A DNA stretch of 64,000 nt, taken from contig NZ_JTJC03000001.1 in NCBI RefSeq assembly GCF_000817735.3, positions 691,710 through 755,709 on the forward strand. Direction: 5' to 3'. Source of the DNA: Scytonema millei VB511283. Lineage in GTDB: Bacteria; Cyanobacteriota; Cyanobacteriia; Cyanobacteriales; Chroococcidiopsidaceae. Position 1 is the first letter of the stretch; each line of letters begins with the position of its first letter. Under the pieces are notes generated by a model. That model was not told where the DNA came from, ran no database searches, and saw only the letters and a list, made by a program, of their open reading frames with translations. Shown here piece after piece: positions 1 through 64,000 of the stretch. The position numbers and the translations under genes are program-made.

Positions 1-116
1 TAGCGAATCAGACGACTAGAATTCATCTATAAATTGACAGAAAACAAGCTACACCCTGCTGCTTTTCTATCTCCTTCGTTGTCATGTTGAGAAATTGTCT
101 TTGTACTGCTTGGAGT

Positions 117-641
117 TCATGGCGACTGGGGTGCAATCGGCGCAGTAGAATTCAGGCGAGGGTCGGTGTTAGGATTAATCGGAGCTAAGGGTGTAAGGTC
201 TGGCGATGACAGATTAGAACCAGATGGTAGATCGGGGGAGCCGGGAGTGGTAGCTAAAGCAACGCGATCGCCTCCAATTTGCCGCATGATATCTAATAGC
301 TGAATCACATCGTTGTAGCTCGACGACCGCGAAGCATTTAAAATAATTGTCCCGAGGGGATTAGCTTGAGTGTAAGCTTTGAGCGTTTGGGTCAGCTTAT
401 CTATTTGTACTGGCTCTTTCTCGACATAAAGCTGTCCGTCTTTGAGAGTTACAATCAACCGCGATTGGAACATTGGCGCTGTACCAGTACTCGCCTTGGG
501 TAACTGAATTTCAATCGCCTGCTGGCGTGTGAATTGCAGTGCTGCTAAGAGGAAAAAAGTCAAAATGCAAAAAATGACATCAATGAGAGGAATAATTTGA
601 ACTTGAACTTCTTCAATTGGTGAGTGAAGGTTGATTTTCAT
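117..641 (-). CDS. exbD: ExbD/TolR-family biopolymer transport protein
   Basis: Membrane subunit of a proton-driven energy-transducing complex. With the ExbB-like protein encoded just upstream it would couple proton flow to work on an envelope partner. Seen: a short cytoplasmic N-terminus and one membrane segment at about residues 17-38, with Asp21 in the run IPLIDVIFCILTFF, the place of the conserved proton-carrying Asp of ExbD/TolR. A periplasmic domain follows to about residue 130, then a Pro/Ser/Thr-rich tail of about 40 residues that looks disordered. The tail makes this 174-aa protein longer than the usual 135-145 aa. It follows exbB by 80 bases holding a heptamer repeat. No tonB gene is in the window, so the partner is unknown. 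Confidence 0.9.
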   Translation of the reverse strand: MKINLHSPIEEVQVQIIPLIDVIFCILTFFLLAALQFTRQQAIEIQLPKASTGTAPMFQSRLIVTLKDGQLYVEKEPVQIDKLTQTLKAYTQANPLGTIILNASRSSSYNDVIQLLDIMRQIGGDRVALATTPGSPDLPSGSNLSSPDLTPLAPINPNTDPRLNSTAPIAPQSP

Positions 642-689
642 AACATTGCTAGCTTTAACAGCAGAAAATTACGACACGAATTACTCTTG

Positions 690-720
690 CTTTTGACTTT
701 TGACTTTTCACTTTTGACTT
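690..720. repeat. Heptamer short tandem repeat (TTTTGACT type)
   Basis: About four units of TTTTGAC/TTTTCAC fill the gap between exbB and exbD. The same TTTTGAC unit recurs inside the glycosyltransferase gene at 9.59 kb and near 11.69 kb. Confidence 0.8.
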
Positions 721-721
721 C

Positions 722-1561
722 CTAGACTTCTGGTGCAGCAGAATCTTCTCGCTGACTGGGAGATTGAGGCGGAACGCTGTAACCAGGATTTATGTTTGTT
801 TGCGGATTTATTGGTGGTTCGGGATTAACAGTCCTTTTATTAGCTAAGTCGAAGCTAAAACGCCGATCGGAACCGCGTCCAGGGATAACTTCTGGTGTTG
901 TCATGGCAGCAGCAGGAGGAGCGGTCGGAGAATCTTGCAGGTTAACCCAATACTGACGGTATAGTAATTCTAATTCGCTACCTGCACGGCGAAATACTTT
1001 AATTTGATTGACAGCAAATCCTTGAAATAAGCGGTAAAAAACCAAACTGACGATCGCCACAATCAATCCTGTTGCCGTACTGATCAAAGATTCACCAATA
1101 CCTGTAGTCACGCCAGCAGAAGAAGCCGAACTGATTTGTCCTAAAGTAATCGAACCCAACGATTGAATCAGTCCCAGTACTGTTCCCAACAATCCTAGCA
1201 GGGGCGAAAGCGCGATCGCTGCTTCTAAAATCTTCTCCCCTTGACGCATAGAGGCAATTTCATCTTCTGCGGTTGACTCTAGTGCCAGCCGAAATACTTC
1301 CGGATCGGGTGTAGACAAACGTAACGGTGCGTATAAGAACCTACCCGCAGGTTGATAGGAAAATTTTCTGGCTAATTCCGTAGCACTTTGCCAATTTTGT
1401 TGAGCTGCGTCTAGAACGCGCTCGACAATTTCCCGTTCTTGAGAAAAAATCTTAAACCAAAACCCCAGCCGCTCGACGATCACGCTCAAAGCTAAAATAG
1501 ACAGTGCTAGCAGAGGCCACATGGCGGGTCCGCCTTTGCGGAAAATATCTATAACATCCAC
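722..1561 (-). CDS. exbB: MotA/TolQ/ExbB proton channel family protein
   Basis: Channel-forming partner of the ExbD-like protein encoded downstream. Three membrane spans are visible: near residues 9-29, near 130-150 (rich in Gly/Leu, [17 protein letters not shown]), and near 165-195 ([20 protein letters not shown]), the typical TolQ/ExbB signature region. The last 65 residues are Pro/Ser-rich. I chose a GTG start at 1561 because AGGAGG lies 12 bases upstream. The reading frame stays open further upstream, but that part has no ribosome site. The TAG stop sits directly beside a heptamer repeat at 690-720. The two-gene operon exbB-exbD is clear; the transported substrate is not. Confidence 0.9.
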
Positions 1562-1801
1562 TGTTGTTTCATTCCTCCTTTGATTCTTTCGGCACAGCAT
1601 ACCACTGGATCGGATTGCTGCCCACTGATAAGCAATTTAATTTTAAGCGTCTTAGCTGTTCATCTCGTGTTTTGTCACCCATCGCGAGAGCGAAAAGATC
1701 GCGATCGCTTTATCGTATCTTCCCAACTTTTGAACGACGGTTTTTCCCACCTCTATAAGCTAAGTTATTTGTCAAGATAAAAGAGAGCTGGAGGTACATA
1801 A

Positions 1802-2098
1802 ATGAACTTTTCAATCCAATCTGTTTACGGCTGGTATCGTAACACTCTACGCAATCCTAAATACCGTTGGTGGATAATTCTCGGTACGGCATTGTATTTC
1901 CTGATGCCATTTGACATTGCTCCCGACTTCTTGCCGATTGTAGGACAATTGGATGATGTCTTTTTATTGACGCTATTGGTATCAGAAGTTTCCCAAATGG
2001 CGATCGAAGGCTACAAAACCCGTAAAGGGAAAAGCACGGCTAACGCCACCGATACCACTGGTAGTACAGTCGATGTAGATGCGGTATCTGTAAAGTAA
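1802..2098 (+). CDS. YkvA family (DUF1232) small membrane protein
   Basis: Small protein of the YkvA/DUF1232 family, whose function is not established. The family core is present at about residues 24-65: a hydrophobic stretch, then FLMPFDIAPDFLPIVGQLDD, with the Pro-x-D-x-x-P-D-F-x-P pattern typical of the family. The last 30 residues are Thr/Asp-rich and probably unstructured. A GGAG-containing site (GAGCTGGAGG) lies a few bases before the ATG. It stands alone, divergent from exbB across a 240-base gap that should hold both promoters. Confidence 0.85.
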   Translation: MNFSIQSVYGWYRNTLRNPKYRWWIILGTALYFLMPFDIAPDFLPIVGQLDDVFLLTLLVSEVSQMAIEGYKTRKGKSTANATDTTGSTVDVDAVSVK

Positions 2099-2265
2099 CA
2101 GTAACAAAAATTTAATATAATCTAACCATTTGTCCTTCCTCTGTCGTACCTGACGGCTCTTTGGGGAAGGATATATTTTTGCTTGTTTAAAAAAGAAATA
2201 TGCGCTCGCCAAAGCCGAACATTAGCTTGATACCATAAAAAGAAAAACTTTCTATAAAGCTTTCT

Positions 2266-4080
2266 ATGCAGGAGTTTTGGCACAATTTTTTTGGTTCGAG
2301 TTCATTTATCCCCCACGGACATTGTTATCTTTGGCAACCAGGGTTAGTTTGGCTGCACATCTTATCTGATGCGTGTATCGCATTTGCCTATTATTCAATT
2401 CCATTTACATTAGTTTATTTCGTCCAAAAGCGAAAAGACTTGCCATTTAACTGGATTTTTTGGCTATTTGGGGCTTTTATTATCGCTTGCGGCACGACTC
2501 ACCTAATGGAGATCTGGACTTTATGGCATCCTACCTATTGGCTCTCAGGCACGCTGAAAGCTGTCACGGCTTTAATTTCTCTCTATACAGCTCTAGAGCT
2601 AATGCCATTAGTGCCGCAGCTACTGGCTCTACCCAGCCCCGCACAGCTAGAAGTAGCAAACCAAGAATTACGCAGTCAAATTCTCGAACGAGAACGCGCA
2701 GAATCACAAATTCGAGTTTTAAACGCCCAACTCGAACAACGAGTCACAGAGCGAACGGCAGAACTAGAAATAGCAAATAAATTAAAAGATGAATTGCTCG
2801 TCCGCGCTCAAACAGCACGGGCTGAGGCTGAAACAGCAAACCGGATGAAGGACAATTTTCTTGCCATCATTTCTCACGAGTTACGCACGCCCCTCAATCC
2901 GATTCTCGGTTGGTGCAATTTGCTGATGAGCCGCAAATTCGATCGAAGTCGCATTGATAGCGCGATCGCCACGATCGATCGCAACGCTAGGCTCCAGGTA
3001 CAACTCATTGACGATTTGCTAGATGTCTCCTCAATTTTGCAGGGCAAATTAAGCTTGAATGTCTCTCCAGTCAATTTAGCTTCCGTTATTACAGCAGCAT
3101 TAGAAACTGTCCGTCTAGCAGCTGAAGCAAAATCAATTCAAATGGTAACTCGGCTTGATGCGAATGTAGAAATCGAAGGCGATCCGACACGCTTGCAGCA
3201 AGTCATGTGGAATTTACTGTCTAACGCCATTAAGTTTACACCTCAGGGAGGACGGGTAGAAATTTCGCTGCAACGAGTGGAAGAGGAAGCAACTACCAAT
3301 TCAAAATTCAAACTTCAAAATTCAAAATTAGATCGCGCACCACGCACTAAATATGCCCAAATTCAAGTTATTGACACGGGAAAAGGTATTAGTGCCGATT
3401 TTATTCCTTACATATTCGATTACTTTCGACAGGAAAGCAGTGCCACAACCAGAAAGTTCGGTGGGCTGGGATTGGGATTGGCGATCGTGCGTAATATTGT
3501 CGAAATGCATGGTGGTAACGTCGCGGTAGCTAGTCTTGGTGAAGGACGGGGTTCTACATTTACTGTAAAAATTCCGCTGCTAGGAAAAACTGAGGAAACT
3601 GCCACGCCTGTAGCAGTTACAAGAGAATTCCCGGTTCTCGACTCCACTGTAACAGCGTACTGCCGATCGCCCCTATCGGCTCCCCTCACTGGCGTGCAGG
3701 TTTTAGTTGTAGACGACGATGCTGATTCGCGAGATTTTATGACCTTTGTGTTGGAAGATGCCGGGGCTACTGTCACCGCAGTTAGCTCAGCTGTTGCGGC
3801 TTTAGAAGTGTTGACATCACAGCTCGATATCTTAATCAGCGATATTGGAATGCCTGATATGGATGGTTATATGCTGATGCAGCAAATTAGAGCTTTGTCA
3901 CTAGGGCAAGGAGGCAAGATTCCAGCAATCGCGCTAACTGCCTACGCGGGAGAGTGCGATCGGCAAAAAGCGTTATCAGCAGGCTTTCAAAAGCATATTG
4001 CTAAACCCATCGAACCAGAGCAATTGATAGAAACTGTTACCCTTGCACTCCAGGGAGTAAATTCTATGAACAGAGTATAG
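2266..4080 (+). CDS. Ethylene-receptor-type hybrid sensor histidine kinase
   Basis: Membrane-bound hybrid kinase. Residues 25-110 form three membrane helices of the plant ETR1 ethylene-binding type: Asp35 in HILSDACIAFAYYSIP and the Cys75/His79 pair in ACGTTHLMEIW match the copper-ligand and essential residues of ETR1 (Asp25, Cys65, His69). A coiled-coil linker (about 125-195) leads to a HisKA domain with His204 (ISHELRTP), an HATPase domain (N box about 320, DTGKGIS, GLGLGLAI) and a C-terminal receiver with phospho-acceptor Asp526. No GAF or PAS domain is seen, unlike ETR1. An in-frame repeat-derived stretch (3298-3347) lies between the N and G1 boxes. The ligand is inferred; no output gene is adjacent. 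Confidence 0.92.
   Translation: MQEFWHNFFGSSSFIPHGHCYLWQPGLVWLHILSDACIAFAYYSIPFTLVYFVQKRKDLPFNWIFWLFGAFIIACGTTHLMEIWTLWHPTYWLSGTLKAVTALISLYTALELMPLVPQLLALPSPAQLEVANQELRSQILERERAESQIRVLNAQLEQRVTERTAELEIANKLKDELLVRAQTARAEAETANRMKDNFLAIISHELRTPLNPILGWCNLLMSRKFDRSRIDSAIATIDRNARLQVQLIDDLLDVSSILQGKLSLNVSPVNLASVITAALETVRLAAEAKSIQMVTRLDANVEIEGDPTRLQQVMWNLLSNAIKFTPQGGRVEISLQRVEEEATTNSKFKLQNSKLDRAPRTKYAQIQVIDTGKGISADFIPYIFDYFRQESSATTRKFGGLGLGLAIVRNIVEMHGGNVAVASLGEGRGSTFTVKIPLLGKTEETATPVAVTREFPVLDSTVTAYCRSPLSAPLTGVQVLVVDDDADSRDFMTFVLEDAGATVTAVSSAVAALEVLTSQLDILISDIGMPDMDGYMLMQQIRALSLGQGGKIPAIALTAYAGECDRQKALSAGFQKHIAKPIEPEQLIETVTLALQGVNSMNRV
3298..3347 (+). repeat. Repeat-derived in-frame segment in the hybrid kinase
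   Basis: Tandem TTCAAAA-type units followed by a GCACCACGCACT motif. Both word types occur as intergenic repeats elsewhere (for example near 53.99 kb). Here they are translated as about 17 residues inside the HATPase domain. Confidence 0.65.
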
Positions 4081-4132
4081 TTATGCACGATCGCGATCGA
4101 GTGTGCTTGGTAAACAAAACTTCACTTTACAG

Positions 4133-4206
4133 GGCGAACGATGGGACTCGAACCCACGAGTGGAGGAACCACAATCCTCTGCCTTAACCACTTGGCTACG
4201 CTCGCC
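4133..4206 (-). tRNA. trnH: tRNA-His (anticodon GTG)
   Basis: A complete cloverleaf can be folded. The acceptor stem is 8 base pairs (GGCGAGCG with CGTTCGCC), as expected for tRNA-His with the extra G(-1):C73 pair. The D stem is GCC/GGC, the anticodon stem GAGGA/TCCTC, the loop TTGTGGT with anticodon GTG at 4170-4172, and the T loop TTCGAGT. CCA is not encoded, as is usual in cyanobacteria. Confidence 0.97.
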
Positions 4207-4323
4207 ATTGTATATACCAGTATACTATCTTATCAGCTATTTCTCAATATCGATCGGTACTGGAACCGAGCTAACCTACATTCAGTCCAGCAACAGAGTC
4301 AACAGTAACGTAATATAGGCAGC

Positions 4324-4704
4324 ATGAAGCGATCGACAAGTATTAGTTATATAGGATTAGTAGTTCTTGGCGGGCTGGGCGTAGTAATGGCATTGACTAA
4401 TCCCGATCGCTCTGCCTACGAGATTTATGCTGGCAAACGGTTAGGAACTTACATCAAGGATGAAGTTTGCCCGCAAGCGCCGAACATATTCGGTCTGGCT
4501 TTGCAGCAAAACTGTAGTGACTTAGTTGATTCTAGTTCTCCTGTCATCCAACGTATTGTAGCTAACAACACCAAGCGCCAAAACTTTCTTTTATTTAGCA
4601 TCTATACTACCGATCTTGCCGTTGGTGGCGTAATTCCGTCATATCGTTTTCAAACGGTTGGTGCAATGCAAAACTTTTTTACCTACTCTGCCCAGAAGCA
4701 GTAG
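4324..4704 (+). CDS. DUF4359 domain-containing protein
   Basis: Cyanobacterial protein of the DUF4359 type; function unknown. Seen: a single N-terminal hydrophobic segment (residues 8-25) that could be a signal anchor, then a small polar domain with two Cys (in DEVCPQAP and QQNCSDLV) which might form a disulfide outside the membrane. The C-terminal half is rich in aromatic residues (FLLFSIYTTDL, SYRFQTVGAMQNFFTYS). A weak upstream site precedes the ATG. It is separated from the following catalase gene by about 400 bases of repeats, so it is probably monocistronic. Confidence 0.8.
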   Translation: MKRSTSISYIGLVVLGGLGVVMALTNPDRSAYEIYAGKRLGTYIKDEVCPQAPNIFGLALQQNCSDLVDSSSPVIQRIVANNTKRQNFLLFSIYTTDLAVGGVIPSYRFQTVGAMQNFFTYSAQKQ

Positions 4705-4724
4705 TTAATCAAAAGTCAAAAGTC

Positions 4725-4793
4725 GTAGGGGCGGGTTTTGACCGCAAAATTACGGGTTTTGGCTGTCAATCTACTTGCTAAACTCGCCCGTAC
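4725..4793. repeat. GTAGGGGCGGG...CGCCCGTAC dispersed repeat
   Basis: About 69 bases starting GTAGGGGCGGGTTTTG and ending AACTCGCCCGTAC, so the ends are inverted copies. The same unit occurs at 8581, 19112, about 19198 and 19274, with a diverged copy at 11808. Confidence 0.85.
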
Positions 4794-4867
4794 AAAAGTC
4801 ACAGAAAAATCATAACTTTACGATCGCCGAGAATTGAAACTTCAATCCCCAATTCTATTCATGGGAT

Positions 4868-4902
4868 ACGACTTACGACTTACGACTTACGACTTACGAC
4901 TT
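4868..4902. repeat. Five perfect ACGACTT heptamers
   Basis: Five uninterrupted ACGACTT units, in the gap between the DUF4359 gene and the Mn-catalase gene. The rest of this 405-base gap holds the dispersed repeat at 4725 and an AT-rich leader. Confidence 0.95.
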
Positions 4903-5109
4903 ATAAAAACTCTTTCCTCAGATGCACTCGCCACTTTGGTTGCTGGGTTTACACTGAATCTTAGTGGTTGTGACACCAGTAATTTTTAGCCTGTAATCAT
5001 GGCGATCGCAGATTTAAAAAAACTAAATCGAATCTCAGCACTGAGAAAGCAAAGTTTTTTTCAGGAAGAGCGATCGCGAATTGTGAAAAATTGAGAGAGG
5101 AGAATTCGC

Positions 5110-5805
5110 ATGTTTTTTCATAAAAAAGAACCAATTCACGTTGTCAACATTAAAGAACCAAATCCTCGCTTTGCTCAACTTTTGCTAGAACAATTTGGTG
5201 GTGCAACAGGCGAACTTTCTGCGGCTCTACAATACTGGGTACAGTCTTTTCATGTAGAAAACGCAGGTATTCGCGATATGCTACAAGATATTGCGATCGA
5301 AGAGTTCGGTCACTTGGAAATGGTGGGCAAAATGATTGAAGCTCACACTAAAAATGTAGACCAAACCGATGCATATAAAAGTACTTTGTTTGCCGTGCGT
5401 GGGATGGGACCTCACTTTTTAGATAGCCAGGGGAATGCTTGGACGGCTAGTTATCTCAATGAAGGTGGCGATGTCGTGCGCGACTTGCGGGCTAATATTG
5501 CTGCGGAAGCTGGAGCAAGACAAACCTACGAAGAATTAATTAAGCTGTCAACTGATGAGGGGACAAAAAATGCTTTAGTGCATTTGCTAACACGGGAAAT
5601 TTCCCATACGCAGATGTTCATGAAAGCTTTGGATTCTATGGGCAAGCTGACCGAACCGTTCTTTGGTAATATTCAGCCAGACGAAACGGTTGATATCTAC
5701 TACAATCTATCTACCAACGGTACGCAAGACGAACGCGGTCCTTGGAACTCGGAACCAACATTCCGCTATATTGCCGACCCCGTGAATGAAGTGACTCAAA
5801 GCTAA
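5110..5805 (+). CDS. Manganese catalase
   Basis: Di-manganese catalase that removes hydrogen peroxide; probably cytoplasmic, with no signal peptide. The expected four-helix-bundle metal ligands are present: Glu35 (GATGELSAALQYW), Glu65 and His68 (IEEFGHLEM), Glu133 (AAEAGARQTYEE) and His166 (EISHTQMFMKAL), matching the ligand set known for the family. At 231 aa it is the short form common in cyanobacteria. A GAGAGGAG site precedes the ATG and a strong terminator follows at 5872-5905, so this is a single-gene unit. Role inferred: peroxide defence, plausible in a desiccation- or radiation-tolerant strain. Confidence 0.95.
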   Translation: MFFHKKEPIHVVNIKEPNPRFAQLLLEQFGGATGELSAALQYWVQSFHVENAGIRDMLQDIAIEEFGHLEMVGKMIEAHTKNVDQTDAYKSTLFAVRGMGPHFLDSQGNAWTASYLNEGGDVVRDLRANIAAEAGARQTYEELIKLSTDEGTKNALVHLLTREISHTQMFMKALDSMGKLTEPFFGNIQPDETVDIYYNLSTNGTQDERGPWNSEPTFRYIADPVNEVTQS

Positions 5806-5871
5806 GAATAGAAGTTAGAGAAAACGTTAGGTTCTGTAACTTCTAGTTTGGTTATTTAATCAAGAGCAGAT

Positions 5872-5905
5872 AAGTTAGTGGATTGGAAATCTACTAACTT
5901 TTTTT
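5872..5905 (+). terminator. Rho-independent terminator after Mn-catalase
   Basis: A 13-bp stem (AAGTTAGTGGATT with AATCTACTAACTT, one G-T pair), a 3-base loop, then five T. Confidence 0.9.
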
Positions 5906-6234
5906 ATGGCAATACTTAATAACGGTTATTGGTCATTGGTCATTGGTCATTGGTCGAACAATAAGGATGCTAGACATGTTCTGTTGCATGTCTTAAGACT
6001 CAAATAGAAGTGCTATATTTGTAGAACTGTAAAAATGCACAAACTAGATATGGTAAGTAAGTTAGAGAGCGATCGCGATGCAAACAAGCAGAGATCGAAA
6101 TCTATGGCGATCGGTTCGTAGCTGAAATAATAGCAGCAATTGATACAGAAAAACTTATCTGAAAGTCATTTGCTAGATAAATCACACAATTGAGTCACTA
6201 TCAAATTCTCAAACTGTCAAATTCCTAATTATCG
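5906..6234. other. Gene-free gap before sirB
   Basis: AT-rich intergenic DNA with TTGGTCA heptamers at 5929-5955 and a few HIP1-like words. I see no RNA gene, cobalamin riboswitch or conserved small ORF here. Confidence 0.6.
5929..5955. repeat. TTGGTCA heptamer repeat
   Basis: Three full TTGGTCA units and a partial one, just after the catalase terminator. Confidence 0.85.
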
Positions 6235-7071
6235 ATGCAATCCGCCTATCTACTGGTATCTCACGGCAGTCGAGATCCGCGCCCGCAAGTGGCGATGGAA
6301 CGCTTGGCATGGCTTTTGCAAGGGAGCAGAGAGCAGGGAGCAGGGAGCAGGGAAGCAGAGGAGCAGAGGAAGCAGAGGAGACTAGGGGCAGAGGAGAGAT
6401 CGAGAGCAATTCTAGCCACTAGCCACTCACTCGACTCCCGACTCCCGACTCCCGACTCCCTATCCCTTCTAATAGGTACTGCTTGTTTAGAGCTAGGTCA
6501 GAAGCCACTGCACCAGCAGATTGCAGAGTTTAGCGATCGCGCCTTATCTTACGGATATCAGCAAGTGCAGATCGTGCCGCTGTTTCTCTTGCCGGGAGTC
6601 CATGTCATGGAAGATATTCCAGCGGAAGTGGAGCAGGCGCGACAAATCTTGAAATCAAAGGTAAAGCTGGAATTACGTCCTCATTTAGGTTTCCATGCTG
6701 GCTTAGCAAGGCTGTTGAAACAGCAGCTAGACCGGACGCAGGCAGAGCAAACAATCTTGCTAGCACATGGGAGTCGGCGCGCTGGTTCTGAGTACCCTGT
6801 AGAAGCGATCGCCCAACAAATAAGTGCTGTAACGGCATATTGGTCAGTTGCTCCTAGTTTAGATCAACGGGTGCAAGAATTGGCACTCGCAGGATGGCGA
6901 CGAATTGCGATCGTCCCGTACTTCTTGTTTGCTGGAGGTATTACCGATGCGATCGCGGAAGTTGTAGGACAATTGCAACAACAATTTCCCGCGATCGAGT
7001 TTTGTCTGATGCAGCCACTAGGGGCAACTCAGGAATTAGCCGATCTGATTTGGGATCTGATCGAGACCTAG
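6235..7071 (+). CDS. sirB: Sirohydrochlorin chelatase (CbiX/SirB) with repeat insertion
   Basis: Inserts a metal (Fe for siroheme, or Co for cobalamin) into sirohydrochlorin. Two CbiX-like halves are visible. The first starts YLLVSHGSRDPRPQ (active-site His10) and continues after residue 79 with GTACLELGQKPLHQQI and QIVPLFLLPGVHVMEDIP. The second starts ILLAHGSRRAGSEYP and contains IVPYFLFAGGI. Residues 30-77 are unlike the family: low-complexity Gly-Ser-Arg-Glu-Gln and Asp-Ser-Arg-Leu-Pro-Thr-Pro runs encoded by heptamer repeats at 6322-6465. The frame stays open, so a functional protein is possible. The uroporphyrinogen-III methyltransferase gene starts 40 bases downstream, making a siroheme pair. 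Confidence 0.92.
   Translation: MQSAYLLVSHGSRDPRPQVAMERLAWLLQGSREQGAGSREAEEQRKQRRLGAEERSRAILATSHSLDSRLPTPDSLSLLIGTACLELGQKPLHQQIAEFSDRALSYGYQQVQIVPLFLLPGVHVMEDIPAEVEQARQILKSKVKLELRPHLGFHAGLARLLKQQLDRTQAEQTILLAHGSRRAGSEYPVEAIAQQISAVTAYWSVAPSLDQRVQELALAGWRRIAIVPYFLFAGGITDAIAEVVGQLQQQFPAIEFCLMQPLGATQELADLIWDLIET
6322..6465 (+). repeat. In-frame heptamer repeat block inside sirB
   Basis: GGGAGCA units, GCAGAGGA-like units and then four CGACTCC/CGACTCCC units, in total 144 bases (48 codons). The same words form intergenic repeats at 41.48 kb and lie inside putA at 13.5 kb. Confidence 0.9.
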
Positions 7072-7111
7072 ATTTATTGACATATCAACTGCCAAAACGC
7101 CAAGGAAGAGA

Positions 7112-7882
7112 ATGAACGAGTTTGTGGGTAAGGTCTACTTAGTGGGTGCGGGTCCAGGCGACCCTGGTTTATTTACACTCAAAGGTAAGGCATTGTTGGA
7201 ATGTGCCGATGTTGTGGTTTACGATGCCCTCGTAAGTCCGGCAATTCTAGGCATGATTAACCCCTTGGCAGAAAAAATCAATGCAGGAAAGCGGCGGGGA
7301 AAGCATTCGTTGGTACAGGAAGATACGACCCAGTTATTGATCGAAAAAGCGCGAGACAACGCAGTGGTGGTGCGGTTAAAAGGGGGCGATCCATTTATCT
7401 TCGGGCGTGGCGGCGAAGAGATGGAAGATTTGGTAGCGGCTGGGGTGTCAGTGGAAGTCATACCTGGTATTACTTCCGGTATTGCAGCTCCAGCTTATGC
7501 AGGTATCCCATTAACCCACAGAGATTATAGTTCTTCAGTCACGTTTGTTACGGGTCACGAAGCAGCAGGAAAGTATCGTCCCAAAGTCAATTGGGCAGCT
7601 GTAGCCCAAGGTTCGGAGACGATCGCAATTTATATGGGAGTCCACAATTTACCCTACATAGTCAAGCAGCTATGCGAGGCAGGGTTAAGTGCAGATACAC
7701 CAGTAGCTCTAGTACGTTGGGGAACTCGACCGGAACAAGAGGAATTGATCGGCACATTAGAGACAATTGTGGCGCAAGTAGAAACTACTGGTTTTAGCGC
7801 CCCCGCGATCGCCGTTATCGGTAAAGTCGTCAACTTGCATAGTCTATTAGCAGGCTGTCGCCCTGTTTTGGTGACAAGCTAA
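7112..7882 (+). CDS. cobA: Uroporphyrinogen-III C-methyltransferase
   Basis: SAM-dependent methylation of uroporphyrinogen III at C2 and C7 to precorrin-2, the branch to siroheme and cobalamin. Family motifs are seen: VYLVGAGPGDPGLFTLKG at the N-terminus, YDALVSP, VVRLKGGDPFIFGRGGEE (about residues 88-105), VIPGITSGIAAPAYAGIPLTHR, and TIAIYMGVHNL. At 256 aa it is a stand-alone SumT/CobA without the CysG oxidase/chelatase part. GGAAGAGA precedes the ATG. It follows sirB closely, so both are probably co-transcribed and feed sulfite/nitrite reductase cofactors. Confidence 0.95.
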   Translation: MNEFVGKVYLVGAGPGDPGLFTLKGKALLECADVVVYDALVSPAILGMINPLAEKINAGKRRGKHSLVQEDTTQLLIEKARDNAVVVRLKGGDPFIFGRGGEEMEDLVAAGVSVEVIPGITSGIAAPAYAGIPLTHRDYSSSVTFVTGHEAAGKYRPKVNWAAVAQGSETIAIYMGVHNLPYIVKQLCEAGLSADTPVALVRWGTRPEQEELIGTLETIVAQVETTGFSAPAIAVIGKVVNLHSLLAGCRPVLVTS

Positions 7883-7910
7883 GGACTACTTCTCTCGCAC
7901 CACACTCTTT

Positions 7911-7943
7911 CCCTACTCCCTACTCCCTACTCCCTACTCCCTA
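7911..7943. repeat. CCCTACT heptamer repeat overlapping a gene end
   Basis: Four to five CCCTACT units. Read on the minus strand they give GGGAGTAG, and that TAG is the stop codon of the glycosyltransferase gene ending at 7934. Confidence 0.92.
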
Positions 7944-10558
7944 AAAGTAGAATAATCTTGCCATGCTTGCATGAGATTGCCTTGCATCAGAGCAGCAATT
8001 CCATGTAAGGCGTGTAATTCTGGGATGTTGGAGTTGAGTGCTAGAGCAGGTTTGAGGGCAGTTTGGGCGGCGGCTCCATTCCAGTTATATAAATGGACAA
8101 AGGCAAGGTAGGCATAGGCATAGGGGTTTTGCGAGTCTAGCTGCGTCACTCGTTCCAGCGCCGCGATCGCACCTTTTACATTTTGTTGCAATATTTGAGC
8201 TAACGTCAGAGCGTAAGCCCAGTCGATATTTTGCGGTTCCTGTTTCAGCCTGTATTCCATTGCCAGTTGCACCTGTACCAAATAATCTTGGATTGGGTCG
8301 TATTGATTAATTCGTCCCACTTCTGCAAAGACTCGATCTAATGCCTTAATTCCTTGAGGTAACGTTGCTGCTAAAAGTCGTTCTTGCGTAACTAAATCTA
8401 ATTCCGGTGCAGGTGTGGCTGTAGCCGCAGGGTTAATTTTTAAGTTAACTGGTGGTACGGTGATGGGATAAGTTTCACCTGTATTGCGGTTTAAATATGT
8501 CGCCTCCAAAGTATAAATCCCCGCAGATAGATCGGATGGAGGCATCATTGCCGAGCGTTCTGTGACAGTGTAGGAAGTCAGTAGGGGCGGGTTTAGCGAC
8601 AGAGCGTCAGTTAAGGCAAGAGAGCCTGGTTCAAAACCCGCCCGTACGGGAGTCGGGAAATTGTGAATTAAATTGCCCATGCCGATCGCGCGATCGTGTA
8701 TCCAGCGATCGCTTTGTTTGTCACTATCCCGATTTTTCCATGTGAGTAACACAATACCAGGTTGCAACTGCTCCCACGTTCCAGACCACTCATAAGTTAC
8801 CGGAATCGGCTTTCCGGGTGGTGCTACTGACGGTACTGTGACTCTTGATAGTTTTATGTTGGTAGTTGGTAGTTGGTAGTTGGTAATTGGTAGTTGCTCC
8901 CCCAGCTTTCTTCCCCGACTCCCGACTTCTACTTGCGGTACGCGGCGATGATACAGTTTCAAGCTGCTACTATCGGGCAAAGTCCAAGTTTTTTGTAAAT
9001 TGAAATCGGGGGACTGTTCCACGTACTGCACCATAGCAGTTTGAGCATTTGGAACCGAGCCTTGTTCGCCTGTTTTCGTGACAAACCAATCGAGCGATCG
9101 CCCGTCTTGGACAATTTGCTGTTGGCGCGTTCCTACTTGTCGTCCGTAAACCTGAAAGTTTCGTAATGCCCCAAAATAATTTAAATTATGTTGATTGACT
9201 TCTAAGGTTGAAGGCAGCACGCCTAGATTGGATATAAGATTTGGTGCTGTTTGGACGATCTCTTCAATGACTTGAGCGTGGGGATACTCCGAACCCATGT
9301 AAGCATAATGTTTGGCATTAGGGCTAAGACTTGAAGCAAAACGACTACCTAATATTCCTCCTAGAGGAAACAAATTTAATCCCATGACTAATACTGTCAA
9401 ACCTACCGTACTCCAGCGAATTTGCTGTCCCCAGCGCCCGCGCCAGCACGTCATACCATAGGCAAGCAACAGCGCGACTCCAGGTAAATAAGGCACGACA
9501 TAGCGACTATCTTTATTCAGGTTGAGCGAACAGAGCAGATACGCACCGATGAGGAAGATTGCAAGCCATATGAGGGAGTCGGGAGTGTTGTTTTGACTTT
9601 TGACTTTTAACTTTTGACTTTTATAAAGCAACAGTCCTACGATTGGTACGAGCAACAGTACCCAAGAAATATGCTCTGGGAGTAGTTTCCAGTAGTAAGT
9701 CCAAGCATCGAGGGTATTGAGGGCAGGATCGCCTTCAGCTATGGCAGAATCTACTGTGGCTCGTTTTCCTCCCGTGAGAATCAGCAACCAGTTTGTCCGA
9801 TACCAAGGCATAAACACGATCGCCGATAGAAGTAGAGCGATCGCAAATTGGCAGATTCGTCCAATATTGCGTTTACGAATAACTTCAACCCCAGTCCAGA
9901 CAACTGGTGTTAGCAAAAAAAACAACGCCGTTTGCTTAACTAACAGCGCCATTCCCAGAGAAATACCAAATGCGATCGCCCAAAACCAATTGGGGATTAT
10001 TTTAGGTGTAGGGGCGCACAGCTGTGCGCCCCTACCATATTGAATTTTCCCTTGTCCCCTCATCCTCCAAACCGTTAAACACCAAAAACACAGTGTCACG
10101 ACAGCCGTAAGGGGATAATCGAGTAAAAAGTCTAGGCGTAACTTATATAATCCTGGGATGAGCTGGCATATGCCAGCTGCCCATAATCCGACTTCGGCGC
10201 TAAATAGTTGTAACCCTAGTCCGTAGACGGAAACAAGCAGGATAGCACTGAAAAATAGATTTACCAACGTAGCGCGATCGCTGCCAGTGCCAAACATCAG
10301 TTGGGTTACAGCCGCAGCAATCTGCGCTAGGGGAGGGGCTTTTGTGGAAAGCTGCCAAAAATCCGTCCACCAATCGCTACTGAACCACTGGGGCTGTTGT
10401 AGTGCTTGCCAGTAATTTAACGAACTCGTCAGATATTCTGCCCGATCCCAATCTGGAACAGAGCGATCGCAGGCAAACCAGATGCGATCGACTACGACTC
10501 CTGCTAACCATATCAGCAGGAGAATGAGCAAATGGCGATGTTTGAATTTAGCTAACAC
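7934..10558 (-). CDS. GT-C (GT39/ArnT-like) glycosyltransferase with TPR tail
   Basis: Multi-pass membrane protein of 874 aa. The N-terminal half resembles lipid-carrier-dependent glycosyltransferases: a first helix (residues 9-27), then an outer loop with Asp-containing DRSVPDWDRAEYL at the place of the GT-C acidic motif, followed by about ten membrane spans to about residue 415. The rest is soluble, with a beta-rich part (about 570-720) and TPR-like helices near the end (PQNIDWAYALTLAQIL, NPYAYAYLAFVHLYNW, IPELHALHGIAALMQGN). Donor and acceptor are unknown. Four repeat-derived stretches are translated within it (at 10008, 9574, 8858 and 8581) and the stop lies in a fifth. It is isolated from the polysaccharide cluster. 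Confidence 0.82.
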   Translation of the reverse strand: MLAKFKHRHLLILLLIWLAGVVVDRIWFACDRSVPDWDRAEYLTSSLNYWQALQQPQWFSSDWWTDFWQLSTKAPPLAQIAAAVTQLMFGTGSDRATLVNLFFSAILLVSVYGLGLQLFSAEVGLWAAGICQLIPGLYKLRLDFLLDYPLTAVVTLCFWCLTVWRMRGQGKIQYGRGAQLCAPTPKIIPNWFWAIAFGISLGMALLVKQTALFFLLTPVVWTGVEVIRKRNIGRICQFAIALLLSAIVFMPWYRTNWLLILTGGKRATVDSAIAEGDPALNTLDAWTYYWKLLPEHISWVLLLVPIVGLLLYKSQKLKVKSQNNTPDSLIWLAIFLIGAYLLCSLNLNKDSRYVVPYLPGVALLLAYGMTCWRGRWGQQIRWSTVGLTVLVMGLNLFPLGGILGSRFASSLSPNAKHYAYMGSEYPHAQVIEEIVQTAPNLISNLGVLPSTLEVNQHNLNYFGALRNFQVYGRQVGTRQQQIVQDGRSLDWFVTKTGEQGSVPNAQTAMVQYVEQSPDFNLQKTWTLPDSSSLKLYHRRVPQVEVGSRGRKLGEQLPITNYQLPTTNIKLSRVTVPSVAPPGKPIPVTYEWSGTWEQLQPGIVLLTWKNRDSDKQSDRWIHDRAIGMGNLIHNFPTPVRAGFEPGSLALTDALSLNPPLLTSYTVTERSAMMPPSDLSAGIYTLEATYLNRNTGETYPITVPPVNLKINPAATATPAPELDLVTQERLLAATLPQGIKALDRVFAEVGRINQYDPIQDYLVQVQLAMEYRLKQEPQNIDWAYALTLAQILQQNVKGAIAALERVTQLDSQNPYAYAYLAFVHLYNWNGAAAQTALKPALALNSNIPELHALHGIAALMQGNLMQAWQDYSTFRE
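8581..8647. repeat. Dispersed GTAGGGGCGGG unit inside a coding region
   Basis: A 67-base unit with GTAGGGGCGGGTTT and AAACCCGCCCGTAC ends, translated in frame as about 22 residues of the GT-C/TPR protein (around residues 638-660). Confidence 0.85.
8858..8926. repeat. TTGGTAG and CCGACTC repeats inside a coding region
   Basis: Five TTGGTAG/TTGGTAA heptamers followed by CCGACTCCCGACT, read in frame on the minus strand as residues about 545-567, including the runs QLPITNYQLPTTN and VGSRGRK. Confidence 0.88.
9574..9622. repeat. TTTTGAC repeat inside a coding region
   Basis: GGGAGTCGGGAGT followed by TTTTGAC/TTTTAAC units, read on the minus strand as about residues 313-328 (KSQKLKVKSQNNTPDS) in a loop between membrane spans. 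Confidence 0.85.
10008..10035. repeat. GTAGGGGCGC palindrome inside a coding region
   Basis: A perfect 28-base palindrome (GTAGGGGCGCACAG and its mirror), translated as GRGAQLCAPT at residues 175-184, between membrane spans. Confidence 0.93.
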
Positions 10559-10562
10559 GAAA

Positions 10563-11024
10563 TCAATAGGTTGAGCCTAATTTCTTCCTCATTTTGACAT
10601 GGGGAATGCCAGCTTCTTCAAATACTGCTCCCTCTGGTTCAAAACCTAGTTTTTGATGCAATCCTTGGATGTATTCTTGGGAGTGGATGACGACTTCTTG
10701 CATCTTCTTTTGGGTTGCAAGCGCGATCGCTTTTTCCATAATTAACTTACCAATGCCTTTTCCCCTACCTGCTGGTAAGACAGCCAACCTTTCAATTTTC
10801 GCTGTTGTATCATCCAAATATCTAATTCTAGCAGTACCGATAGGTCGATCGTCCAAATAAGCAATAATTTGGTCTGATGATTCATCTTGACCATCAAAAT
10901 CTAATTCTGGATCTATTCTTTGTTCTGATTGAAAAACTTCTGTTCTAACCGATCGCATGGCTGAAAAATCTTCAGGTAATTCCGCAACTTTAATTGTTAA
11001 ATTAATATCAAAATTGCTTGACAT
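10563..11024 (-). CDS. GNAT family N-acetyltransferase
   Basis: Acetyl-CoA-dependent N-acetyltransferase of the YjcF/ElaA-like group; substrate unknown. Seen: the N-terminal strand-helix ending VRTEVFQSEQRIDPELDFDG, the strand RPIGTARIRYL, and the acetyl-CoA loop with LAVLPAGRGKGIGKLIMEKA, the R-G-x-G-I-G pyrophosphate-binding pattern. The terminal strand is EVVIHSQEYIQGLHQKLGFEPEG. At 153 aa it is normal for the fold. Its stop lies 4 bases before the start of the GT-C/TPR gene on the same strand, so the two are probably one transcript, although a shared role is not apparent. Confidence 0.9.
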   Translation of the reverse strand: MSSNFDINLTIKVAELPEDFSAMRSVRTEVFQSEQRIDPELDFDGQDESSDQIIAYLDDRPIGTARIRYLDDTTAKIERLAVLPAGRGKGIGKLIMEKAIALATQKKMQEVVIHSQEYIQGLHQKLGFEPEGAVFEEAGIPHVKMRKKLGSTY

Positions 11025-11104
11025 TTGCTCTAGAACATTTTGGCTTTTAACACAGATTACCTTACAAAACTTTGTGTCTTTGCGACTTTGCGCGAGCGTT
11101 TATT

Positions 11105-11671
11105 TTAAGCAAATAACAATGCGATCGCACAGGTAAAACCAGGTAGCATAGGTGAATTTAACTCATCTCCACTCATCAGAGTGGCAACTAAATTTAAAAC
11201 CGCTCGATCGCGCCGATAAACTTCAACCTGTTGCTTGTGCCAATCTACAATCCAATATTCTCTCACACCCCTTGCTGAATAAAGCTTGAGTTTTAGTTCC
11301 TTATCGCGCTTCTCATTTTCACTACCAGAGGATAGCACTTCTACTACTAACTCCGGTGCAGCAGTTAAATGTCCGGCTTCATCTAATAAGACAGATAATC
11401 TTTCATTGCTAGCCCAAACCACATCGGGAATAACAGCATCAGTATCAGAAAAAATTACCCCAGGAGCAGGTACAACTTCTCCTAATCCTGTAGTTTGCGA
11501 CCATAGACCCAATGCAATAATGATTCTGGCACAAGCGTTTTGATGTTTCCAATGTGGCGCTCTGGTCACAAACAATTCCCCGTCAATAATTTCGTAGCGG
11601 TTGCCATTATCTGGAAATAAATCTAGATCGGCTGTTGTCCAGATGACTCTATCGGTTATGGGTAAATTCAT
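11105..11671 (-). CDS. Uma2 family (DUF820) PD-(D/E)XK nuclease-like protein
   Basis: Member of the Uma2/DUF820 family, abundant in cyanobacteria and predicted to have a restriction-endonuclease-like fold; the biological role is not established. Landmarks: YEIIDGELFV, IIIALGLW, then the PD...E-x-x core IPDVVWAS and PELVVEVLSSGS followed by KRDKELKLKLYSARGVREYWIVD. The Asp, Glu and Lys of the predicted active site are all present. I start at the ATG at 11671 rather than the TTG two codons upstream. Heptamer repeats of the TTTTGAC type lie right upstream, replacing any clear ribosome site. A second Uma2 gene is at 61.5 kb. Confidence 0.88.
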   Translation of the reverse strand: MNLPITDRVIWTTADLDLFPDNGNRYEIIDGELFVTRAPHWKHQNACARIIIALGLWSQTTGLGEVVPAPGVIFSDTDAVIPDVVWASNERLSVLLDEAGHLTAAPELVVEVLSSGSENEKRDKELKLKLYSARGVREYWIVDWHKQQVEVYRRDRAVLNLVATLMSGDELNSPMLPGFTCAIALLFA

Positions 11672-11807
11672 GAGCAAGTCAAAAGTTAAAAGTCAAAAGT
11701 TAAAATTATGAACCTACGCTATACGGACATATTTTGGTTTCATTTGTTATATAAATTAAACGTGTAAAAGCTTACCAGGTAGTCATCTGTATCCAAAATT
11801 TGAAGAA

Positions 11808-11866
11808 GGGCGGGTCGATCAAAAATTTTGAATGGAAACAAAGATTATTGGTGAACCTGCCCCTAC
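11808..11866. repeat. Diverged dispersed repeat next to putA
   Basis: GGGCGGGT at one end and AACCTGCCCCTAC at the other; a weaker, inverted copy of the unit at 4725 and 19112. It ends 12 bases from the putA stop. Confidence 0.55.
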
Positions 11867-11878
11867 AATGATATCAAT

Positions 11879-14800
11879 CTATTCTGCGCCTTCAATGGGG
11901 GCAAAACCCTGACGCTGAACGTTTTCCGTGATTGCACGCGGTTCCAAGAATTGTAATAAATAATCGGGACCACCAGCTTTGGAACCAACTCCAGACATTT
12001 TGAAGCCGCCGAAGGGTTGTCTGGCGACGATCGCCCCTGTTATCGTGCGGTTGATATACAAGTTACCCACTTCAAACTGTTCCTGTGCCATCTGAATGTG
12101 GGATGGGGTACGAGAATACAGTCCCCCCGTCAAGGCGTAGTCAGTCCCGTTAGCAACGGCGATCGCCTCTTCAAAGTCCTTCACCCGAATTACCGCTACC
12201 ACGGGACCAAAAATCTCTTCTTGGGCGATCGTGGCTGTGGGAGGCACTTCGGTAAAAATCGTAGGGTTGACAAAATAGCCGTTATCTGAGGCAGGTATTT
12301 CTACAGCGACTTTTGCTTCTTGTCGCCCTTGCTCGATATACTCGCGAATACGAGCTTGCGCGTTACCATCAATGACGGGACCGACTTGAGTACTGGGTAA
12401 TTCCGTTGCACCAATGTTGAGCGATCGCGTCGCTTCTACTAAGCGGTGAATGAAAGTATCGTAAACCGAATCTAAAACAATGACTCTTGATGCAGCCGAA
12501 CACTTTTGTCCGCTATAACCGAAAGCCGATTGCACCACACCCACCACGGCTTGGTCTAGATCTGCACTTTCATCGACAATCATCCCATTCTTACCACCCA
12601 TCTCGGCGATAACGCGCTTGAGATGCTTTTGTCCTGGTTGGACTTTTGCCGCTTCCGCATAAATCCGACAACCCACTTCGCGGGAACCTGTAAATGCAAT
12701 TAAGTGCGTGTCGGGATGGTTTACCAAATGCGCCCCAACTTTAGAACCTTTCCCAGGAACAAATTGATAGACACCTTTGGGAAATCCAGCTTCAACCAAA
12801 ATTTCGGTTAATTTTGCCGCAATGACAGAAGATGTTTCCGCAGGCTTAAGCAGAGTACAGTTTCCTGCTACCAGCGCCGCTACAGTCATGCCAGTGGCGA
12901 TCGCTAAAGGAAAATTCCAAGGAGAAATTACCACCGCAATTCCCCTCGGTTGGTAAAGGTAACGGTTTGTTTCCCCTGCTACGTCGTAGTTGTAACCTGC
13001 ATCTAATCTTTCCATTTCCGCCGCATAGTAGCGACAGAAATCGATCGCCTCCGATACTTCTGAATCGGCTTCTTTGACAGGCTTACCAACTTCTAGCACG
13101 ATCCATGCTGATAGTTCGGCGCGGCGGAGTTCCATCAAATCGCCAGCTTTGCGCAAAATACTCGCCCGTTGCTTGGCTGGGGTATTTTTCCACCCAGGAA
13201 AAGCCGCCTTCGCCGCTTGCATTGCCTGTTCTGCTTGTTCGACGCTGAGGAGTCCGACTTTTCCCACCACCTCGCTGAAGTTTGACGGATTCACAGAATC
13301 AATAATTTCTGATGTAGAAACGTACTCGCCATTAACCAGAGGCAAATAGGTTTTACCAAATAGCTGTCGCACTTGTTGAAAAGCCTGTTGTGACTGTTCT
13401 CTCGCCTCGACTACGGCATAATCGGTGTCAGCAGCAGGATTGAAGGGGTGAGGAGTGAGGAGTGAGGAGTGAGGGGAAAGCGATCTTCTTTCCGACTCCC
13501 GACTCCCGACTCCCGACTCCCGACTCCCGACTCCCTGCTCTCGACTCCCTGCTCCCTGCTCCCTCAAAATAGGTGGTGCAATCAATTCCTCAATCGGGCG
13601 TTCTTCCAAATTTTGGCGCAGGAAGGAACTATTGGCGGTATTTTCCAACAAGCGGCGAATCAAATAAGCCATTCCAGGTAAAAGTTCGCCATAGGGACAG
13701 TAAACCCGGACTCGATAACCGCGATCGCTTAATGCTTTTGCTAGTTTATCGCCCATGCCATACAGAACTTGCATTTCAAAGCGACGACGAGGAATTTTGA
13801 GAGTTTCAGCGATCGCGATTGCATGGGCTTGCGATCGCACGTTATGACTACCTATTGCTGAATAGATGTATTCGTGATTTTCTAACAACAACTGGGTAAT
13901 TTTTTCAAAGTTCAGATCTGTGGCTGCTTTGTCGTTAAATACAGGTTGCTGCCAGTGTTTTTGTTCGGCTTTAATCGTTTCTTGATCCCAATAGGCACCT
14001 TTAACCAGTCTGACGGTTAAGGGATAGCCTCGCTGTTTTACCCAAGCGATTAAATCTTGCGCATCTCGTTCGCTGTCGCGCAAATATGCTTGAATTGTTA
14101 CACCAACATCTGTACGACTGCGAAATTCTTCTTCTTGCAAAACTTGTTTTAAAATAGAGAAAATCAGGTCTTTGTAAGCGTATTGTTCCATATCAAAATG
14201 GATCGATACGCCTAATTCTTTGGCTTTTCTTAATACAGTACGGATGCGATCGCTAACTCTTGCCGTACTACCTGCCGCATCCAATGGATCGAACTGAGAG
14301 TAAAACGCCGTCAGCTTTACCGAAACTTGTACTTGTGGCAAAGCTTCCCCATCAGCTTCATCAATTTGGGCGACTGGTTTCCAATTCTTGCTAGCTGCTG
14401 CTAGCTGTGCCATTAGATCTAAATAACGTTCTAAATATGACTGCGCTTCCGCTTCAGTAATGACTGCTTCACCCAAAATATCGATGGTGAATGCCATTTT
14501 TTCCTTCCGCAGCCGTTCGATTGTCTTTAATGTCTGCTGAATATTTTCTCCAGCGATATATTTATGCGCTAAAGTTTCTACAGCTGTAGATACTGTCGTT
14601 GCTGCTACCTGCCCAGGCATAGAATCTGGGTTAGCAAAATTGAGCATTCCTTTTAAGGCAGTCGGAAGTTCTACCGACTCATCGCCAAGGTATTCTTGTA
14701 AATGGCGAGCAATTTCTGGCTTACTCCGCAAAGCAGGCAAACAGTCAATAAAACGAAATAGCTGCACCCGCAACCCAGGATTACTCATTGCCCAAGCGAG

Positions 14801-14962
14801 TAACTTGTCATCCCAGCGCATTTGTTCGCGGATTGAGGCAAAAAACGAACGATTTTCTCGCGTCGCCGCTAGCAATTGTTTGGCGATTTCCTGCGTTTTT
14901 GGTTCGTAGGTGCTTGGTTGTGCTTGTAATACCACAGATGGCAGACTCCCTGTTGAAGGCAT
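11879..14962 (-). CDS. putA: Bifunctional proline dehydrogenase / P5C dehydrogenase
   Basis: Two-step oxidation of proline to glutamate in one polypeptide of 1027 aa. Residues about 90-440 are the FAD proline dehydrogenase barrel, with SVKLTAFYSQFDPLD, VRLVKGAYWDQETI and RRRFEMQVLYGMGD. From about residue 515 comes the NAD-dependent aldehyde dehydrogenase, with VVISPWNFPLAIATGM, LIAFTGSREVG, EMGGKNGMIVD and the catalytic Cys in YSGQKCSAASRV near residue 820. No N-terminal DNA-binding domain is seen, so this PutA should not be its own repressor. Residues about 466-506, in the linker between the domains, are repeat-derived Gly-Ser-Arg-Glu runs. It is monocistronic. Confidence 0.95.
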   Translation of the reverse strand: MPSTGSLPSVVLQAQPSTYEPKTQEIAKQLLAATRENRSFFASIREQMRWDDKLLAWAMSNPGLRVQLFRFIDCLPALRSKPEIARHLQEYLGDESVELPTALKGMLNFANPDSMPGQVAATTVSTAVETLAHKYIAGENIQQTLKTIERLRKEKMAFTIDILGEAVITEAEAQSYLERYLDLMAQLAAASKNWKPVAQIDEADGEALPQVQVSVKLTAFYSQFDPLDAAGSTARVSDRIRTVLRKAKELGVSIHFDMEQYAYKDLIFSILKQVLQEEEFRSRTDVGVTIQAYLRDSERDAQDLIAWVKQRGYPLTVRLVKGAYWDQETIKAEQKHWQQPVFNDKAATDLNFEKITQLLLENHEYIYSAIGSHNVRSQAHAIAIAETLKIPRRRFEMQVLYGMGDKLAKALSDRGYRVRVYCPYGELLPGMAYLIRRLLENTANSSFLRQNLEERPIEELIAPPILREQGAGSREQGVGSRESGVGSRESERRSLSPHSSLLTPHPFNPAADTDYAVVEAREQSQQAFQQVRQLFGKTYLPLVNGEYVSTSEIIDSVNPSNFSEVVGKVGLLSVEQAEQAMQAAKAAFPGWKNTPAKQRASILRKAGDLMELRRAELSAWIVLEVGKPVKEADSEVSEAIDFCRYYAAEMERLDAGYNYDVAGETNRYLYQPRGIAVVISPWNFPLAIATGMTVAALVAGNCTLLKPAETSSVIAAKLTEILVEAGFPKGVYQFVPGKGSKVGAHLVNHPDTHLIAFTGSREVGCRIYAEAAKVQPGQKHLKRVIAEMGGKNGMIVDESADLDQAVVGVVQSAFGYSGQKCSAASRVIVLDSVYDTFIHRLVEATRSLNIGATELPSTQVGPVIDGNAQARIREYIEQGRQEAKVAVEIPASDNGYFVNPTIFTEVPPTATIAQEEIFGPVVAVIRVKDFEEAIAVANGTDYALTGGLYSRTPSHIQMAQEQFEVGNLYINRTITGAIVARQPFGGFKMSGVGSKAGGPDYLLQFLEPRAITENVQRQGFAPIEGAE
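13445..13565. repeat. In-frame heptamer repeat block inside putA
   Basis: GAGGAGT units, then at least five CGACTCC units, then CTCCCTG units, about 121 bases. Read on the minus strand they encode about 40 Gly/Ser/Arg/Glu-rich residues in the inter-domain linker. Confidence 0.92.
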
Positions 14963-15405
14963 TGAGGCAATTCGATTGCAATCTAGGTGCGATAACTTGA
15001 GTGCGATCGCTCTCCTATTGAAAGGTTTTCACTCCCTCTTAACTTGATTTGTAGCATAAATAACTTTCTTCAGTTATGAGTCATGATGTTTGCTCTATTT
15101 ATCAGTCACTTATAGCGTTTCCCAGCAGGTGTAATACATGGGTAGGGGCTTACAGCTGTGCGCCCCTACAGATCTACGTACCTCATTTAACTGAGAATGA
15201 CTACGATCTTTTCAGCTCTTCATAAGTTACATTTTAATAATTACAAGTTTGACAAAAAATGAATTCTAACTAGCGAAAGGGAAGGCACTGAAAACCAGAA
15301 ATCAAAAGCGCTAGCTAAGAAGATCGGAAACCGTCCAAATGGAACAGCGCAAGCAATGTTAATTATTGTCAGAATGAGAAATGAAACTCATTAAGGGAAA
15401 TTGCT
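14963..15405. other. Gap between putA and the aldolase gene
   Basis: 443 bases between divergent genes. It holds the MITE-like unit at 15111-15205 and presumably both promoters. No conserved RNA is recognised. Confidence 0.6.
15111..15205. mobile_element. MITE-like unit with GTAGGGGC palindrome core
   Basis: Ends TATAGCGTTTCCCAGC and (inverted) CGTAGTCATTCTCAGTT, with an imperfect palindrome at 15142-15169 in the middle. In the reverse orientation the flanks of the palindrome match those of the unit at 26866-26978 (ATGAGGTAC-TAGATCT). Confidence 0.65.
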
Positions 15406-16488
15406 ATGACTGCTACGCTGTCTGCACCCCAAGCGATTGAGTCTTGGTTGGGTCAAGAAGCAGAAGACCTCCTCACGTACAAAGCTAAGGTTCCCAAAGA
15501 TTTATTACATTTACCAAGCCCAGACGCAGTAGACCGATTTTTTAGCACGAGCGATCGCAATCCTCAAGTATTGCGCAGCCTTCAGCAACTCTACTCTCAC
15601 GGGCGATTGGCAAATACGGGTTATCTTTCAATTTTGCCAGTAGACCAAGGGATCGAACACTCCGCAGGGGCTTCGTTTGCACCCAATCCAATGTATTTCG
15701 ATCCAGAAAATATTGTTAAATTGGCAATGGCAGCCGAGTGTAACGCCGTTGCTACCACGTTGGGTGTTTTGGGCATAGTTTCTCGCAAGTATGCCCACAA
15801 AATCCCCTTCATTGTCAAAATCAATCACAACGAGTTACTCACTTTTCCCAATCAATTCGATCAAGTTTTGTTTGGTTCGGTCGAGCAAGCTTGGAATTTA
15901 GGCGCTGTGGCAGTTGGAGCTACAATATACTTCGGTTCGGAAAACTCGACGCGCCAAATTCAAGAAATCAGTCGCGCTTTTGCCCGCGCCCACGAATTAG
16001 GAATGGCAACAATCTTATGGTGCTATTTGCGTAACAACGCCTTCAAGCAGGATAAAGATTATCACCTAGCTGGCGATCTCACCGGACAGGCAAACCACAT
16101 CGGTGTCACGATTGAAGCCGATATTATCAAACAAAAATTGCCAGAACTCGATCGCGGTTACGAAGCTGTTGCTAAAGCTAGCGGCAAAAGTTACGGTAAA
16201 ACTAACGAAAGAATCTACACCGATTTAACGAGCGACCATCCAATCGATCTCACCCGCTACCAAGTTCTCAATTGCTACAGCGGACGAGTGGGATTAATTA
16301 ACTCTGGTGGTGCTTCTGGTAAAAATGATTTTGCCGAAGCCGTGCGTACGGCTGTAATTAACAAACGGGCTGGTGGTTCTGGCTTAATTTCCGGTCGCAA
16401 AACCTTCCAACGCCCCTTTGAAGAAGGAGTCAAGCTGTTCCATACAATTCAAGATGTTTACCTCTCTCCAGAGGTAACTATTGCTTGA
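15406..16488 (+). CDS. Class I fructose-bisphosphate aldolase
   Basis: Schiff-base (class I) aldolase of the DhnA/FbaB type, cleaving fructose 1,6-bisphosphate to triose phosphates in glycolysis, and in the reverse direction in the Calvin cycle and gluconeogenesis. Landmarks: [67 protein letters not shown] and the phosphate-binding end [10 protein letters not shown] with [15 protein letters not shown]. At 360 aa it has the usual cyanobacterial length. AAGGGA lies before the ATG and a hairpin follows at 16501. Cyanobacteria usually also have a class II enzyme for the Calvin cycle, which is not in the window. Confidence 0.93.
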
Positions 16489-16500
16489 TGCTGTAGAAAT

Positions 16501-16540
16501 AGGACTTTGGATAAAACTGGATAAAACTATCCAAAGTCCT
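16501..16540. terminator. Hairpin between convergent genes
   Basis: A perfect 13-bp stem (AGGACTTTGGATA with TATCCAAAGTCCT) and a 14-base loop. It lacks a long T tract on either side, but the position between two convergent genes suggests termination in both directions. Confidence 0.6.
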
Positions 16541-16548
16541 AATTTGTG

Positions 16549-16695
16549 TTAGTTACCCTGTTTTTGCGGGTCTTCTTCATCCATAACCTGAGCCAGCATC
16601 CAGGGAACTGGCAAAGTTTCCCAACGCGATTGAGAACGCTTGGGTAAAGCTAGCTGGCGATCGCGATTTCGCCTGGTCAAACGAGGACTTTTCAT
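16549..16695 (-). CDS. Small basic protein of 48 aa, unknown function
   Basis: Short reading frame convergent to the aldolase gene. GGAGG lies 8 bases before the ATG, one of the best ribosome sites in the window. The product starts MKSPRLTRRNRDRQLALP, has a strongly basic first half (six Arg and two Lys within about 24 residues), a central RWETLPVPWMLAQVMD and an acidic end. I recognise no family. It could be a small regulatory or nucleic-acid-binding protein, but that is only suggested by charge. The frame contains a HIP1 octamer, which is neutral evidence. The strong start and tight fit between neighbours make it likely to be real. Confidence 0.6.
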   Translation of the reverse strand: MKSPRLTRRNRDRQLALPKRSQSRWETLPVPWMLAQVMDEEDPQKQGN

Positions 16696-16821
16696 ACTCT
16701 CATCCTCCAATTTTGCAAATCGTAAAATTTACTGAGTTTAAGGAGAAATTAAATTGCTCCTACTGCCAAGCATGACAAACCTGCATGAAAATCATTTAAA
16801 TTCTGCATGAGAATCTTCTCA

Positions 16822-19005
16822 TTAAATCGGCGCAGCATTATTTGCCGTTGATAAATACATTTGATGTACGTATTCCATTACCATCCGGTCAGTATTAAAC
16901 CTTGGGATTGCAGTTTTAATGGAAGCTTTCATCATGGCGATCCAGCGATCCGGTAACTCTGGCGAAGTGCGATCGTAAAACAAAGGTACTATCTCTCGGG
17001 TAAGGAGATCGTAGAGAGATTCGGCATCTTTTTGCGCCTGAGCTTCAGAATCGTCTAAAGAACAATCTTCGCCAATTGCCCAACCGTTGACACCTTTACT
17101 ATCTGCTCCCTGCTGATAGGCTTCGCGCCACCAACCATCGAGAATACTGCAATTAATTCCCCCATTAAAACAGACTTTCTGCCCGCTAGTCCCTGAAGCT
17201 TCTTGAGGTCTTAGAGGAGTATTGAGCCAAAGATCGACTCCTTGAACTAACTTTTTCGCTATCAGGATGTCGTAATCTTCCAAAAAGATAATTCGCTGGT
17301 GTAATTCTGGGCGACGAGTCCACTCAATTAAATTTTGAATAATCTGCTTGCTCTTGTCGTCCGCCGGATGAGCTTTACCAGCAAAAATTATCTGTACGGG
17401 TTGGGCTGAATTGCTCAAGATTTGCAGAGCGCGTTGCGGCTCGCGAAAAATTAAATCGCCGCGTTTATAAGAACTGAAGCGACGAGCTAATCCAATTGTT
17501 AATACGTTAGGGTCAAACAGGCGATCGCATTCCTCTATAGCTTGAGGATCTTCACCTCGTCTTTGCCTTGTTTGTTTTACCCACGTTCTGACATGAGCGA
17601 TTAAATCTTCCTTAAGTTGTTGATGTCGCTGCCAAATTTCTGCATCGGGAATATTATTTACGTTTTCCCAAAGGTGGCGATCGCTCATCCGTTTTGTCCA
17701 GTCTTTATCCAAATATTGAGCGTATAATTCTGAAATCGACGGTGCAGTCCAAGTTCCCGCATGAACGCCATTTGTAATCGCCCCAATTGGTGCTGGTTCT
17801 ATTTCCTGTGGATAGAGTGGCGACCACATTTGACGATTTACCCCACCATTAAGCTGACTCACGCCGTTAGCTGCTTTTGACAGCCGCAAAGCTAGCGCCG
17901 TCATACTAAATTTTTCCTCAGTGTCTTGTTGCTCTGATGCGCCCAATGCTAAAAATTGGTCTTTTGTCAGTCCTAGCTGCTGCCAGTAATTAGCAAAATA
18001 CTCCGTCATCAAATCGATGGAGAAAGTTTGATGTCCAGCCAGCACGGGTGTGTGAGTGGTGAAAACGCATCGCTGTTGTACGACAGTTTTGACTCGCTCG
18101 AAAGGTTCGCCTCGATGTACTAACTGACGGGCTACTTCCAGGAGTGTAAAAGCAGCATTGCTTTCATTCAAATGATAAATTTTGGGGTCGAGTCCTAAAT
18201 GTTGTAACAGCCTGACTCCGCCAATACCTAAAACCATTTCTTGGGCAATGCGAACGTTGTCATTTGCCTGATAGAGACGATTGGTAATTTGGCGATCGCG
18301 CTTTTGATTATCCTCCAATCCCGTGTCTAGTAAATAGAGATTTACCCTACCGACTCGCACGCGCCAAGCTTGCACTGTAACCGAGCGATCGCACATTGTC
18401 ACTTTAATTTTTAGCGGTTCCCCACTTGAATCTCGCACCAATTCCAAAGGTAATGTTTCTAGATCTTGCTCTGGATAAGTTTCTTGTTGCCAACCAGAGG
18501 CATCTAACTGTTGTTGAAAATAGCCTTGGCGATACAGCAATCCTACGCCTACCATTGGTAAACCTAAATCTGAAGCTGACTTGAGGTGGTCGCCTGCTAA
18601 AATTCCCAAACCGCCAGCATAAATATGTAGAGTCTGATGCAAGCCAAATTCCACGGAAAAATATGCTACTGGTTGTTGAGGCGTAATCTCAGGAGCAGTC
18701 TGCTTTGCCCAGGTGGAGTGAGAAGATTGCATGTAGCTGTCAAATTTCGCAGCTACGGATCTGAGGCGTTCTAAGTAAGCTGGTTGTGTTGCTAGCTGTG
18801 CGAGTTTTTCTTCTGACATTGAAAGAAATTGTATGGGGTTATGCTGGCACTGCTCCCATGCTGACACGTCAATATCGCGAAAAATGGCTACACCCTCCGG
18901 TGTCCAGCTCCACCAAAAGTTTAGCGCTAGCTGCCCGAGCGAATCTAGATTTGAGGGCAGCTTGGTAGTTAAGCGAGATGCCAGAGATTGTAGAAGTTCA
19001 ACCAT
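16822..19005 (-). CDS. glgP: Alpha-glucan (glycogen) phosphorylase, GT35
   Basis: Releases glucose 1-phosphate from glycogen by phosphorolysis, with pyridoxal phosphate as cofactor. Landmarks: NFWWSWTPEG at the N-terminus (the start of the shorter TIGR02094-type phosphorylases), VAYFSVEFGLHQTLHIYAGGLGILAGDHLK, FTTHTPVLAGHQTF, PIGAITNGVHAGTW, FAGKAHPADD, and the PLP-lysine region PQEASGTSGQKVCFNGGIN near residue 610. At 727 aa it is shorter than MalP/GlgP of enterobacteria and lacks their N-terminal allosteric part. With the debranching enzyme at 51.9 kb it would serve night-time glycogen breakdown. Single gene. Confidence 0.93.
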   Translation of the reverse strand: MVELLQSLASRLTTKLPSNLDSLGQLALNFWWSWTPEGVAIFRDIDVSAWEQCQHNPIQFLSMSEEKLAQLATQPAYLERLRSVAAKFDSYMQSSHSTWAKQTAPEITPQQPVAYFSVEFGLHQTLHIYAGGLGILAGDHLKSASDLGLPMVGVGLLYRQGYFQQQLDASGWQQETYPEQDLETLPLELVRDSSGEPLKIKVTMCDRSVTVQAWRVRVGRVNLYLLDTGLEDNQKRDRQITNRLYQANDNVRIAQEMVLGIGGVRLLQHLGLDPKIYHLNESNAAFTLLEVARQLVHRGEPFERVKTVVQQRCVFTTHTPVLAGHQTFSIDLMTEYFANYWQQLGLTKDQFLALGASEQQDTEEKFSMTALALRLSKAANGVSQLNGGVNRQMWSPLYPQEIEPAPIGAITNGVHAGTWTAPSISELYAQYLDKDWTKRMSDRHLWENVNNIPDAEIWQRHQQLKEDLIAHVRTWVKQTRQRRGEDPQAIEECDRLFDPNVLTIGLARRFSSYKRGDLIFREPQRALQILSNSAQPVQIIFAGKAHPADDKSKQIIQNLIEWTRRPELHQRIIFLEDYDILIAKKLVQGVDLWLNTPLRPQEASGTSGQKVCFNGGINCSILDGWWREAYQQGADSKGVNGWAIGEDCSLDDSEAQAQKDAESLYDLLTREIVPLFYDRTSPELPDRWIAMMKASIKTAIPRFNTDRMVMEYVHQMYLSTANNAAPI

Positions 19006-19111
19006 TCGAGTGAAGTGAGTAACTTTACTAGAGCCAGTGTATGAGGAAGCACTTCTATGCCATCATCCAACTACAGGCAGAAGTCGTTTAAGAAAGCAGA
19101 AGAAAGGAGTC

Positions 19112-19340
19112 GTAGGGGCGGGTTTTGAGGAGAGATTTCCATTCTCAATCGAGTATCTGGGGCTAAACCCGCCCGTACAGAAAGCAGAAGAAAGGATTTG
19201 TTGGGTCGGGTTTTGAGGAGAGATTTCTATTCTCAATCGAGTATCTGGGGCTAAACCCGCCCGTACAAAAGTCGTAGGGGCGGGTTTTGTCCCTGAATTT
19301 CTAGCCCAAGTCGAGAATCTCGTGCTAAACCCGCCCGTAC
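19112..19340. repeat. Three tandem copies of the GTAGGGGCGGG unit
   Basis: Copies at about 19112-19178, 19198-19266 and 19274-19340, each with a GGGCGGGTTTTG start and a CTAAACCCGCCCGTAC end. The first two are nearly identical within. The array fills the gap of about 430 bases between glgP and aspC. Confidence 0.9.
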
Positions 19341-19434
19341 AGAAGTCGAAAATCTTAGCAGTAAAAGACACAAATTCAGACGTTTACTTTAAGATATGCT
19401 TAACTGAATTGGAGTTTTGCAATCGGTAGTGACC

Positions 19435-20595
19435 ATGAAACTGGCAGCACGAGTGGGTAAGGTAACGCCTTCTTTGACCTTGGCAATTTCCGCCAAAGCC
19501 AAAGCCATGAAAGCTGAAGGAATAGATGTTTGTAGCTTCAGCGCCGGAGAACCAGACTTTGATACTCCAGAACACATCAAAGCAGCCGCAAAAAAAGCCC
19601 TAGATGAAGGTAAAACGAAATATGGTGCGGCGGCTGGGGAACCCAAGTTAAGACAGGCGATCGCTCGCAAGCTAAAAACAGATAATGGTCTAAACTACCA
19701 AGCTGAAAATATCATCGTCACCAACGGTGGCAAACACGGTTTGTATAACCTGATGATGGCGCTAATTGAGGCGGGAGACGAGGTAATTATTCCCGCTCCC
19801 TACTGGCTGAGCTATCCTGAAATGGTCATCCTGGCTGGAGGAACACCAGTTATCGTCCAGACGGATGCTAGCTGTAAAATTACTCCCGACCAGTTACGTG
19901 CTAGCATTACGCCTAAAACTAAGCTATTTGTCCTCAACTCTCCTTCTAACCCTACTGGTGTCGTCTATACGCCAGAAGAACTGAAGGCGCTAGCAGAGGT
20001 TGTGGTAGAGAAGGATATTTTAGTTGTCTCGGATGAAATTTACGAGAAATTACTTTATACAGCAGTAAAACACGTCAGTATCGGTTCTCTAGGTAAAGAA
20101 ATCTTTGACCGTACCATTATCAGTCATGGTTTTGCCAAAGCCTACTCGATGACAGGTTGGCGTGTCGGCTATTTAGCGGGTGCGGTAGAGCTAATTAAAG
20201 CTGCGAGTACGATTCAAGGTCATAGTACCTCTAACGTGTGTACCTTCGCTCAATTTGGCGCGATCGCGGCTTTAGAAAGTTCTCAAGAATGCGTCGAACA
20301 AATGCGTCAAGCTTTTGCTAAAAGGCGAGAAATGATGATGCAAAGATTAGATGCAATTCCTGAAGTGACTTACGCCAAACCGGATGGAGCATTTTACATT
20401 TTTGTCGATATTAGTAAAACTGGCAAGACATCAATGGATTTTTGTCAAGAACTTTTAGAGTCTTATCAAGTTGCGGCAATACCTGGAATTGCATTTGGAT
20501 CGGGCGATCGCATTCGCTTATCCTATGCTACTGATATGACATCAATTGAAAAAGGCATGGATCGGTTAGATAAATATATCCGCTCTTTATTTTAG
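19435..20595 (+). CDS. aspC: Class I aspartate/aromatic aminotransferase
   Basis: PLP-dependent transaminase of fold type I, probably aspartate:2-oxoglutarate aminotransferase (possibly prephenate aminotransferase, a close relative in cyanobacteria). Seen: [14 protein letters not shown] at the substrate loop, [51 protein letters not shown], the PLP lysine in [17 protein letters not shown] near residue 230, and the C-terminal Arg region [10 protein letters not shown]. The ATG at 19435 gives the usual start [12 protein letters not shown]. An upstream TTG at 19417 is in frame but not needed. It is preceded by the triple repeat array and followed by a palindrome at 20606. Confidence 0.92.
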
Positions 20596-20605
20596 CTGAA
20601 GCTAC

Positions 20606-20642
20606 GTAGGGTGCGTTACGCAATCATGCTAACGCACCCTAC
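20606..20642. repeat. GTAGGGTGCGTTA palindromic repeat
   Basis: 13-base inverted arms (GTAGGGTGCGTTA, TAACGCACCCTAC) around an 11-base loop, between the convergent aspC and gatA stops. It may act as a two-way terminator. Confidence 0.85.
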
Positions 20643-20647
20643 CAATA

Positions 20648-22099
20648 CTATAGATTTGGTTTGGATTTATGCCACTCTGTAGCTTGTTCGTAAGCGTGAG
20701 CCACTTGAAATAATTGGTCTTCTCGCAACACATTTCCAATCAGTTGCATCCCAATTGGCATTCCTTTCTCGTCAAAACCGCAGGGAATGCTCAATCCTGG
20801 TAAACCCGCCAAATTTACCGTAATTGTCATCAAATCGGTTAAATACATACTTAGCGGATCGTCAGTTTTTTCCCCGGCTTTAAATGCTGTCATGGGAACT
20901 GTTGGCGTGACTAATACATCCACTTGCCCAAAGGCATTTTCAAAGTCTTGTTTTATTAAAGTCCGAACTTTTTGCGCCTTTAAGTAATAAGCATCGTAGT
21001 ACCCAGCAGATAAAGCATACGTCCCTACCATAATCCGGCGCTTGACTTCCTTACCAAAACCCATCGCCCTAGTCCGAGCGTACATATCGATTAGATTGTC
21101 AGCATCGGGGACGCGCAAACCATATTTTACGCCATCGTAACGCGCCAAGTTAGCCGAAGCTTCGCTAGGGGCAATGATGTAATAAGTCGGCAAACCATAG
21201 CGGAAACGCGGACAGGAAACTTCTTTAATCTCCGCGCCGAGTTGCTTTAATTGTTCAATCGCTTGATTAACAGCTTGTTCTACAGCCGGATCTAAACCTT
21301 CAGCAAAAGTCTCTCTGACGATCCCAATTCGCATCGATTTGAGATCGGGTTTGAGAAATTGGGTGTAGTCAGGGATTTCTACTTTCAAACTCGTAGAATC
21401 TTTCGGATCGTAACCCGCGATCGTGCCTAATAAAATTGCCGCATCTTCTACCGTACGTCCGAAAGGTCCAATTTGATCCAAAGAGGAAGCAAAAGCCACC
21501 AAACCATAACGAGACACTAATCCATAAGTCGGCTTCATACCTACAACACCGCAAAAAGATGCGGGTTGGCGGATCGAACCACCTGTATCGGAACCCAGCG
21601 AAACGACGCACTCGTGTGCCGCTACAGCCGCCGCCGAACCCCCAGAAGAACCGCCAGGAACCCGTTCCAAATCCCAAGGATTAGCCGTGAGTTGAAATGC
21701 TGAGTTTTCAGTGGAACTCCCCATCGCAAACTCGTCTAAGTTGGTTTTTCCCACCGTCACCGCCCCAGCATCCGCTAGTTTTTGCGTTACTGTCGATTCG
21801 TAGGGTGGGACGAAGTTTTCTAAAATCTTGGAGGCGCAAGTCGTAGGAATTCCCTTGGTACACATATTGTCCTTCACACCTACGGGAATTCCAGCCAATA
21901 ATCCAATCTCTTCTCCAGCGGCAATTTTGGCATCCACGGCTTTCGCTTGTTCCAGTGCTTTATCCGCCGTCACGCACAAAAAGCTGTGGATCTTTGGTTC
22001 TAGTGCCTGAATCCGATCCAGCGCTTCTTGCGTAATTTCCACCGCCGAGCGTTCTTTCTTCACTAGTTGTCCGTGCAACTCGCGGATGATGGATGCCAT
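20648..22099 (-). CDS. gatA: Asp-tRNA(Asn)/Glu-tRNA(Gln) amidotransferase subunit A
   Basis: Amidase subunit of GatCAB, which turns Glu-tRNA(Gln) into Gln-tRNA(Gln) and serves organisms lacking GlnRS. The amidase-signature catalytic triad is visible: Lys in [15 protein letters not shown], the cis-Ser in [17 protein letters not shown] and the nucleophile Ser in [21 protein letters not shown]. At 483 aa it has the normal length. I start at the ATG at 22099 ([12 protein letters not shown]), with GAGGA 8 bases upstream; an in-frame upstream extension has no ribosome site. gatB and gatC are not in the window, as is common in cyanobacteria, where the genes are scattered. Confidence 0.96.
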
Positions 22100-22167
22100 C
22101 TCTCGCTTCCTCTTTGCTTCACAGTCCAAACTATAAGTATAGAGTGTCTGGGCAGAAACTTGGGACA

Positions 22168-22236
22168 GTTATCAGTTATCAGTTGTCAGTTATCAGGGAG
22201 CGGTTAATTCCGACTTCCGACTTCCGACTTCCGACT
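22168..22236. repeat. AGTTATC and TTCCGAC repeats
   Basis: AGTTATC/AGTTGTC units followed by four TTCCGAC heptamers, between gatA and the following membrane-protein gene. Confidence 0.88.
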
Positions 22237-22243
22237 TACCAAT

Positions 22244-22681
22244 TCAAATCTTTTTCACCGAGTCCGAAATATGTCCTGGGAAGAAATCTATACCGACTGC
22301 TGATTTAAATAAGTAAGCAAATAATAAAATTACGCCGCTAATAACTAAGTTAGTTCCCAAAAGGAGAATAACAACCGCGATCGCATTACCAATTCTGGCA
22401 AGTCTTTCAGGTATATATTGACGTTTGCGTTTTCGACGGTCTTTACCAACAAATAGAACTAAATAAAATCGAGAAAATATCAGGTCGATATTAAATCTAA
22501 AATCTATAATCTTGGGTGAGGGTTGAGGTATTGCTTGAGTTAAAATATTTATTATAACTTGTAGCTGCTCTGTATTAAAACTTGCCAAAATATTGGGTTC
22601 GACCTGCTGTAAATAATATTCTGGAGTTCTGGCGCGATAATTAGGTAAATTAATTTGTTCTTTAATGGGTGAGTCTTTCAA
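22244..22681 (-). CDS. Cyanobacterial membrane protein of unknown function
   Basis: Hypothetical protein of about 145 aa. Seen: a soluble N-terminal half with NLPNYRARTPEYYLQQVEPNI, a basic stretch GKDRRKRKRQYIPERLARIG, then two closely spaced hydrophobic segments (IGNAIAVVILLLGTNLV and VILLFAYLFKSAVGIDF) that probably form a hairpin in the membrane. The charge pattern puts the N-terminal part in the cytoplasm. I choose a TTG start at 22681 because GGAGG lies 5 bases before it. An in-frame TTG at 22693 overlaps the ribosome site and is unlikely. No family is recognised. MITE-like elements start 19 bases upstream of the start codon. Confidence 0.6.
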   Translation of the reverse strand: MKDSPIKEQINLPNYRARTPEYYLQQVEPNILASFNTEQLQVIINILTQAIPQPSPKIIDFRFNIDLIFSRFYLVLFVGKDRRKRKRQYIPERLARIGNAIAVVILLLGTNLVISGVILLFAYLFKSAVGIDFFPGHISDSVKKI

Positions 22682-22699
22682 GCATACCTCCAAATATAT

Positions 22700-22827
22700 A
22701 TAGCGACTCTATTTGAGTCATGAACCGATCGTTGTGGTGGTTGACGGTTAACAGTTGACAGTTAACCGTTAACCGTCAACCGTCAACCAGCAAGATCCCA
22801 GATTCACAAATCATTTAGGCTCGCTAT
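22700..22827. mobile_element. MITE-like element with inverted ends, copy 1
   Basis: Begins ATAGCGACTCTATTTGAG and ends with the inverse of ATAGCGAGCCTAAATGAT; 128 bases. The interior carries GTTAACCGT/GTTGACAGT repeats. It abuts copy 2 directly. Confidence 0.7.
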
Positions 22828-22955
22828 ATAGCGTATCTATTTGAGTTGTGAACCACTTGTTAAAATTATCATTTGTCATTCGTCATTTGTGAAAGCATAG
22901 TTAGCCGATCGCAGACAGATGGACGGGATTTTCACAATAGTTTTAAACACGCTAT
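22828..22955. mobile_element. MITE-like element with inverted ends, copy 2
   Basis: 128 bases, from ATAGCGTATCTATTTGAG to the inverse of ATAGCGTGTTTAAAACTA. It shares the long internal run GCAGACAGATGGACGGGATT with the element at 31516-31637. Confidence 0.8.
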
Positions 22956-23027
22956 GTTTAGTAATTTTTTAAATTGTTTTGTTTGAGGAATGTTATGAAT
23001 CTACCGCTCTCACTAATCCTCGATCGC

Positions 23028-23480
23028 CTAATTTAAAAATAATCCTGCGTCTAATATTCTGCCTATACCTAGACCGATTGAAGTAAAGATTGCCAAAAAC
23101 CAAAAAGCGAAATGTTTATTTAACCCCGCAGATAGTAATGCATGTTTGACTTGAGCTAAAGTCAAAATTAACCCTAATGCCATAACCCAAGTCATAGCTA
23201 AACCAAATGCCCAAGGCGGAATTCCTGCCCAAGGAATGCTTTGAGGCCAAGTCATGGCGAAAGCTCCAGCCCAAACTAGTAAAACAATCCAAGCTACAGC
23301 CAAAGCGACAGCATCAAAACCAACCCAAGCTAAATGCAGGGTGACAACTTGCGTCCCTGTCCAAGTTAACCAGTTCGCATTACAATCGGATAATAGCCAA
23401 CCAGTACCTATGTATCCAAGCAATAATACTAGTAAATAAAGCTTTGAAATTCCATTCAAGCGTGACATTTTTACGTTCAT
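23028..23480 (-). CDS. Four-span membrane protein of unknown function
   Basis: Hypothetical membrane protein of about 150 aa. Four hydrophobic segments are visible, near residues 13-32 (LYLLVLLLGYIGTGWLL), 48-72 (WVGFDAVALAVAWIVLLVWA), 84-110 (WAFGLAMTWVMALGLILTL) and 125-145 (FWFLAIFTSIGLGIGRILDAG). No catalytic motif or family is recognised. The frame is open to 23579, but the extra N-terminus there is encoded by ATGACAA heptamers, so I place the start at the Met codon at 23480 (MNVKMSRLNG). There is no clear ribosome site in either case. Isolated by repeats on both sides. Confidence 0.6.
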   Translation of the reverse strand: MNVKMSRLNGISKLYLLVLLLGYIGTGWLLSDCNANWLTWTGTQVVTLHLAWVGFDAVALAVAWIVLLVWAGAFAMTWPQSIPWAGIPPWAFGLAMTWVMALGLILTLAQVKHALLSAGLNKHFAFWFLAIFTSIGLGIGRILDAGLFLN

Positions 23481-23524
23481 TTCAAACCAAAATTCAAGGT
23501 TTTGTTCGCTTCCTTGTTCTAACG

Positions 23525-23552
23525 AATGACAAATGACAAATGACAAATGACA
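23525..23552. repeat. ATGACAA heptamer repeat
   Basis: Four AATGACA units. The same heptamer recurs at 55.78 kb (where it provides a start codon) and at 44.64 kb. Confidence 0.92.
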
Positions 23553-23698
23553 ACCATAACGGTAGATATAATGAACCATTTAGAATCTGCGATATTATAA
23601 GTATTCCTATAGTTGTAGCGATCGCAAATCAGGAAAATTACTGATAAATAGGCGCTGGTAATAAAGAGACGATAAAGTAGTAAAACTAAAAAATATTA

Positions 23699-24523
23699 AT
23701 GGTAGCTTCTGTTGTGAATTTGCATGTTTACGTCCAAGGCAAAGGCTTACCGATCCTTTGCTTGCACGGTCATCCTGGTTCGGGTTTGAGTATGTCCGTG
23801 TTTACTCAACACCTATGCCAAAGTTTTCTCACAATAGCACCCGACTTACGAGGATATGGCAACAGTCGCACAAAAACTGATTTTGCGATGACCGATCACC
23901 TGCATGACTTGGAAGCACTCCTCGATCGCTATCAAATTAGTGAATGTCTGGTTTTAGGTTGGTCTTTGGGTGGAATTTTAGCAATGGAATTGGCTTTAAG
24001 GCTGCCAGAACGAGTTAAGGGACTCATTTTAATCGCTACAGCTGCTCGTCCTCGCGGCAGTCATCCAGCAATTAGCTGGCACGATAACTTGTATACTGGT
24101 TTAGCGGCGATCGCAAATGCTTTACAACCCGGCGATCGGTGGCATATAGATACTTTTGCCAAGCGATCGCTCTTTCGCTACCTGGTGCAACAGCACACTC
24201 CCGCTACTTACGAATACATTGCTAAATATGCTGTGTCAGCGTATTTGCAAACTTCTTCTCCTGCCCAACGCGCTCTCTTTACGGCGCTCAAAAGTGGTTA
24301 CAATCGCCTTCAGGATTTATCACAGATTCAGTGTCCTAGTTTAATTATGGCGGGAGCAGCCGACCGTCATATTACTCCAGAATCGAGTCAAGAAACTGCA
24401 CGACATTTACCCAATTCTGACTGGATTTGTTACCCGAATACCGCTCATTTGTTTCCTTGGGAAATTCCCGATCGCGTTTTGAGCGATATCGATCGATGGT
24501 TGGCATTACATTCATTTATTTAA
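23699..24523 (+). CDS. Alpha/beta-fold hydrolase
   Basis: Serine hydrolase of the alpha/beta fold, 274 aa; substrate not predictable. Seen: the oxyanion strand ILCLHGHPGSGLSM, the cap-region start LRGYGNSRTKTDF, the nucleophile elbow VLGWSLGGILAMELALRLP with its Ser near residue 98, an acid candidate in MAGAADRHITPESSQ, and the catalytic His in NTAHLFPWE. The order of elements is that of haloperoxidase/esterase-like proteins. No signal peptide, so cytoplasmic. It is convergent with the glycosyltransferase gene at 24560, which ends the polysaccharide cluster; no operon partner. Confidence 0.88.
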   Translation: MVASVVNLHVYVQGKGLPILCLHGHPGSGLSMSVFTQHLCQSFLTIAPDLRGYGNSRTKTDFAMTDHLHDLEALLDRYQISECLVLGWSLGGILAMELALRLPERVKGLILIATAARPRGSHPAISWHDNLYTGLAAIANALQPGDRWHIDTFAKRSLFRYLVQQHTPATYEYIAKYAVSAYLQTSSPAQRALFTALKSGYNRLQDLSQIQCPSLIMAGAADRHITPESSQETARHLPNSDWICYPNTAHLFPWEIPDRVLSDIDRWLALHSFI

Positions 24524-24559
24524 TTTGCTGGATAAATACAAAATTTTGTGTTTTTAAAA

Positions 24560-25654
24560 CTATAAAAATTTATTTAATACCTCAACTGTAGCAATTCCTG
24601 TTTTTTCCCAACTAAATTGTCTAGCTCTGGTCAAACTTAAATTAGAAAGGTGCGATCGCAGTTGACGATCGGTAACTATACTTTCCATCGCAGCAGCAAT
24701 CTCCTCAATGTTGTAGGGATTTACTAATAAAGCCACATCCCCTGTAACTTCTGGTAAAGAAGAAAGATTAGACGTGATGACAGGAGTACCGCAAGCCATT
24801 GCTTCGAGTACGGGTAAGCCAAATCCCTCCCACAAACTAGGAAAAACTAATCCGATCGCCCGATTGAGTAAAATTGGTAGTTGTTCGTAGGGAACGTAAT
24901 CTAGAAACTTGACGCGATCGGCAATTCCTAATTCTATACTTTGCGCTTTTAGCTTTGGAGTATAGCGGCGATCGCCCGTTCCAGCTAGTAAAAGATCGCA
25001 ATCTCGATCGCTCGGAATCTTGGCAAAAGCGGCAATTAATCGGTGTAAGTTTTTGTGCGGATCGTGACGACCAATATACATAAAATAAGGACGAGTTTCA
25101 GCCTGCTGAGCTAAATTGAGCCAGCGGAAATGGTTTGCGTCATATGCTAGGGGTATGGGAGTAATTTTATCGGCTGAGATATGGAAAAAGTTAATCATAT
25201 CTGAGGCTGTCGCAGTGGAGTTACAAATAACGTGCTGTGCTTGGCTGAGAACTTGGGGGATGTAATAGCGATGATAGGGAGTTAAGGGTGAAAGTCTGGG
25301 AAAGCGCAAGGGGATGAGGTCGTGAACCGTGACGATGTAGCGACAGCGCGCGTACAGGGGTGCTTCTGGAACGGGAGAGAATAATAATTGCGATCGCAAT
25401 TGGCGATAAATTGGCGATAGTTGCAGTTGCGTCCAGAATAAACGCCGTAAATGTCCGACCGTTCCTTGTTCTGGAGTTAAGTTAGCAGGAATAGGATAAT
25501 ATGTGTCTTGAGTCTGCGGTGTGGATAGAAGACGAGCAGCAACAGGCGAAATCAGTAAAGTGGGATCGAGCGATCGCAAGTGCGGAATTAAATTCAGAGC
25601 GTAGGTTGTAATTCCTGTCGGTTTATTGATGAGAAAAGATAAGTTAACTAGCAT
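24560..25654 (-). CDS. Glycosyltransferase family 4
   Basis: Retaining GT-B glycosyltransferase, last gene of the polysaccharide cluster. Seen: the N-terminal Rossmann part with NKPTGITTYALNLIPHL, IVTVHDLIPLRFPRLSPLT, then the nucleotide-sugar half beginning YFMYIGRHDPHKNLHRLIAA and the donor-site motif [19 protein letters not shown] with its two Glu seven residues apart. At 364 aa it is typical. It is closest in layout to the GT4 at 26974 (the same ending [13 protein letters not shown]), so the two may be old duplicates adding different sugars. A MITE-like unit separates it from the RfbB-like gene. Confidence 0.92.
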   Translation of the reverse strand: MLVNLSFLINKPTGITTYALNLIPHLRSLDPTLLISPVAARLLSTPQTQDTYYPIPANLTPEQGTVGHLRRLFWTQLQLSPIYRQLRSQLLFSPVPEAPLYARCRYIVTVHDLIPLRFPRLSPLTPYHRYYIPQVLSQAQHVICNSTATASDMINFFHISADKITPIPLAYDANHFRWLNLAQQAETRPYFMYIGRHDPHKNLHRLIAAFAKIPSDRDCDLLLAGTGDRRYTPKLKAQSIELGIADRVKFLDYVPYEQLPILLNRAIGLVFPSLWEGFGLPVLEAMACGTPVITSNLSSLPEVTGDVALLVNPYNIEEIAAAMESIVTDRQLRSHLSNLSLTRARQFSWEKTGIATVEVLNKFL

Positions 25655-25685
25655 TCGCTGACAATATATTCGCTCGAACTTGCTC

Positions 25686-25779
25686 TATAGCAATTCTCGA
25701 TTGCGTGCGTGACATCTGTAGGGGCGCACAGCCGTGCGCCCCTACGGTTGTGTGTTTTATCCAATTGAAAATCGCTCTA
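25686..25779. mobile_element. MITE-like unit with GTAGGGGCGC core
   Basis: Ends TATAGCAATTCTCGATTG and (inverted) TAGAGCGATTTTCAATTG, palindrome at 25718-25745. It abuts the stop codon of the RfbB-like gene. Confidence 0.75.
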
Positions 25780-25780
25780 G

Positions 25781-26782
25781 CTAAATTGGGTTGCTGAGAT
25801 ACCACTGAATTGTCTTTAATAATCCACTATCAAAGTTCTCCTTGGGTTGCCAGCCTAATTCTCTGGAGATTTTGCTGCAATCTATAGCATACCGTCTGTC
25901 GTGTCCGAGACGATCTTTGACAAAGGTAATTAAAGAAGAGTAGCGAAAATTAGGTTTGGGAGCCAAATCGTCAAGGATGGCACAAATTTTCTCAACGACT
26001 GTGATATTAGTTTGTTCGTTTTTTCCCCCAATATTATAAGTTTCTCCTATCCGACCGTGTTGTAAAACTAGATAGAGAGCTTCGCAGTGATCTGTAACAT
26101 ATAACCAATCTCGAATATTTTGCCCATCTCCATATATTGGCAAAGGTCGCTCGTGTAAAGCGTTGAGAATTATCAAGGGAATCAGTTTTTCAGGAAACTG
26201 ACGCGGACCGTAGTTATTCGAGCAATTCGTGATTAGAGTGGGAAAACCATAAGTATGACAGTAAGCTCGGACAAGATGATCTGAGCTTGCTTTTGACGCT
26301 GCGTAGGGACTATTTGGCGCGTAAGGGGTATCTTCTCGAAATGGTGGAGCTTTTGGTTCTAAAGAGCCGTAGACTTCATCAGTAGAGACATGTAAAAAAC
26401 GAAATTGCGTTTGCTTTTGTACAGATAATTTTTCCCAATATGCTTTACTAACTTCTAACAGTTGGAACGTTCCTACTATATTAGTTTGAATAAAATTTTG
26501 AGGGCTTTGAATCGAGCGATCGACATGAGTTTCAGCAGCAAAGTTAATAATTGCATCTGGTTGATACTGTTCTAATAGATGAGATAACAGGTCGCGATCG
26601 CCAATATCTCCACGGATAAAATGATAATCGCGATCGTCTTGCAATTGGGCTAAGTTTTGAGGATTACTGGCATAAGTTAACTTATCTAAATTGACGATCC
26701 TCGCCCATTGCTGTTCTCGTGCTTGTAAAATAAAGTTAGAACCAATAAAACCTAAGCCACCAGTTACTAAAAATGTTTGCAT
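25781..26782 (-). CDS. rfbB: dTDP-glucose 4,6-dehydratase (RfbB/RmlB-like)
   Basis: Extended SDR that converts dTDP-glucose to dTDP-4-keto-6-deoxyglucose, a step to dTDP-rhamnose and other deoxysugars. Seen: the NAD motif [15 protein letters not shown] at the very N-terminus, [13 protein letters not shown], the catalytic [26 protein letters not shown] with the Tyr and Lys, [17 protein letters not shown] and [15 protein letters not shown], all RmlB hallmarks. I use the Met at 26782 (MQTFLVTGG); nine upstream codons in frame have no support. The partner genes rfbA, rfbC and rfbD are absent from the window, so the full sugar pathway must be completed elsewhere. Confidence 0.93.
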
Positions 26783-26865
26783 CTTACTACATAAAGGGTT
26801 AGTAGCCACGATCGTGAGGCGATCGCCAAGGCAACAATTATGCAGTTTAAACCAAATTAAATCGA

Positions 26866-26978
26866 TATAGCTATTCTCAATTGGATGAGGTACATAGATC
26901 TATAGGGGCGCACAGCTGTGCGCCCCTACGAATGCATTTTACTTACGTAGAAAACGCTGTAATCAGAATATTGCTATA
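26866..26978. mobile_element. MITE-like unit with GTAGGGGCGC core, overlapping a gene end
   Basis: From TATAGCTATTCTCAATTG to the inverse of TATAGCAATATTCTGATT, palindrome at 26902-26929. Its right end supplies the TAG stop codon of the GT4 gene ending at 26974. Confidence 0.8.
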
Positions 26979-28143
26979 CCAACAGACTACGGTAAGCCTT
27001 TAATGTTTCCCGGGCATTGTGCTGCCAGGAGTACTGTTTTGCTCTTGCTTTACCTTTTTGAATTAATTCATATCGCAATTGCGAGTTATTAATCACCTCC
27101 CAAATTGCTTCAGTTAAGTTATTTGAATCGTTTGGATCGATTAACATCGCTGCATCTCCCGTGACTTCAGGTAATGATGAAGTGTTAGAAGCGACTACCG
27201 GAGCGCCTAACGTCATGGCTTCTAGTACGGGTAAACCAAACCCTTCGTAGTAAGAAGGATAAACAAATACATCAGCTCGGGCATAAAATAGTGCCACTAA
27301 TTCATCAGATAAATAGTCAAGATGGTAAATGTCTTGTTTATAAGGTGATGCCTCGATCGCAGCAAAAATACTTTGATAATTCCATCCTTTGCGCCCAATT
27401 AATATAAGATTATGTTCTATTTTGTGCTTTTGTTTTAATTGATTAAAAGCCATCACTATAGAAATGATGTTTTTTCTAGGTTCTATGTTACTGACAAACA
27501 ATAGATAAGGCTGGGAAAAATCGTAGTTTACTGTCTGGCTGAGCTGTTCGATATTCAGAGTTGATAAGTAATTAGAACAGTAGCAACTTGCTAACGGTGT
27601 AACAAAAACTCGTTCGGCAGCAACATTGAGATGTTGAATAATATCTTGCTTAGAACTTTCTGAGATAGTTAAAACTAAGTCCGTCCACCGTAGGCATCGT
27701 TTGACTTTCTCTGCATAACTTTTAGCAACTTTATTCACATATTGAGGATATTTAATAAAAGCAACATCGTAAATATTCATGACCTTGAAGCCGCGATCGC
27801 AAGGATAAACTGAATAGTTAGTTCCATGCAATATGTCTGGATTCCCCCAAGATTTTGCCAAGGATGACCAAACCGATGTGTAAGTAGGAAATAATAAAAA
27901 ATTAGAAACTCTGACTGGAATTGGGAGGAAATGGACTGAAGGATATTGCGTTAAGGCTTCAGGAACCTTCCAGTTACCGCGCAGCCAGTCTTTAATTCCA
28001 GGTTGATAGACAATTCCTAACTCAAAATTTTCCTCTGCTTGCAGGGAGTAAAGCGAGTGAATTAAGTTTGCTACCTGCAATCCGACTCCACTAGGTTGGG
28101 GAGTCATTGGAGTAGCATCAATGATGATTTTATGGACTGACAC
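26974..28143 (-). CDS. Glycosyltransferase family 4
   Basis: GT-B retaining glycosyltransferase of 389 aa in the polysaccharide cluster. N-terminal half with [21 protein letters not shown] and [17 protein letters not shown]. The donor half starts [20 protein letters not shown] and carries [25 protein letters not shown], the E-x7-E motif, followed by [17 protein letters not shown]. This resembles mannosyl- or rhamnosyltransferases of O-antigen clusters; the sugar is unknown. Its last codon and TAG stop (GTA TAG) fall within the inverted end of a MITE-like unit, so the C-terminus may have been trimmed or rewritten by that insertion. Confidence 0.92.
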
Positions 28144-28205
28144 TGAAAAACCGTGAATCAGAATGGTTATTTCATTTTAGTCAGTTGTGTCATCTATTAG
28201 TTAGC

Positions 28206-29459
28206 TTAAGCAACCCATTCCATATTAGTAAACATCCCCACAAATTTCATTTGGAGTAAAAATGAAGGAGTCGCCATCAGTAATAATAGGAACACAATCC
28301 ATTTTTGATTGAACAATCTGTAGAATTGTGTCCTAGATATGAGGTGAATTGTAGCTATTACCAGCACTACATGGACGCAGAAAGTGTAGCGAATCATGCT
28401 TGTCATGGATAAGCTACTCATACCGCAAGCAGATAGATAAAACAGGAGCCAGCCAGCTACATAAAATTCAGCTCTTTGTTTCCAACTACCCTCTGTCAGA
28501 AAAGGGACTGCTTTCCGTTCAAGTAAAAAGACGATGAAAAAACTTATCAAAGCGAACGGCACTGAAATAGCATTAATTACACCAGGTAAATTCAAAATTT
28601 TAGGGTCAAGGAAAGCAAAATAACTTTCCGGCTTGAAAATGGCTAAATAGTTAGGTTTGACCCCCCATCCTATTGCTTGCGTTTGCATGTAGAAATTCCA
28701 AGCGCCAAACTTAAAATGGCAAAAGGCAAAGAACAAGAGAGAACCCAGAATAGAAACGGCGCTGACTAAAAAATATTTGCTACTCTTTTGCCAAAACCGA
28801 AATGGTTTTGCTTTTCGATCTTTAGCGCTAAATAGCCAAAAGTGAAATAGCGGATAAATAGCTATTGGTAGACCAACAACCCGAGTTGCAGTCATGACAA
28901 AGCCGTGTGTAGCAGCAAGAATCCAAGCAATACGCTTTTTTGATGCAGTCCAGTAGAGGAAGCCGAGCAACATCATCAAAAACAGCGATTCTGAGTAACC
29001 AGCGACTAAATAAAAAGCGGCTGGATGTACTAAAATCGCGATCGCACCGCAAAGGGCTAGTTTATCAGAAATCCGCCAACGTTGAAAAAACAAAAATACA
29101 TATGTCCAAAACCCCCAACAGGCTATCTGTGCGACTAGCAGCAAAGCAGTTTGTGTTGGTAGATTGAAAACGTTCTTAATCACTCCAGCAATGACAGGAT
29201 AGCCAGGGAAAAATGCAACATTTGATAGATCGGGATTTTGCGGCGTGGGCGGAATTGTACTTCGATATCCATGTTCGATAATATGCGTATACCAGTCACA
29301 ATCCCATCGGCAAAGCTTAGAATAGCCCTCTACTAAATTTTGAGAATTTGAAAACAAACACCCAAACAGAACTTGGATTAACGTAAATCCTAATCCTAAG
29401 CAAATGGCTTGGTAGATTCGTGGGTAACGTTTGAACCCAATGATATTTAGCACTGGCAA
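28206..29459 (-). CDS. PIG-V-like membrane mannosyltransferase (GT-C)
   Basis: Multi-pass membrane protein of 417 aa with about ten hydrophobic segments. The first luminal or periplasmic loop holds CRWDCDWYTHIIEHGY and then NVAFFPGYPVI, matching the W-D-x-x-W-Y and FFPxYP motifs of the PIG-V/GT76-type mannosyltransferases, which use a polyprenyl-phosphate sugar. Bacterial members are mostly uncharacterised. The gene follows the FAD-GtrA fusion gene by 21 bases and precedes a GT4 gene, all on the same strand, so it likely adds a sugar on the outer face of the membrane to the same glycan or lipid. The sugar is inferred only from the family. Confidence 0.78.
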   Translation of the reverse strand: MPVLNIIGFKRYPRIYQAICLGLGFTLIQVLFGCLFSNSQNLVEGYSKLCRWDCDWYTHIIEHGYRSTIPPTPQNPDLSNVAFFPGYPVIAGVIKNVFNLPTQTALLLVAQIACWGFWTYVFLFFQRWRISDKLALCGAIAILVHPAAFYLVAGYSESLFLMMLLGFLYWTASKKRIAWILAATHGFVMTATRVVGLPIAIYPLFHFWLFSAKDRKAKPFRFWQKSSKYFLVSAVSILGSLLFFAFCHFKFGAWNFYMQTQAIGWGVKPNYLAIFKPESYFAFLDPKILNLPGVINAISVPFALISFFIVFLLERKAVPFLTEGSWKQRAEFYVAGWLLFYLSACGMSSLSMTSMIRYTFCVHVVLVIATIHLISRTQFYRLFNQKWIVFLLLLMATPSFLLQMKFVGMFTNMEWVA

Positions 29460-29480
29460 TATCTTTTGAAGTACGACAAT

Positions 29481-31361
29481 TTATTCAGGCTTGCGAACAA
29501 ACTCCTGTTGACTTGACGCAAAAGAATACATCTTGTGTCCCGTAAAGCTAAGTAGAGCCACACAAGCAGCACTAACTAAACGGGCAGCAGTAGCATTCCA
29601 ACCAGCATCATCCATCAACAGTTGTAACAATCCTAAATTTGCCAGCAAGCTGTTGAGAGCAACTGTGGCAAACACGGCGTACTGAATTATCCAGTTCTGC
29701 CAATACACACCAAAAACAAAGCGACGACTCAGCCAAAAATTAGTCGTCAATCCCATAAAATAGCTAATACACAGGGCTGAGACAGACCAAACGCCAGACT
29801 GAACCAGCAGTGAAAAAATCAAGACATCAACGACTGTTGCGGCTCCACCGGTAAAGACGTAGCCACCAAATTCTTTCAAAATTTTGAGTGTCTTTTGTCG
29901 GCGAGGAGCTTTTTTAAGCGTATTATGTGTAGTAGTTTTAGCGGTTGCACTAGCTTCTTCCTGGTATTCGCTATCTGAATTAACCGACCAAAGATTGTGC
30001 TTGCCGGGACTCAAAACATTTTCTGCGGCTAGAATCCCCATCAATAAGCTGTGGTCTTGATTGTTGTATTTGAATGCACCGTATCTTCCGACCAGTTGAA
30101 GATTCGGAAATTGCTGTAAATAAGACTGAATATCGCTCAGTGCTTGTTGATAGTTACCTGCATAAATTGGGTAAGTGCGGGGTAAGCGAACGACAAATCC
30201 GCTAGAAACTTTTTCGTGATGTAAAAGCCCAATTTTTCGCAGTTCTTGTTCTGCTCGCTCTAACAGTTCTGCTTCTGGTTGCTGCCACATTGGTTCGTCG
30301 TAGTTGCACCAATACTCGCAGCACAATGGTGTTTGATGTTGATTTGGCAACATCTCAGGCGACCAATTCGCAAAATTGGTGACTCGTCCTAATTGCACGC
30401 TTGGCTCGTTAATGTAAAGCCAGTTATCTGGGAATAAGTTATTGCCTTCGACGATTAAATAGACCAAAATTGTATTGCGAAACTTGAGAGACTTGGCAGC
30501 TGCGATCGCCTCTGATGGAGCAGGTGGATTTATTTGCTGCACCAACAGACTAATGGGTACGGAAGAAATTACGCCGCCGCAGTCAACTGTTGACTCCTCT
30601 CCTGTCTGGCGATTTCTTAAGGTAATTTGGGTAACTTGAAAGTTATCGTGGTGAACCTGTACGACCTCTGTATTTAACAACACGCTTTGATTGTGCTGGC
30701 GCAGGTATTCACCGATTTTTTCATACAATTGACCCGAACCTAACCGAGGAAATTCAAACCGATCGATCAGTGTTTTGACTTTGCCATCGTTACCCAATAA
30801 AGCACTTCGAGCTGCCTTCAACAAGGATAAGCCTTTAATGCGTTGTGCAGCCCAATCTGCACTAATTTCAGTACAGGGTATGCCCCAAAGTTTTTCTGTG
30901 TAAGCCTGAAAAAATATTTCAAATAGTCGCCGACCAAATCTGCTCGTTACCCATTGGGCGAAATTACGGGGGTGGCGATTGGGAAATAACTGCGATTGAG
31001 CATATGAAACGAGAATCTTGACGCTTTCAATCGGTCCCATCGTCAGTAAAGCTTCTTTAGCTTTGAGCGGATAGCTGAAATACTTTCCCCCGTAGTAGAT
31101 GCGTGTCAGGCGATTGACAGTAACTCGATCTTTTCCTAAGACTTCACTCCAAAGTTTGAGTACAGGAGCGAGTTTAGTAAAAAAGCGATGCGGACCAAAA
31201 TCTAGAATAAAGCCTTGATATTCAATACTTTTTGCTAATCCGCCTACCCTAGCATCTCTTTCTACTACTACGACTGGCTGACCTTTTTGAGTTAAGGTGT
31301 AAGCCGCTGCTAGTCCTGCTGGACCTGCTCCTAGAATATAGATTGGATTAGCTTTACTCAT
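29481..31361 (-). CDS. FAD-dependent oxidoreductase fused to GtrA-like membrane domain
   Basis: Unusual two-part protein of 626 aa. Residues 1-470: flavoprotein of the protoporphyrinogen-oxidase / UDP-galactopyranose-mutase superfamily, with the FAD motif YILGAGPAGLAAAYTL, the second loop VVVERDARVGGLAKS, FGPHRFFTK, and a C-terminal FAD region YAGNYQQALSDI ... GRYGAFKYNNQDHSLLMG. After a polar, basic linker (about 470-505), residues 505-625 hold four hydrophobic segments and the GtrA signature FWLSRRFVF and GHKMYSF. GtrA proteins are thought to help polyprenyl-linked sugars across the membrane. GGAG lies just before the ATG at 31361. It could modify a sugar and hand it over at the membrane; substrate unknown. 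Confidence 0.85.
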   Translation of the reverse strand: MSKANPIYILGAGPAGLAAAYTLTQKGQPVVVVERDARVGGLAKSIEYQGFILDFGPHRFFTKLAPVLKLWSEVLGKDRVTVNRLTRIYYGGKYFSYPLKAKEALLTMGPIESVKILVSYAQSQLFPNRHPRNFAQWVTSRFGRRLFEIFFQAYTEKLWGIPCTEISADWAAQRIKGLSLLKAARSALLGNDGKVKTLIDRFEFPRLGSGQLYEKIGEYLRQHNQSVLLNTEVVQVHHDNFQVTQITLRNRQTGEESTVDCGGVISSVPISLLVQQINPPAPSEAIAAAKSLKFRNTILVYLIVEGNNLFPDNWLYINEPSVQLGRVTNFANWSPEMLPNQHQTPLCCEYWCNYDEPMWQQPEAELLERAEQELRKIGLLHHEKVSSGFVVRLPRTYPIYAGNYQQALSDIQSYLQQFPNLQLVGRYGAFKYNNQDHSLLMGILAAENVLSPGKHNLWSVNSDSEYQEEASATAKTTTHNTLKKAPRRQKTLKILKEFGGYVFTGGAATVVDVLIFSLLVQSGVWSVSALCISYFMGLTTNFWLSRRFVFGVYWQNWIIQYAVFATVALNSLLANLGLLQLLMDDAGWNATAARLVSAACVALLSFTGHKMYSFASSQQEFVRKPE

Positions 31362-31515
31362 GTCACTCCACACTACACTAGACTACATGTTTAAACTTTT
31401 ATAAAGTTTCAGACAATATACATGCATCGCGATCGTCTTGACAACCGCTATTTATTGTCAATATCTACAAATATGTCGAGTCGCTGAGCGCTAGCGTTAG
31501 CAAATCCACTAACTC

Positions 31516-31637
31516 ATAGCATGTCTATTTGAGTTGTGAGCCAATGAATCAGGATTGTCATTTATCATTTGTGCAAGCACAGTTAGCATGTCGCAGACAG
31601 ATGGACGGGATTTTCACAATTGGTTTAGATACGCTAT
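31516..31637. mobile_element. MITE-like element with inverted ends, copy 3
   Basis: 122 bases from ATAGCATGTCTATTTGAG to the inverse of ATAGCGTATCTAAACCAA, sharing its interior with the copy at 22828. It fills the 320-base gap inside the polysaccharide cluster. Confidence 0.8.
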
Positions 31638-31680
31638 CGATAGAACGCATAAAGCATCTCGCGATCGCATCTTTGGCTGT

Positions 31681-32673
31681 TTAAAGATCGCAACTCCGCA
31701 TACAGCACAAATAGAAACAGTAAGACTTTTCTGGCTGATCGTTCAAAGCCTCACCACTAATAGCCTCCTCACAAAAATGTTTCATATCCAAGTTATTCTC
31801 AATAGTTTTAGACAGATCGATCAGACCTTTTGTTTCAACAATCTTGAAATTGTGCCTCTCTAAAATTCGGCACAAGTCACTGTAAAAGTATTCAATTTTA
31901 TGTTCGGGATGAATATAACCTTTAGGACACTGTATTTGAGTTGCAGAGCGATTTGGAGTATCCAGTGCCAGCTTACCCCCTGGTTTCAACAACTTGTATG
32001 CTTGAGCAAACACTTTTTCAGCCTCTTCTGTGGTCACGTGTTCTATCGATTGTCCTGACCAAATTAGATCGAAAGAACCTTCCTCAAACAGAGATAGGTC
32101 GCTCATGCTGGTATAGACATAATTAATGTCGCAACTTTTGTATCTAATATGCTGTGCCAGCTCAGAAGCATTTAGCATCCTTTCATCGGGAGGTAAGTCG
32201 GCAATATATATTTTTTCTGGTAAATATGGATAGCCGAAGCTTAACAAAGCACCACGAGCGTCACCAGTAGAAGCTCCTCCCAAGTCTAAAATGACTTTTG
32301 CTTCTGGAAGCACCGTTCTAATCAGTTTAAATCTAGCATGATGAAGCTTAGCATTGAGTAGATGCCAATAGTCTTTACTACTCAATGGACGTAGTTGAAA
32401 TTCGATAGAATCGACTAACATCCTCAATAGAGCAGTTCGACTCAAGCCCTGATCGAGTACGTTCAACCAGTTTGCTAACCCATCTGAATCGATGTCGCGC
32501 TCAAATATAACTTTATACGCCATTCTCAAATAGTTCTCGTCAGAAATTGCCTCCATTTCATGCAAGTTTTCATTAGAGCCTTTTTGGTTTTTCAATTCGT
32601 GTTTAGTAAACTTTTTAACGATTGTTTTTACAGAAGTGGGAGCTACTTTGGCAAAAATGTTTTTGGCATTCAT
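31681..32673 (-). CDS. DUF4214 domain plus class I methyltransferase
   Basis: Polysaccharide-cluster protein. After a basic N-terminus comes a DUF4214 unit (ENYLRMAYKVIFERDIDSDG ... LSRTALLRMLVDSIEF), then a SAM-dependent methyltransferase with motif I VILDLGGASTGDARGALLSFG, LIWSGQSIEHVTTEEAEKVF and LLKPGGKLALDTPN. The acceptor is unknown but the setting points to a sugar O-methyl group. I use the ATG at 32673. An in-frame TTG at 32715 is possible and would add 14 residues; neither has a good ribosome site. It is preceded by a terminator-like hairpin at 32795. The neighbouring gene at 32847 has the same DUF4214-methyltransferase design, although the two catalytic domains are clearly different. 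Confidence 0.82.
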   Translation of the reverse strand: MNAKNIFAKVAPTSVKTIVKKFTKHELKNQKGSNENLHEMEAISDENYLRMAYKVIFERDIDSDGLANWLNVLDQGLSRTALLRMLVDSIEFQLRPLSSKDYWHLLNAKLHHARFKLIRTVLPEAKVILDLGGASTGDARGALLSFGYPYLPEKIYIADLPPDERMLNASELAQHIRYKSCDINYVYTSMSDLSLFEEGSFDLIWSGQSIEHVTTEEAEKVFAQAYKLLKPGGKLALDTPNRSATQIQCPKGYIHPEHKIEYFYSDLCRILERHNFKIVETKGLIDLSKTIENNLDMKHFCEEAISGEALNDQPEKSYCFYLCCMRSCDL

Positions 32674-32794
32674 CTTGTTAGCTTTTAGTTTTGAAATTTC
32701 AGATGATTCTTTCAAAAAGCATCGCCTTTTTTATCTACCTTAAAGCAGATATTACATTATTCTTTATTTAGAAATACTGACCATACAAAACTCT

Positions 32795-32824
32795 AATAAG
32801 AGGAGCAGTTACGCTCCTCTTATT
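32795..32824 (-). terminator. Hairpin within the polysaccharide cluster
   Basis: A perfect 12-bp stem (AATAAGAGGAGC with GCTCCTCTTATT) and a 6-base loop, followed on the minus strand by AGAGTTTTG. It lies 22 bases after the stop of the gene at 32847 and may end or attenuate the upstream transcript. Confidence 0.65.
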
Positions 32825-32846
32825 CATAGCAAGTTGCTTGTTGAAC

Positions 32847-34004
32847 TCACAAAACTTTTGACGATCGCGAACTAATCCGATCGGCGATCGCTTCTGTTTT
32901 TTGCTGCTCGCCACGTTTAGAAAAAACAAAGTATGACTTTCTCGCGATCGATGTTTTTTCCATGTAAGCATCATATTTTTTGTGCAGCACTTTTTCAACT
33001 TCTACTTCTCGTTGAAAACCATGTTGTTCAAATTGTTTTACCCACCAGTGCCAATCAGCCCAAATTAAATGTCCGTTAATCGGATAGCCGTCTTTATCGA
33101 CATGCAGCAGGGTAAAAGGCTTTTCTTGAGCAATATCTTGTTCCCACTCCTTGATATAAATAGGAAAAACCGTACCAAAGATTGGATCGTCACCAAATGC
33201 CGGAATATTGCCAAATAAGTAACCGCCATCAACTAATATTCGATCTATGCGATCGAGATAGTCGTGCAGTTTGTTGGGATTTAAGTGTTCAAATATATCC
33301 AGACCAAAAATTAAGTCGTATTTTTCCGAAAGCTCTAGTTCTAACAAATCGCCATGATGGATATTATTTTTGATGTCAGGAAAAGCTTTATCAATTGCCA
33401 TCGAGCTAATTTCTATTCCTTCGCAATGGATATTCATCTCATGCAAACATTGCAGAATAGTTCCATTGGCACAGCCTATCTCTAAAGCTCTTTGGGGGTG
33501 AAAAGCTGACATGATTTCAGCCATGACTTTCTTATCTTTATCAATTCTAAAACCCCATACACCAGGTTTTTCATAATAACCATGTTTGAGAATCATGGCT
33601 TCTAGCCAATCAAAATCATCTGAAGTTTCTACAAAAAATACTAAAGCATTATTAGGTTGTAAAAGGTCTTCTACTGCATAGTAGTTGTTTGGTTTAAGTT
33701 CTCGTAAATTTTGAATTTTAATATTTTCCTTTAAAACTTTGTTAATAAACTCATCCGACTGAACTAAAGTCATGAGTACGTCGGTTCTGCTGTAGCTCGT
33801 TTGGAGGAGCTTAATGTAATGTTTTAACCCATCTTCATCGACTTCTCGTCCTAAAAGTTTGCGATAAGCATCTACTAAAAATTCTCGATCTGATAAAGTT
33901 TCTGACTCTGAATTAAAACTCTTATTTGAGAGCGAATCAGAGATTTTCCCAATTGTTTTGCTAGCTCTGCTTGAGAGATTTAAGAGTTGACTCAGATAGC
34001 TCAT
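32847..34004 (-). CDS. DUF4214 domain plus class I methyltransferase
   Basis: Protein of 385 aa. Residues about 35-90 form a DUF4214 unit (DREFLVDAYRKLLGREVDEDG ... SRTDVLMTLVQSDEF). A linker leads to a methyltransferase with motif I ALEIGCANGTILQCL near residue 175, GDLLELELSEKYDLIFGLDIFEHLN, and VDGGYLFGNIPAFG. DUF4214 is a short helical repeat found in bacterial surface and glycan-related proteins; its task here may be to dock on other cluster enzymes. The gene starts 44 bases inside the 3' end of the double-GT4 gene, so translation is probably coupled. Confidence 0.83.
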   Translation of the reverse strand: MSYLSQLLNLSSRASKTIGKISDSLSNKSFNSESETLSDREFLVDAYRKLLGREVDEDGLKHYIKLLQTSYSRTDVLMTLVQSDEFINKVLKENIKIQNLRELKPNNYYAVEDLLQPNNALVFFVETSDDFDWLEAMILKHGYYEKPGVWGFRIDKDKKVMAEIMSAFHPQRALEIGCANGTILQCLHEMNIHCEGIEISSMAIDKAFPDIKNNIHHGDLLELELSEKYDLIFGLDIFEHLNPNKLHDYLDRIDRILVDGGYLFGNIPAFGDDPIFGTVFPIYIKEWEQDIAQEKPFTLLHVDKDGYPINGHLIWADWHWWVKQFEQHGFQREVEVEKVLHKKYDAYMEKTSIARKSYFVFSKRGEQQKTEAIADRISSRSSKVL

Positions 34005-36327
34005 GACTACAATTCTCCTCCATCATTAGGACGATTTTATTTAACTTTTCAATGACTGCGGGAGGCGAAAACTTGTTTCGCTGTTGGCGCTGAGCAGCTA
34101 TTACCTTTTCTCTCAGCGATATATCTTTAGCAAGAATCTTTGCCAAGGCTGCGATTTCAACAAAGTTTTCCTTATTAGTAAACATCAGCCCAGCTTTACC
34201 TAATGTCTCAGGAATCGCACTGCTTTTGTACGCCAGAATCGGTACGTCAAACCACATCGCCTCAACTAAGGGAACGCAAAATCCCTCATGTTCGCTCATC
34301 GACCAAAAGAGGTGAGCAGTACGATAAAAAGCTAAGAGTTGGGCATCGTTGACTTGTCCTGGAAACATCACGTAGTTGGTTACGTGCAACCGATGCATCA
34401 AGCTCGTGACGTGGTGATAGTATGGATCGTTGATGTCGCCGCCACCGATAAGAATCAATCTTGCCTCTCGATCCATTGTCAAGTAATGGGCAAAAGCTTC
34501 TAGAAGGTGGTCTTGGCGCTTATGAGGCGAGACGCGCCCGACAAAGAGGAGATTAGTTTTACCATCCTGTAACTGCTGCATCAATTGTGGATCTGCTGCC
34601 ATGTCCCACTTTTTTGGGTCTATAGGTATGGGCAGTACACCCGGTGTGGTAAACCCAGATTCCGCGAGTTCAGAGGCATTATAGGTAGACACGCCAACTG
34701 AGAGGGGGAAGTGTTGGGCAAGTTGGTTTAATTCAGCCCGACCTTGTTCTAGTAATTGGGCAACATCGGGGCGATACGACCGAAAAAACTCGGCAGGTGT
34801 GATGTTGTGATAGATGAGGCATTTCGTCCCGGGATGAGCGATCGCGTATTCTGTGACTTCGCAACCAATCGAGTGATGATAAATCAATCCAGCCTGTTGA
34901 CCGATACTTTTAGCATGAGGTCTTTTGGCTTCATGGGTGGCGCGTGGGTCTAAATGTTCGGCAAAAATTTCTGATTTGTAACCAAGGGCTTGTAAATAGT
35001 TTCTAATCCACCTAGCATGGTTAGAAATGGCATCCCCGTACGAAAAACCAGCCATCAGTTGATGAATTTCTTTCAGTTTCTGTTGTGGCTTTGGGGAAGT
35101 GGCTGGAACGGTTGTCAGCCCTAAAATAGTTTCATAGCGATCGATGACTCCATCCCAACTCGCATTTTTCCTAGCATAGTTTTGACCGTTTGCACCGTAT
35201 TCTGCTAGCTGTTCCATTCCAGCGCGATCGATTTGGGCAAACATCTCTGCCCATTCAAATTCTGTTGCTGCTAGCCAACCTCCCCGCGCGCTTTTGACAG
35301 CACTTGCAGTTGCCAAGCAATCTTGATGTACGACTACGGGTCGTCCGTAGAACCAGGCTTCCATCATGACGCGAGAGTAACTTTCATTCCGACTGGGTTG
35401 AAATAAAGCCAAGCAGTTTGCTAGCAGTGCTTCTTTCTCGCTTTCTGACACCAAACCAAGATCGGTTAACCCTGGCACAGAGTCGTGAAATGATGTTTCT
35501 CCCGAACCAGCTAAAATCAATTGCAAACTAGAGTCTGGATACTTCTGCTTGAAAATAGCATAAGCTCTGACTAAGAAATCTGTATTTTTTGTTGCATCTC
35601 GGCGACCGAGATAAAGAATATAGCGTTCTTTTTTGAGTGCGAGATTGCCAATATGAGTTAGAGTCGGATCGTCTTGCTGTCCAACTTCTATTCCCTCTCC
35701 AACGACACAACTTTTGCAAATAATCCCAGGACCGTATAACTTTTTGGCAAGTTGCTCTTCACCTTCGCTATTGAATAATAAACCGCGTGCTAGGTGAAAC
35801 ATCTGCTCGACTTGCGGCAAATAAGCATAAGCTTCGTCATGCAAACAGGGTTGTAAAAAAGCGCGATCGGCAACAAGTGACAGTCCATTTAAAATTGGAC
35901 CGTACAGATAGGGGATGAATAAAAATGCTTGATATTGATGGTGATGAGTTTTGAGAAAGTGTAGTAGTTGGGGCGCACTAATACTCTCCGCGCAAAATAT
36001 TGCCGCATCATCTAAGCTGACTGGACTGACTCCTGGTTTGAACTGCGCAGTCGGTACTCTCAGCATGAGATGATTGACTTGATTGAAAGCATCGTGATCG
36101 GTGCGGACGACCTTAAACCGACGAATTGCAATCCCTTCCTCTTGACTTAATCCAGGCTTGTAATGATTTTCTGCCCAGTTGCGATCGAAAGCTTGACAGC
36201 AAGTTGTGAGAATTTCAACTTTGTGTCCTCGTCGAACCAAACGGGAGGCGATCTGCCAAGCTTGTTGTTCTGCGCCGCCTTTTAAAGCTTTACCAAACCA
36301 AGGGATTACAATCGCCAGTGGCTTCAT
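33961..36327 (-). CDS. Protein with two GT4 glycosyltransferase domains
   Basis: 788 aa with two complete GT-B modules. The first (residues 1-400) starts LAIVIPWFGKALKGGAEQQAW, a GT4 N-terminus, and has YILYLGRRDATKNTDFLVRA and the donor motif FQPSRNESYSRVMMEAWFYG. The second (about 415-760) has YHHSIGCEVTEYAIAH, NLLFVGRVSPHKRQDHLLEA and FWSMSEHEGFCVPLVEAMWF. Such fusions typically add two successive sugars, or alternate them, in ABC-exported glycans. It overlaps the coiled-coil methyltransferase gene by 4 bases and the next gene by 44 bases, indicating coupled expression. Linkage and sugar are unknown. Confidence 0.9.
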   Translation of the reverse strand: MKPLAIVIPWFGKALKGGAEQQAWQIASRLVRRGHKVEILTTCCQAFDRNWAENHYKPGLSQEEGIAIRRFKVVRTDHDAFNQVNHLMLRVPTAQFKPGVSPVSLDDAAIFCAESISAPQLLHFLKTHHHQYQAFLFIPYLYGPILNGLSLVADRAFLQPCLHDEAYAYLPQVEQMFHLARGLLFNSEGEEQLAKKLYGPGIICKSCVVGEGIEVGQQDDPTLTHIGNLALKKERYILYLGRRDATKNTDFLVRAYAIFKQKYPDSSLQLILAGSGETSFHDSVPGLTDLGLVSESEKEALLANCLALFQPSRNESYSRVMMEAWFYGRPVVVHQDCLATASAVKSARGGWLAATEFEWAEMFAQIDRAGMEQLAEYGANGQNYARKNASWDGVIDRYETILGLTTVPATSPKPQQKLKEIHQLMAGFSYGDAISNHARWIRNYLQALGYKSEIFAEHLDPRATHEAKRPHAKSIGQQAGLIYHHSIGCEVTEYAIAHPGTKCLIYHNITPAEFFRSYRPDVAQLLEQGRAELNQLAQHFPLSVGVSTYNASELAESGFTTPGVLPIPIDPKKWDMAADPQLMQQLQDGKTNLLFVGRVSPHKRQDHLLEAFAHYLTMDREARLILIGGGDINDPYYHHVTSLMHRLHVTNYVMFPGQVNDAQLLAFYRTAHLFWSMSEHEGFCVPLVEAMWFDVPILAYKSSAIPETLGKAGLMFTNKENFVEIAALAKILAKDISLREKVIAAQRQQRNKFSPPAVIEKLNKIVLMMEENCSHELSESTLKSLKQS

Positions 36328-37865
36328 ACTTTATATCCAATAAGGGCATAATCACGGGGACCAAAAAACCAGTTATGGAGGATTCGCATTTCTGGCTCGT
36401 CGCGATCGAAAGGACTCGTTTCGACTGGGTTTAAGTGTAAGATTTGAACGTTATGCAAGCCTTGATAGGTAAACAAGAATTGCATACTTTCTGGGTAGAG
36501 GGGTCTTTGGTGAGTCGGATCGGAATAAAAGTCACAAGCCCCTACGAGTAAATTTTGCGGATTTGGCGTTTCAAAAATAGCGATTCCATTTGGTTGTAAG
36601 ACTCGCAAGACTTCTGTAATCAAGGTGAGCAACTGCGCAAAAGACAAGTGTTCGATAATATGAAAGCCAGTCACGGCTCCCAAGCTATTTTCTGGTAGCG
36701 ATCGCAGGTAAGTAATAACATCGGCTTCAATCGCCTCCAGTCCCCTAGACTGACATTGCTCGATCGTGACTCGGTTAATATCGAGTCCTTTTGCCGTATA
36801 TCCGTTGTCACGTAACAGTTCTAGCCATTCACCCCGTCCGCATCCTACATCTAAAATTGTTGCGTCTGGCGTGCCTACGTTGGCAGCGGCAATCTTCGGC
36901 AAGTAGACTTTGAGTTTATTTGTAATGTCTTCCCGCGAGCCGCGAAATCGTTCTTCAAACGCGGCATAAAAGGCATCTAGCGAGTGCTGATTTTCATCGA
37001 AAAAGCCGATCAAATGCTCTTGACTAAAAGCTCCTGGTAGGCGTTGCCGTGCTTCTTCGAGAAACAGAGTAATCAATCGCTTTTGCTGTGCTAAGTCATT
37101 TTTGAGATAGCTATCGTTTCGGTTGTGACGGTCTTCGATCGCCAGCAAGTGAGCATCCATGCTACTAATACGAATACCAATACCATTCAATCCTTCTTCA
37201 GTCAACTTGAGGCGATCGCTGAATTGCTCTAAGTTGAATTCACTGGCATGGATGCGAGCGCTATTTTGACTAAGCCGCTCCTCGCTAGCGTTTAAGCGTT
37301 CTCGATTTTGCTTGACTTGCTCTTGAGTGGCATGAATCTGGGTCACTTGCTCTTGGGTGACGCTATTGAGCCGCTCTCTAATCCGAGCCAGCTGCGATTC
37401 GCTCGAACCGAGGCGATCGCCTAATTGAGCTATCCGAGCTTCTGTAGAACTGAGGCGATCGCTCATGCTACTCATTTGAATTTTTAACTCGGCTACCTGT
37501 TCGCTCAGCCGTTGCTCGATCGCCGCTACCTCTCTTAATCCTTGACTGAGAGAAAAATTAACGACTCGTTGCTCTTTCTGAATAAAGTTGTAAATTTTGA
37601 GACTATACTTTTTTAACCAACCGACATTAAAGGGAAAGCGATCGAACTTTTTGGGCCAATGAGTGCGGACTTGAGCCTTGAACTCAGCATTACTCGCTAA
37701 TGCTTCTATGTGGCTGATATTGACCACTTCTTTCGCGATCGCCCCTGTGACATGGCGATCGTGCTGTAATACCGTCAGCAAATCTGGCTGTCGTCGAGAA
37801 ACTTCCTCTGTAATTTTTTGTTTTAATTCCTCAATATTTATTTCTGGATTATTTGCTTCAATCAT
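36324..37865 (-). CDS. Coiled-coil methyltransferase, candidate chain-length ruler
   Basis: 513 aa. Residues 1-100 are helical. Residues 137-245 are a regular coiled coil of 14-residue units, most starting Arg-Leu/Ile (RLSSTEARIAQLGD, RLGSSESQLARIRE, RLNASEERLSQNSA, RIHASEFNLEQFSD, RLKLTEEGLNGIGI, RISSMDAHLLAIED) plus one 25-residue unit. A class I SAM methyltransferase follows (motif I ATILDVGCGRGEWLELLRDNG at about 335-355, VTGFHIIEHLSF, LRVLQPNGIAIFETPNP). In E. coli O9a, WbdD pairs a methyltransferase/kinase with a coiled coil that sets O-antigen length. This protein has the methyltransferase and coil in the opposite order and no kinase. The role as terminator or ruler is inferred from architecture and from the nearby wzm/wzt genes. 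Confidence 0.8.
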   Translation of the reverse strand: MIEANNPEINIEELKQKITEEVSRRQPDLLTVLQHDRHVTGAIAKEVVNISHIEALASNAEFKAQVRTHWPKKFDRFPFNVGWLKKYSLKIYNFIQKEQRVVNFSLSQGLREVAAIEQRLSEQVAELKIQMSSMSDRLSSTEARIAQLGDRLGSSESQLARIRERLNSVTQEQVTQIHATQEQVKQNRERLNASEERLSQNSARIHASEFNLEQFSDRLKLTEEGLNGIGIRISSMDAHLLAIEDRHNRNDSYLKNDLAQQKRLITLFLEEARQRLPGAFSQEHLIGFFDENQHSLDAFYAAFEERFRGSREDITNKLKVYLPKIAAANVGTPDATILDVGCGRGEWLELLRDNGYTAKGLDINRVTIEQCQSRGLEAIEADVITYLRSLPENSLGAVTGFHIIEHLSFAQLLTLITEVLRVLQPNGIAIFETPNPQNLLVGACDFYSDPTHQRPLYPESMQFLFTYQGLHNVQILHLNPVETSPFDRDEPEMRILHNWFFGPRDYALIGYKV

Positions 37866-37924
37866 TGCGGACTAACTCTGAGATTAACCTACTATTTCTA
37901 GCTTAATTTTTTTCGATGCAACAA

Positions 37925-38518
37925 CTAATCCGTAGGCACGATTGTTTTGACTATTTTTGCTGGAACCCCTGCAACAATTTGATAGCTGGGAACATCGCCT
38001 TTGACAACTGCACCTGCTGCGACTACAGAATGCTTGCCGATTTTGCAAGGACCAATGACTGTAACATTACTGGCTATCCACACTCCCTCCTCGATCGCAA
38101 TATCATTTCCTTCAGTCGGAAAATCATACATTCTAGCTTTACCAAACTTGGTGTAATCGTGGGTTCCGGTAATCAAGCTGACGTTATGACCGAAAAAAAC
38201 ATCTTCTCCAATACATATAGTGCCAGAAGATAAGTTAAATAGAGCATTATTGACAACGCACGATGCTGATAGTTTAAGTCTTTGGGGATCGCCATAAACT
38301 AAATAATGGTTTAATTGCACTTGTTCGATGCGTTTCTCTAGATCGGCTTGAGCTAGTTTTTGGTTTAAATAACTATCGATTTGTGCTTGCCAATAACCTT
38401 GAGATAGTTTTTGACTTAAATAATTATCGACCCACCCTTGCATCCAATTTTTTAATTTAGATTTAAAAAAATTATGATTAAAAAAGGAATTTAAAAATTT
38501 ATCGATTGTCCCGTACAT
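37925..38518 (-). CDS. Hexapeptide-repeat acetyltransferase
   Basis: Acyltransferase of the left-handed beta-helix type (WbbJ/NodL/Maa-like), 197 aa, probably O-acetylating a sugar of the glycan. The C-terminal half shows hexapeptide turns: SSGTICIGEDVFFGHNVSLI, the His of the active site in TGTHDYTKFG, then EEGVWIASNVTVIGPCKIG and HSVVAAGAVVKGDVPSY, ending VAGVPAKIVKTI. The first 75 residues are an unusual helical extension with two similar units (VDNYLSQKLSQGYW and IDSYLNQKLAQADL). The gene starts 28 bases inside the 3' end of the Wzt-like gene, so it is translated with the transporter. Confidence 0.9.
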   Translation of the reverse strand: MYGTIDKFLNSFFNHNFFKSKLKNWMQGWVDNYLSQKLSQGYWQAQIDSYLNQKLAQADLEKRIEQVQLNHYLVYGDPQRLKLSASCVVNNALFNLSSGTICIGEDVFFGHNVSLITGTHDYTKFGKARMYDFPTEGNDIAIEEGVWIASNVTVIGPCKIGKHSVVAAGAVVKGDVPSYQIVAGVPAKIVKTIVPTD

Positions 38519-39870
38519 GCGAGTTCCTCACATAGTCTGATCTGCCTACCTGCGACTTGGAATACACCATCGACGAAATCATTGACTGCTGCTTGGATGG
38601 TAATCGCATTTTGAATCCAGTCGAGCATCTCTAAATTTTCATGAGGACCATCGCCAAATGCAATATCAAAAGCATAGCTACCTCCGGCAAGGTGGGGCCA
38701 AATAAACTCGAATTCGACTGTCGCTCTACCAATTTCCGATTTTGATAACCAGTAATCGGCAAATTCTTTATCTAAAAGTTCGGTACTCCAACCGGAAAGC
38801 ACGGTTCGCAGACGATCTAATAAAGCAATACCAACGTTTGGTTTTCTGACGCGATCGTGCCTAAATGTAGTAATTCTGACTTTAACAATGTCACCTGGAT
38901 AAACTAATTGAATTGGGCGATCGTTTGCTCCTAATAAACAGATATCTTCTATTTCTGCTCGACCCGTACCAAATCTTTCATAGTTAGCAAATGATAGAAA
39001 TGGTTTATTAGTAAAAGGATTGATTTCTTTAATTGTGATTTTCTGAATATCAATATTTTCATCATTCTGATTGTTAATCGCTATACTATGGGGAACATCT
39101 GGGCGATCGTGGAGGTGTGAAGCAGTACGTTTATTGACTTCCTCGTGTACCCAAGCTTGATAATGCTTGCAAACTTCCGCTGGTTTACCGCGATCGACAA
39201 CGATCCCTTGATTCATCCAAAGCGCTTTTGTACAAAGGCGCGAGACTGCCCCCACATCGTGAGATACATATAAAATTGTCCCACCACTATCTTGAAATTC
39301 CCGAATTTTTGCCATACACCGATGTACGAACACGCCGTCTCCTACAGCTAGTGCTTCATCCACAATTAAAATTTCGGGATTGACATTAATCGCGACAGCA
39401 AAAGCTAAGCGGACAAACATACCGCTAGAATAGGTTTTAACGGGTTGTTCCATAAACTCGCCAATTTCTGCAAAAGAGGCAATTTCTTCAAACTTAGTTT
39501 CGATTTCGGCTCGGTTTAAACCTAAAATCTGTCCGTTAAAAAAGACATTTTGCCGTCCGGTAAACTCGGGATTAAACCCGCTCCCTAACTCAAGTAAAGC
39601 AGAAACTCGACCGCTAACATATACTTCCCCTGTTGTGGGTGTTAGCGTTCCTGCAATAACTTGTAATAACGTACTCTTACCAGAACCATTTTGACCGATA
39701 ATTCCTACAGTTTCCCCCTTTGTTACCTCTAGGCTGATATCTTTCAACGCCCAGAATTCCTGGGCGCGGCTTTTGCCAGGTAATAAAATCTCTTTGAGTC
39801 GATCTATCGGGCGGTTGTAACACCTGTAGCACTTCGAGATTTGTTTTAAGGAAATTGCAATCTCACTCAT
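38491..39870 (-). CDS. wzt: ABC transporter ATPase, Wzt-like, with sugar-recognition tail
   Basis: ATPase of a polysaccharide exporter, 459 aa. Residues 1-245 are the nucleotide-binding domain: Walker A VGIIGQNGSGKSTLLQ, Q loop FFNGQILGL, signature TYSSGMFVRLAFA, Walker B EILIVDEALAVGD and the switch His in LYVSHDVGAV. A C-terminal domain (about 300-445) with beta-strand pattern (VYPGDIVKVRITTF, VEFEFIWPHLAGGSYAFDIAFG) corresponds to the Wzt_C carbohydrate-binding module, which in E. coli O9a reads the modified chain end. Such a tail is expected where a terminal modification exists. I use the ATG at 39870; an adjoining GTG is possible. It lies 19 bases after the permease stop. Confidence 0.93.
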   Translation of the reverse strand: MSEIAISLKQISKCYRCYNRPIDRLKEILLPGKSRAQEFWALKDISLEVTKGETVGIIGQNGSGKSTLLQVIAGTLTPTTGEVYVSGRVSALLELGSGFNPEFTGRQNVFFNGQILGLNRAEIETKFEEIASFAEIGEFMEQPVKTYSSGMFVRLAFAVAINVNPEILIVDEALAVGDGVFVHRCMAKIREFQDSGGTILYVSHDVGAVSRLCTKALWMNQGIVVDRGKPAEVCKHYQAWVHEEVNKRTASHLHDRPDVPHSIAINNQNDENIDIQKITIKEINPFTNKPFLSFANYERFGTGRAEIEDICLLGANDRPIQLVYPGDIVKVRITTFRHDRVRKPNVGIALLDRLRTVLSGWSTELLDKEFADYWLSKSEIGRATVEFEFIWPHLAGGSYAFDIAFGDGPHENLEMLDWIQNAITIQAAVNDFVDGVFQVAGRQIRLCEELACTGQSINF

Positions 39871-39889
39871 CACACGCTGCTAGGCAAAA

Positions 39890-41044
39890 CTAGAGGACAT
39901 CGGCAAAAGCTGGGCGTAACTTCTTGTATATCCAGAAGCCGCCTGCAAACACAACCAGAGAAACTATGCCAGCAATTGCCCACTCTCCCCAATGTTTCAC
40001 TTCTCCCACTAACACCAAGCCGCGATAAGTTTCTGCGATCGTTGCCATTGGATTTAACCAGAATACCCAGTCTCTAATTTGAGGTGGAATGAGAGATTCG
40101 GGATAAACAATTGGCGCTAAATATAACCAGATATTTAAAATAACTGCTAAAGTCTGAGGAATATCTCGCAAAAATACTGTTAGTCCCGCGGCAATATATG
40201 CCAGTCCTGATGTAAATAGTATTTGAGTCAGCCAAAGTAGAGGTAGCAGTAAAAGCGTGATGTGAATCGTTTTTGTGGTTACTGCTACCAGAAAAATCAA
40301 TGCCATCAATCCAAACGTGCTTTCAACAAATGCAGATAGCACTGGTACTAAAGGTAGAAGAGACAAAGGAAAAACAACTTTCTTAACTAGGTTAGTATTG
40401 CCTACAACTGAGTTTGAAGACTGTAACAGTCCGTTGGTAAAAGCTATCCAAGGCAACAATCCGGCAAACAGCCACAAACCAAATGTCAAACTATTATTTT
40501 CTGGTAGCCCTTTTAAGTTAAGCCTGACCTTCATCACAATTGAAAATACATAAGTGTAAATTAATAATTGTGACAGTTGGTTTAACAAGGGCCATATATT
40601 CCCTAAAATCGACCCCTTATACCGCGCCTCTAGATCCCGCTGTACTAAAGTCCTAAGTAGGTAGAGCTTTGTCCATAATTCAGGCTTAACTAACAGCGAT
40701 CGCTTCAGATTTTTAGCTAGATCTTTAACTAAATGAATAACTTCCTTTACCGAACGCCGATAGATGTTCCCTTGCAGCAAGCCTGTAGCGATTGGTAGGA
40801 GTCCCACAACAATGAGGGCAATCCTCATCTGGCGTAATAGAGGAGCATTAATTAGGTCAAAATAGCCTAACATGCCGATCGCGAGAGCAATTGCGATCGC
40901 AACTTTGCCGCTTGCCAGCAAAACATGGCTTTTTTTCCTGCTAGCGATTGGCGGGAACAGGAGCAAATAACCTCCTCTGTAGGCTAAAGTCGCCTCTAGT
41001 AAGATAGCTATTCCTAGAATCAAACCGAGCAGTGGAGTTAGCAT
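39890..41044 (-). CDS. wzm: ABC-2 type permease, Wzm-like, with extra N-terminal membrane region
   Basis: Membrane subunit of the polysaccharide exporter. Residues from about 125 on match the ABC-2/Wzm family: the amphipathic helix with LYLLRTLVQRDLEARYKGSILG, then six spans including LWLFAGLLPWIAFTNGLLQSSNSVVGN, VFPLSLLPLVPVLSAF and FWLNPMATIAETYRGLVLVG. Wzm proteins are usually near 260 aa; here about 120 residues with three hydrophobic segments precede the standard part. I start at the ATG at 41044; a TTG three codons earlier is in frame, and no good ribosome site is visible. It is first in the 41-to-24.5 kb minus-strand cluster, so the promoter should lie in the repeat-rich gap upstream. 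Confidence 0.9.
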   Translation of the reverse strand: MLTPLLGLILGIAILLEATLAYRGGYLLLFPPIASRKKSHVLLASGKVAIAIALAIGMLGYFDLINAPLLRQMRIALIVVGLLPIATGLLQGNIYRRSVKEVIHLVKDLAKNLKRSLLVKPELWTKLYLLRTLVQRDLEARYKGSILGNIWPLLNQLSQLLIYTYVFSIVMKVRLNLKGLPENNSLTFGLWLFAGLLPWIAFTNGLLQSSNSVVGNTNLVKKVVFPLSLLPLVPVLSAFVESTFGLMALIFLVAVTTKTIHITLLLLPLLWLTQILFTSGLAYIAAGLTVFLRDIPQTLAVILNIWLYLAPIVYPESLIPPQIRDWVFWLNPMATIAETYRGLVLVGEVKHWGEWAIAGIVSLVVFAGGFWIYKKLRPAFADVL

Positions 41045-41249
41045 TAAGCCCAAGCTATAGGAGTTTTAAGAACAGTAGTATAAAAAATCTGCTTGACGGC
41101 AACACTCAGCCTTTAAATTGCGTTAGTTACGCTCAAAGCAAAAGTTGCCTTCGCTGCGATCGTTTTGATGACTAACGGACAAGACCAAATGAAGCATGAA
41201 TTAGTTTCCCACAAAAAGTTACAAGATACTCTTTCACACCGTCGTTTCA

Positions 41250-41512
41250 AAGTCAAGTCAGTTGTCAGTTGTCAGTTATTAGTGACTAGTGGCTGGTGGC
41301 TGGTGACTGGTGGTAAATAGGGTGTGGGGTGTGGGGTGTGGGGTGTAGTGAGTGGTGCGTGGTGCGTGGTGAAGCAGCGGACGGTGAAGCGTCTTCACCG
41401 GCATTAGCTGCGTCGTGGTGCGTGAGTCATTAATTCGTCCTCTGCTCCCCTGCTCCTCTGCTCTCTTATCCCCGACTCCCGACTCCCGACTCCCGACTCC
41501 CCCATATCCCAG
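41250..41512. repeat. Mixed heptamer repeat block upstream of the polysaccharide cluster
   Basis: CAGTTGT units, GGCTGGT units, GTGTGGG units, GTGGTGC units, GTCTTCACCG arms, CCCTGCT units and CGACTCC units in succession, in the 524-base gap between the divergent wzm-like and DUF2862 genes. No further gene is seen there. Confidence 0.88.
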
Positions 41513-41568
41513 AAAGCTCCCAATTCAGCTACACTGATTCATGGTTCGTGACGAATTGCAGTACTGGA

Positions 41569-41760
41569 ATGGAAATCGGACAGAAAGTTAAAGTATATCG
41601 CCTGAGAGACAGAGTCTCTCCCCCCGTTGTCAAGCGACTCGGACAAGTCGGTACGGTCAAGGGTTTTAAAATGACTGACGGTAGCGGCGTTGGTGTTGTA
41701 GTCCAGTTTGATGACAACTTTAGCACTTGGTTTTTTGAAGACGAAATTAAACCTACGTGA
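41569..41760 (+). CDS. DUF2862 domain protein
   Basis: Small cyanobacterial protein of 63 aa, family DUF2862, function unknown. It begins MEIGQKVKVYRLRDRVSPPVV and continues GQVGTVKGFKMTDGSGVGVVVQFDD, ending WFFEDEIKP. The whole chain reads as a small beta-barrel like an SH3/KOW fold, with alternating hydrophobic residues and conserved glycines. I choose the inner Met at 41569; the seven codons before it in frame are not family-like. It lies 80 bases before the ArsA-type gene and in line with chlG, an arrangement that may reflect a common role in chlorophyll or thylakoid biogenesis (inference). Confidence 0.82.
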   Translation: MEIGQKVKVYRLRDRVSPPVVKRLGQVGTVKGFKMTDGSGVGVVVQFDDNFSTWFFEDEIKPT

Positions 41761-41840
41761 CTGGGAAGATGTCTGGAAGGGTTTTCGTGAGAGAAACTTG
41801 ACCAGACATAACTTATTTGCACTCATCAGGAAAGCAAACA

Positions 41841-42935
41841 ATGCCCCTCATTTTGACATTTTTGGGCAAGGGTGGGACTGGACGCACGACGATCGCGATC
41901 GCAGCAGCCAAGCGTCTAGCCAGCCAAGGACAGCGCGTTCTATTGGCAACGGATGACAATCAACCAGGATTGGGGTTGTTACTAGATACGTCCCTAGCAG
42001 TTGAACCCCAAGAAGTAGCGACAAATCTTCAAGTCGTCCAGTTAAAAACTTCGACTTTGTTGGAACGTAACTGGGATGAGGTGAAAAAGCTAGAGGCGCA
42101 GTATCTTCGCACGCCCATAATTAAGGATGTCTACGGACAAGAATTGGTCGTGTTGCCAGGAATGGATAAAGCATTAGTACTTAACGCTTTGCGAGAGTAC
42201 GATGCTAGTGGCAAGTATGACGCGATCGTTTTCGACGGTAGCGGCGACTCGTCGATGCTGCGGTTGTTAGGAATGCCAGAAAGTCTCAGTTGGTATGCCC
42301 GTCGCTTTGGTAAGTTGTTGACAGATTCCGACTTGGGAAGAACGGTATCGCCGTTTCTCCAGCCCCTCCTAGCCAGTATCTTTAATGTCAGTTGGACTGG
42401 TGATAACTTTTCCCAACCGACGAGTAAAGTTACGAACATTCTAGAGCAGGGAAAAGCTGCCCTTGCCGATCCCAAACGCCTTGCTGCTTATTTAGTCGTG
42501 AATGACAATCCGGCAAGTATGACAACGGCACGTTATTTGTGGGGAAGTTCTCAGCTGATTGGCTTAACTATAGCAGGTGCGATCGCCAATCAATCAACTG
42601 CGATAGAAGCCCTTAAATCTGAGTTTTCGCCTTTGCCAGTCAGTAGCGTTCCGACTGCGACTCCTGGCGACTGGCAACTCCTCATAGATGCTCTACCAGA
42701 TTTTACCCAACCTGCACCAGCTCCCAAACCCCTAGAAATTGACGTAGCAGCGCGTCAAGTCCGCGTCTTTTTGCCAGGATTTGATAAAAAGCAAGTCAAG
42801 CTAACTCAATCGGGCAGTGAAATTACCATAGAAGCAGGCGATCATCGTCGCAATATTATCCTTCCCCCAGGTTTGAGCGGCAAAACTGTAACTGGTGCAA
42901 AATTCCAGCAGGGCTATTTGATCGTATCTTTGTAA
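41841..42935 (+). CDS. ArsA/Get3-family ATPase with Hsp20-like tail
   Basis: P-loop ATPase of the ArsA/Get3 family, 364 aa. Seen: the deviant Walker A GKGGTGRTTIAIAAAKRLA at the N-terminus, VLLATDDNQPGLGLLLD (switch I), YDAIVFDGSGDSSMLRLL (switch II) and a C-terminal domain (about 280-364) with IDVAARQVRVFLPGFDKKQV and ILPPGLSGKTVTGAKFQQGYL, the alpha-crystallin-like tail known from plant and cyanobacterial ArsA homologues. The switch Asp appears in DGSGDS. No arsenic genes adjoin, so arsenite transport is unlikely; membrane-protein targeting or chlorophyll-linked work is suggested by the adjoining chlG. I use the ATG at 41841 (AGGA 9 bases upstream). Confidence 0.88.
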   Translation: MPLILTFLGKGGTGRTTIAIAAAKRLASQGQRVLLATDDNQPGLGLLLDTSLAVEPQEVATNLQVVQLKTSTLLERNWDEVKKLEAQYLRTPIIKDVYGQELVVLPGMDKALVLNALREYDASGKYDAIVFDGSGDSSMLRLLGMPESLSWYARRFGKLLTDSDLGRTVSPFLQPLLASIFNVSWTGDNFSQPTSKVTNILEQGKAALADPKRLAAYLVVNDNPASMTTARYLWGSSQLIGLTIAGAIANQSTAIEALKSEFSPLPVSSVPTATPGDWQLLIDALPDFTQPAPAPKPLEIDVAARQVRVFLPGFDKKQVKLTQSGSEITIEAGDHRRNIILPPGLSGKTVTGAKFQQGYLIVSL

Positions 42936-42941
42936 TTATGA

Positions 42942-42975
42942 GTAATAAGGACGCACAGCCGTGCGCCCTTATTAC
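42942..42975. repeat. Diverged GTGCG palindrome between arsA-like gene and chlG
   Basis: 34-base palindrome, GTAATAAGG-A-CGCACAG and its near mirror, a variant of the GTAGGGGCGC family. Confidence 0.8.
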
Positions 42976-42999
42976 CACGACTCCCTACTCCCTATTTTT

Positions 43000-44052
43000 A
43001 TGTCAGATCCAACTCCCTCTTCTGCATTTCCAAATAGTAATTCAGAGCAGGCTGCTGAGCAAATTGGGTCTGCTACCAATCCTGTTGCTAGTTTACAAAG
43101 CGATCGCAGTGGCAAAACCAGGCAACTGCTAGGTATGAAAGGCGCGAGTCCTGGCGAAAGTTCGATTTGGAAAATTCGCCTGCAATTGATGAAGCCGATT
43201 ACCTGGATTCCCTTGATGTGGGGTGTCATTTGTGGGGCGGCTTCTTCGGGACAGTATACTTGGACGCTGGAACACGTTTTGATTGCCGCTGCTGCTATGT
43301 TGCTGGCAGGACCGCTGTTGACGGGTTATACCCAAACCCTCAACGATTTCTACGATCGCGAAATCGATGCAATTAACGAACCCTATCGCCCAATCCCCTC
43401 TGGGGCAATTTCCGTTCCCCAAGTCGTAACCCAAATTCTCGTGCTGCTGGTGGCTGGCTTGGGAGTTGCTTTTGCTTTAGATCTGTGGGCGGGACATCAG
43501 TTTCTCACAATTACAGCATTAGCAATAGGCGGTTCTTTCCTAGCATATATATATTCAGCTCCACCACTCAAACTGAAACAGAATGGTTGGTTAGGTAATT
43601 ATGCTTTGGGAGCAAGTTATATTGCCTTACCCTGGTGGACTGGTCATGCTTTGTTTGGCGATCTCAACTGGACGATCGCAATTTTGACGCTGATCTACAG
43701 CATGGCAGGCTTGGGAATTGCCGTGGTCAATGATTTTAAGAGTGTAGAAGGCGATCGCCAATTAGGGTTAAAGTCTCTACCAGTCATGTTTGGTATTTCT
43801 ACAGCGGCTTGGATTTGCGTTTTGGCGATCGATATTTTTCAGATGGGAATTGCAGCATACTTAGTCAGTATTGGTGAAAACTTGTACGCGACTATTCTCA
43901 TCTTCTTAGTCATTCCGCAGATCGTATTTCAGGACATGTATTTCTTGCGCGATCCGCTGAAAAATGATGTTAAATATCAGGCGAGCGCTCAACCATTTTT
44001 GGTATTAGGAATGCTCCTGACTGGCTTAGCACTGGGTCATGCTGGAATCTAA
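43000..44052 (+). CDS. chlG: Chlorophyll synthase ChlG
   Basis: UbiA-family prenyltransferase that esterifies chlorophyllide a with geranylgeranyl or phytyl diphosphate in the thylakoid membrane, the last step of chlorophyll a synthesis. 350 aa: a variable N-terminus of about 50 residues, then nine or so membrane spans. The first prenyl-diphosphate motif is NDFYDREIDAINEPYRPIPS (about residues 125-145) and the second is VNDFKSVEGDRQLGLKSLP. Chlorophyll synthases also share WIPLMWGVICGAASSG as here. I use the ATG at 43000; the frame is open upstream through a palindrome and a heptamer repeat. The ArsA-type gene lies 64 bases upstream. Confidence 0.96.
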   Translation: MSDPTPSSAFPNSNSEQAAEQIGSATNPVASLQSDRSGKTRQLLGMKGASPGESSIWKIRLQLMKPITWIPLMWGVICGAASSGQYTWTLEHVLIAAAAMLLAGPLLTGYTQTLNDFYDREIDAINEPYRPIPSGAISVPQVVTQILVLLVAGLGVAFALDLWAGHQFLTITALAIGGSFLAYIYSAPPLKLKQNGWLGNYALGASYIALPWWTGHALFGDLNWTIAILTLIYSMAGLGIAVVNDFKSVEGDRQLGLKSLPVMFGISTAAWICVLAIDIFQMGIAAYLVSIGENLYATILIFLVIPQIVFQDMYFLRDPLKNDVKYQASAQPFLVLGMLLTGLALGHAGI

Positions 44053-44062
44053 AAATTTCAAC

Positions 44063-44085
44063 GTAGGGTGGGCATTGCCCACCTA
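44063..44085. repeat. GTAGGGTGGGCA palindromic repeat
   Basis: GTAGGGTGGGCA and its inverse TTGCCCACCTA, located between the convergent chlG and DUF4385 genes. It may serve as a terminator. Confidence 0.8.
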
Positions 44086-44099
44086 ACCAAAAAAGCATC

Positions 44100-44594
44100 C
44101 TAAATTTCGTACATTTGTTTGTGCTTTGCCATTAACTGTAAGTACTTCTCATGTGTTTTAGCTTGTACCCATTTTTCTTTGAATATTGCCGCAGATTCAG
44201 CTTTAATTGGATCGACTTCATAAGGTAAAATATCTTTTCTTGCCTGAAGCTGTGCGTCTGGAGCAGCTATTTTTTGAGGATTGGTTTTATATTTTCTGCC
44301 ACTTTTATGATTTGCATAACGACGCGATCGCGTGTAGCCCATCTGTAAAAACTTTCGCGCCATATCTGCACCAACAAAATCATCTGCTGTTAAATAATTT
44401 AGAAATAATTCATATATTTTTTGGCTAGATTCTCTAGCAAGATCAGGAGTTTTGAATCGCCAGTGCGGTAAAATTTCTGACTTATATGGTTCAACTAAAA
44501 GCACTCCCTGTTCGCCTTTACCCACTCGATAAAACTCTGGATGTTGGCGAAAATCAATGGTTTTAAAATCTAGAGAATAATCGAAAGCCGTCAT
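44100..44594 (-). CDS. DUF4385 domain-containing protein
   Basis: Protein of 164 aa that matches the DUF4385 family by my recognition: FDYSLDFKTIDFRQHPEFYRV, GEQGVLLVEPYKSEILPHWRFK, DFVGADMARKFLQMGYTRSRRYAN and a C-terminal EKWVQAKTHEKYLQL. The function is not known. The protein is soluble, basic and without metal motifs. The ATG at 44594 gives MTAFDYS; the frame extends to 44645 but those codons run into a TGACAAATGAC-type repeat. It is convergent with chlG and divergent from the agmatinase gene. Confidence 0.82.
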   Translation of the reverse strand: MTAFDYSLDFKTIDFRQHPEFYRVGKGEQGVLLVEPYKSEILPHWRFKTPDLARESSQKIYELFLNYLTADDFVGADMARKFLQMGYTRSRRYANHKSGRKYKTNPQKIAAPDAQLQARKDILPYEVDPIKAESAAIFKEKWVQAKTHEKYLQLMAKHKQMYEI

Positions 44595-44687
44595 ATTTCG
44601 ATCTTTATAAATGACTTCATGTAAGTTATATCTGCCATGTGTCATTTGTCATGAGTCATTAGTAAGGAATGGCGTTACTTCAGATCT

Positions 44688-44716
44688 GTAGGGGCGCTTT
44701 CTCTGTGCGCCCCTAC
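44688..44716. repeat. GTAGGGGCGC palindrome upstream of agmatinase
   Basis: GTAGGGGCGC and GTGCGCCCCTAC arms around a changed centre, preceded by CAGATCT as in the unit at 26.9 kb. Confidence 0.8.
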
Positions 44717-44822
44717 TGCAAATGTCACGTACGCTTAGATACACTTTAGCCAGTCTCTCAGATCGCTACTTTTAGCGGGAGTGTGTCAGGATTGTGATGT
44801 TGCAATTCCTCGATCGTTGTTT

Positions 44823-45740
44823 ATGCTAACTCAAACAGATACTTCTGTCATTCCCTTTCTCGGTGCTGATGTTGCAGCAACTTACGATGCTGCTAAGGTC
44901 GTTATCCTACCAATTCCCTACGAAGCAACAACAACCTATCGCCGTGGTTGCGAAAATGGTCCCGATGCAATTCTAGAAGCTTCCCAGCAAGTGGAATACT
45001 ACGATGAAGAACTCGACTGGGAGATCGGCTGCGATGCCGGTATTTATACGTACCCCTCAATTGCCGATACTCGCGATCGGCAAGTTTCACCAGAAGAGAT
45101 GCTAAAAGCCACTCAGGAAACGGTTTACAAACTAGTTCGAGACAATAAGTTTGTCATTGCTTTGGGTGGCGAACATAGTATTACGACAGGTGTTGTCGAG
45201 GCATATCGTCAAGCATATCCAGATGAACCTTTTACCGTAGTACAAATTGACGCTCACGGCGATTTGCGTCATGAATATGAAGGCTCGATCCACAATCATG
45301 CTTGCATCATGCGGCGAGTGGTTGATATGGGTTTACCAACCGTCCAAATTGGGATTCGAGCAATTTGCAAAGAAGAAGCCGAACTGATTAAAGCGAAAAA
45401 TCTGACTGTATTTCGCGCCAGAGAAATTGCTAACCAACCCGATTGGATTGAAAAAGCGATCGCATCTATTCCAACTCAAAAAGTCTTTCTGACCATCGAT
45501 CTAGACGGTATCGATCCAACTTTGATTCCAGGGGTTGGCACTCCCGAGCCAGGCGGCTTAAATTGGTATGCTTTGCTTTCCTTCTTGAGACAAGTCATGG
45601 AAAAACATCAAGTCCTTGGCTTGGATATTATGGAATTAGCACCAGTCGCCGATTCAGTAGTTTCACAGTTCACGGCAGCGAAATTAGCGTATAAACTAAT
45701 CGGGTATCAAGCATTATTTCAGGGCTGGAAAAGTACTTAA
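44823..45740 (+). CDS. speB: Agmatinase / ureohydrolase family
   Basis: Di-manganese ureohydrolase, most likely agmatinase (agmatine to putrescine and urea); arginase or guanidinobutyrase activity cannot be ruled out. Metal-ligand motifs are all present: GGEHSITTGV, QIDAHGDLRHEYEGSIHNHA and TIDLDGIDPTLIPGVGTPEPGGL, the last being the second Asp-x-Asp of the family. N-terminal PIPYEATTTYRRGCENGP is typical of SpeB. I use the ATG at 44823 (MLTQTDTSV); the extra 14 codons upstream lack a ribosome site. 305 aa. Single gene, followed by an inverted repeat at 45761. Confidence 0.92.
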   Translation: MLTQTDTSVIPFLGADVAATYDAAKVVILPIPYEATTTYRRGCENGPDAILEASQQVEYYDEELDWEIGCDAGIYTYPSIADTRDRQVSPEEMLKATQETVYKLVRDNKFVIALGGEHSITTGVVEAYRQAYPDEPFTVVQIDAHGDLRHEYEGSIHNHACIMRRVVDMGLPTVQIGIRAICKEEAELIKAKNLTVFRAREIANQPDWIEKAIASIPTQKVFLTIDLDGIDPTLIPGVGTPEPGGLNWYALLSFLRQVMEKHQVLGLDIMELAPVADSVVSQFTAAKLAYKLIGYQALFQGWKST

Positions 45741-45760
45741 TTTTTTGTCATTTGTCGTCG

Positions 45761-45796
45761 GTCATTGGTTAATCGATCGCGTCGATTACCAATGAC
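45761..45796. repeat. Inverted repeat of GTCATTGGT type
   Basis: GTCATTGGTTAATCGA faces TCGATTACCAATGAC around a short loop, between the agmatinase gene and the next gene. It could be a terminator without a T tract. Confidence 0.75.
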
Positions 45797-45869
45797 TAAT
45801 GACCAGCGACCGATAACGAATAACCAATAGTTTTGAGTTAAAGATAAGATATATTCCTATTCCCAATAT

Positions 45870-46415
45870 ATGACTATTCAAACTAACATTCAACCTCCTA
45901 AATTGCGCTATGCACCTGATTTTGAATTAAGAGGTATAGATGCTCAAGTTCACCACCTGGCTCGTTATTTAGAAAAATTCCGAGCTGTGGGTGTTGTATT
46001 TATGAGTCATAATTGCGATTATGTACAGTCATATATTGAAAGATTAAAAACAATCCAAGTAGAATTGCAAGACCGAGGTTTTACTTTGATTGGAATTAAT
46101 GCAAATCAGGATCTCGAAGATCGTTTCGAGCAGATGAAAAACTTTGCCAACTACTATCACCTGAATTTTCCCTATCTTTGGGACTCTACCAGAGACGTAA
46201 CGGAAAGTTTTGGGGCAAAAACAACACCAATGTCTTTTTTGATCGATACAGAAGGCTGCATTCGCTACCAAGGGGCGATCGACGATCGCCCCGCAGAACC
46301 AGCAGCAGTAAAACAGCCTTATTTACGCAAAGCTATTTTGGAATTGCTACAAGGACAACCCATTTCCATTGCTGCTACAGAAAGCATCGGCTGCGCTCTG
46401 CAATGGGGCAACTAG
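45870..46415 (+). CDS. Thioredoxin-fold / AhpC-TSA-like protein
   Basis: Redoxin of 181 aa. N-terminal YAPDFELRGIDAQVHHLARYL is the peroxiredoxin/thioredoxin-like beginning of this family. The central VGVVFMSHNCDYVQSYIERL aligns with the usual C-N-H-C-P-Y-V segment of thioredoxin-family proteins, but the first Cys is Ser (MSHNC), leaving one Cys. Further on come LIGINANQD, FPYLWDSTRDVTESFGAKTTPMSFLIDTEG and YQGAIDDRP, the cis-Pro and substrate region. A single-Cys form should not work as a normal disulfide reductase; it may act as a peroxidase needing an outside reductant. The pyrH gene starts 63 bases later. Confidence 0.8.
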   Translation: MTIQTNIQPPKLRYAPDFELRGIDAQVHHLARYLEKFRAVGVVFMSHNCDYVQSYIERLKTIQVELQDRGFTLIGINANQDLEDRFEQMKNFANYYHLNFPYLWDSTRDVTESFGAKTTPMSFLIDTEGCIRYQGAIDDRPAEPAAVKQPYLRKAILELLQGQPISIAATESIGCALQWGN

Positions 46416-46478
46416 AGACAGAGTTACCCTCTACTGCTATCTTTAATGGGAGGCGAATATGAATTAAATTTCAGTTGT

Positions 46479-47207
46479 ATGTTGAAACCTTACAAACGAG
46501 TTTTGCTCAAGCTCAGTGGCGAAGCTCTGATGGGTAACTTGGGTTATGGGATTGACCCAAGTGTAGTCGAAGGAATCGCAGGTGAAATCGCAGAAGTTGT
46601 TGCCCTCGGCGTGCAAGTCGCTGTTGTCGTAGGTGGTGGCAATATTTTTCGCGGTGTAAAAGCATCCGCATCTGGTATGGATCGAGCTACTGCTGACTAT
46701 ATCGGGATGATTGCTACCGTGATGAATTCCCTGACGTTGCAAGATTCATTAGAACGCAACGGGGTACAGACGCGGGTACAAACTGCGATCGCCATGCAAG
46801 AAGTTGCAGAACCATATATTCGCCGTCGCGCCATCCGCCATTTAGAAAAAGGCAGGGTGGTGATTTTTGGTGCTGGTTCGGGTAATCCTTTCTTTACTAC
46901 CGATACGACTGCTGCATTGAGAGCGGCAGAGATAGATGCTGAGGTAATTTTTAAAGCAACGAAGGTAGACGGGGTTTACGATGCCGATCCTCATCTCAAT
47001 CCAAATGCCAAACGCTATCAAACCTTGACATACGGTCATGTGTTGGCTCAAGATTTACGGGTAATGGATAGTACCGCGATCGCCTTGTGCAAAGAGAACA
47101 ACATCCCTATTCTGGTATTTGACCTCACGGTGAGAGGTAATATTCGCCGCGCTGTGATAGGAGAATCTATAGGGACGCTTGTGGGAGGTTTCTGTGAAGT
47201 TAGCTGA
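46479..47207 (+). CDS. pyrH: UMP kinase
   Basis: Bacterial UMP kinase (amino-acid-kinase fold, hexameric) that makes UDP from UMP. Seen: [44 protein letters not shown]-like [37 protein letters not shown] and the C-terminal LVGGF. At 242 aa it has normal length. Start at the ATG at 46479 ([10 protein letters not shown]); the in-frame ATG at 46446 would add 11 residues foreign to the family. A GGGAGG site at 46448 is placed for a tiny ATG-AAT-TAA frame at 46459 rather than for this gene. It overlaps frr by 14 bases, the classical pyrH-frr pair. Confidence 0.95.
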
Positions 47208-47742
47208 AGCTGAAAGTACAATGCAAAAAACCGTTGAGGCAACTCAACGATCTTTTAACACTATCCGTACTGGTCGTGCGAATGCCAGTCTGCTCGACCG
47301 CGTGATGGTGGAATACTACGGTTCCCCTACATCTTTAAAATCGCTAGCTAGCATTAGTACACCTGATGCAACTACGATTACGATTCAACCTTTCGATCGC
47401 AGTACTCTGAATTCGATTGAAAAAGCTATTTCCATGTCAGATGTGGGGTTAACTCCTAATAATGACGGTTCGACGATCCGATTAAATATTCCGCCACTGA
47501 CTAGCGAACGCCGCAAGGAATTTATCAAACTGGCGGCGAAGTACGCTGAAGAGGGTAAGGTTGCCATTCGCAATATTCGCCGCGATGCGCTGGAGACGAT
47601 TCGCAAGCAAGAGAAAAGTAGCGAAGTGACTGAGGACGAAGCGCGAGATCTACAAGATCGATTGCAAAAGTTGACCAATAAGTATATCGAGCGCATTGAC
47701 GAATTGCTAGCAGAGAAAGACAAAGAGATTTCGACCGTGTAG
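47194..47742 (+). CDS. frr: Ribosome recycling factor
   Basis: Splits the post-termination ribosome together with EF-G. 182 aa, the usual length; family sequence throughout: [78 protein letters not shown] and [21 protein letters not shown]. The start is a GTG at 47194: GGGAGG lies 5 bases before it, inside the end of pyrH, and the resulting N-terminus MKLAEAEST is the normal one. The overlap of 14 bases with pyrH implies translational coupling. A hairpin follows at 47751. Confidence 0.97.
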
Positions 47743-47750
47743 CCTCGAAC

Positions 47751-47771
47751 AGACCAGGTACAGCCTGGTCT
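47751..47771 (+). terminator. Hairpin after frr
   Basis: 8-bp stem AGACCAGG / CCTGGTCT with a 5-base loop, followed by GGCTGCTTATTTTGATTTTT; probable terminator of pyrH-frr. Confidence 0.65.
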
Positions 47772-47891
47772 GGCTGCTTATTTTGATTTTTATGTGAGTT
47801 TTTGTATGGGAAGCGGGCAAAATTAGGTAAAGTTTTGTAAGGCTATCCGCCTTGATGTAGAGATAACCCATAGGAGTTAAATTGTAGTCTT

Positions 47892-49025
47892 ATGTACGAT
47901 TGCATCATCGTTGGTGCTGGTCCAGGTGGAGGATCGGCAGCCTATCATCTAGCGAAACAGGGACGTTCGGTTTTAGTGCTAGAGAAGGAATCGCTACCAC
48001 GCTATAAACCTTGTGGGGGAGGCGTATCGCCAGAAGTTGCCAAATGGTTTGATTTTGATTTTTCTCCAGCGATTTCGGTAAAAGTTAATACCATTCGCTA
48101 CACCTGGAAAATGGACGACCCCGTACAGGCAGAGTTACGCACGCCAGAACCGATGTGGATGGTGCGACGGGACGTATTCGACCACTTCTTAGTTCAGCAG
48201 GCACAAAAACAAGGGGCAGAACTGCGGGATAGTACAGAAGTTACCGGGATCGAATTTAAAGGCGATCGCTGGTACGTCAAAACTGCGAACCAAGTGTTTG
48301 AAGGACGTTATCTGATTGCAGCTGATGGCGCAAAAGGTCCAATGGCGAAGTGGTTGGGCTTCAAAGAACGCAAGCGCCGCTTGGGTGGTGCTTTAGAAGC
48401 AGAAGCCCCCGCCAAGGTGGATGATAGTAACATTGCCCACTTTGAATTTGGCATGGTGAAAAACGGCTATATCTGGAATTTCCCCAAAGCTGACGGCTAT
48501 TCTATTGGTATTGGCACGTTTCGAGGTGGAGAAGGACAGGACTTCAAACAAATTTTGAGCGAATATGCCACTCTCTTTGGCATTGATGTCAAGACTTGCA
48601 GACAATACGGTCATCCTCTTTGTTTGTGGGATGGAACGCAAAAGCTCCATACTCAAAATGCAATTCTTGCTGGAGAAGCAGCTTGTGTCGTCGATCCATT
48701 CACTGCGGAAGGGATTCGTCCCTCAATCTTTACCGGAGTGAAAGCCGCGGCCGCGATCGATCGCGCGCTTGCAGGCGATATCAATGCCTTAGAACAATAT
48801 ACCGACACCATTAACGAAGAATGGGGTAGCGATATGGCTTGGGCGCAAAAACTAGCAGGTGTATTCTACCGAGTTCCTGGTATTGGCTATAAAGTCGGTG
48901 TCAAGCGCCCTTCTGCGACTCAGCGCATGGGACAAATTTTGTGTGGCGAGTTAAGTTATGGCGATGTAGCAAATCGTGCCTTAAAGCGTCTCAGTGGTAG
49001 TCTGATCCCTGGTATGGGTGGGTAA
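47892..49025 (+). CDS. Geranylgeranyl-reductase-family FAD protein
   Basis: Flavoprotein of the geranylgeranyl reductase family, 377 aa. Seen: FAD motif CIIVGAGPGGGSAAYHLAKQG, LVLEKESLPRYKPCGGGVSP (the P-C-G-G loop of the family), LIAADGAKGPMAKWLG (the GDG-like motif) and LAGEAACVVDPFTAEGIRPSI (FAD ribityl binding). It differs in N-terminus from cyanobacterial ChlP (about 405 aa), so it is likely a paralogue reducing another isoprenoid, or a related oxidoreductase. Single gene, 150 bases after frr. Confidence 0.85.
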   Translation: MYDCIIVGAGPGGGSAAYHLAKQGRSVLVLEKESLPRYKPCGGGVSPEVAKWFDFDFSPAISVKVNTIRYTWKMDDPVQAELRTPEPMWMVRRDVFDHFLVQQAQKQGAELRDSTEVTGIEFKGDRWYVKTANQVFEGRYLIAADGAKGPMAKWLGFKERKRRLGGALEAEAPAKVDDSNIAHFEFGMVKNGYIWNFPKADGYSIGIGTFRGGEGQDFKQILSEYATLFGIDVKTCRQYGHPLCLWDGTQKLHTQNAILAGEAACVVDPFTAEGIRPSIFTGVKAAAAIDRALAGDINALEQYTDTINEEWGSDMAWAQKLAGVFYRVPGIGYKVGVKRPSATQRMGQILCGELSYGDVANRALKRLSGSLIPGMGG

Positions 49026-49038
49026 TATTTCGATGCGA

Positions 49039-49066
49039 GTAGGGGCGCACAGCTGTGCGCCCCTAC
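49039..49066. repeat. GTAGGGGCGC palindrome supplying a stop codon
   Basis: Perfect 28-base palindrome. Read on the minus strand its outer GTAGGGG gives the TAG that ends the RDD gene at 49063. Confidence 0.93.
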
Positions 49067-49848
49067 TGACGATCCTGCTGGTATGCCAAATACACCGCTT
49101 CCAAAAATGTGTCAGGCTTGACGGCTTGAGGTAATTTTTCCAGGGCGATAATTTTTTTGGTTTGTTTGGCAAGTTCTAAACTGAGTTGCTCTTGAGCTTG
49201 TTTGGACATTGCTTTGCGTCTTTGCAAATATTCGCGAATTACTGCAAAATCGTCGGGTAAAATTTGAGAAAAATCGGCTTCAGACTGCAACAATTGCGAC
49301 ATCAGATCGTAAGCTGAATCGCTAATAGGAAAGTTGGCAGATGTATGGGAAATTTCGGTTTGAATCACAATTGTACCTGCAACTAGATCGCCTAAGCGTT
49401 TCTCGCGCTGACCGAATATAATTAAAAATGCACCGAGAAACAAGATATCGTCAAAAGGTCGCAGTAGCGATCGCAATATTGCTTGTTGAATGCTGACAAG
49501 TCTACCGTCATCTCTGACGACGCGAATTTTAGCAAAACGTTTGCCTGGGGTTTGTCCTTGCCATAAAGTTTCAAATAGGACAAAATAACCTGTATATAAA
49601 AAGAATGTGACTAAAAAGGCGATCGCTAGCATCCATAAGCCAACATCTGCATTCCGAAATATTCTGCTCCAAGCTTCTACGACTTGATAAGCAATAAAAC
49701 TCCAAATAAATAGGAATCCAACTATAAGAAAAGTTAGAATATGGTAGTCTATTAGCAATGCCCAGGCGCGGCTACCAATTCCTGCTAACGTGAATTCTAG
49801 TTCGACGCTTTCGGGGGTTTGATGGGTAATGCGGTTGAAGAAGTGCAT
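49063..49848 (-). CDS. RDD family membrane protein
   Basis: Membrane protein of 261 aa with an RDD domain. N-terminal FFNRITHQTPESVELEFTLAGIGSRAWALLIDYHILTF gives the typical Arg...Asp pair of the family (R-x-x-A-x-x-I-D), followed by hydrophobic segments near 30-55, 68-100 and 135-150, and TPGKRFAKIRVVRDDG, FDDILFLGAFLIIFGQREKRLGDLVAGT. The C-terminal 100 residues are a soluble helical part with LPDDFAVIREYLQRR. Role unknown; RDD proteins are proposed transporters. Its ATG is only 2 bases from a TTGGTAG repeat and its stop is inside a palindrome. It belongs with the following membrane genes. Confidence 0.87.
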   Translation of the reverse strand: MHFFNRITHQTPESVELEFTLAGIGSRAWALLIDYHILTFLIVGFLFIWSFIAYQVVEAWSRIFRNADVGLWMLAIAFLVTFFLYTGYFVLFETLWQGQTPGKRFAKIRVVRDDGRLVSIQQAILRSLLRPFDDILFLGAFLIIFGQREKRLGDLVAGTIVIQTEISHTSANFPISDSAYDLMSQLLQSEADFSQILPDDFAVIREYLQRRKAMSKQAQEQLSLELAKQTKKIIALEKLPQAVKPDTFLEAVYLAYQQDRQ

Positions 49849-49850
49849 AC

Positions 49851-49881
49851 TTGGTAGTTGGTAGTTGGTAGTTGGTAGTTG
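49851..49881. repeat. TTGGTAG heptamer repeat
   Basis: Four TTGGTAG units immediately upstream of the RDD gene, occupying the place of a ribosome site. Confidence 0.92.
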
Positions 49882-49900
49882 CTATTACCCATCACTTAAA

Positions 49901-50740
49901 TTAGACATCGCGATCGCGTAATTTCAATCCTAGTCCTTCCCGTCGTGTTCGTAAGTCGTAATACACAACAGCTTTAATAACTTGCCAAAATGGCATAATT
50001 AAAATTCCTCCGGCAAAGCTTAGAATCCAAGAAATTAGATACACAATTGTGTAGGCAGTGGAGCCTTGTTCTAGGCGTAACAAAAATATTTGAGGGATGT
50101 AGCTAAATAAAGCTAAAATTGGAAATGTCACGATAAAAGCTATTAAAACAATTCCTTGAATGCGCCATATAGATGTTTGAGTTAAATTCCAGCTCCTGTT
50201 AATACTTTGCCCACCATTAGTATTTTCTTCAACTGCTAGCGGTATCTCAGATATAAATAAACGAGAATATAGCCATACTAAACCAAAAATTAAGGCGACA
50301 ATTATAATAATCGTTGCCAATATAGCAGCAATTGTTCTCCCGGTGCTGCCAAAAATCGTATTTAGTAAAAATCCAAGAACAAATCCAATTATAGTAGCGA
50401 TAATAGCGCCAACAATAATAAATCCAAAATAAGCTAGAAATATTAAAAAACTAACTCGAAGCGCGACGAAAAAGAATGACCAAAGACGTGAATTAGTATA
50501 GTTGCGAGCATTGCTAATACTTTCAGGTTGGTTGACGAGTTCGCCAAAAGCCAAGCGCGAAATTAGTCCGGCGATCGCAGCAAATTTTGCCCAACCATAG
50601 ATCGGCACTAAAATCCATAAATGGGCTTGCAAAGCTAACTTTAGATAAGTTTTAAGATGAGAGCTATACATCCTGGCTCCCGCAGTGACGACATTGCCAA
50701 CACTTAACGGTTGCATCGAACTAGAACTAAACTGGGACAT
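49901..50740 (-). CDS. Multi-pass membrane protein (cyanobacterial, unknown)
   Basis: 279 aa with about six hydrophobic segments, among them FFFVALRVSFLIFLAYFGF, VGAIIATIIGFVLGFLL, IAAILATIIIIVALIFGLVW, GIVLIAFIVTFPILALF and VYLISWILSFAGGILIM. The N-terminus MQPLSVGNVVTAGARMYSSHL and the end FWQVIKAVVYYDLRTRREGLGL resemble a conserved cyanobacterial membrane protein that often occurs with RDD and SpoIIM genes. The pattern resembles DUF975/GlpQ-membrane-type proteins, but I cannot assign a family. It is followed by the RDD gene 52 bases downstream on the same strand, so they form an operon. Confidence 0.75.
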   Translation of the reverse strand: MSQFSSSSMQPLSVGNVVTAGARMYSSHLKTYLKLALQAHLWILVPIYGWAKFAAIAGLISRLAFGELVNQPESISNARNYTNSRLWSFFFVALRVSFLIFLAYFGFIIVGAIIATIIGFVLGFLLNTIFGSTGRTIAAILATIIIIVALIFGLVWLYSRLFISEIPLAVEENTNGGQSINRSWNLTQTSIWRIQGIVLIAFIVTFPILALFSYIPQIFLLRLEQGSTAYTIVYLISWILSFAGGILIMPFWQVIKAVVYYDLRTRREGLGLKLRDRDV

Positions 50741-50836
50741 AATGTTATTTTCCCCGATATAAGGGTAGATAATTATAGTTTGCCCAAATTATTGCAGTTA
50801 TCTTAAAGTAGCTAAAACCAATCTGGTTTAAAATTT

Positions 50837-51796
50837 ATGAATGTTCAACGATGGATTGCTCGCCGAGAACCAAACTGGAAGCGTTTAGACGTTCTGTTAA
50901 ATCAAGTTGAAAAAAAGGGAATAAAGGCACTTCGCTCTGGTGAAATTAAAGAATTAGCCAGTTTGTATCGCTCTGTAGCCGCAGATTTAGCCCGCGCCCG
51001 GACTCAACAAGCTAGTAATATTATTCTTCAAAATTTACAATCTTTAACAACTCGTAGCTATAACCAGATCTATCAAGGTTCGCGGCGACAGGAATGGCAA
51101 GCAGTACTAGACTTTTATCGCTGGGGTTTTCCAACCGCAATTCGGCATAACTTTGGTTCTATTGCCTTAGCTACAGTACTCTTTTTATTTGGTGGAATTG
51201 TAGCTTGGTGGTATGCGTGGCAAGACCCAACATTTCTATCATTAGTCGTCCCCGATTATTTGATTAAAAAAGTACAAGAAGATCGTCAATTGTGGATGGG
51301 TTCGATTGTTGGTGTCGAGCCACTGGCATCTACAAACATTATGACGAATAATATATCTGTCTCTTTCGCTGCTGTCTCTGGTGGAATTACTGCTGGATTA
51401 TATACAACGTTTTTACTAGTTTATAACGGTTTAAGTATAGGAGCAGTTGCAACTTTAGTCGGACAGAATAATTTAGCTTATCCCTTTTGGGCGTTTGTAT
51501 TTCCCCACGGTGCTTTAGAGTTGCCAGCAATATTTTTTGCTGGGGGAGCAGGGTTTTTAATTGCTAGAGCTATTATATTTCCTGGTAAATATAAACGGGG
51601 AGATGCATTAAAGGTTTATGGCGCTCAAGCCGCTCAATTAGTATTGGGAATTGTTCCAATGTTGGTTATTGCCGGAATCATTGAAGGTTTTTTTTCTCCC
51701 AGTCCAATCGTTCCCTCGCCCTTGAAATATTTGGCTGGAATTGGTTTGTTTGCGTTGTTGGTGGTGTATTGTCAGCCGCAGAAATCGCGATCTTGA
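50837..51796 (+). CDS. SpoIIM-family (stage II sporulation protein M-like) membrane protein
   Basis: 319 aa, DUF95/SpoIIM family. N-terminal soluble part MNVQRWIARREPNWKRLDVLL ... LASLYRSVAADLARART matches the conserved start of bacterial SpoIIM-like proteins. Then come hydrophobic segments at about 115-135, 175-205 (ISVSFAAVSGGITAGLYTTFLL), FVFPHGALELPAIFFAGGAGFLIA and two more near the C-terminus. In sporulators SpoIIM acts in engulfment; in non-sporulators its role is open. It is divergent from the RDD operon over a 96-base gap, and a link with RDD proteins is common, suggesting a membrane complex. Confidence 0.87.
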   Translation: MNVQRWIARREPNWKRLDVLLNQVEKKGIKALRSGEIKELASLYRSVAADLARARTQQASNIILQNLQSLTTRSYNQIYQGSRRQEWQAVLDFYRWGFPTAIRHNFGSIALATVLFLFGGIVAWWYAWQDPTFLSLVVPDYLIKKVQEDRQLWMGSIVGVEPLASTNIMTNNISVSFAAVSGGITAGLYTTFLLVYNGLSIGAVATLVGQNNLAYPFWAFVFPHGALELPAIFFAGGAGFLIARAIIFPGKYKRGDALKVYGAQAAQLVLGIVPMLVIAGIIEGFFSPSPIVPSPLKYLAGIGLFALLVVYCQPQKSRS

Positions 51797-51931
51797 AAGG
51801 CTTTTGTCCTTGTCTCAGCAATTTCTCAACAATTTCTCACCCCTATCCCCTCACCCCTAATCCCCATCGACGATATATTATGGTTGCGGTGCATACTCAA
51901 ACATAGTGACGATCGCAAGCAGTAGGTTGAT

Positions 51932-53935
51932 ATGGCGATTCAATTTGGGCGGGAAATCTGCGGCAACCTGGATATCGCGGAAACGCGAGAGTGGCTGGTG
52001 ACAAACGGGATTGGCGGTTATGCCTCTGGTACGGTAGCGGGATTGCTGACTCGACGCTACCACGGGTTATTAGTCGCAGCCCTCAAACCGCCTTTGGGTC
52101 GCACGTTAATGTTAGCAAAGTTGGATGAAACGATTCTGTATGGCGATCGCTTCTATCCTTTAAATACGAATCGCTGGCGAGATGGAATTGTCAGCCCTGA
52201 AGGTTATTTGTGTGTCGAGCAATTTTCTCTAGAAGGGACAGTCCCCGTCTGGCGTTTTGCCTATGCTGATGCCCTATTGGAAAAGCGGGTATGGATGCAG
52301 CAGGGAGCCAATACGACTTACATTCAGTATGCCTCCGTTCGCGCCACTGCACCGCTACAACTGGGACTGAAAGCGATGGTCAATTATCGCGATTATCACG
52401 GCATTACCCAAGGTAACAGCTGGCAAATGGCTTTAGATCCAGTCGATCTAGGAATTTGCGTCACTGCTTATCCAGGTGCTACACCCCTCTACTTGCTAAG
52501 TGATAGTGCAACAGCAACAATCGTTCACAACTGGTACTATGGCTTTGACTTAGCCGTAGAACGCTACCGAGGACTGAGCGATCGCGAAGACCACTTGCAC
52601 GCAGCAACTTTTCAGGTAACGCTCAACCCTGGGGAATCCTTGACTTTTGTGGCAAGTACGGAAAGCCATCCAAATTTAGATGGCGCAGCAGCCTTGAAAC
52701 TGCGTCACACCCAAGAACAAAAGCTACTCGGACAGTGGAAAGCCAGTCGTTCGATTAAAGCGAAAGAACCGCCGCAATGGATACACCAGCTGGTTCTAGC
52801 TGCCGACCAGTTTATCGTCGATCGCCCTTTGGCAGACGAACCGCAGGGTAAAACGATTATTGCTGGTTATCCTTGGTTTAGCGACTGGGGACGCGACACG
52901 GCGATTGCCTTACCAGGATTGACACTTTGCACGGGGCGATCGGAAATTGCCCGTTATATTCTCCGCACTTTTGCTAAGTACGTCGATCGCGGCACGATCC
53001 CCAACCGCTTTCCCGATGTCGGGGAAGCACCAGATTACAATACTGTTGATGCGACTTTGTGGTACTTTGAAGCAGTTCGTGCCTACTATAGTGCTACAGA
53101 AGATGATGCCCTCATCCAAGAACTATTTCCAGTCCTAGCAGATATTATTGATTGGCACTGTCGCGGTACGCGCTACAACATCCATCTCGATGCAGCTGAC
53201 GGACTGCTTTATGCTGGGGAAGAGGGATGGCAGTTAACCTGGATGGATGCCAAAATTGGCGATTGGGTCGTCACACCTCGAATTGGTAAACCGATTGAGA
53301 TTAACGCACTTTGGTATAATGCCGTGCGGAGTATGGCAAATTTCGCCCGTCGGTTAGGTAAGCCGCATCAAGAGTACGAGGCGATCGCCAACCGCACGCT
53401 AGCGAGGTTCTCTCGTTTCTGGAATCAAGAGTTAGGCTACTGCTACGACGTACTCGATGGTCCTGATGGCGACGATTCATCCCTACGCCCCAACCAAATT
53501 TTTGCCGTCTCTCTACCCTTGGTGGGGGCGCAAGGCATTGCACCTTTACTTAACCCGACACAGCAAAAAGGGGTTGTCGATGCTTGCGGACAGATGTTAT
53601 TGACTTCTTTTGGCTTGCGATCGCTTTCTCCCGAACATCCCCAATATCGAGGACGGTATGGTGGCGATCCACTGCAACGAGATAGCGCGTATCATCAGGG
53701 GACAGCCTGGGGATGGTTAATTGGTGCATTTGTCTCTGCACATTTGCGCGTTTATAAAAATCCCGTGCAGGCGCGTCAATTTCTCGAACCAATGGCAAAC
53801 CACCTTTGCGATCGCGGTATTGGGAGTTTAAGCGAAATCTTTGACGGCGATGCGCCCATGACTCCACGCGGCTGCATTGCCCAAGCTTGGACTGTTGCAG
53901 AAGTTTTGCGGGCTTGGTTTGCTACCGAAGAGTAG
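51932..53935 (+). CDS. Amylo-alpha-1,6-glucosidase (glycogen debranching enzyme)
   Basis: Removes alpha-1,6 branches from glycogen or limit dextrin; GH133-like (GDE_C) enzyme of 667 aa. N-terminal domain begins FGREICGNLDIAETREWLVTNGIGGYASGTVAG and LTRRYHGLLVAALKPP. The C-terminal alpha/alpha barrel includes IIAGYPWFSDWGRDTAIALPGLTL, GTIPNRFPD, YNTVDATLWYFEAVRAYY, WMDAKIGDWVVTPRIGKPIEINALWYNA and YHQGTAWGWLIGAF. The acid residues of the catalytic region lie in the WGRD and DAKIGD segments. Together with glgP at 16.8 kb it provides glycogen breakdown. It is followed by a large heptamer repeat block. Confidence 0.93.
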   Translation: MAIQFGREICGNLDIAETREWLVTNGIGGYASGTVAGLLTRRYHGLLVAALKPPLGRTLMLAKLDETILYGDRFYPLNTNRWRDGIVSPEGYLCVEQFSLEGTVPVWRFAYADALLEKRVWMQQGANTTYIQYASVRATAPLQLGLKAMVNYRDYHGITQGNSWQMALDPVDLGICVTAYPGATPLYLLSDSATATIVHNWYYGFDLAVERYRGLSDREDHLHAATFQVTLNPGESLTFVASTESHPNLDGAAALKLRHTQEQKLLGQWKASRSIKAKEPPQWIHQLVLAADQFIVDRPLADEPQGKTIIAGYPWFSDWGRDTAIALPGLTLCTGRSEIARYILRTFAKYVDRGTIPNRFPDVGEAPDYNTVDATLWYFEAVRAYYSATEDDALIQELFPVLADIIDWHCRGTRYNIHLDAADGLLYAGEEGWQLTWMDAKIGDWVVTPRIGKPIEINALWYNAVRSMANFARRLGKPHQEYEAIANRTLARFSRFWNQELGYCYDVLDGPDGDDSSLRPNQIFAVSLPLVGAQGIAPLLNPTQQKGVVDACGQMLLTSFGLRSLSPEHPQYRGRYGGDPLQRDSAYHQGTAWGWLIGAFVSAHLRVYKNPVQARQFLEPMANHLCDRGIGSLSEIFDGDAPMTPRGCIAQAWTVAEVLRAWFATEE

Positions 53936-53939
53936 GGAG

Positions 53940-54079
53940 CAGTTATTCAGTTATCAGTTATCAGTTATCAGTGACTATATACCCCACGCACCACGCACCA
54001 CGCAACAACCAACAACCAACAACCAACAACCAACTACCAACTACCAACTACCAACTACCAACTACCAATTACCAACAAC
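53940..54079. repeat. Long heptamer repeat block
   Basis: CAGTTAT units, CACGCAC units, then AACAACC and AACTACC heptamers (more than eight). It occupies most of the 350-base gap before the next gene. Confidence 0.93.
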
Positions 54080-54286
54080 AGTAGTAAATGTGTAGCTTAG
54101 CGATCGCTGCGTGATGTTAAAGTAAAGACATTGAAACAATAGCAGCAATATTCACCGATTAATGATGAAGTTCTTGTTCCGCGATCGATCTCGTTCGGCG
54201 AACGGGATCGCTTGCGGTTGAGGGCTAACGGGTGTGTTATTTGTTTACGAATTCCTCACTTTACTGATGAAATGGAGTGCCTTCAT

Positions 54287-55354
54287 ATGCTCATCAGCTC
54301 AGATATTTCACAGAACCTAACCACTCAACAGCTCGTCAAAATTTGGGCAGAGCGATATCAGCCTCAAATCCCCTTCTCTGCGCAACATCATTTTGCCTCT
54401 GAGACTCTGTTTCACGTCATTTCGCTGGAGGGCAGACAAGAAACTGTTGCAAAGTTGCATCGATCGCTGATCGAGCTGAACTGCGACTATGCTGCTACTA
54501 GAGCGAGCGAGCTGTATGAATTCACTCCATCGACAACCAGTCCAAGTGAAATTACCAACATCGTGCAGTGTACTGTTGAAATCTACTTAAATCTACTGGA
54601 GTTTTACAAGCAGCCATCATACTCTCTTAACGAGACAGTCCAAGCTGGCAAGGGCGATCGCGTACAATTAGTTGGCTTGAGCAATACAGACATCATCAAG
54701 CTAGCTAGCTTTGTAGAACCACTGCTGTTAGAGTATCAAGAGCGTCACCAAATTTCTCATGATTGGGCGAAGCTAGGCTTTCTCACGACTCACTTCAACC
54801 TTAGCAATGTAGCGCTATTAGAAAATTTGAATGCTGTCGAGCAAATTTTTGTCAAACCTTACTTCAAGTTTCTAGAAGAGCAGGTAGCGCTGCCGTGGCT
54901 GCGCGTTTGCGAGGCAGCAAGTAAGCATGATTTTAGTTCGCCTGCGTTTCAAGTCGTTCACCACATGCTACCAGAGGTCGAGGCGATCTCTCATCGGGTT
55001 TATATGAATCTCTTGCGACAGTTTCCCAAAACCAGCACACGGCGGGGAAGATTGGATCATCCTAGCGTGAAGCATTCGTGCCTCCGAGACTTAGATATGT
55101 TTCAAGCATACTTGTGGCTTTGCGTGTTGCAGGGTAGCTTGGCTCCAATTGAAGATGAGCTGGTGCGTTTGTGTACGATGGTTATGCCACGGGTAGGTGC
55201 GACTTGGGAAATGACCGCTGTGTGGAACGTTCTATTGGTAGCAGAGATAATGAATCGCACTTGGATGAGCGAGCAAAAATTTCTTAAGCCTTACACAAAC
55301 GGGCTGATACGGGCATTTGAGCGATCGCAAAGTCAGTTTGTTGTCGAATCTTGA
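54287..55354 (+). CDS. Conserved-looking soluble protein of unknown function
   Basis: 355 aa with no recognised domain. Mostly helical and leucine-rich; no signal peptide, membrane span, P-loop or metal motif. Acidic and basic residues are mixed. A stretch with many aromatic residues is VKPYFKFLEEQVALPWLRVCEA (about 210-230). The start is the ATG at 54287 with GGAG 9 bases upstream; the frame is open 25 codons further but without support. It stands alone between a repeat block and the EVE gene. It could be a regulatory or scaffold protein, but nothing in the sequence says so. Confidence 0.65.
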   Translation: MLISSDISQNLTTQQLVKIWAERYQPQIPFSAQHHFASETLFHVISLEGRQETVAKLHRSLIELNCDYAATRASELYEFTPSTTSPSEITNIVQCTVEIYLNLLEFYKQPSYSLNETVQAGKGDRVQLVGLSNTDIIKLASFVEPLLLEYQERHQISHDWAKLGFLTTHFNLSNVALLENLNAVEQIFVKPYFKFLEEQVALPWLRVCEAASKHDFSSPAFQVVHHMLPEVEAISHRVYMNLLRQFPKTSTRRGRLDHPSVKHSCLRDLDMFQAYLWLCVLQGSLAPIEDELVRLCTMVMPRVGATWEMTAVWNVLLVAEIMNRTWMSEQKFLKPYTNGLIRAFERSQSQFVVES

Positions 55355-55363
55355 CCAAAATCA

Positions 55364-55786
55364 TTATCCTTTCAACTGATGAACTCGCTGCCATTCTTCC
55401 GGCGTGATTTTGTAGTTAATACCGGGAGCGCGAATTACAGGTAAATTGCTCAAAACGCGATCGTAAAGCAATTCCGATCGCCTTAATGGTTGTCCCAACA
55501 ATTTACGAATACAGTGAATTTTGACATGAAATTTACTATCAGCTTTACTTAGATCGAGCCAATAGTCTTTATCGGGTAATTCTGTTAAAGCTTGTACGGG
55601 TTCTGCGACTTCCGCGATCGCATATATTCCTGCTTTTTCTCCTGCCATCCACACCAAAACTCCATCACCCACAGCAATCTCTTTGCTATAGCGAGTCACC
55701 CGCCACGGAATTGTTTCTAATTCCCGAATTGCATCTAAAATTCGGTAATATTTAGGGTTTCCTTGAAATAGCCAGTAATTTGTCAT
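55364..55786 (-). CDS. EVE domain-containing protein
   Basis: 140-aa single-domain EVE protein (PUA-like fold). Seen: YWLFQGNPKYYRILDAI at the N-terminus, ETIPWRVTRYSKEIAVGDGVLVWMAGEKAGIYAIAEVAEP in the centre (W-x-V...G-D-x-V-x-x-W-x-x-G of the family) and LRRSELLYDRVLSNLPVIR at the end. EVE domains bind modified bases in nucleic acid, and some occur in restriction or toxin-antitoxin context; here no partner is adjacent. The start codon ATG lies within an ATGACAA heptamer repeat. Confidence 0.88.
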   Translation of the reverse strand: MTNYWLFQGNPKYYRILDAIRELETIPWRVTRYSKEIAVGDGVLVWMAGEKAGIYAIAEVAEPVQALTELPDKDYWLDLSKADSKFHVKIHCIRKLLGQPLRRSELLYDRVLSNLPVIRAPGINYKITPEEWQRVHQLKG

Positions 55787-55908
55787 TTGTCATTTGTTGT
55801 TAGTTAACAGTTGATGGCTGACGGTTGACTGTTCCCTGTTCCCCGTTTCCTTTTCCCTAACAACTGATAACTGATAACTGTCAACTGTTAACTGTTAACT
55901 GTTAACTA
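55780..55908. repeat. Repeat block joining EVE gene and dnaE
   Basis: ATGACAA units (EVE start), GTTGACTGTT and CCCTGTTCCCC words, CTGATAA units and GTTAACT heptamers. The last contributes the TAA stop of dnaE at 55895. Confidence 0.9.
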
Positions 55909-58900
55909 ATAATGGCTGTACGTGAGCGGGAAAATTGGCGGTTCTGAGTGCTTCTACAGCGGTTCTACTATCTTGTACCCAATAACTGCGTCCAAGGCGT
56001 ACTAGTTGACGGTTATGGGTATCTTGAATAATAGCAAACACTGGAATTTTCGCTTTTTCTTTCTCTTCTACCTGCTTTTGCAAAATTTCTTGTAAGCGAT
56101 GTTGTTCCTGGATGTTTCCAGCTTGTAAGGGGTCAAGTTCTACCATGACTAAACGGACGTTTTCTATTGGTTCTACATCTTCAATAATCATTTGTACTTT
56201 GTCGTCTCGTCGATCGACTTTACCCCAAACAATTAATCGCGTATCTGCTTCTAACAGATGGGAAATGCGTTCGTAGGTTCTAGGAAAAACAACTGCTTCT
56301 GTTTGTCCTGTCAAATCTTCTAACTGTAAAATTGCCATGCGATCGCCTTTTTTCGTGGTTACGGGTTTCATGCTAGTTAGCATCACTACTGAACTCACAG
56401 AGGCTTCGCTGGAAATGTTTTCTAAATTGCTTAGACTAATCGGAGATAAAATTTGTGCTGCTTGACTGACTGCTTTGAGGGGATGATCGGAGACGTAAAA
56501 ACCTAATAATTCTTTTTCTTTACGTAGCTTTTCCGATTGTTGGAAATCTGCTACTGGGGGTGCTTTGGGAGCAGAATCAAAACTACTTTCCGACTGACTA
56601 GCATCTGTCAGTCCCCCTAAATCAAATAAACTAAATTGACCGATCGCTCTATCCTTAGCACGGGATTGCGCCCAATCGTGAACTAGCTCTAAATCTTTTA
56701 ATAATTGCTGCCGATTTGGTTCGAGTTTGTCGAAAGCACCGCAATAAATTAGTGGTTCAATAGTTCGACGGGTGACAGCACGTAAATCGACGCGATCGCA
56801 AAAATCAGCTAAAGATTTAAATTTGCCTTCTGCGCGTGCTTTTAAAATCGAGGCGATCGCTTCTCCACCGACTCCTTTAACTGCTGATAGTCCGAATAAA
56901 ATGTTGTCTTCTATTGGCGTAAAATCTACCCCAGAACGATTTACATCTGGTGGTTCGATTTGAATATTCATGTTCAAACAGGTAGCAATATATTTTTGTA
57001 CCTGTTCTGTTTTGTCGCTATTGGCTGTTAATAGCGCCGCCATGTATTCTACAGGAAAATTCGCTTTGAGATAGGCAGTTTGATAAGTGACGTAACCGTA
57101 AGCTGTGGAATGGGATTTATTGAAGCAGTATTCAGCGAACTTCATCATCTTCTCAAATAACTCTTCAGCTATTTGTTTTTTTACCCCATTTCTTGCTGCA
57201 CCATCAACAAAAATTTCTCTTTGCTTCTGCATTTCAGAAGTTTTCTTTTTCCCCATCGCACGTCTTAACAAATCCGCCTGTCCGAGGGAATATCCGGCTA
57301 AATCTTGAGCAATTTTCATGATTTGCTCTTGATACACCATAATTCCATAGGTTTCTTGCAAGATTGGCTCTAATATGGGATGCTCGTTTTCAATTGCTTC
57401 TTTACCGTGTTTGCGATTAATAAATTTTGGAATTAAACCAGCATCTAATGGTCCTGGTCGATATAAAGCCAGCACTGAAGAAATATCTTCGATACAAGAA
57501 GGTTTTAAATCTCGAACAATCTGACGCATTCCTGAGGATTCTAGCTGAAATACTCCTTCTAACGCGCCTGCTTCTAGCAGCTTATAAGCTTTTTCTACAT
57601 CTTCAGGAATTTTATCAGTTTCACCTTTGGCTAAAATTTTCTGCACTTTTCTTTCATTTGCCGTAACTTCATACGGATCGACTTTAATGTGGCGATATTG
57701 TTGGATCAGTTGAATCGACTTCTGAATTAAAGTCAAATTCTTTAATCCTAAAAAGTCCATTTTCAACAATCCCATTGCTTCGATGTCTTCCATAAAATAT
57801 TGGGTAATGACATCGCCTTCTTTATTTCTTTGTAATGGAACAACTTCATCTAACGGATCGGATGAAATCACAACTCCGGCTGCATGAACGCCGTAAGTTT
57901 TGTTCGTTCCTTCAATTCGCATCGCCATATCAACCCAGCGGCGAACATGGGGTTCGTTGTCGTATCTATCCTTAAACTCTTGTTCTGGTGTTTCGTCAGA
58001 AATCATCACCGCCAGTTTAGTTGGCTTACCCCGCACCACAGGGATTAATTTCGCCATTTTGTCTGATTCGGCGTAGGGAATATCCAACACTCGCGCCACA
58101 TCTTTTAAAACAGCTTTGGATGTGAGGCGGTTAAATGTGATAATTTGCGCGACTCGATCTTCACCGTATCTCCGCGTGACATATTCAATGACTTCATCGC
58201 GTTTTTCAATGCAGAAATCGGTATCAATATCAGGCATTGATTTGCGTTCTGGATTCAAAAATCGCTCGAATAGCAAACCGTGATGTACCGGATCGATATT
58301 AGTAATTTGCAGACAATATGCAACTAAAGAACCAGCAGCCGAACCGCGTCCTGGTCCTACGGGAATGTCATTGTCTCTAGCATATTTAATGTAATCCCAT
58401 ACAACTAAAAAGTAAGTCGAAAAGCCCATCTGCTGAAGCATTTTCAACTCATATTCCAACCTTTCTTTATAGACTGGTTCGATTTGATTGCGAGATTTAC
58501 GATTGAGGCGTTCTAGCAATCCTTCCCAAGCAACTTCTTCTACATAAGTATCAGCTGTATGTCCGGCTGGAACTGGGTAATTAGGCAGTCGCGGTTCGCC
58601 TAAAATGTGATAGGGTTCGATTTTCTCGGCAACTTCTAAAGTTGTGGCGATCGCCTCTTGGATAATATCATCTGGCAAATGATCGCGAAATAATTGCGCC
58701 ATCTCCTCAGCGGACTTCAAATATTCCGTACCGCTATAGCGCATCCGATTATCTTCGGAAATTAGCTTACCCGTTTGAATACACAATAATGCGTCGTGAG
58801 CATCAACGTCAAAACAGGAAATATAATGGGAATCGTTTGTGGCAACAAATTTAATATCTAACTCTCTAGCGATTTTGATAATTTCTACATTTACCGTTCT

Positions 58901-59455
58901 GTCTTCAGGAGAACCGTGATCTTGAATTTCTAAATAGAAATCATCGCCAAACACATTTTTGTACCATTTAGCAGTTTCTCGCGCTATATCTGGTTTACAT
59001 TGTAGGATTGCTTGGGGAATTTCTCCACCTAAGCAAGCACTAGTAACAATTAAACCTTCCCGATACTGTTCTAATAGTTCTTTATTCACGCAAGGACGGG
59101 CAAATATTCCCTTACCTTGAAATCCTTTGAGGTGAGAAATCGACGTAAGCTTAACTAAATTTTTGTAACCTTTAGTATTTTTCGCTAAGACAACCTGATG
59201 ATATTTTCTGACTCTACGGCGTTCTTTGTTTTCAATATCGCCGTTAATTACATACATTTCATTGCCAATTATTGGCTTAATATTCTTACTACGACAAACT
59301 TTAATTAACTCGATCGCCCCATACATGACACCGTGATCGGTAAGCGCGATCGCAGGCATACCCAATTCTATCGCCCGATCTACTAGTTGCGGTAGCTGGC
59401 TGGCACCATCGAGCAGGCTGTAATCGCTATGGATGTGTAGACCGACGAAAGACAT
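55895..59455 (-). CDS. dnaE: DNA polymerase III alpha subunit, uninterrupted
   Basis: Replicative polymerase, 1186 aa. N-terminal PHP domain ([33 protein letters not shown]). Catalytic palm with [23 protein letters not shown] and [19 protein letters not shown], the two catalytic Asp regions, and thumb/fingers including [15 protein letters not shown] helix-hairpin-helix lies near 870 and an OB-fold near 1000-1090 ([21 protein letters not shown]). At Tyr776-Cys777 ([13 protein letters not shown]) lies the point where many cyanobacterial DnaE proteins are split by an intein into dnaE-N and dnaE-C; here the codons adjoin. The C-terminal residues LLVNS and the stop fall in GTTAACT repeats. Confidence 0.97.
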
Positions 59456-59618
59456 AGAAGCATCCCACAGTGGCTATGACAGAAGTATAGGATACCGGAT
59501 TTTGGATGCACTAGGGTGGGTACGTGCATTCTCCTGAAAGTAATTTAATAATAGGTGTGTTGGTATCGTAGCGGCTATAGCGAACGCGGACGATCGCCAC
59601 TTTGGGAGCGTAGAATAT

Positions 59619-60512
59619 ATGCTGCAACAGCTCAAACTGGATATGACTAAGCTAGAGGACTCTACCAAAGTCCTGCCTCATCCACCATTGCTTGACAGCC
59701 ACTCAGCAGGCTGGAACGATCTTTTTCTGGCTTACTACCATCATCCAGGTTATGAGACTCCAACAGAGCATTTGATGGCGCAACACGTCCTCGATGTGAG
59801 CGATCGCCATAATTGGGTACAGCACGAAAGGCGCGTAGGCGATCGTTATCAGTCTTACTGGTTTGGTAATGGCGAGATTGCTTTTTGTCCGGCTAACACG
59901 CTGCATTGGGCAGTATGGCAGCAAGAAGTACGCTTTACTCTGATTACCTTTACTCCTCAACTTTTAGCAAGATTGGCAAATGAATGTACGGATCGCGATC
60001 GCCTGGAACTAATTCCTCGTTTTCAATTTGTCGATCCGGTAATTCAACAACTCGCCTCAGCTTTGAAAGCAGATTTACAGGCTGGGTGTCCCGCTGGACG
60101 GATTTATGGCGAGTCTGTCGGCGTTGCTTTAGCCGTACATTTGCTTACTACCTGCTCCACATTACCACCAAAAATCTCTACATATTCTGACGGGCTACCA
60201 CAGTACAAGTTGCAACAGGTGACTGATTACATTCACGCTCATCTAAATCTAGAGATTAAATTATCAGATTTAGCTCGGATTGTAGGCATGAGTCAATATT
60301 ATTTCTGTCGTCTATTTAAACAATCTACGGGCATGACACCCCATCAATATTTGATTCGGCTGCGGGTAGAAAGAGCAAAACAATTACTCAAACAACCAAA
60401 TTTAGCGATCGCAGATGTAGCGTTTCAGTGTGGTTTTTCGCATCAAAGTCACTTGAGTTGCCATTTTCGTCGCTTAACGGGGATGTCTCCCAAAACATTT
60501 CAACAGCAATAG
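59619..60512 (+). CDS. AraC family transcriptional regulator
   Basis: 297 aa. N-terminal effector region (residues 1-190) of the AraC type, no known ligand. C-terminal two helix-turn-helix motifs: IKLSDLARIVGMSQYYFCRLF and IADVAFQCGFSHQSHLSCHFR, followed by RLTGMSPKTFQQQ, the AraC/XylS signature. The gene lies 99 bases before the two-gene cassette of a DUF6463 membrane protein and a SnoaL-like protein on the same strand. It probably controls that pair (inference). The start at 59619 (MLQQLKLDM) has no strong ribosome site. Confidence 0.92.
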   Translation: MLQQLKLDMTKLEDSTKVLPHPPLLDSHSAGWNDLFLAYYHHPGYETPTEHLMAQHVLDVSDRHNWVQHERRVGDRYQSYWFGNGEIAFCPANTLHWAVWQQEVRFTLITFTPQLLARLANECTDRDRLELIPRFQFVDPVIQQLASALKADLQAGCPAGRIYGESVGVALAVHLLTTCSTLPPKISTYSDGLPQYKLQQVTDYIHAHLNLEIKLSDLARIVGMSQYYFCRLFKQSTGMTPHQYLIRLRVERAKQLLKQPNLAIADVAFQCGFSHQSHLSCHFRRLTGMSPKTFQQQ

Positions 60513-60611
60513 CAAGAATTTGCTCAAAATTGCAAGAACTTGTGCGACGTTAGCCAACAATCTCAGCTAAATTCATAACATTCATTACCGAGAGCGCTAA
60601 GGAGGCTGAGA

Positions 60612-60998
60612 ATGTTGAGATTGAGTGGATATTGGCTATACGCTACCAGCATTATCCATGTTTTAGTTGGTTTATGGCTCTATGCCGAACCGCTATCGAA
60701 TATTGCTCGGAGTGGATTTTTCAACGCAGTAGATCCATTTTGCGATCGCAATACTGCCTTTTGGTTTTTGATGGTTGTGCCATTACTTTTTGCTATGGGA
60801 CAACTATGTTGCTGGGCACAAATTCAAAGTATAACTCTTCCAAATTTTCTTGGTTGGTGTCTTCTAGTAACTGCTCTAGTTGGGATATTTTTGATGCCAA
60901 TTTCAGGGTTCTGGTTGCTGATACCACCGTCTGTACTAATAATCATCACCTCACATCAGTCTAAAAGTAATACCACTAGTATTTCTTATAAAGCTTAA
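60612..60998 (+). CDS. DUF6463 family membrane protein
   Basis: 128 aa, four hydrophobic segments (about 6-24, 50-70, 80-98 and 98-116), sequence SGYWLYATSIIHVLVGLWLYAEP, RNTAFWFLMVVPLLFAMGQL and FLGWCLLVTALVGIFLMPISGFWLLIPPSVLII. This resembles DUF6463, a small membrane family of unknown function. A strong AAGGAGG site lies 6 bases before the ATG. The next gene starts 14 bases after its stop, so the two are translated as an operon. DUF6463 genes are often seen near regulators and small enzymes. Confidence 0.82.
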   Translation: MLRLSGYWLYATSIIHVLVGLWLYAEPLSNIARSGFFNAVDPFCDRNTAFWFLMVVPLLFAMGQLCCWAQIQSITLPNFLGWCLLVTALVGIFLMPISGFWLLIPPSVLIIITSHQSKSNTTSISYKA

Positions 60999-61012
60999 AA
61001 GGAGAGATTCAT

Positions 61013-61453
61013 ATGTTTGTCGAACAAAACAAAGCGATCGCTCTGCGTTTTGCTACTGAAGGGTGGGGAACTAATCCTAATTGGAAAAAAGCTTGGGATG
61101 AGTTAGTCTCGTCAGAGATCGTACATTACTTTTGTAGCTGGGCTGAACCAATTCGAGGAATAGAGGCAAACAAAAAATTTGCAGTGAGTTTATTTCAAGG
61201 ATTTCCCGATATTCGACAGACAATTGAAGAGACGATCGCCCAGGAAGATAAAGTGATGTATCGTTCTACTCTTCAAGGTACTCACACGGGAATATTTATG
61301 GGAATACCACCTACAGGTAAGGTTATAACTGTCAATGGGAGTTTCAATTTATTCCGCATTTCTGAAGGGAAGATTGTGGAATGGTGGTATGAATTGAACT
61401 TGCTAGAAGTCATGAAACAAATGGGAGTCATTACCGAACCTGCCTTGAAATAG
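61013..61453 (+). CDS. Ester cyclase / SnoaL-like polyketide cyclase family
   Basis: 146-aa protein of the SnoaL-like (NTF2-fold) family. Seen: QNKAIALRFATEGWGTNPNWKKAWDELV, the pocket region EPIRGIEANKKFAVSLFQGFPDIRQTIEETIAQEDKVMYR, and GTHTGIFMGIPPTGKVITVNGSFNLFRISEGKIVEWWYELNLLEVMKQMG, the typical ending of ester cyclases in this family. Such proteins isomerise or cyclise small molecules; the substrate here is unknown. GGAGAG precedes the ATG. It forms an operon with the DUF6463 gene and is probably under the AraC-type regulator upstream. Confidence 0.88.
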   Translation: MFVEQNKAIALRFATEGWGTNPNWKKAWDELVSSEIVHYFCSWAEPIRGIEANKKFAVSLFQGFPDIRQTIEETIAQEDKVMYRSTLQGTHTGIFMGIPPTGKVITVNGSFNLFRISEGKIVEWWYELNLLEVMKQMGVITEPALK

Positions 61454-61479
61454 CTTTTCTACATCTTTTAGTAGTTTGC

Positions 61480-62142
61480 TCAATTATCTCCCTTGGTTCC
61501 TAGATATTCTGCAACCCATCTCCGAAATGCCTTAATTGCGACATTTCTTCCTTCTACTTTACTCCGATCGACATACCGAGGAATGGCTTCTACAATTGGC
61601 AAATTAGGAAAAACTTGACTTTGTTCTGTAGCAACATACTGCCGTTCTTGCAGCACATATAAATTAAGCGATCGCCCATTATAAACCCACAATTCAGGAA
61701 CACCTAACGCGGCGTAGCTATTCTTTTTAATCTCCGAATTGCTGGTAAAATCGATCTCAATTGCTAAATCTGGTGGAGGATCGAAGTTCAGATCGATCCT
61801 CTCCTTACCCCTAATTACTGCCTCATTTTGGATATAAAAACAAGCATCAGGTTCCACACCAGCATTTATAACTTGTCGTTTGAAAGTAGTCGAACCCAGA
61901 GACGCAAACTCAATATCGAGTTCTTCCAGCAGGACTTTCACCAAATCCCCAATATTCTCTTTACCACTTTCATGTCCTGCCAATGGAACCATAATTTCCA
62001 ACATTCCTTGATAATATGCGATTCGAGAAGCACGGCGATCGCCCAACTCTGCTAATATTTGCTCAAAATCATCCCAGCTAATATTGCGTAAAGTTACCTT
62101 TTGCCCTGGTTGCACATCAATTTGACTTAATTGAAGTAGCAT
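61480..62142 (-). CDS. Uma2 family (DUF820) nuclease-like protein
   Basis: 220-aa member of the same family as the gene at 11.1 kb. Core: ILAELGDRRASRIAYYQGMLEIMVPLAGHE, GVEPDACFYIQNEAVI (P-D motif), PPDLAIEIDFTSNSEIKKNSYAALGVPELWVYNGRSLNLY (E-x-D and the Lys). ATG at 62142 with GGAG 9 bases upstream; a GTG two codons earlier is possible. It is a group II type, with longer N-terminus than the gene at 11.1 kb and little identity to it, so the two are not a recent duplication. Confidence 0.88.
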   Translation of the reverse strand: MLLQLSQIDVQPGQKVTLRNISWDDFEQILAELGDRRASRIAYYQGMLEIMVPLAGHESGKENIGDLVKVLLEELDIEFASLGSTTFKRQVINAGVEPDACFYIQNEAVIRGKERIDLNFDPPPDLAIEIDFTSNSEIKKNSYAALGVPELWVYNGRSLNLYVLQERQYVATEQSQVFPNLPIVEAIPRYVDRSKVEGRNVAIKAFRRWVAEYLGTKGDN

Positions 62143-62185
62143 TTTCACACTCTCCTTTTAATACTTTTGACTCACGAAAAATCTC

Positions 62186-63136
62186 TTAATTAACTTTTGC
62201 GTCTTTGCTACGGACACTTTCCTCAACGGGGAAAACCCCCGCATGGAAGTGTCCTCGCCTTTGCGTGACATTTTTATTCTCTACTTGCTTAACAAACTGC
62301 TGCACCACCTGAAAATACTGACTACCAGCGACCTCAGCAGTATTATTATGCCCTGCCCCTGGAACTAAAAAAATTTGTTTTGGTTGCGGTGCAGCTTGAT
62401 ATAATTGTTGACTCATACTAGCAGGAACTTGCCAGTCAGCAGTACCATGAATAAACAATACTGGCATTGCTAAAGAACCCATCTTATTAATAGAATCAAA
62501 ACGCTGGTGTAACAATAAATCTATCGGAAAAATTCGATAAACTTGCTGATGATTTACCATATCCGCAACTGAAGTGAAAGAACCTTCCACAATTAATCCA
62601 GCCGCATCTGGTTGTTTTACCGACAGATCGATTGCCACTGCACCACCTAAAGAATGTCCGTAAATAAAAATCCGATTGGCTGGAATCTTTCTCTCCTTAA
62701 CCAAATAATCCCAAGCCACTTGTGCGTCTTGATAAACTTGCGATTCAGTCGGAAAACTCCCCTGACTCAAACCATAACCGCGATAATCGGGAAGTAATAC
62801 TGAAAATCCCATGCGATGAAATCGATTTGCGTGAGCCACATTTGCGCCAATATTAATTCCATTACCGTGCAAATATAGCAGTACTCTGTCGCTTGTTGTC
62901 GAGACAGGTATCCACCAACTATGTATTTTTTCTACCTGCTTAGATGCCGTTTTTACAGGTAGCCACACCTCTTGATAAGGTAAATTAAATGCTGCTGGTG
63001 TAGTATCAATAGTAGCGCGAGGAAAGAAGATAAATCGCGTTTGTTGAAAGTAGAGAAATAAACCAGCAATGATATACATAGTACCTGCGAACGCAGTGTT
63101 ATATAATAGCGATCGCCAAATAAGCTTTATTGACAT
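62186..63136 (-). CDS. Alpha/beta hydrolase (BEM46/ABHD13-like) with repeat-derived tail
   Basis: 316 aa. An N-terminal membrane anchor (residues 10-32), FIFFPRATIDTTPAAFNLPYQEVWLPV, LLYLHGNGINIGANVAHANRF (oxyanion), LPDYRGYGLSQGSFPTES, the nucleophile IYGHSLGGAVAIDLSV, FIHGTADWQVPA (acid) and PGAGHNNTA (His) give a complete triad of the BEM46/YqkD-like group. The last 28 residues (from NVTQRRGHFHAGVFP on) come from a palindromic repeat at 62212-62254 and are not family-like, so the normal end is probably near residue 288. It is next to the putative kinase gene, 12 bases after its stop, so co-transcribed. Confidence 0.9.
   Translation of the reverse strand: MSIKLIWRSLLYNTAFAGTMYIIAGLFLYFQQTRFIFFPRATIDTTPAAFNLPYQEVWLPVKTASKQVEKIHSWWIPVSTTSDRVLLYLHGNGINIGANVAHANRFHRMGFSVLLPDYRGYGLSQGSFPTESQVYQDAQVAWDYLVKERKIPANRIFIYGHSLGGAVAIDLSVKQPDAAGLIVEGSFTSVADMVNHQQVYRIFPIDLLLHQRFDSINKMGSLAMPVLFIHGTADWQVPASMSQQLYQAAPQPKQIFLVPGAGHNNTAEVAGSQYFQVVQQFVKQVENKNVTQRRGHFHAGVFPVEESVRSKDAKVN
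62212..62254. repeat. Inverted repeat within the tail of the hydrolase gene
   Basis: GGACACTTTCC and GGAAGTGTCC arms around CAACGGGGAAAACCCCCG, within a GTCTTTGC...CTTTGCGTGA context. It looks like a small palindromic unit inserted between two copies of a CTTTGC word. Confidence 0.75.
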
Positions 63137-63148
63137 GGATGCAAACTG

Positions 63149-64000
63149 CTATTCGCTAATAATTAGTTTAAGCTGATAATCGCTCTTACCAGACGCAGTA
63201 GATACGACAACAAACTCATAAAAACCGGATTCTGGGAGATTACCATCCCAAGTGCGATCGCGAGAATCTTCCATCAGCTTAATTTTACCTGTAGGAGAAT
63301 ACACTGAAATTAATACTTGCGGATCGGCTTCCAGTTCCAGTTGCATCACTTGTTCTTCTGTCAATTCGGCAACAAAAGTTTTCCCTTCGCCTGACTTCAA
63401 TCTACCACTAACTTGTCGTTCGCTAGTTCCAGAATCAAACTCAATTTTCTCATAAGCGTTTCCCTTCAGGATAGCTTGCAACTTCTCCTCAGCGATCGCA
63501 TACCAAACCTGATTAATCGGTTTGTTCATAAAATTTTGTCCCCTCTGTTGGGGAAACATTTGTAAAAAGGCAGCATCAGCTAAATCGTATAAAGCTCTAT
63601 TACTGAGGTTTAGCCGATCCAATTGCTGTTGCCAACGCGATCGATCTTTTTGTGAATAACTACCCAAACGCTTGCGAGTTTCTGAAGGCAGAAAATGCAA
63701 CCAATCTAAGCATTCCGCAGCTAAATTATCCCAGTCAGCCCTAATTTTTGCATCTGCGGGATTAGCCGTGAGACGACGACCTTTATACTGAGGATATCTT
63801 TCCCAAAAAACTTGGTCTACTAAAGCAATGTAATACCTGTTATTTATCCCCATTCGCTGACGGCGATCGCGCAATTGATTTTTACGACGTTGTTCGGCAG
63901 CAGAAAACTGAGGTTTAGCCGCAACTTTTTGCGTCTGGGGTGTTTTCTTTTCAGTCAAATTTGATTGAAATTGCAACCAACCACTTACCACTAACCAACC
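63149..64000 (-). CDS. C-terminal part of a probable cyanobacterial Ser/Thr protein kinase (partial)
   Basis: The open frame continues past the window end, so the gene start lies beyond 64000. The visible 284 or so residues lack a kinase domain. Near the N-side is a short hydrophobic run GWLVVSGWLQFQ, perhaps the end of a membrane anchor, then RRKNQLRDRRQRMGINNRYYIALVDQVFWERYPQ, LDWLHFLPSETRKRLGSY, LYDLADAAFLQMFPQQRGQNFMNKP and the beta-rich end LMEDSRDRTWDGNLPESGFYEFVVVS, a PPC-like fold. This layout matches my recollection of the extracytoplasmic tail of cyanobacterial serine/threonine kinases; the kinase half must be seen to confirm it. Confidence 0.65.
   Translation of the reverse strand, partial: GWLVVSGWLQFQSNLTEKKTPQTQKVAAKPQFSAAEQRRKNQLRDRRQRMGINNRYYIALVDQVFWERYPQYKGRRLTANPADAKIRADWDNLAAECLDWLHFLPSETRKRLGSYSQKDRSRWQQQLDRLNLSNRALYDLADAAFLQMFPQQRGQNFMNKPINQVWYAIAEEKLQAILKGNAYEKIEFDSGTSERQVSGRLKSGEGKTFVAELTEEQVMQLELEADPQVLISVYSPTGKIKLMEDSRDRTWDGNLPESGFYEFVVVSTASGKSDYQLKLIISE

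What the first reader, a model, noticed from the sequence alone, without database searches (positions are those of the whole stretch)
36324..37865. Methyltransferase with a regular 14-residue coiled-coil repeat next to wzm/wzt: candidate glycan length ruler
Residues 137-245 contain six 14-residue units, most beginning Arg-Leu/Ile, plus one 25-residue unit, followed by a SAM methyltransferase. Its gene sits three genes after a Wzm/Wzt exporter pair whose ATPase has a C-terminal sugar-recognition domain. In E. coli O9a the WbdD coiled coil sets chain length and its modification is read by Wzt. Here the coil precedes the methyltransferase, there is no kinase, and the unit length is strikingly even. 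I infer a variant ruler/terminator system in a cyanobacterium. Adding or losing 14-residue units between strains would be a simple way to change glycan length.
Basis: partly seen in the sequence, partly recalled or inferred. Interest (0 to 1): 0.72.

Follow-up and report, generated by a model that had tools for sequence, protein, structure and literature searches.

The report
Repeat-built ruler enzyme for surface glycans
A cyanobacterial gene beside a sugar-chain exporter encodes a rod-shaped enzyme, related to the E. coli O8 chain-capping enzyme, that probably measures and caps surface sugar chains; in relatives the rod grows and shrinks by repeat units, which could be a natural way to change chain length.

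Summary
On the MINUS strand (37865..36324) a 513-aa protein has six 14-residue units plus one of 25 at residues 137-245. A heptad register runs through 97-255 with one break at 176; AlphaFold gives helices 97-172 and 183-275, then a methyltransferase. Domain order is swapped: coil first, methyltransferase last. Wzm and Wzt lie upstream in 51 of 71 orthologous loci; a GT4 gene follows directly in 65 of 66 scanned. Best reading: a coiled-coil ruler holding a cap-adding methyltransferase whose cap Wzt reads. New: coil length is hypervariable and repeat-built. DNA tandem arrays occur in 35 of 70 genes against 16 of 676 neighbours, mostly 42-nt periods, and coil lengths of independent pairs differ by multiples of 7 in 11 of 22 cases. 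That this changes glycan length is inferred, not shown; in the window's own genus the length is constant.

The parts
36324..37865 (-). coil-methyltransferase gene, 513 aa (N-terminal region, coiled coil, C-terminal methyltransferase)
37557..37652 (-). residues 72-103, conserved stretch ending in the QRxVN motif; proposed membrane- and polymerase-proximal end (inferred)
   Evidence: conserved in alignment A1; function not tested
37041..37577 (-). residues 97-275, predicted long helix / coiled coil
   Evidence: helices 97-172 and 183-275 in the model; heptad path 97-255 with one break
37131..37457 (-). residues 137-245: six 14-residue units plus one of 25
37299..37373 (-). residues 165-189, the 25-residue unit holding the register break (stutter) at 176
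   Evidence: helix break 173-182
36327..36977 (-). residues 297-513, SAM methyltransferase of the type found in the E. coli O8 cluster
38491..39873 (-). wzt, 460 aa, ABC ATPase with Wzt_C domain (PF14524, E 2e-23); Trp419 aligns with cap-stacking Trp362 of A. aeolicus
39890..41053 (-). wzm, 387 aa, ABC-2 permease
37925..38518 (-). hexapeptide acyltransferase, 197 aa
33961..36327 (-). double GT4 glycosyltransferase, 788 aa, start overlaps the methyltransferase stop by 4 bp; candidate polymerase (inferred)
   Evidence: 65 of 66 downstream neighbours scanned are GT4

Best explanation
It is the chain terminator of an ABC-transporter-dependent surface polysaccharide (O antigen or similar) and works like the WbdD ruler. 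The N-terminal region sits at the membrane, probably with the GT4 polymerase encoded next door; a coiled coil of about 24-27 nm (159-179 residues) holds the methyltransferase away from it; only chains long enough to reach the far end are O-methylated, which stops growth; the C-terminal domain of Wzt recognises the methyl cap and starts export. Shown here: coil, methyltransferase, homology to the O8-cluster enzyme, gene order, Wzt domain, and that coil length of the family changes by repeat units between relatives. Inferred: terminal methylation, membrane anchoring, polymerase binding, oligomeric state, and that coil length sets glycan length.
For: 48% identity over 155 aa, E 8e-50, to the methyltransferase that follows wzm-wzt in the E. 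coli O8 cluster; PMC3482155 (passages) calls O8 WbdD a simple methyltransferase and chain termination essential for export in O9a. Wzm and Wzt upstream in 51 of 71 loci, some Wzt in 56 of 71. GT4 directly downstream in 65 of 66 scanned, 25 of 67 with 4-bp overlap. Wzt model matches A. aeolicus WzmWzt bound to O antigen, TM by target 0.82, profile E 6e-153; the Trp that stacks on the methyl cap there (PMC9445017, passages) is W419 here, W in 23 and Y in 5 of 28 rows. Continuous heptads and long helices in the model. PMC5082667 (passages): insertions and truncations in the WbdD coil lengthen and shorten chains. [quoted passage not shown]
Against: 9 of 71 loci have no Wzt although at least 7.7 kb upstream were held, three of them Microcystis by contig match or genus. 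In six loci Wzt is only 243-246 aa, too short for a cap-reading domain. Two A. aeolicus pocket residues (Thr346, His350) are not kept here. Roseobacter plasmid homologues sit beside type I secretion genes. The model is a monomer at mean pLDDT 78; no trimer was tested. The O8 enzyme has the reverse domain order, and homology covers the methyltransferase only. WsaE, another such methyltransferase enzyme, methylated independently of chain length in vitro (PMC2943079, passages). No glycan data exist for this organism.
Confidence: 0.7

Rival explanations
1. The protein caps chains, but the coil is only an oligomerisation and docking scaffold; its length is nearly neutral, so repeat number drifts by slippage without effect on glycan length.
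For: Coil length is very variable (109-273 residues, SD 37, in 63 proteins), as expected of an unconstrained spacer; length is constant in the window's genus and in 59 of 60 listed E. coli O8 rows (the other is partial) without known reason.
Against: Heptad periodicity is kept in 66 of 69 cyanobacterial proteins; engineered coil changes alter chain length in O9a (PMC5082667, passages); coils in general vary less in length than other regions (same review).
Confidence: 0.2
2. The methyltransferase decorates internal residues of an exopolysaccharide and the coil only keeps it at the membrane; there is no termination.
For: Many exopolysaccharides are internally methylated (recalled); some homologues lack a nearby cap-reading Wzt or sit beside type I secretion genes.
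Against: Homology to the O8 enzyme, adjacency to Wzt with a Wzt_C domain, conserved cap-stacking Trp.
Confidence: 0.08
3. The length differences are assembly errors in repeats rather than real variation.
For: Several genomes are drafts of hundreds of contigs, and short reads can collapse repeats.
Against: The 13-copy array is on a 4.5-Mb contig and again in the named Anabaenopsis elenkinii chromosome (L113 and L182). L134 and L135 (genomes of 1 and 2 contigs) differ by 22 residues and L114 and L116 (9 and 6 contigs) by 14. The doubled O8 coil is in two complete plasmids from different species.
Confidence: 0.02

Closest known systems
E. coli O8 chain-terminating methyltransferase WbdD (gene after wzm-wzt in the O8 cluster; WP_000535775.1, doubled-coil allele WP_064179390.1)
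   Same: Methyltransferase homologous (48% over 155 aa); no kinase; follows wzm-wzt and precedes a GT gene; a coiled-coil-like segment that can duplicate
   Different: There the methyltransferase is N-terminal and the coil C-terminal; here the order is reversed. The downstream GTs are only distantly alike (28% over 156 aa). The name wbdD for that gene is recalled, not in the annotation
E. coli O9a / K. pneumoniae O3 WbdD
   Same: Coiled coil plus methyltransferase beside Wzm/Wzt; experimentally a ruler (PMC5082667, passages)
   Different: Has a kinase and an N-terminal methyltransferase; no chain named WbdD among the 37 PDB sequence hits
E. coli O101/O162 MT (PMC13168486, passages)
   Same: Methyltransferase plus coil beside wzm/wzt; an intact gene is needed for O-methylation
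   Different: Methyltransferase N-terminal, coil C-terminal; sequence not compared here
K. pneumoniae O7 ORF6 and O12 WbbB (PMC11231755, Discussion part 1 and passages)
   Same: Terminator at the distal end of a coiled coil, ABC exporter
   Different: GT modules fused to the same protein; different terminators
Geobacillus WsaE (PMC2943079, passages)
   Same: wzm-wzt-wsaE order with overlaps, O-methyl cap, methyltransferase with two GT domains (here a separate gene followed by a double GT)
   Different: Fused in one protein; sequence homology not tested; methylation independent of length in vitro
Aquifex aeolicus WzmWzt (8dku)
   Same: Wzt fold over the whole length including the cap-binding domain; Trp419/Trp362
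   Different: Pocket only partly conserved; the sugar here is unknown

Membership tests
WbdD-type coiled-coil chain terminator | extended coiled coil joined to a terminating enzyme | tested here: met
   (prediction only; monomer model)
WbdD-type coiled-coil chain terminator | terminating enzyme homologous to a characterised terminator | tested here: met
   E. coli O8 cluster methyltransferase, E 8e-50; homology covers the methyltransferase only
WbdD-type coiled-coil chain terminator | gene beside wzm/wzt and polymerising GT | tested here: met
   window; 51 of 71 loci; 65 of 66 downstream GT4
WbdD-type coiled-coil chain terminator | enzyme N-terminal, coil and membrane region C-terminal | tested here: not met
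   order reversed; I therefore call it a variant
WbdD-type coiled-coil chain terminator | methylates the non-reducing end and stops growth | not testable with these tools
   needs biochemistry
WbdD-type coiled-coil chain terminator | coil length sets glycan length | not testable with these tools
   needs glycan analysis
WbdD-type coiled-coil chain terminator | trimeric parallel coil | not tested
   only a monomer could be modelled
E. coli O9a kinase-methyltransferase WbdD | kinase domain | tested here: not met
   no kinase family match
cap-dependent Wzm/Wzt exporter | C-terminal carbohydrate-binding domain on Wzt | tested here: met
   Wzt_C PF14524 E 2e-23; fold match
cap-dependent Wzm/Wzt exporter | methyl-cap pocket | tested here: inconclusive
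   Trp and Ala kept, Thr346 and His350 not

The most novel reading that the evidence does not exclude
The coil is an evolvable ruler: gain and loss of 42-nt (14-residue, about 2.1 nm) units by slippage or unequal crossing-over changes the modal length of the exported glycan in discrete steps between close relatives, a genetic dial for surface-sugar length that phages and grazers may keep variable.
Probability: 0.4. Interest if true: 0.8.

Novelty: new variant of a known kind. Interest (0 to 1): 0.62.

Why it matters
Engineered changes of the WbdD coil change O-antigen length (PMC5082667, passages); here nature seems to have run that experiment many times. Pairs with nearly identical methyltransferases but coils that differ by one, two or eight units allow a direct test of whether coil length sets glycan length and how modal length evolves. 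The work also adds a coil-first, methyltransferase-last form to the terminators and ties proteins annotated only as methyltransferase domain-containing to the O8 enzyme.

Tried and rejected
Considered and dropped, or against the reading: (a) The O9a kinase-methyltransferase type: no kinase, no chain named WbdD among 37 PDB sequence hits. (b) That methyltransferase plus double GT is a split WsaE: gene order is alike, but no WsaE sequence was at hand, so untested. (c) A within-species test in E. coli O8: 303 of 5426 genomes match the gene. Of the 60 rows listed, 59 span 1278 bp and one is partial (22%); the 243 others were not listed. The doubled 1434-bp allele was not among the listed rows although its record is in that collection. 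The junction query could not separate doubled from single genes (two-piece matches in the 12 rows shown of 302). So coil length in E. coli O8 looks nearly fixed, which is against frequent change there. (d) The window's genus: three members, one length. (e) Not all differences fit heptads: of 22 differing independent pairs 11 are multiples of 7 and 8 of 14; the others differ by 22 (twice), 29, 37, 9, 24, 1, 55, 15, 3 and 32. The mod-7 test was chosen after seeing pairs, and its null (uniform remainder) is crude. (f) In the wider named set array periods are mixed (also 9, 15, 24, 30, 33, 48, 54, 78, 99, 105 nt), and 21 of 67 segments had heptad z of 3 or less; that segment was cut by a fixed rule and may miss the coil. 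(g) Rows dropped: L054 and L056-L059 by choice, and L123, L124, L138 and L139 for want of the anchor motif, leaving 63 of 72 proteins for tree and lengths; the tree is a quick one of the methyltransferase only. The array control used 70 of the 71 fetched loci's genes (one lost to an overlapping longer ORF) and not the window. In one search two of the 67 downstream genes, those of the window's genus-mates, were left out and the window's own put in.

Searches in print for natural repeat variation in such coils. None of the listed titles or abstract openings reports it; the 2015 ruler paper itself is not held, and most subscription journals are missing.
Full report
What is there. The gene lies on the minus strand, 37865..36324, 513 aa. 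Its stop overlaps the start of a 788-aa double GT4 glycosyltransferase by 4 bp. Upstream on the same strand are wzm, wzt and a hexapeptide acyltransferase; after the GT come two methyltransferases with DUF4214 domains. The other matches of the protein in its own genome are weak (26-33% over part of the methyltransferase).

The repeat. Units start at 137, 151, 165, 190, 204, 218 and 232. Lag-14 autocorrelation z 8.1, lag 7 z 4.2, lag 28 z 5.3, with 0 of 1000 shuffles as high for each. The heptad path explains why 14 beats 7: Arg often sits at g, Leu/Ile at a, and position d largely alternates between Ser/Thr/Asn and Leu/Ile. This resembles the RhxxhE trimer motif, which I recall and did not test. 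The 25-residue unit is 21 + 4, one stutter at 176, where the AlphaFold helix also breaks (173-182, mean pLDDT 78, 42 sequences). The model is a monomer, so the oligomeric state is not shown.

The enzyme. Above Pfam's curated cut-offs the protein matches only methyltransferase families; generic coil models match below theirs. The nearest solved structure is 3dli from Archaeoglobus fulgidus. A tblastn search of the methyltransferase domain against plasmids led to an E. coli plasmid whose genes are rfbK, wzm and wzt (O8 family), this methyltransferase, a 1213-aa GT, a GT4 and wbdC. The match is 75 of 155 residues, E 8e-50. The name wbdD for that gene is my recollection; PMC3482155 (passages) says O8 WbdD is a simple methyltransferase. 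The kinship is therefore with O8, not with the kinase-bearing O9a enzyme. The 788-aa GT and the 1213-aa GT of O8 are only distantly alike (28% over 156 aa).

The neighbourhood across relatives. Matches at E <= 1e-20 (own genome counted): 8 of 40 relatives and 26 of 292 genomes of the phylum. At E <= 1e-30: 53 of 217 in one family, 6 of 12 in one genus, which contig lengths identify as Microcystis, and 3 of 16 in another. Of 71 loci read with flanks, 51 have Wzm and Wzt upstream on the same strand; 5 more have a Wzt without a recognised Wzm; 9 have neither although at least 7.7 kb upstream were held; 6 have 3.2 kb or less upstream and cannot tell. In a wider named set, which overlaps the first, 39 of 80 have both and 51 of 80 some Wzt; among those with both are Deltaproteobacteria, Sulfurimonas and Desulfofundulus, so the arrangement is not only cyanobacterial. 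The gene directly downstream is a GT4 in 65 of 66 scanned; 67 of 71 loci have such a neighbour, 25 with a 4-bp overlap. In Roseobacter plasmids homologues sit beside type I secretion genes instead. Six Wzt of the first set are 243-246 aa, too short for a cap-reading domain.

Wzt. The C-terminal domain is modelled as a beta sandwich (mean pLDDT 82), and the whole matches A. aeolicus WzmWzt with O antigen, 8dku: TM 0.82 by target, 0.71 by query; profile E 6e-153. PMC9445017 (passages) names Trp362 as stacking on the 3-O-methyl cap; it aligns with W419 here, and the column is W in 23 and Y in 5 of 28 rows. By the same alignment Ala348 is kept, Thr346 and His350 are not.

The coil as the variable part. 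Between fixed anchors (the QRxVN motif and FRG) the stretch ranges from 109 to 273 residues (mean 195, SD 37) while the methyltransferase ranges from 203 to 219 (SD 3.7) in 63 proteins. DNA tandem arrays of score 100 or more occur in 35 of 70 of these genes and in 16 of 676 other ORFs of 250 aa or more in the same loci (Fisher p 2e-28, a guide only since related genes are not independent); periods 42 (19), 66 (6), 84 (4), 126 (4) and 63 nt (2). At score 50, 40 of 72 genes have an array; the window gene has none. The longest is 13.1 copies of 42 nt at 97% match (L113; the same in the named Anabaenopsis elenkinii locus L182). Close pairs: methyltransferases 99.6% identical differ by 14 residues (L100/L103), 97.7% by 14 (L114/L116), 98.7% by 22 (L052/L134), 95.5% by 112 = 8 x 14 (L113/L117); but also 96.4% by 29 (L101/L115), 94.2% by 37 (L102/L120) and 93.5% by 9 (L111/L112). 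On 26 path-disjoint pairs of the methyltransferase tree the coil differs in 22: 11 by multiples of 7 (binomial p 8e-5) and 8 by multiples of 14 (p 9e-5). The N-terminal part differs in 14 pairs, none by a multiple of 7; the methyltransferase differs by at most 2 residues except for one 9-residue tail. PMC5082667 (passages) reports that coiled coils vary in length on average 3.6 times less than other regions, so this family is the reverse.

The O8 system itself shows one natural case. A 52-residue segment is exactly duplicated in the 477-aa allele on complete plasmids of E. coli ECONIH4 and Serratia marcescens 95, while a 425-aa allele has it once. Two of 6 plasmid records carry the doubled form; of 60 listed E. 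coli genome rows 59 are single length and one is partial. That unit is not a whole number of heptads.

How it most likely works. In WbdD the coil holds the terminator about 200 A from the polymerase, and insertions or truncations lengthen or shorten chains (PMC5082667, passages); [quoted passage not shown] Here the polypeptide runs the other way, so I infer that the conserved N-terminal stretch is the membrane and polymerase end. A 14-residue unit adds about 2.1 nm of rod (0.1485 nm per residue, recalled).

Verdict. The feature is not an artefact and not the O9a type. The ruler idea is known; the reversed domain order and the unit-wise natural variation are what I find new, as far as could show. 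Cyanobacterial LPS can be a phage receptor (PMC4390846, passages), which gives variation a possible reason. Whether variation is tuned or neutral is open.

Noticed in passing
L227:2831-4264 and L228:2492-3925: E. coli O8-type methyltransferase gene with an exact 52-residue coil duplication on plasmids typed IncX5 of E. coli and Serratia marcescens; the single-copy allele is on other plasmids and chromosomes.
   Followed up: partly
window 31681-34004 (-): Two neighbouring methyltransferase genes, each with an N-terminal DUF4214 domain.
   Followed up: no
window 29481-31373 (-): One ORF joins an FAD amine-oxidase-like domain to a GtrA-type membrane domain.
   Followed up: no
L224:4529-9375 and L225:3283-8052: In Roseobacter plasmids the related methyltransferase lies between HlyD-type secretion genes and a large glycosyltransferase, with no Wzm/Wzt annotated in the stretch.
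   Followed up: no
L155-L158 (Microcystis): Coil built of 22-residue (66-nt) units, 2.2 to 3.4 copies by species, with no Wzm/Wzt found in the DNA held; three of the four have 3.2 kb or less upstream.
   Followed up: partly
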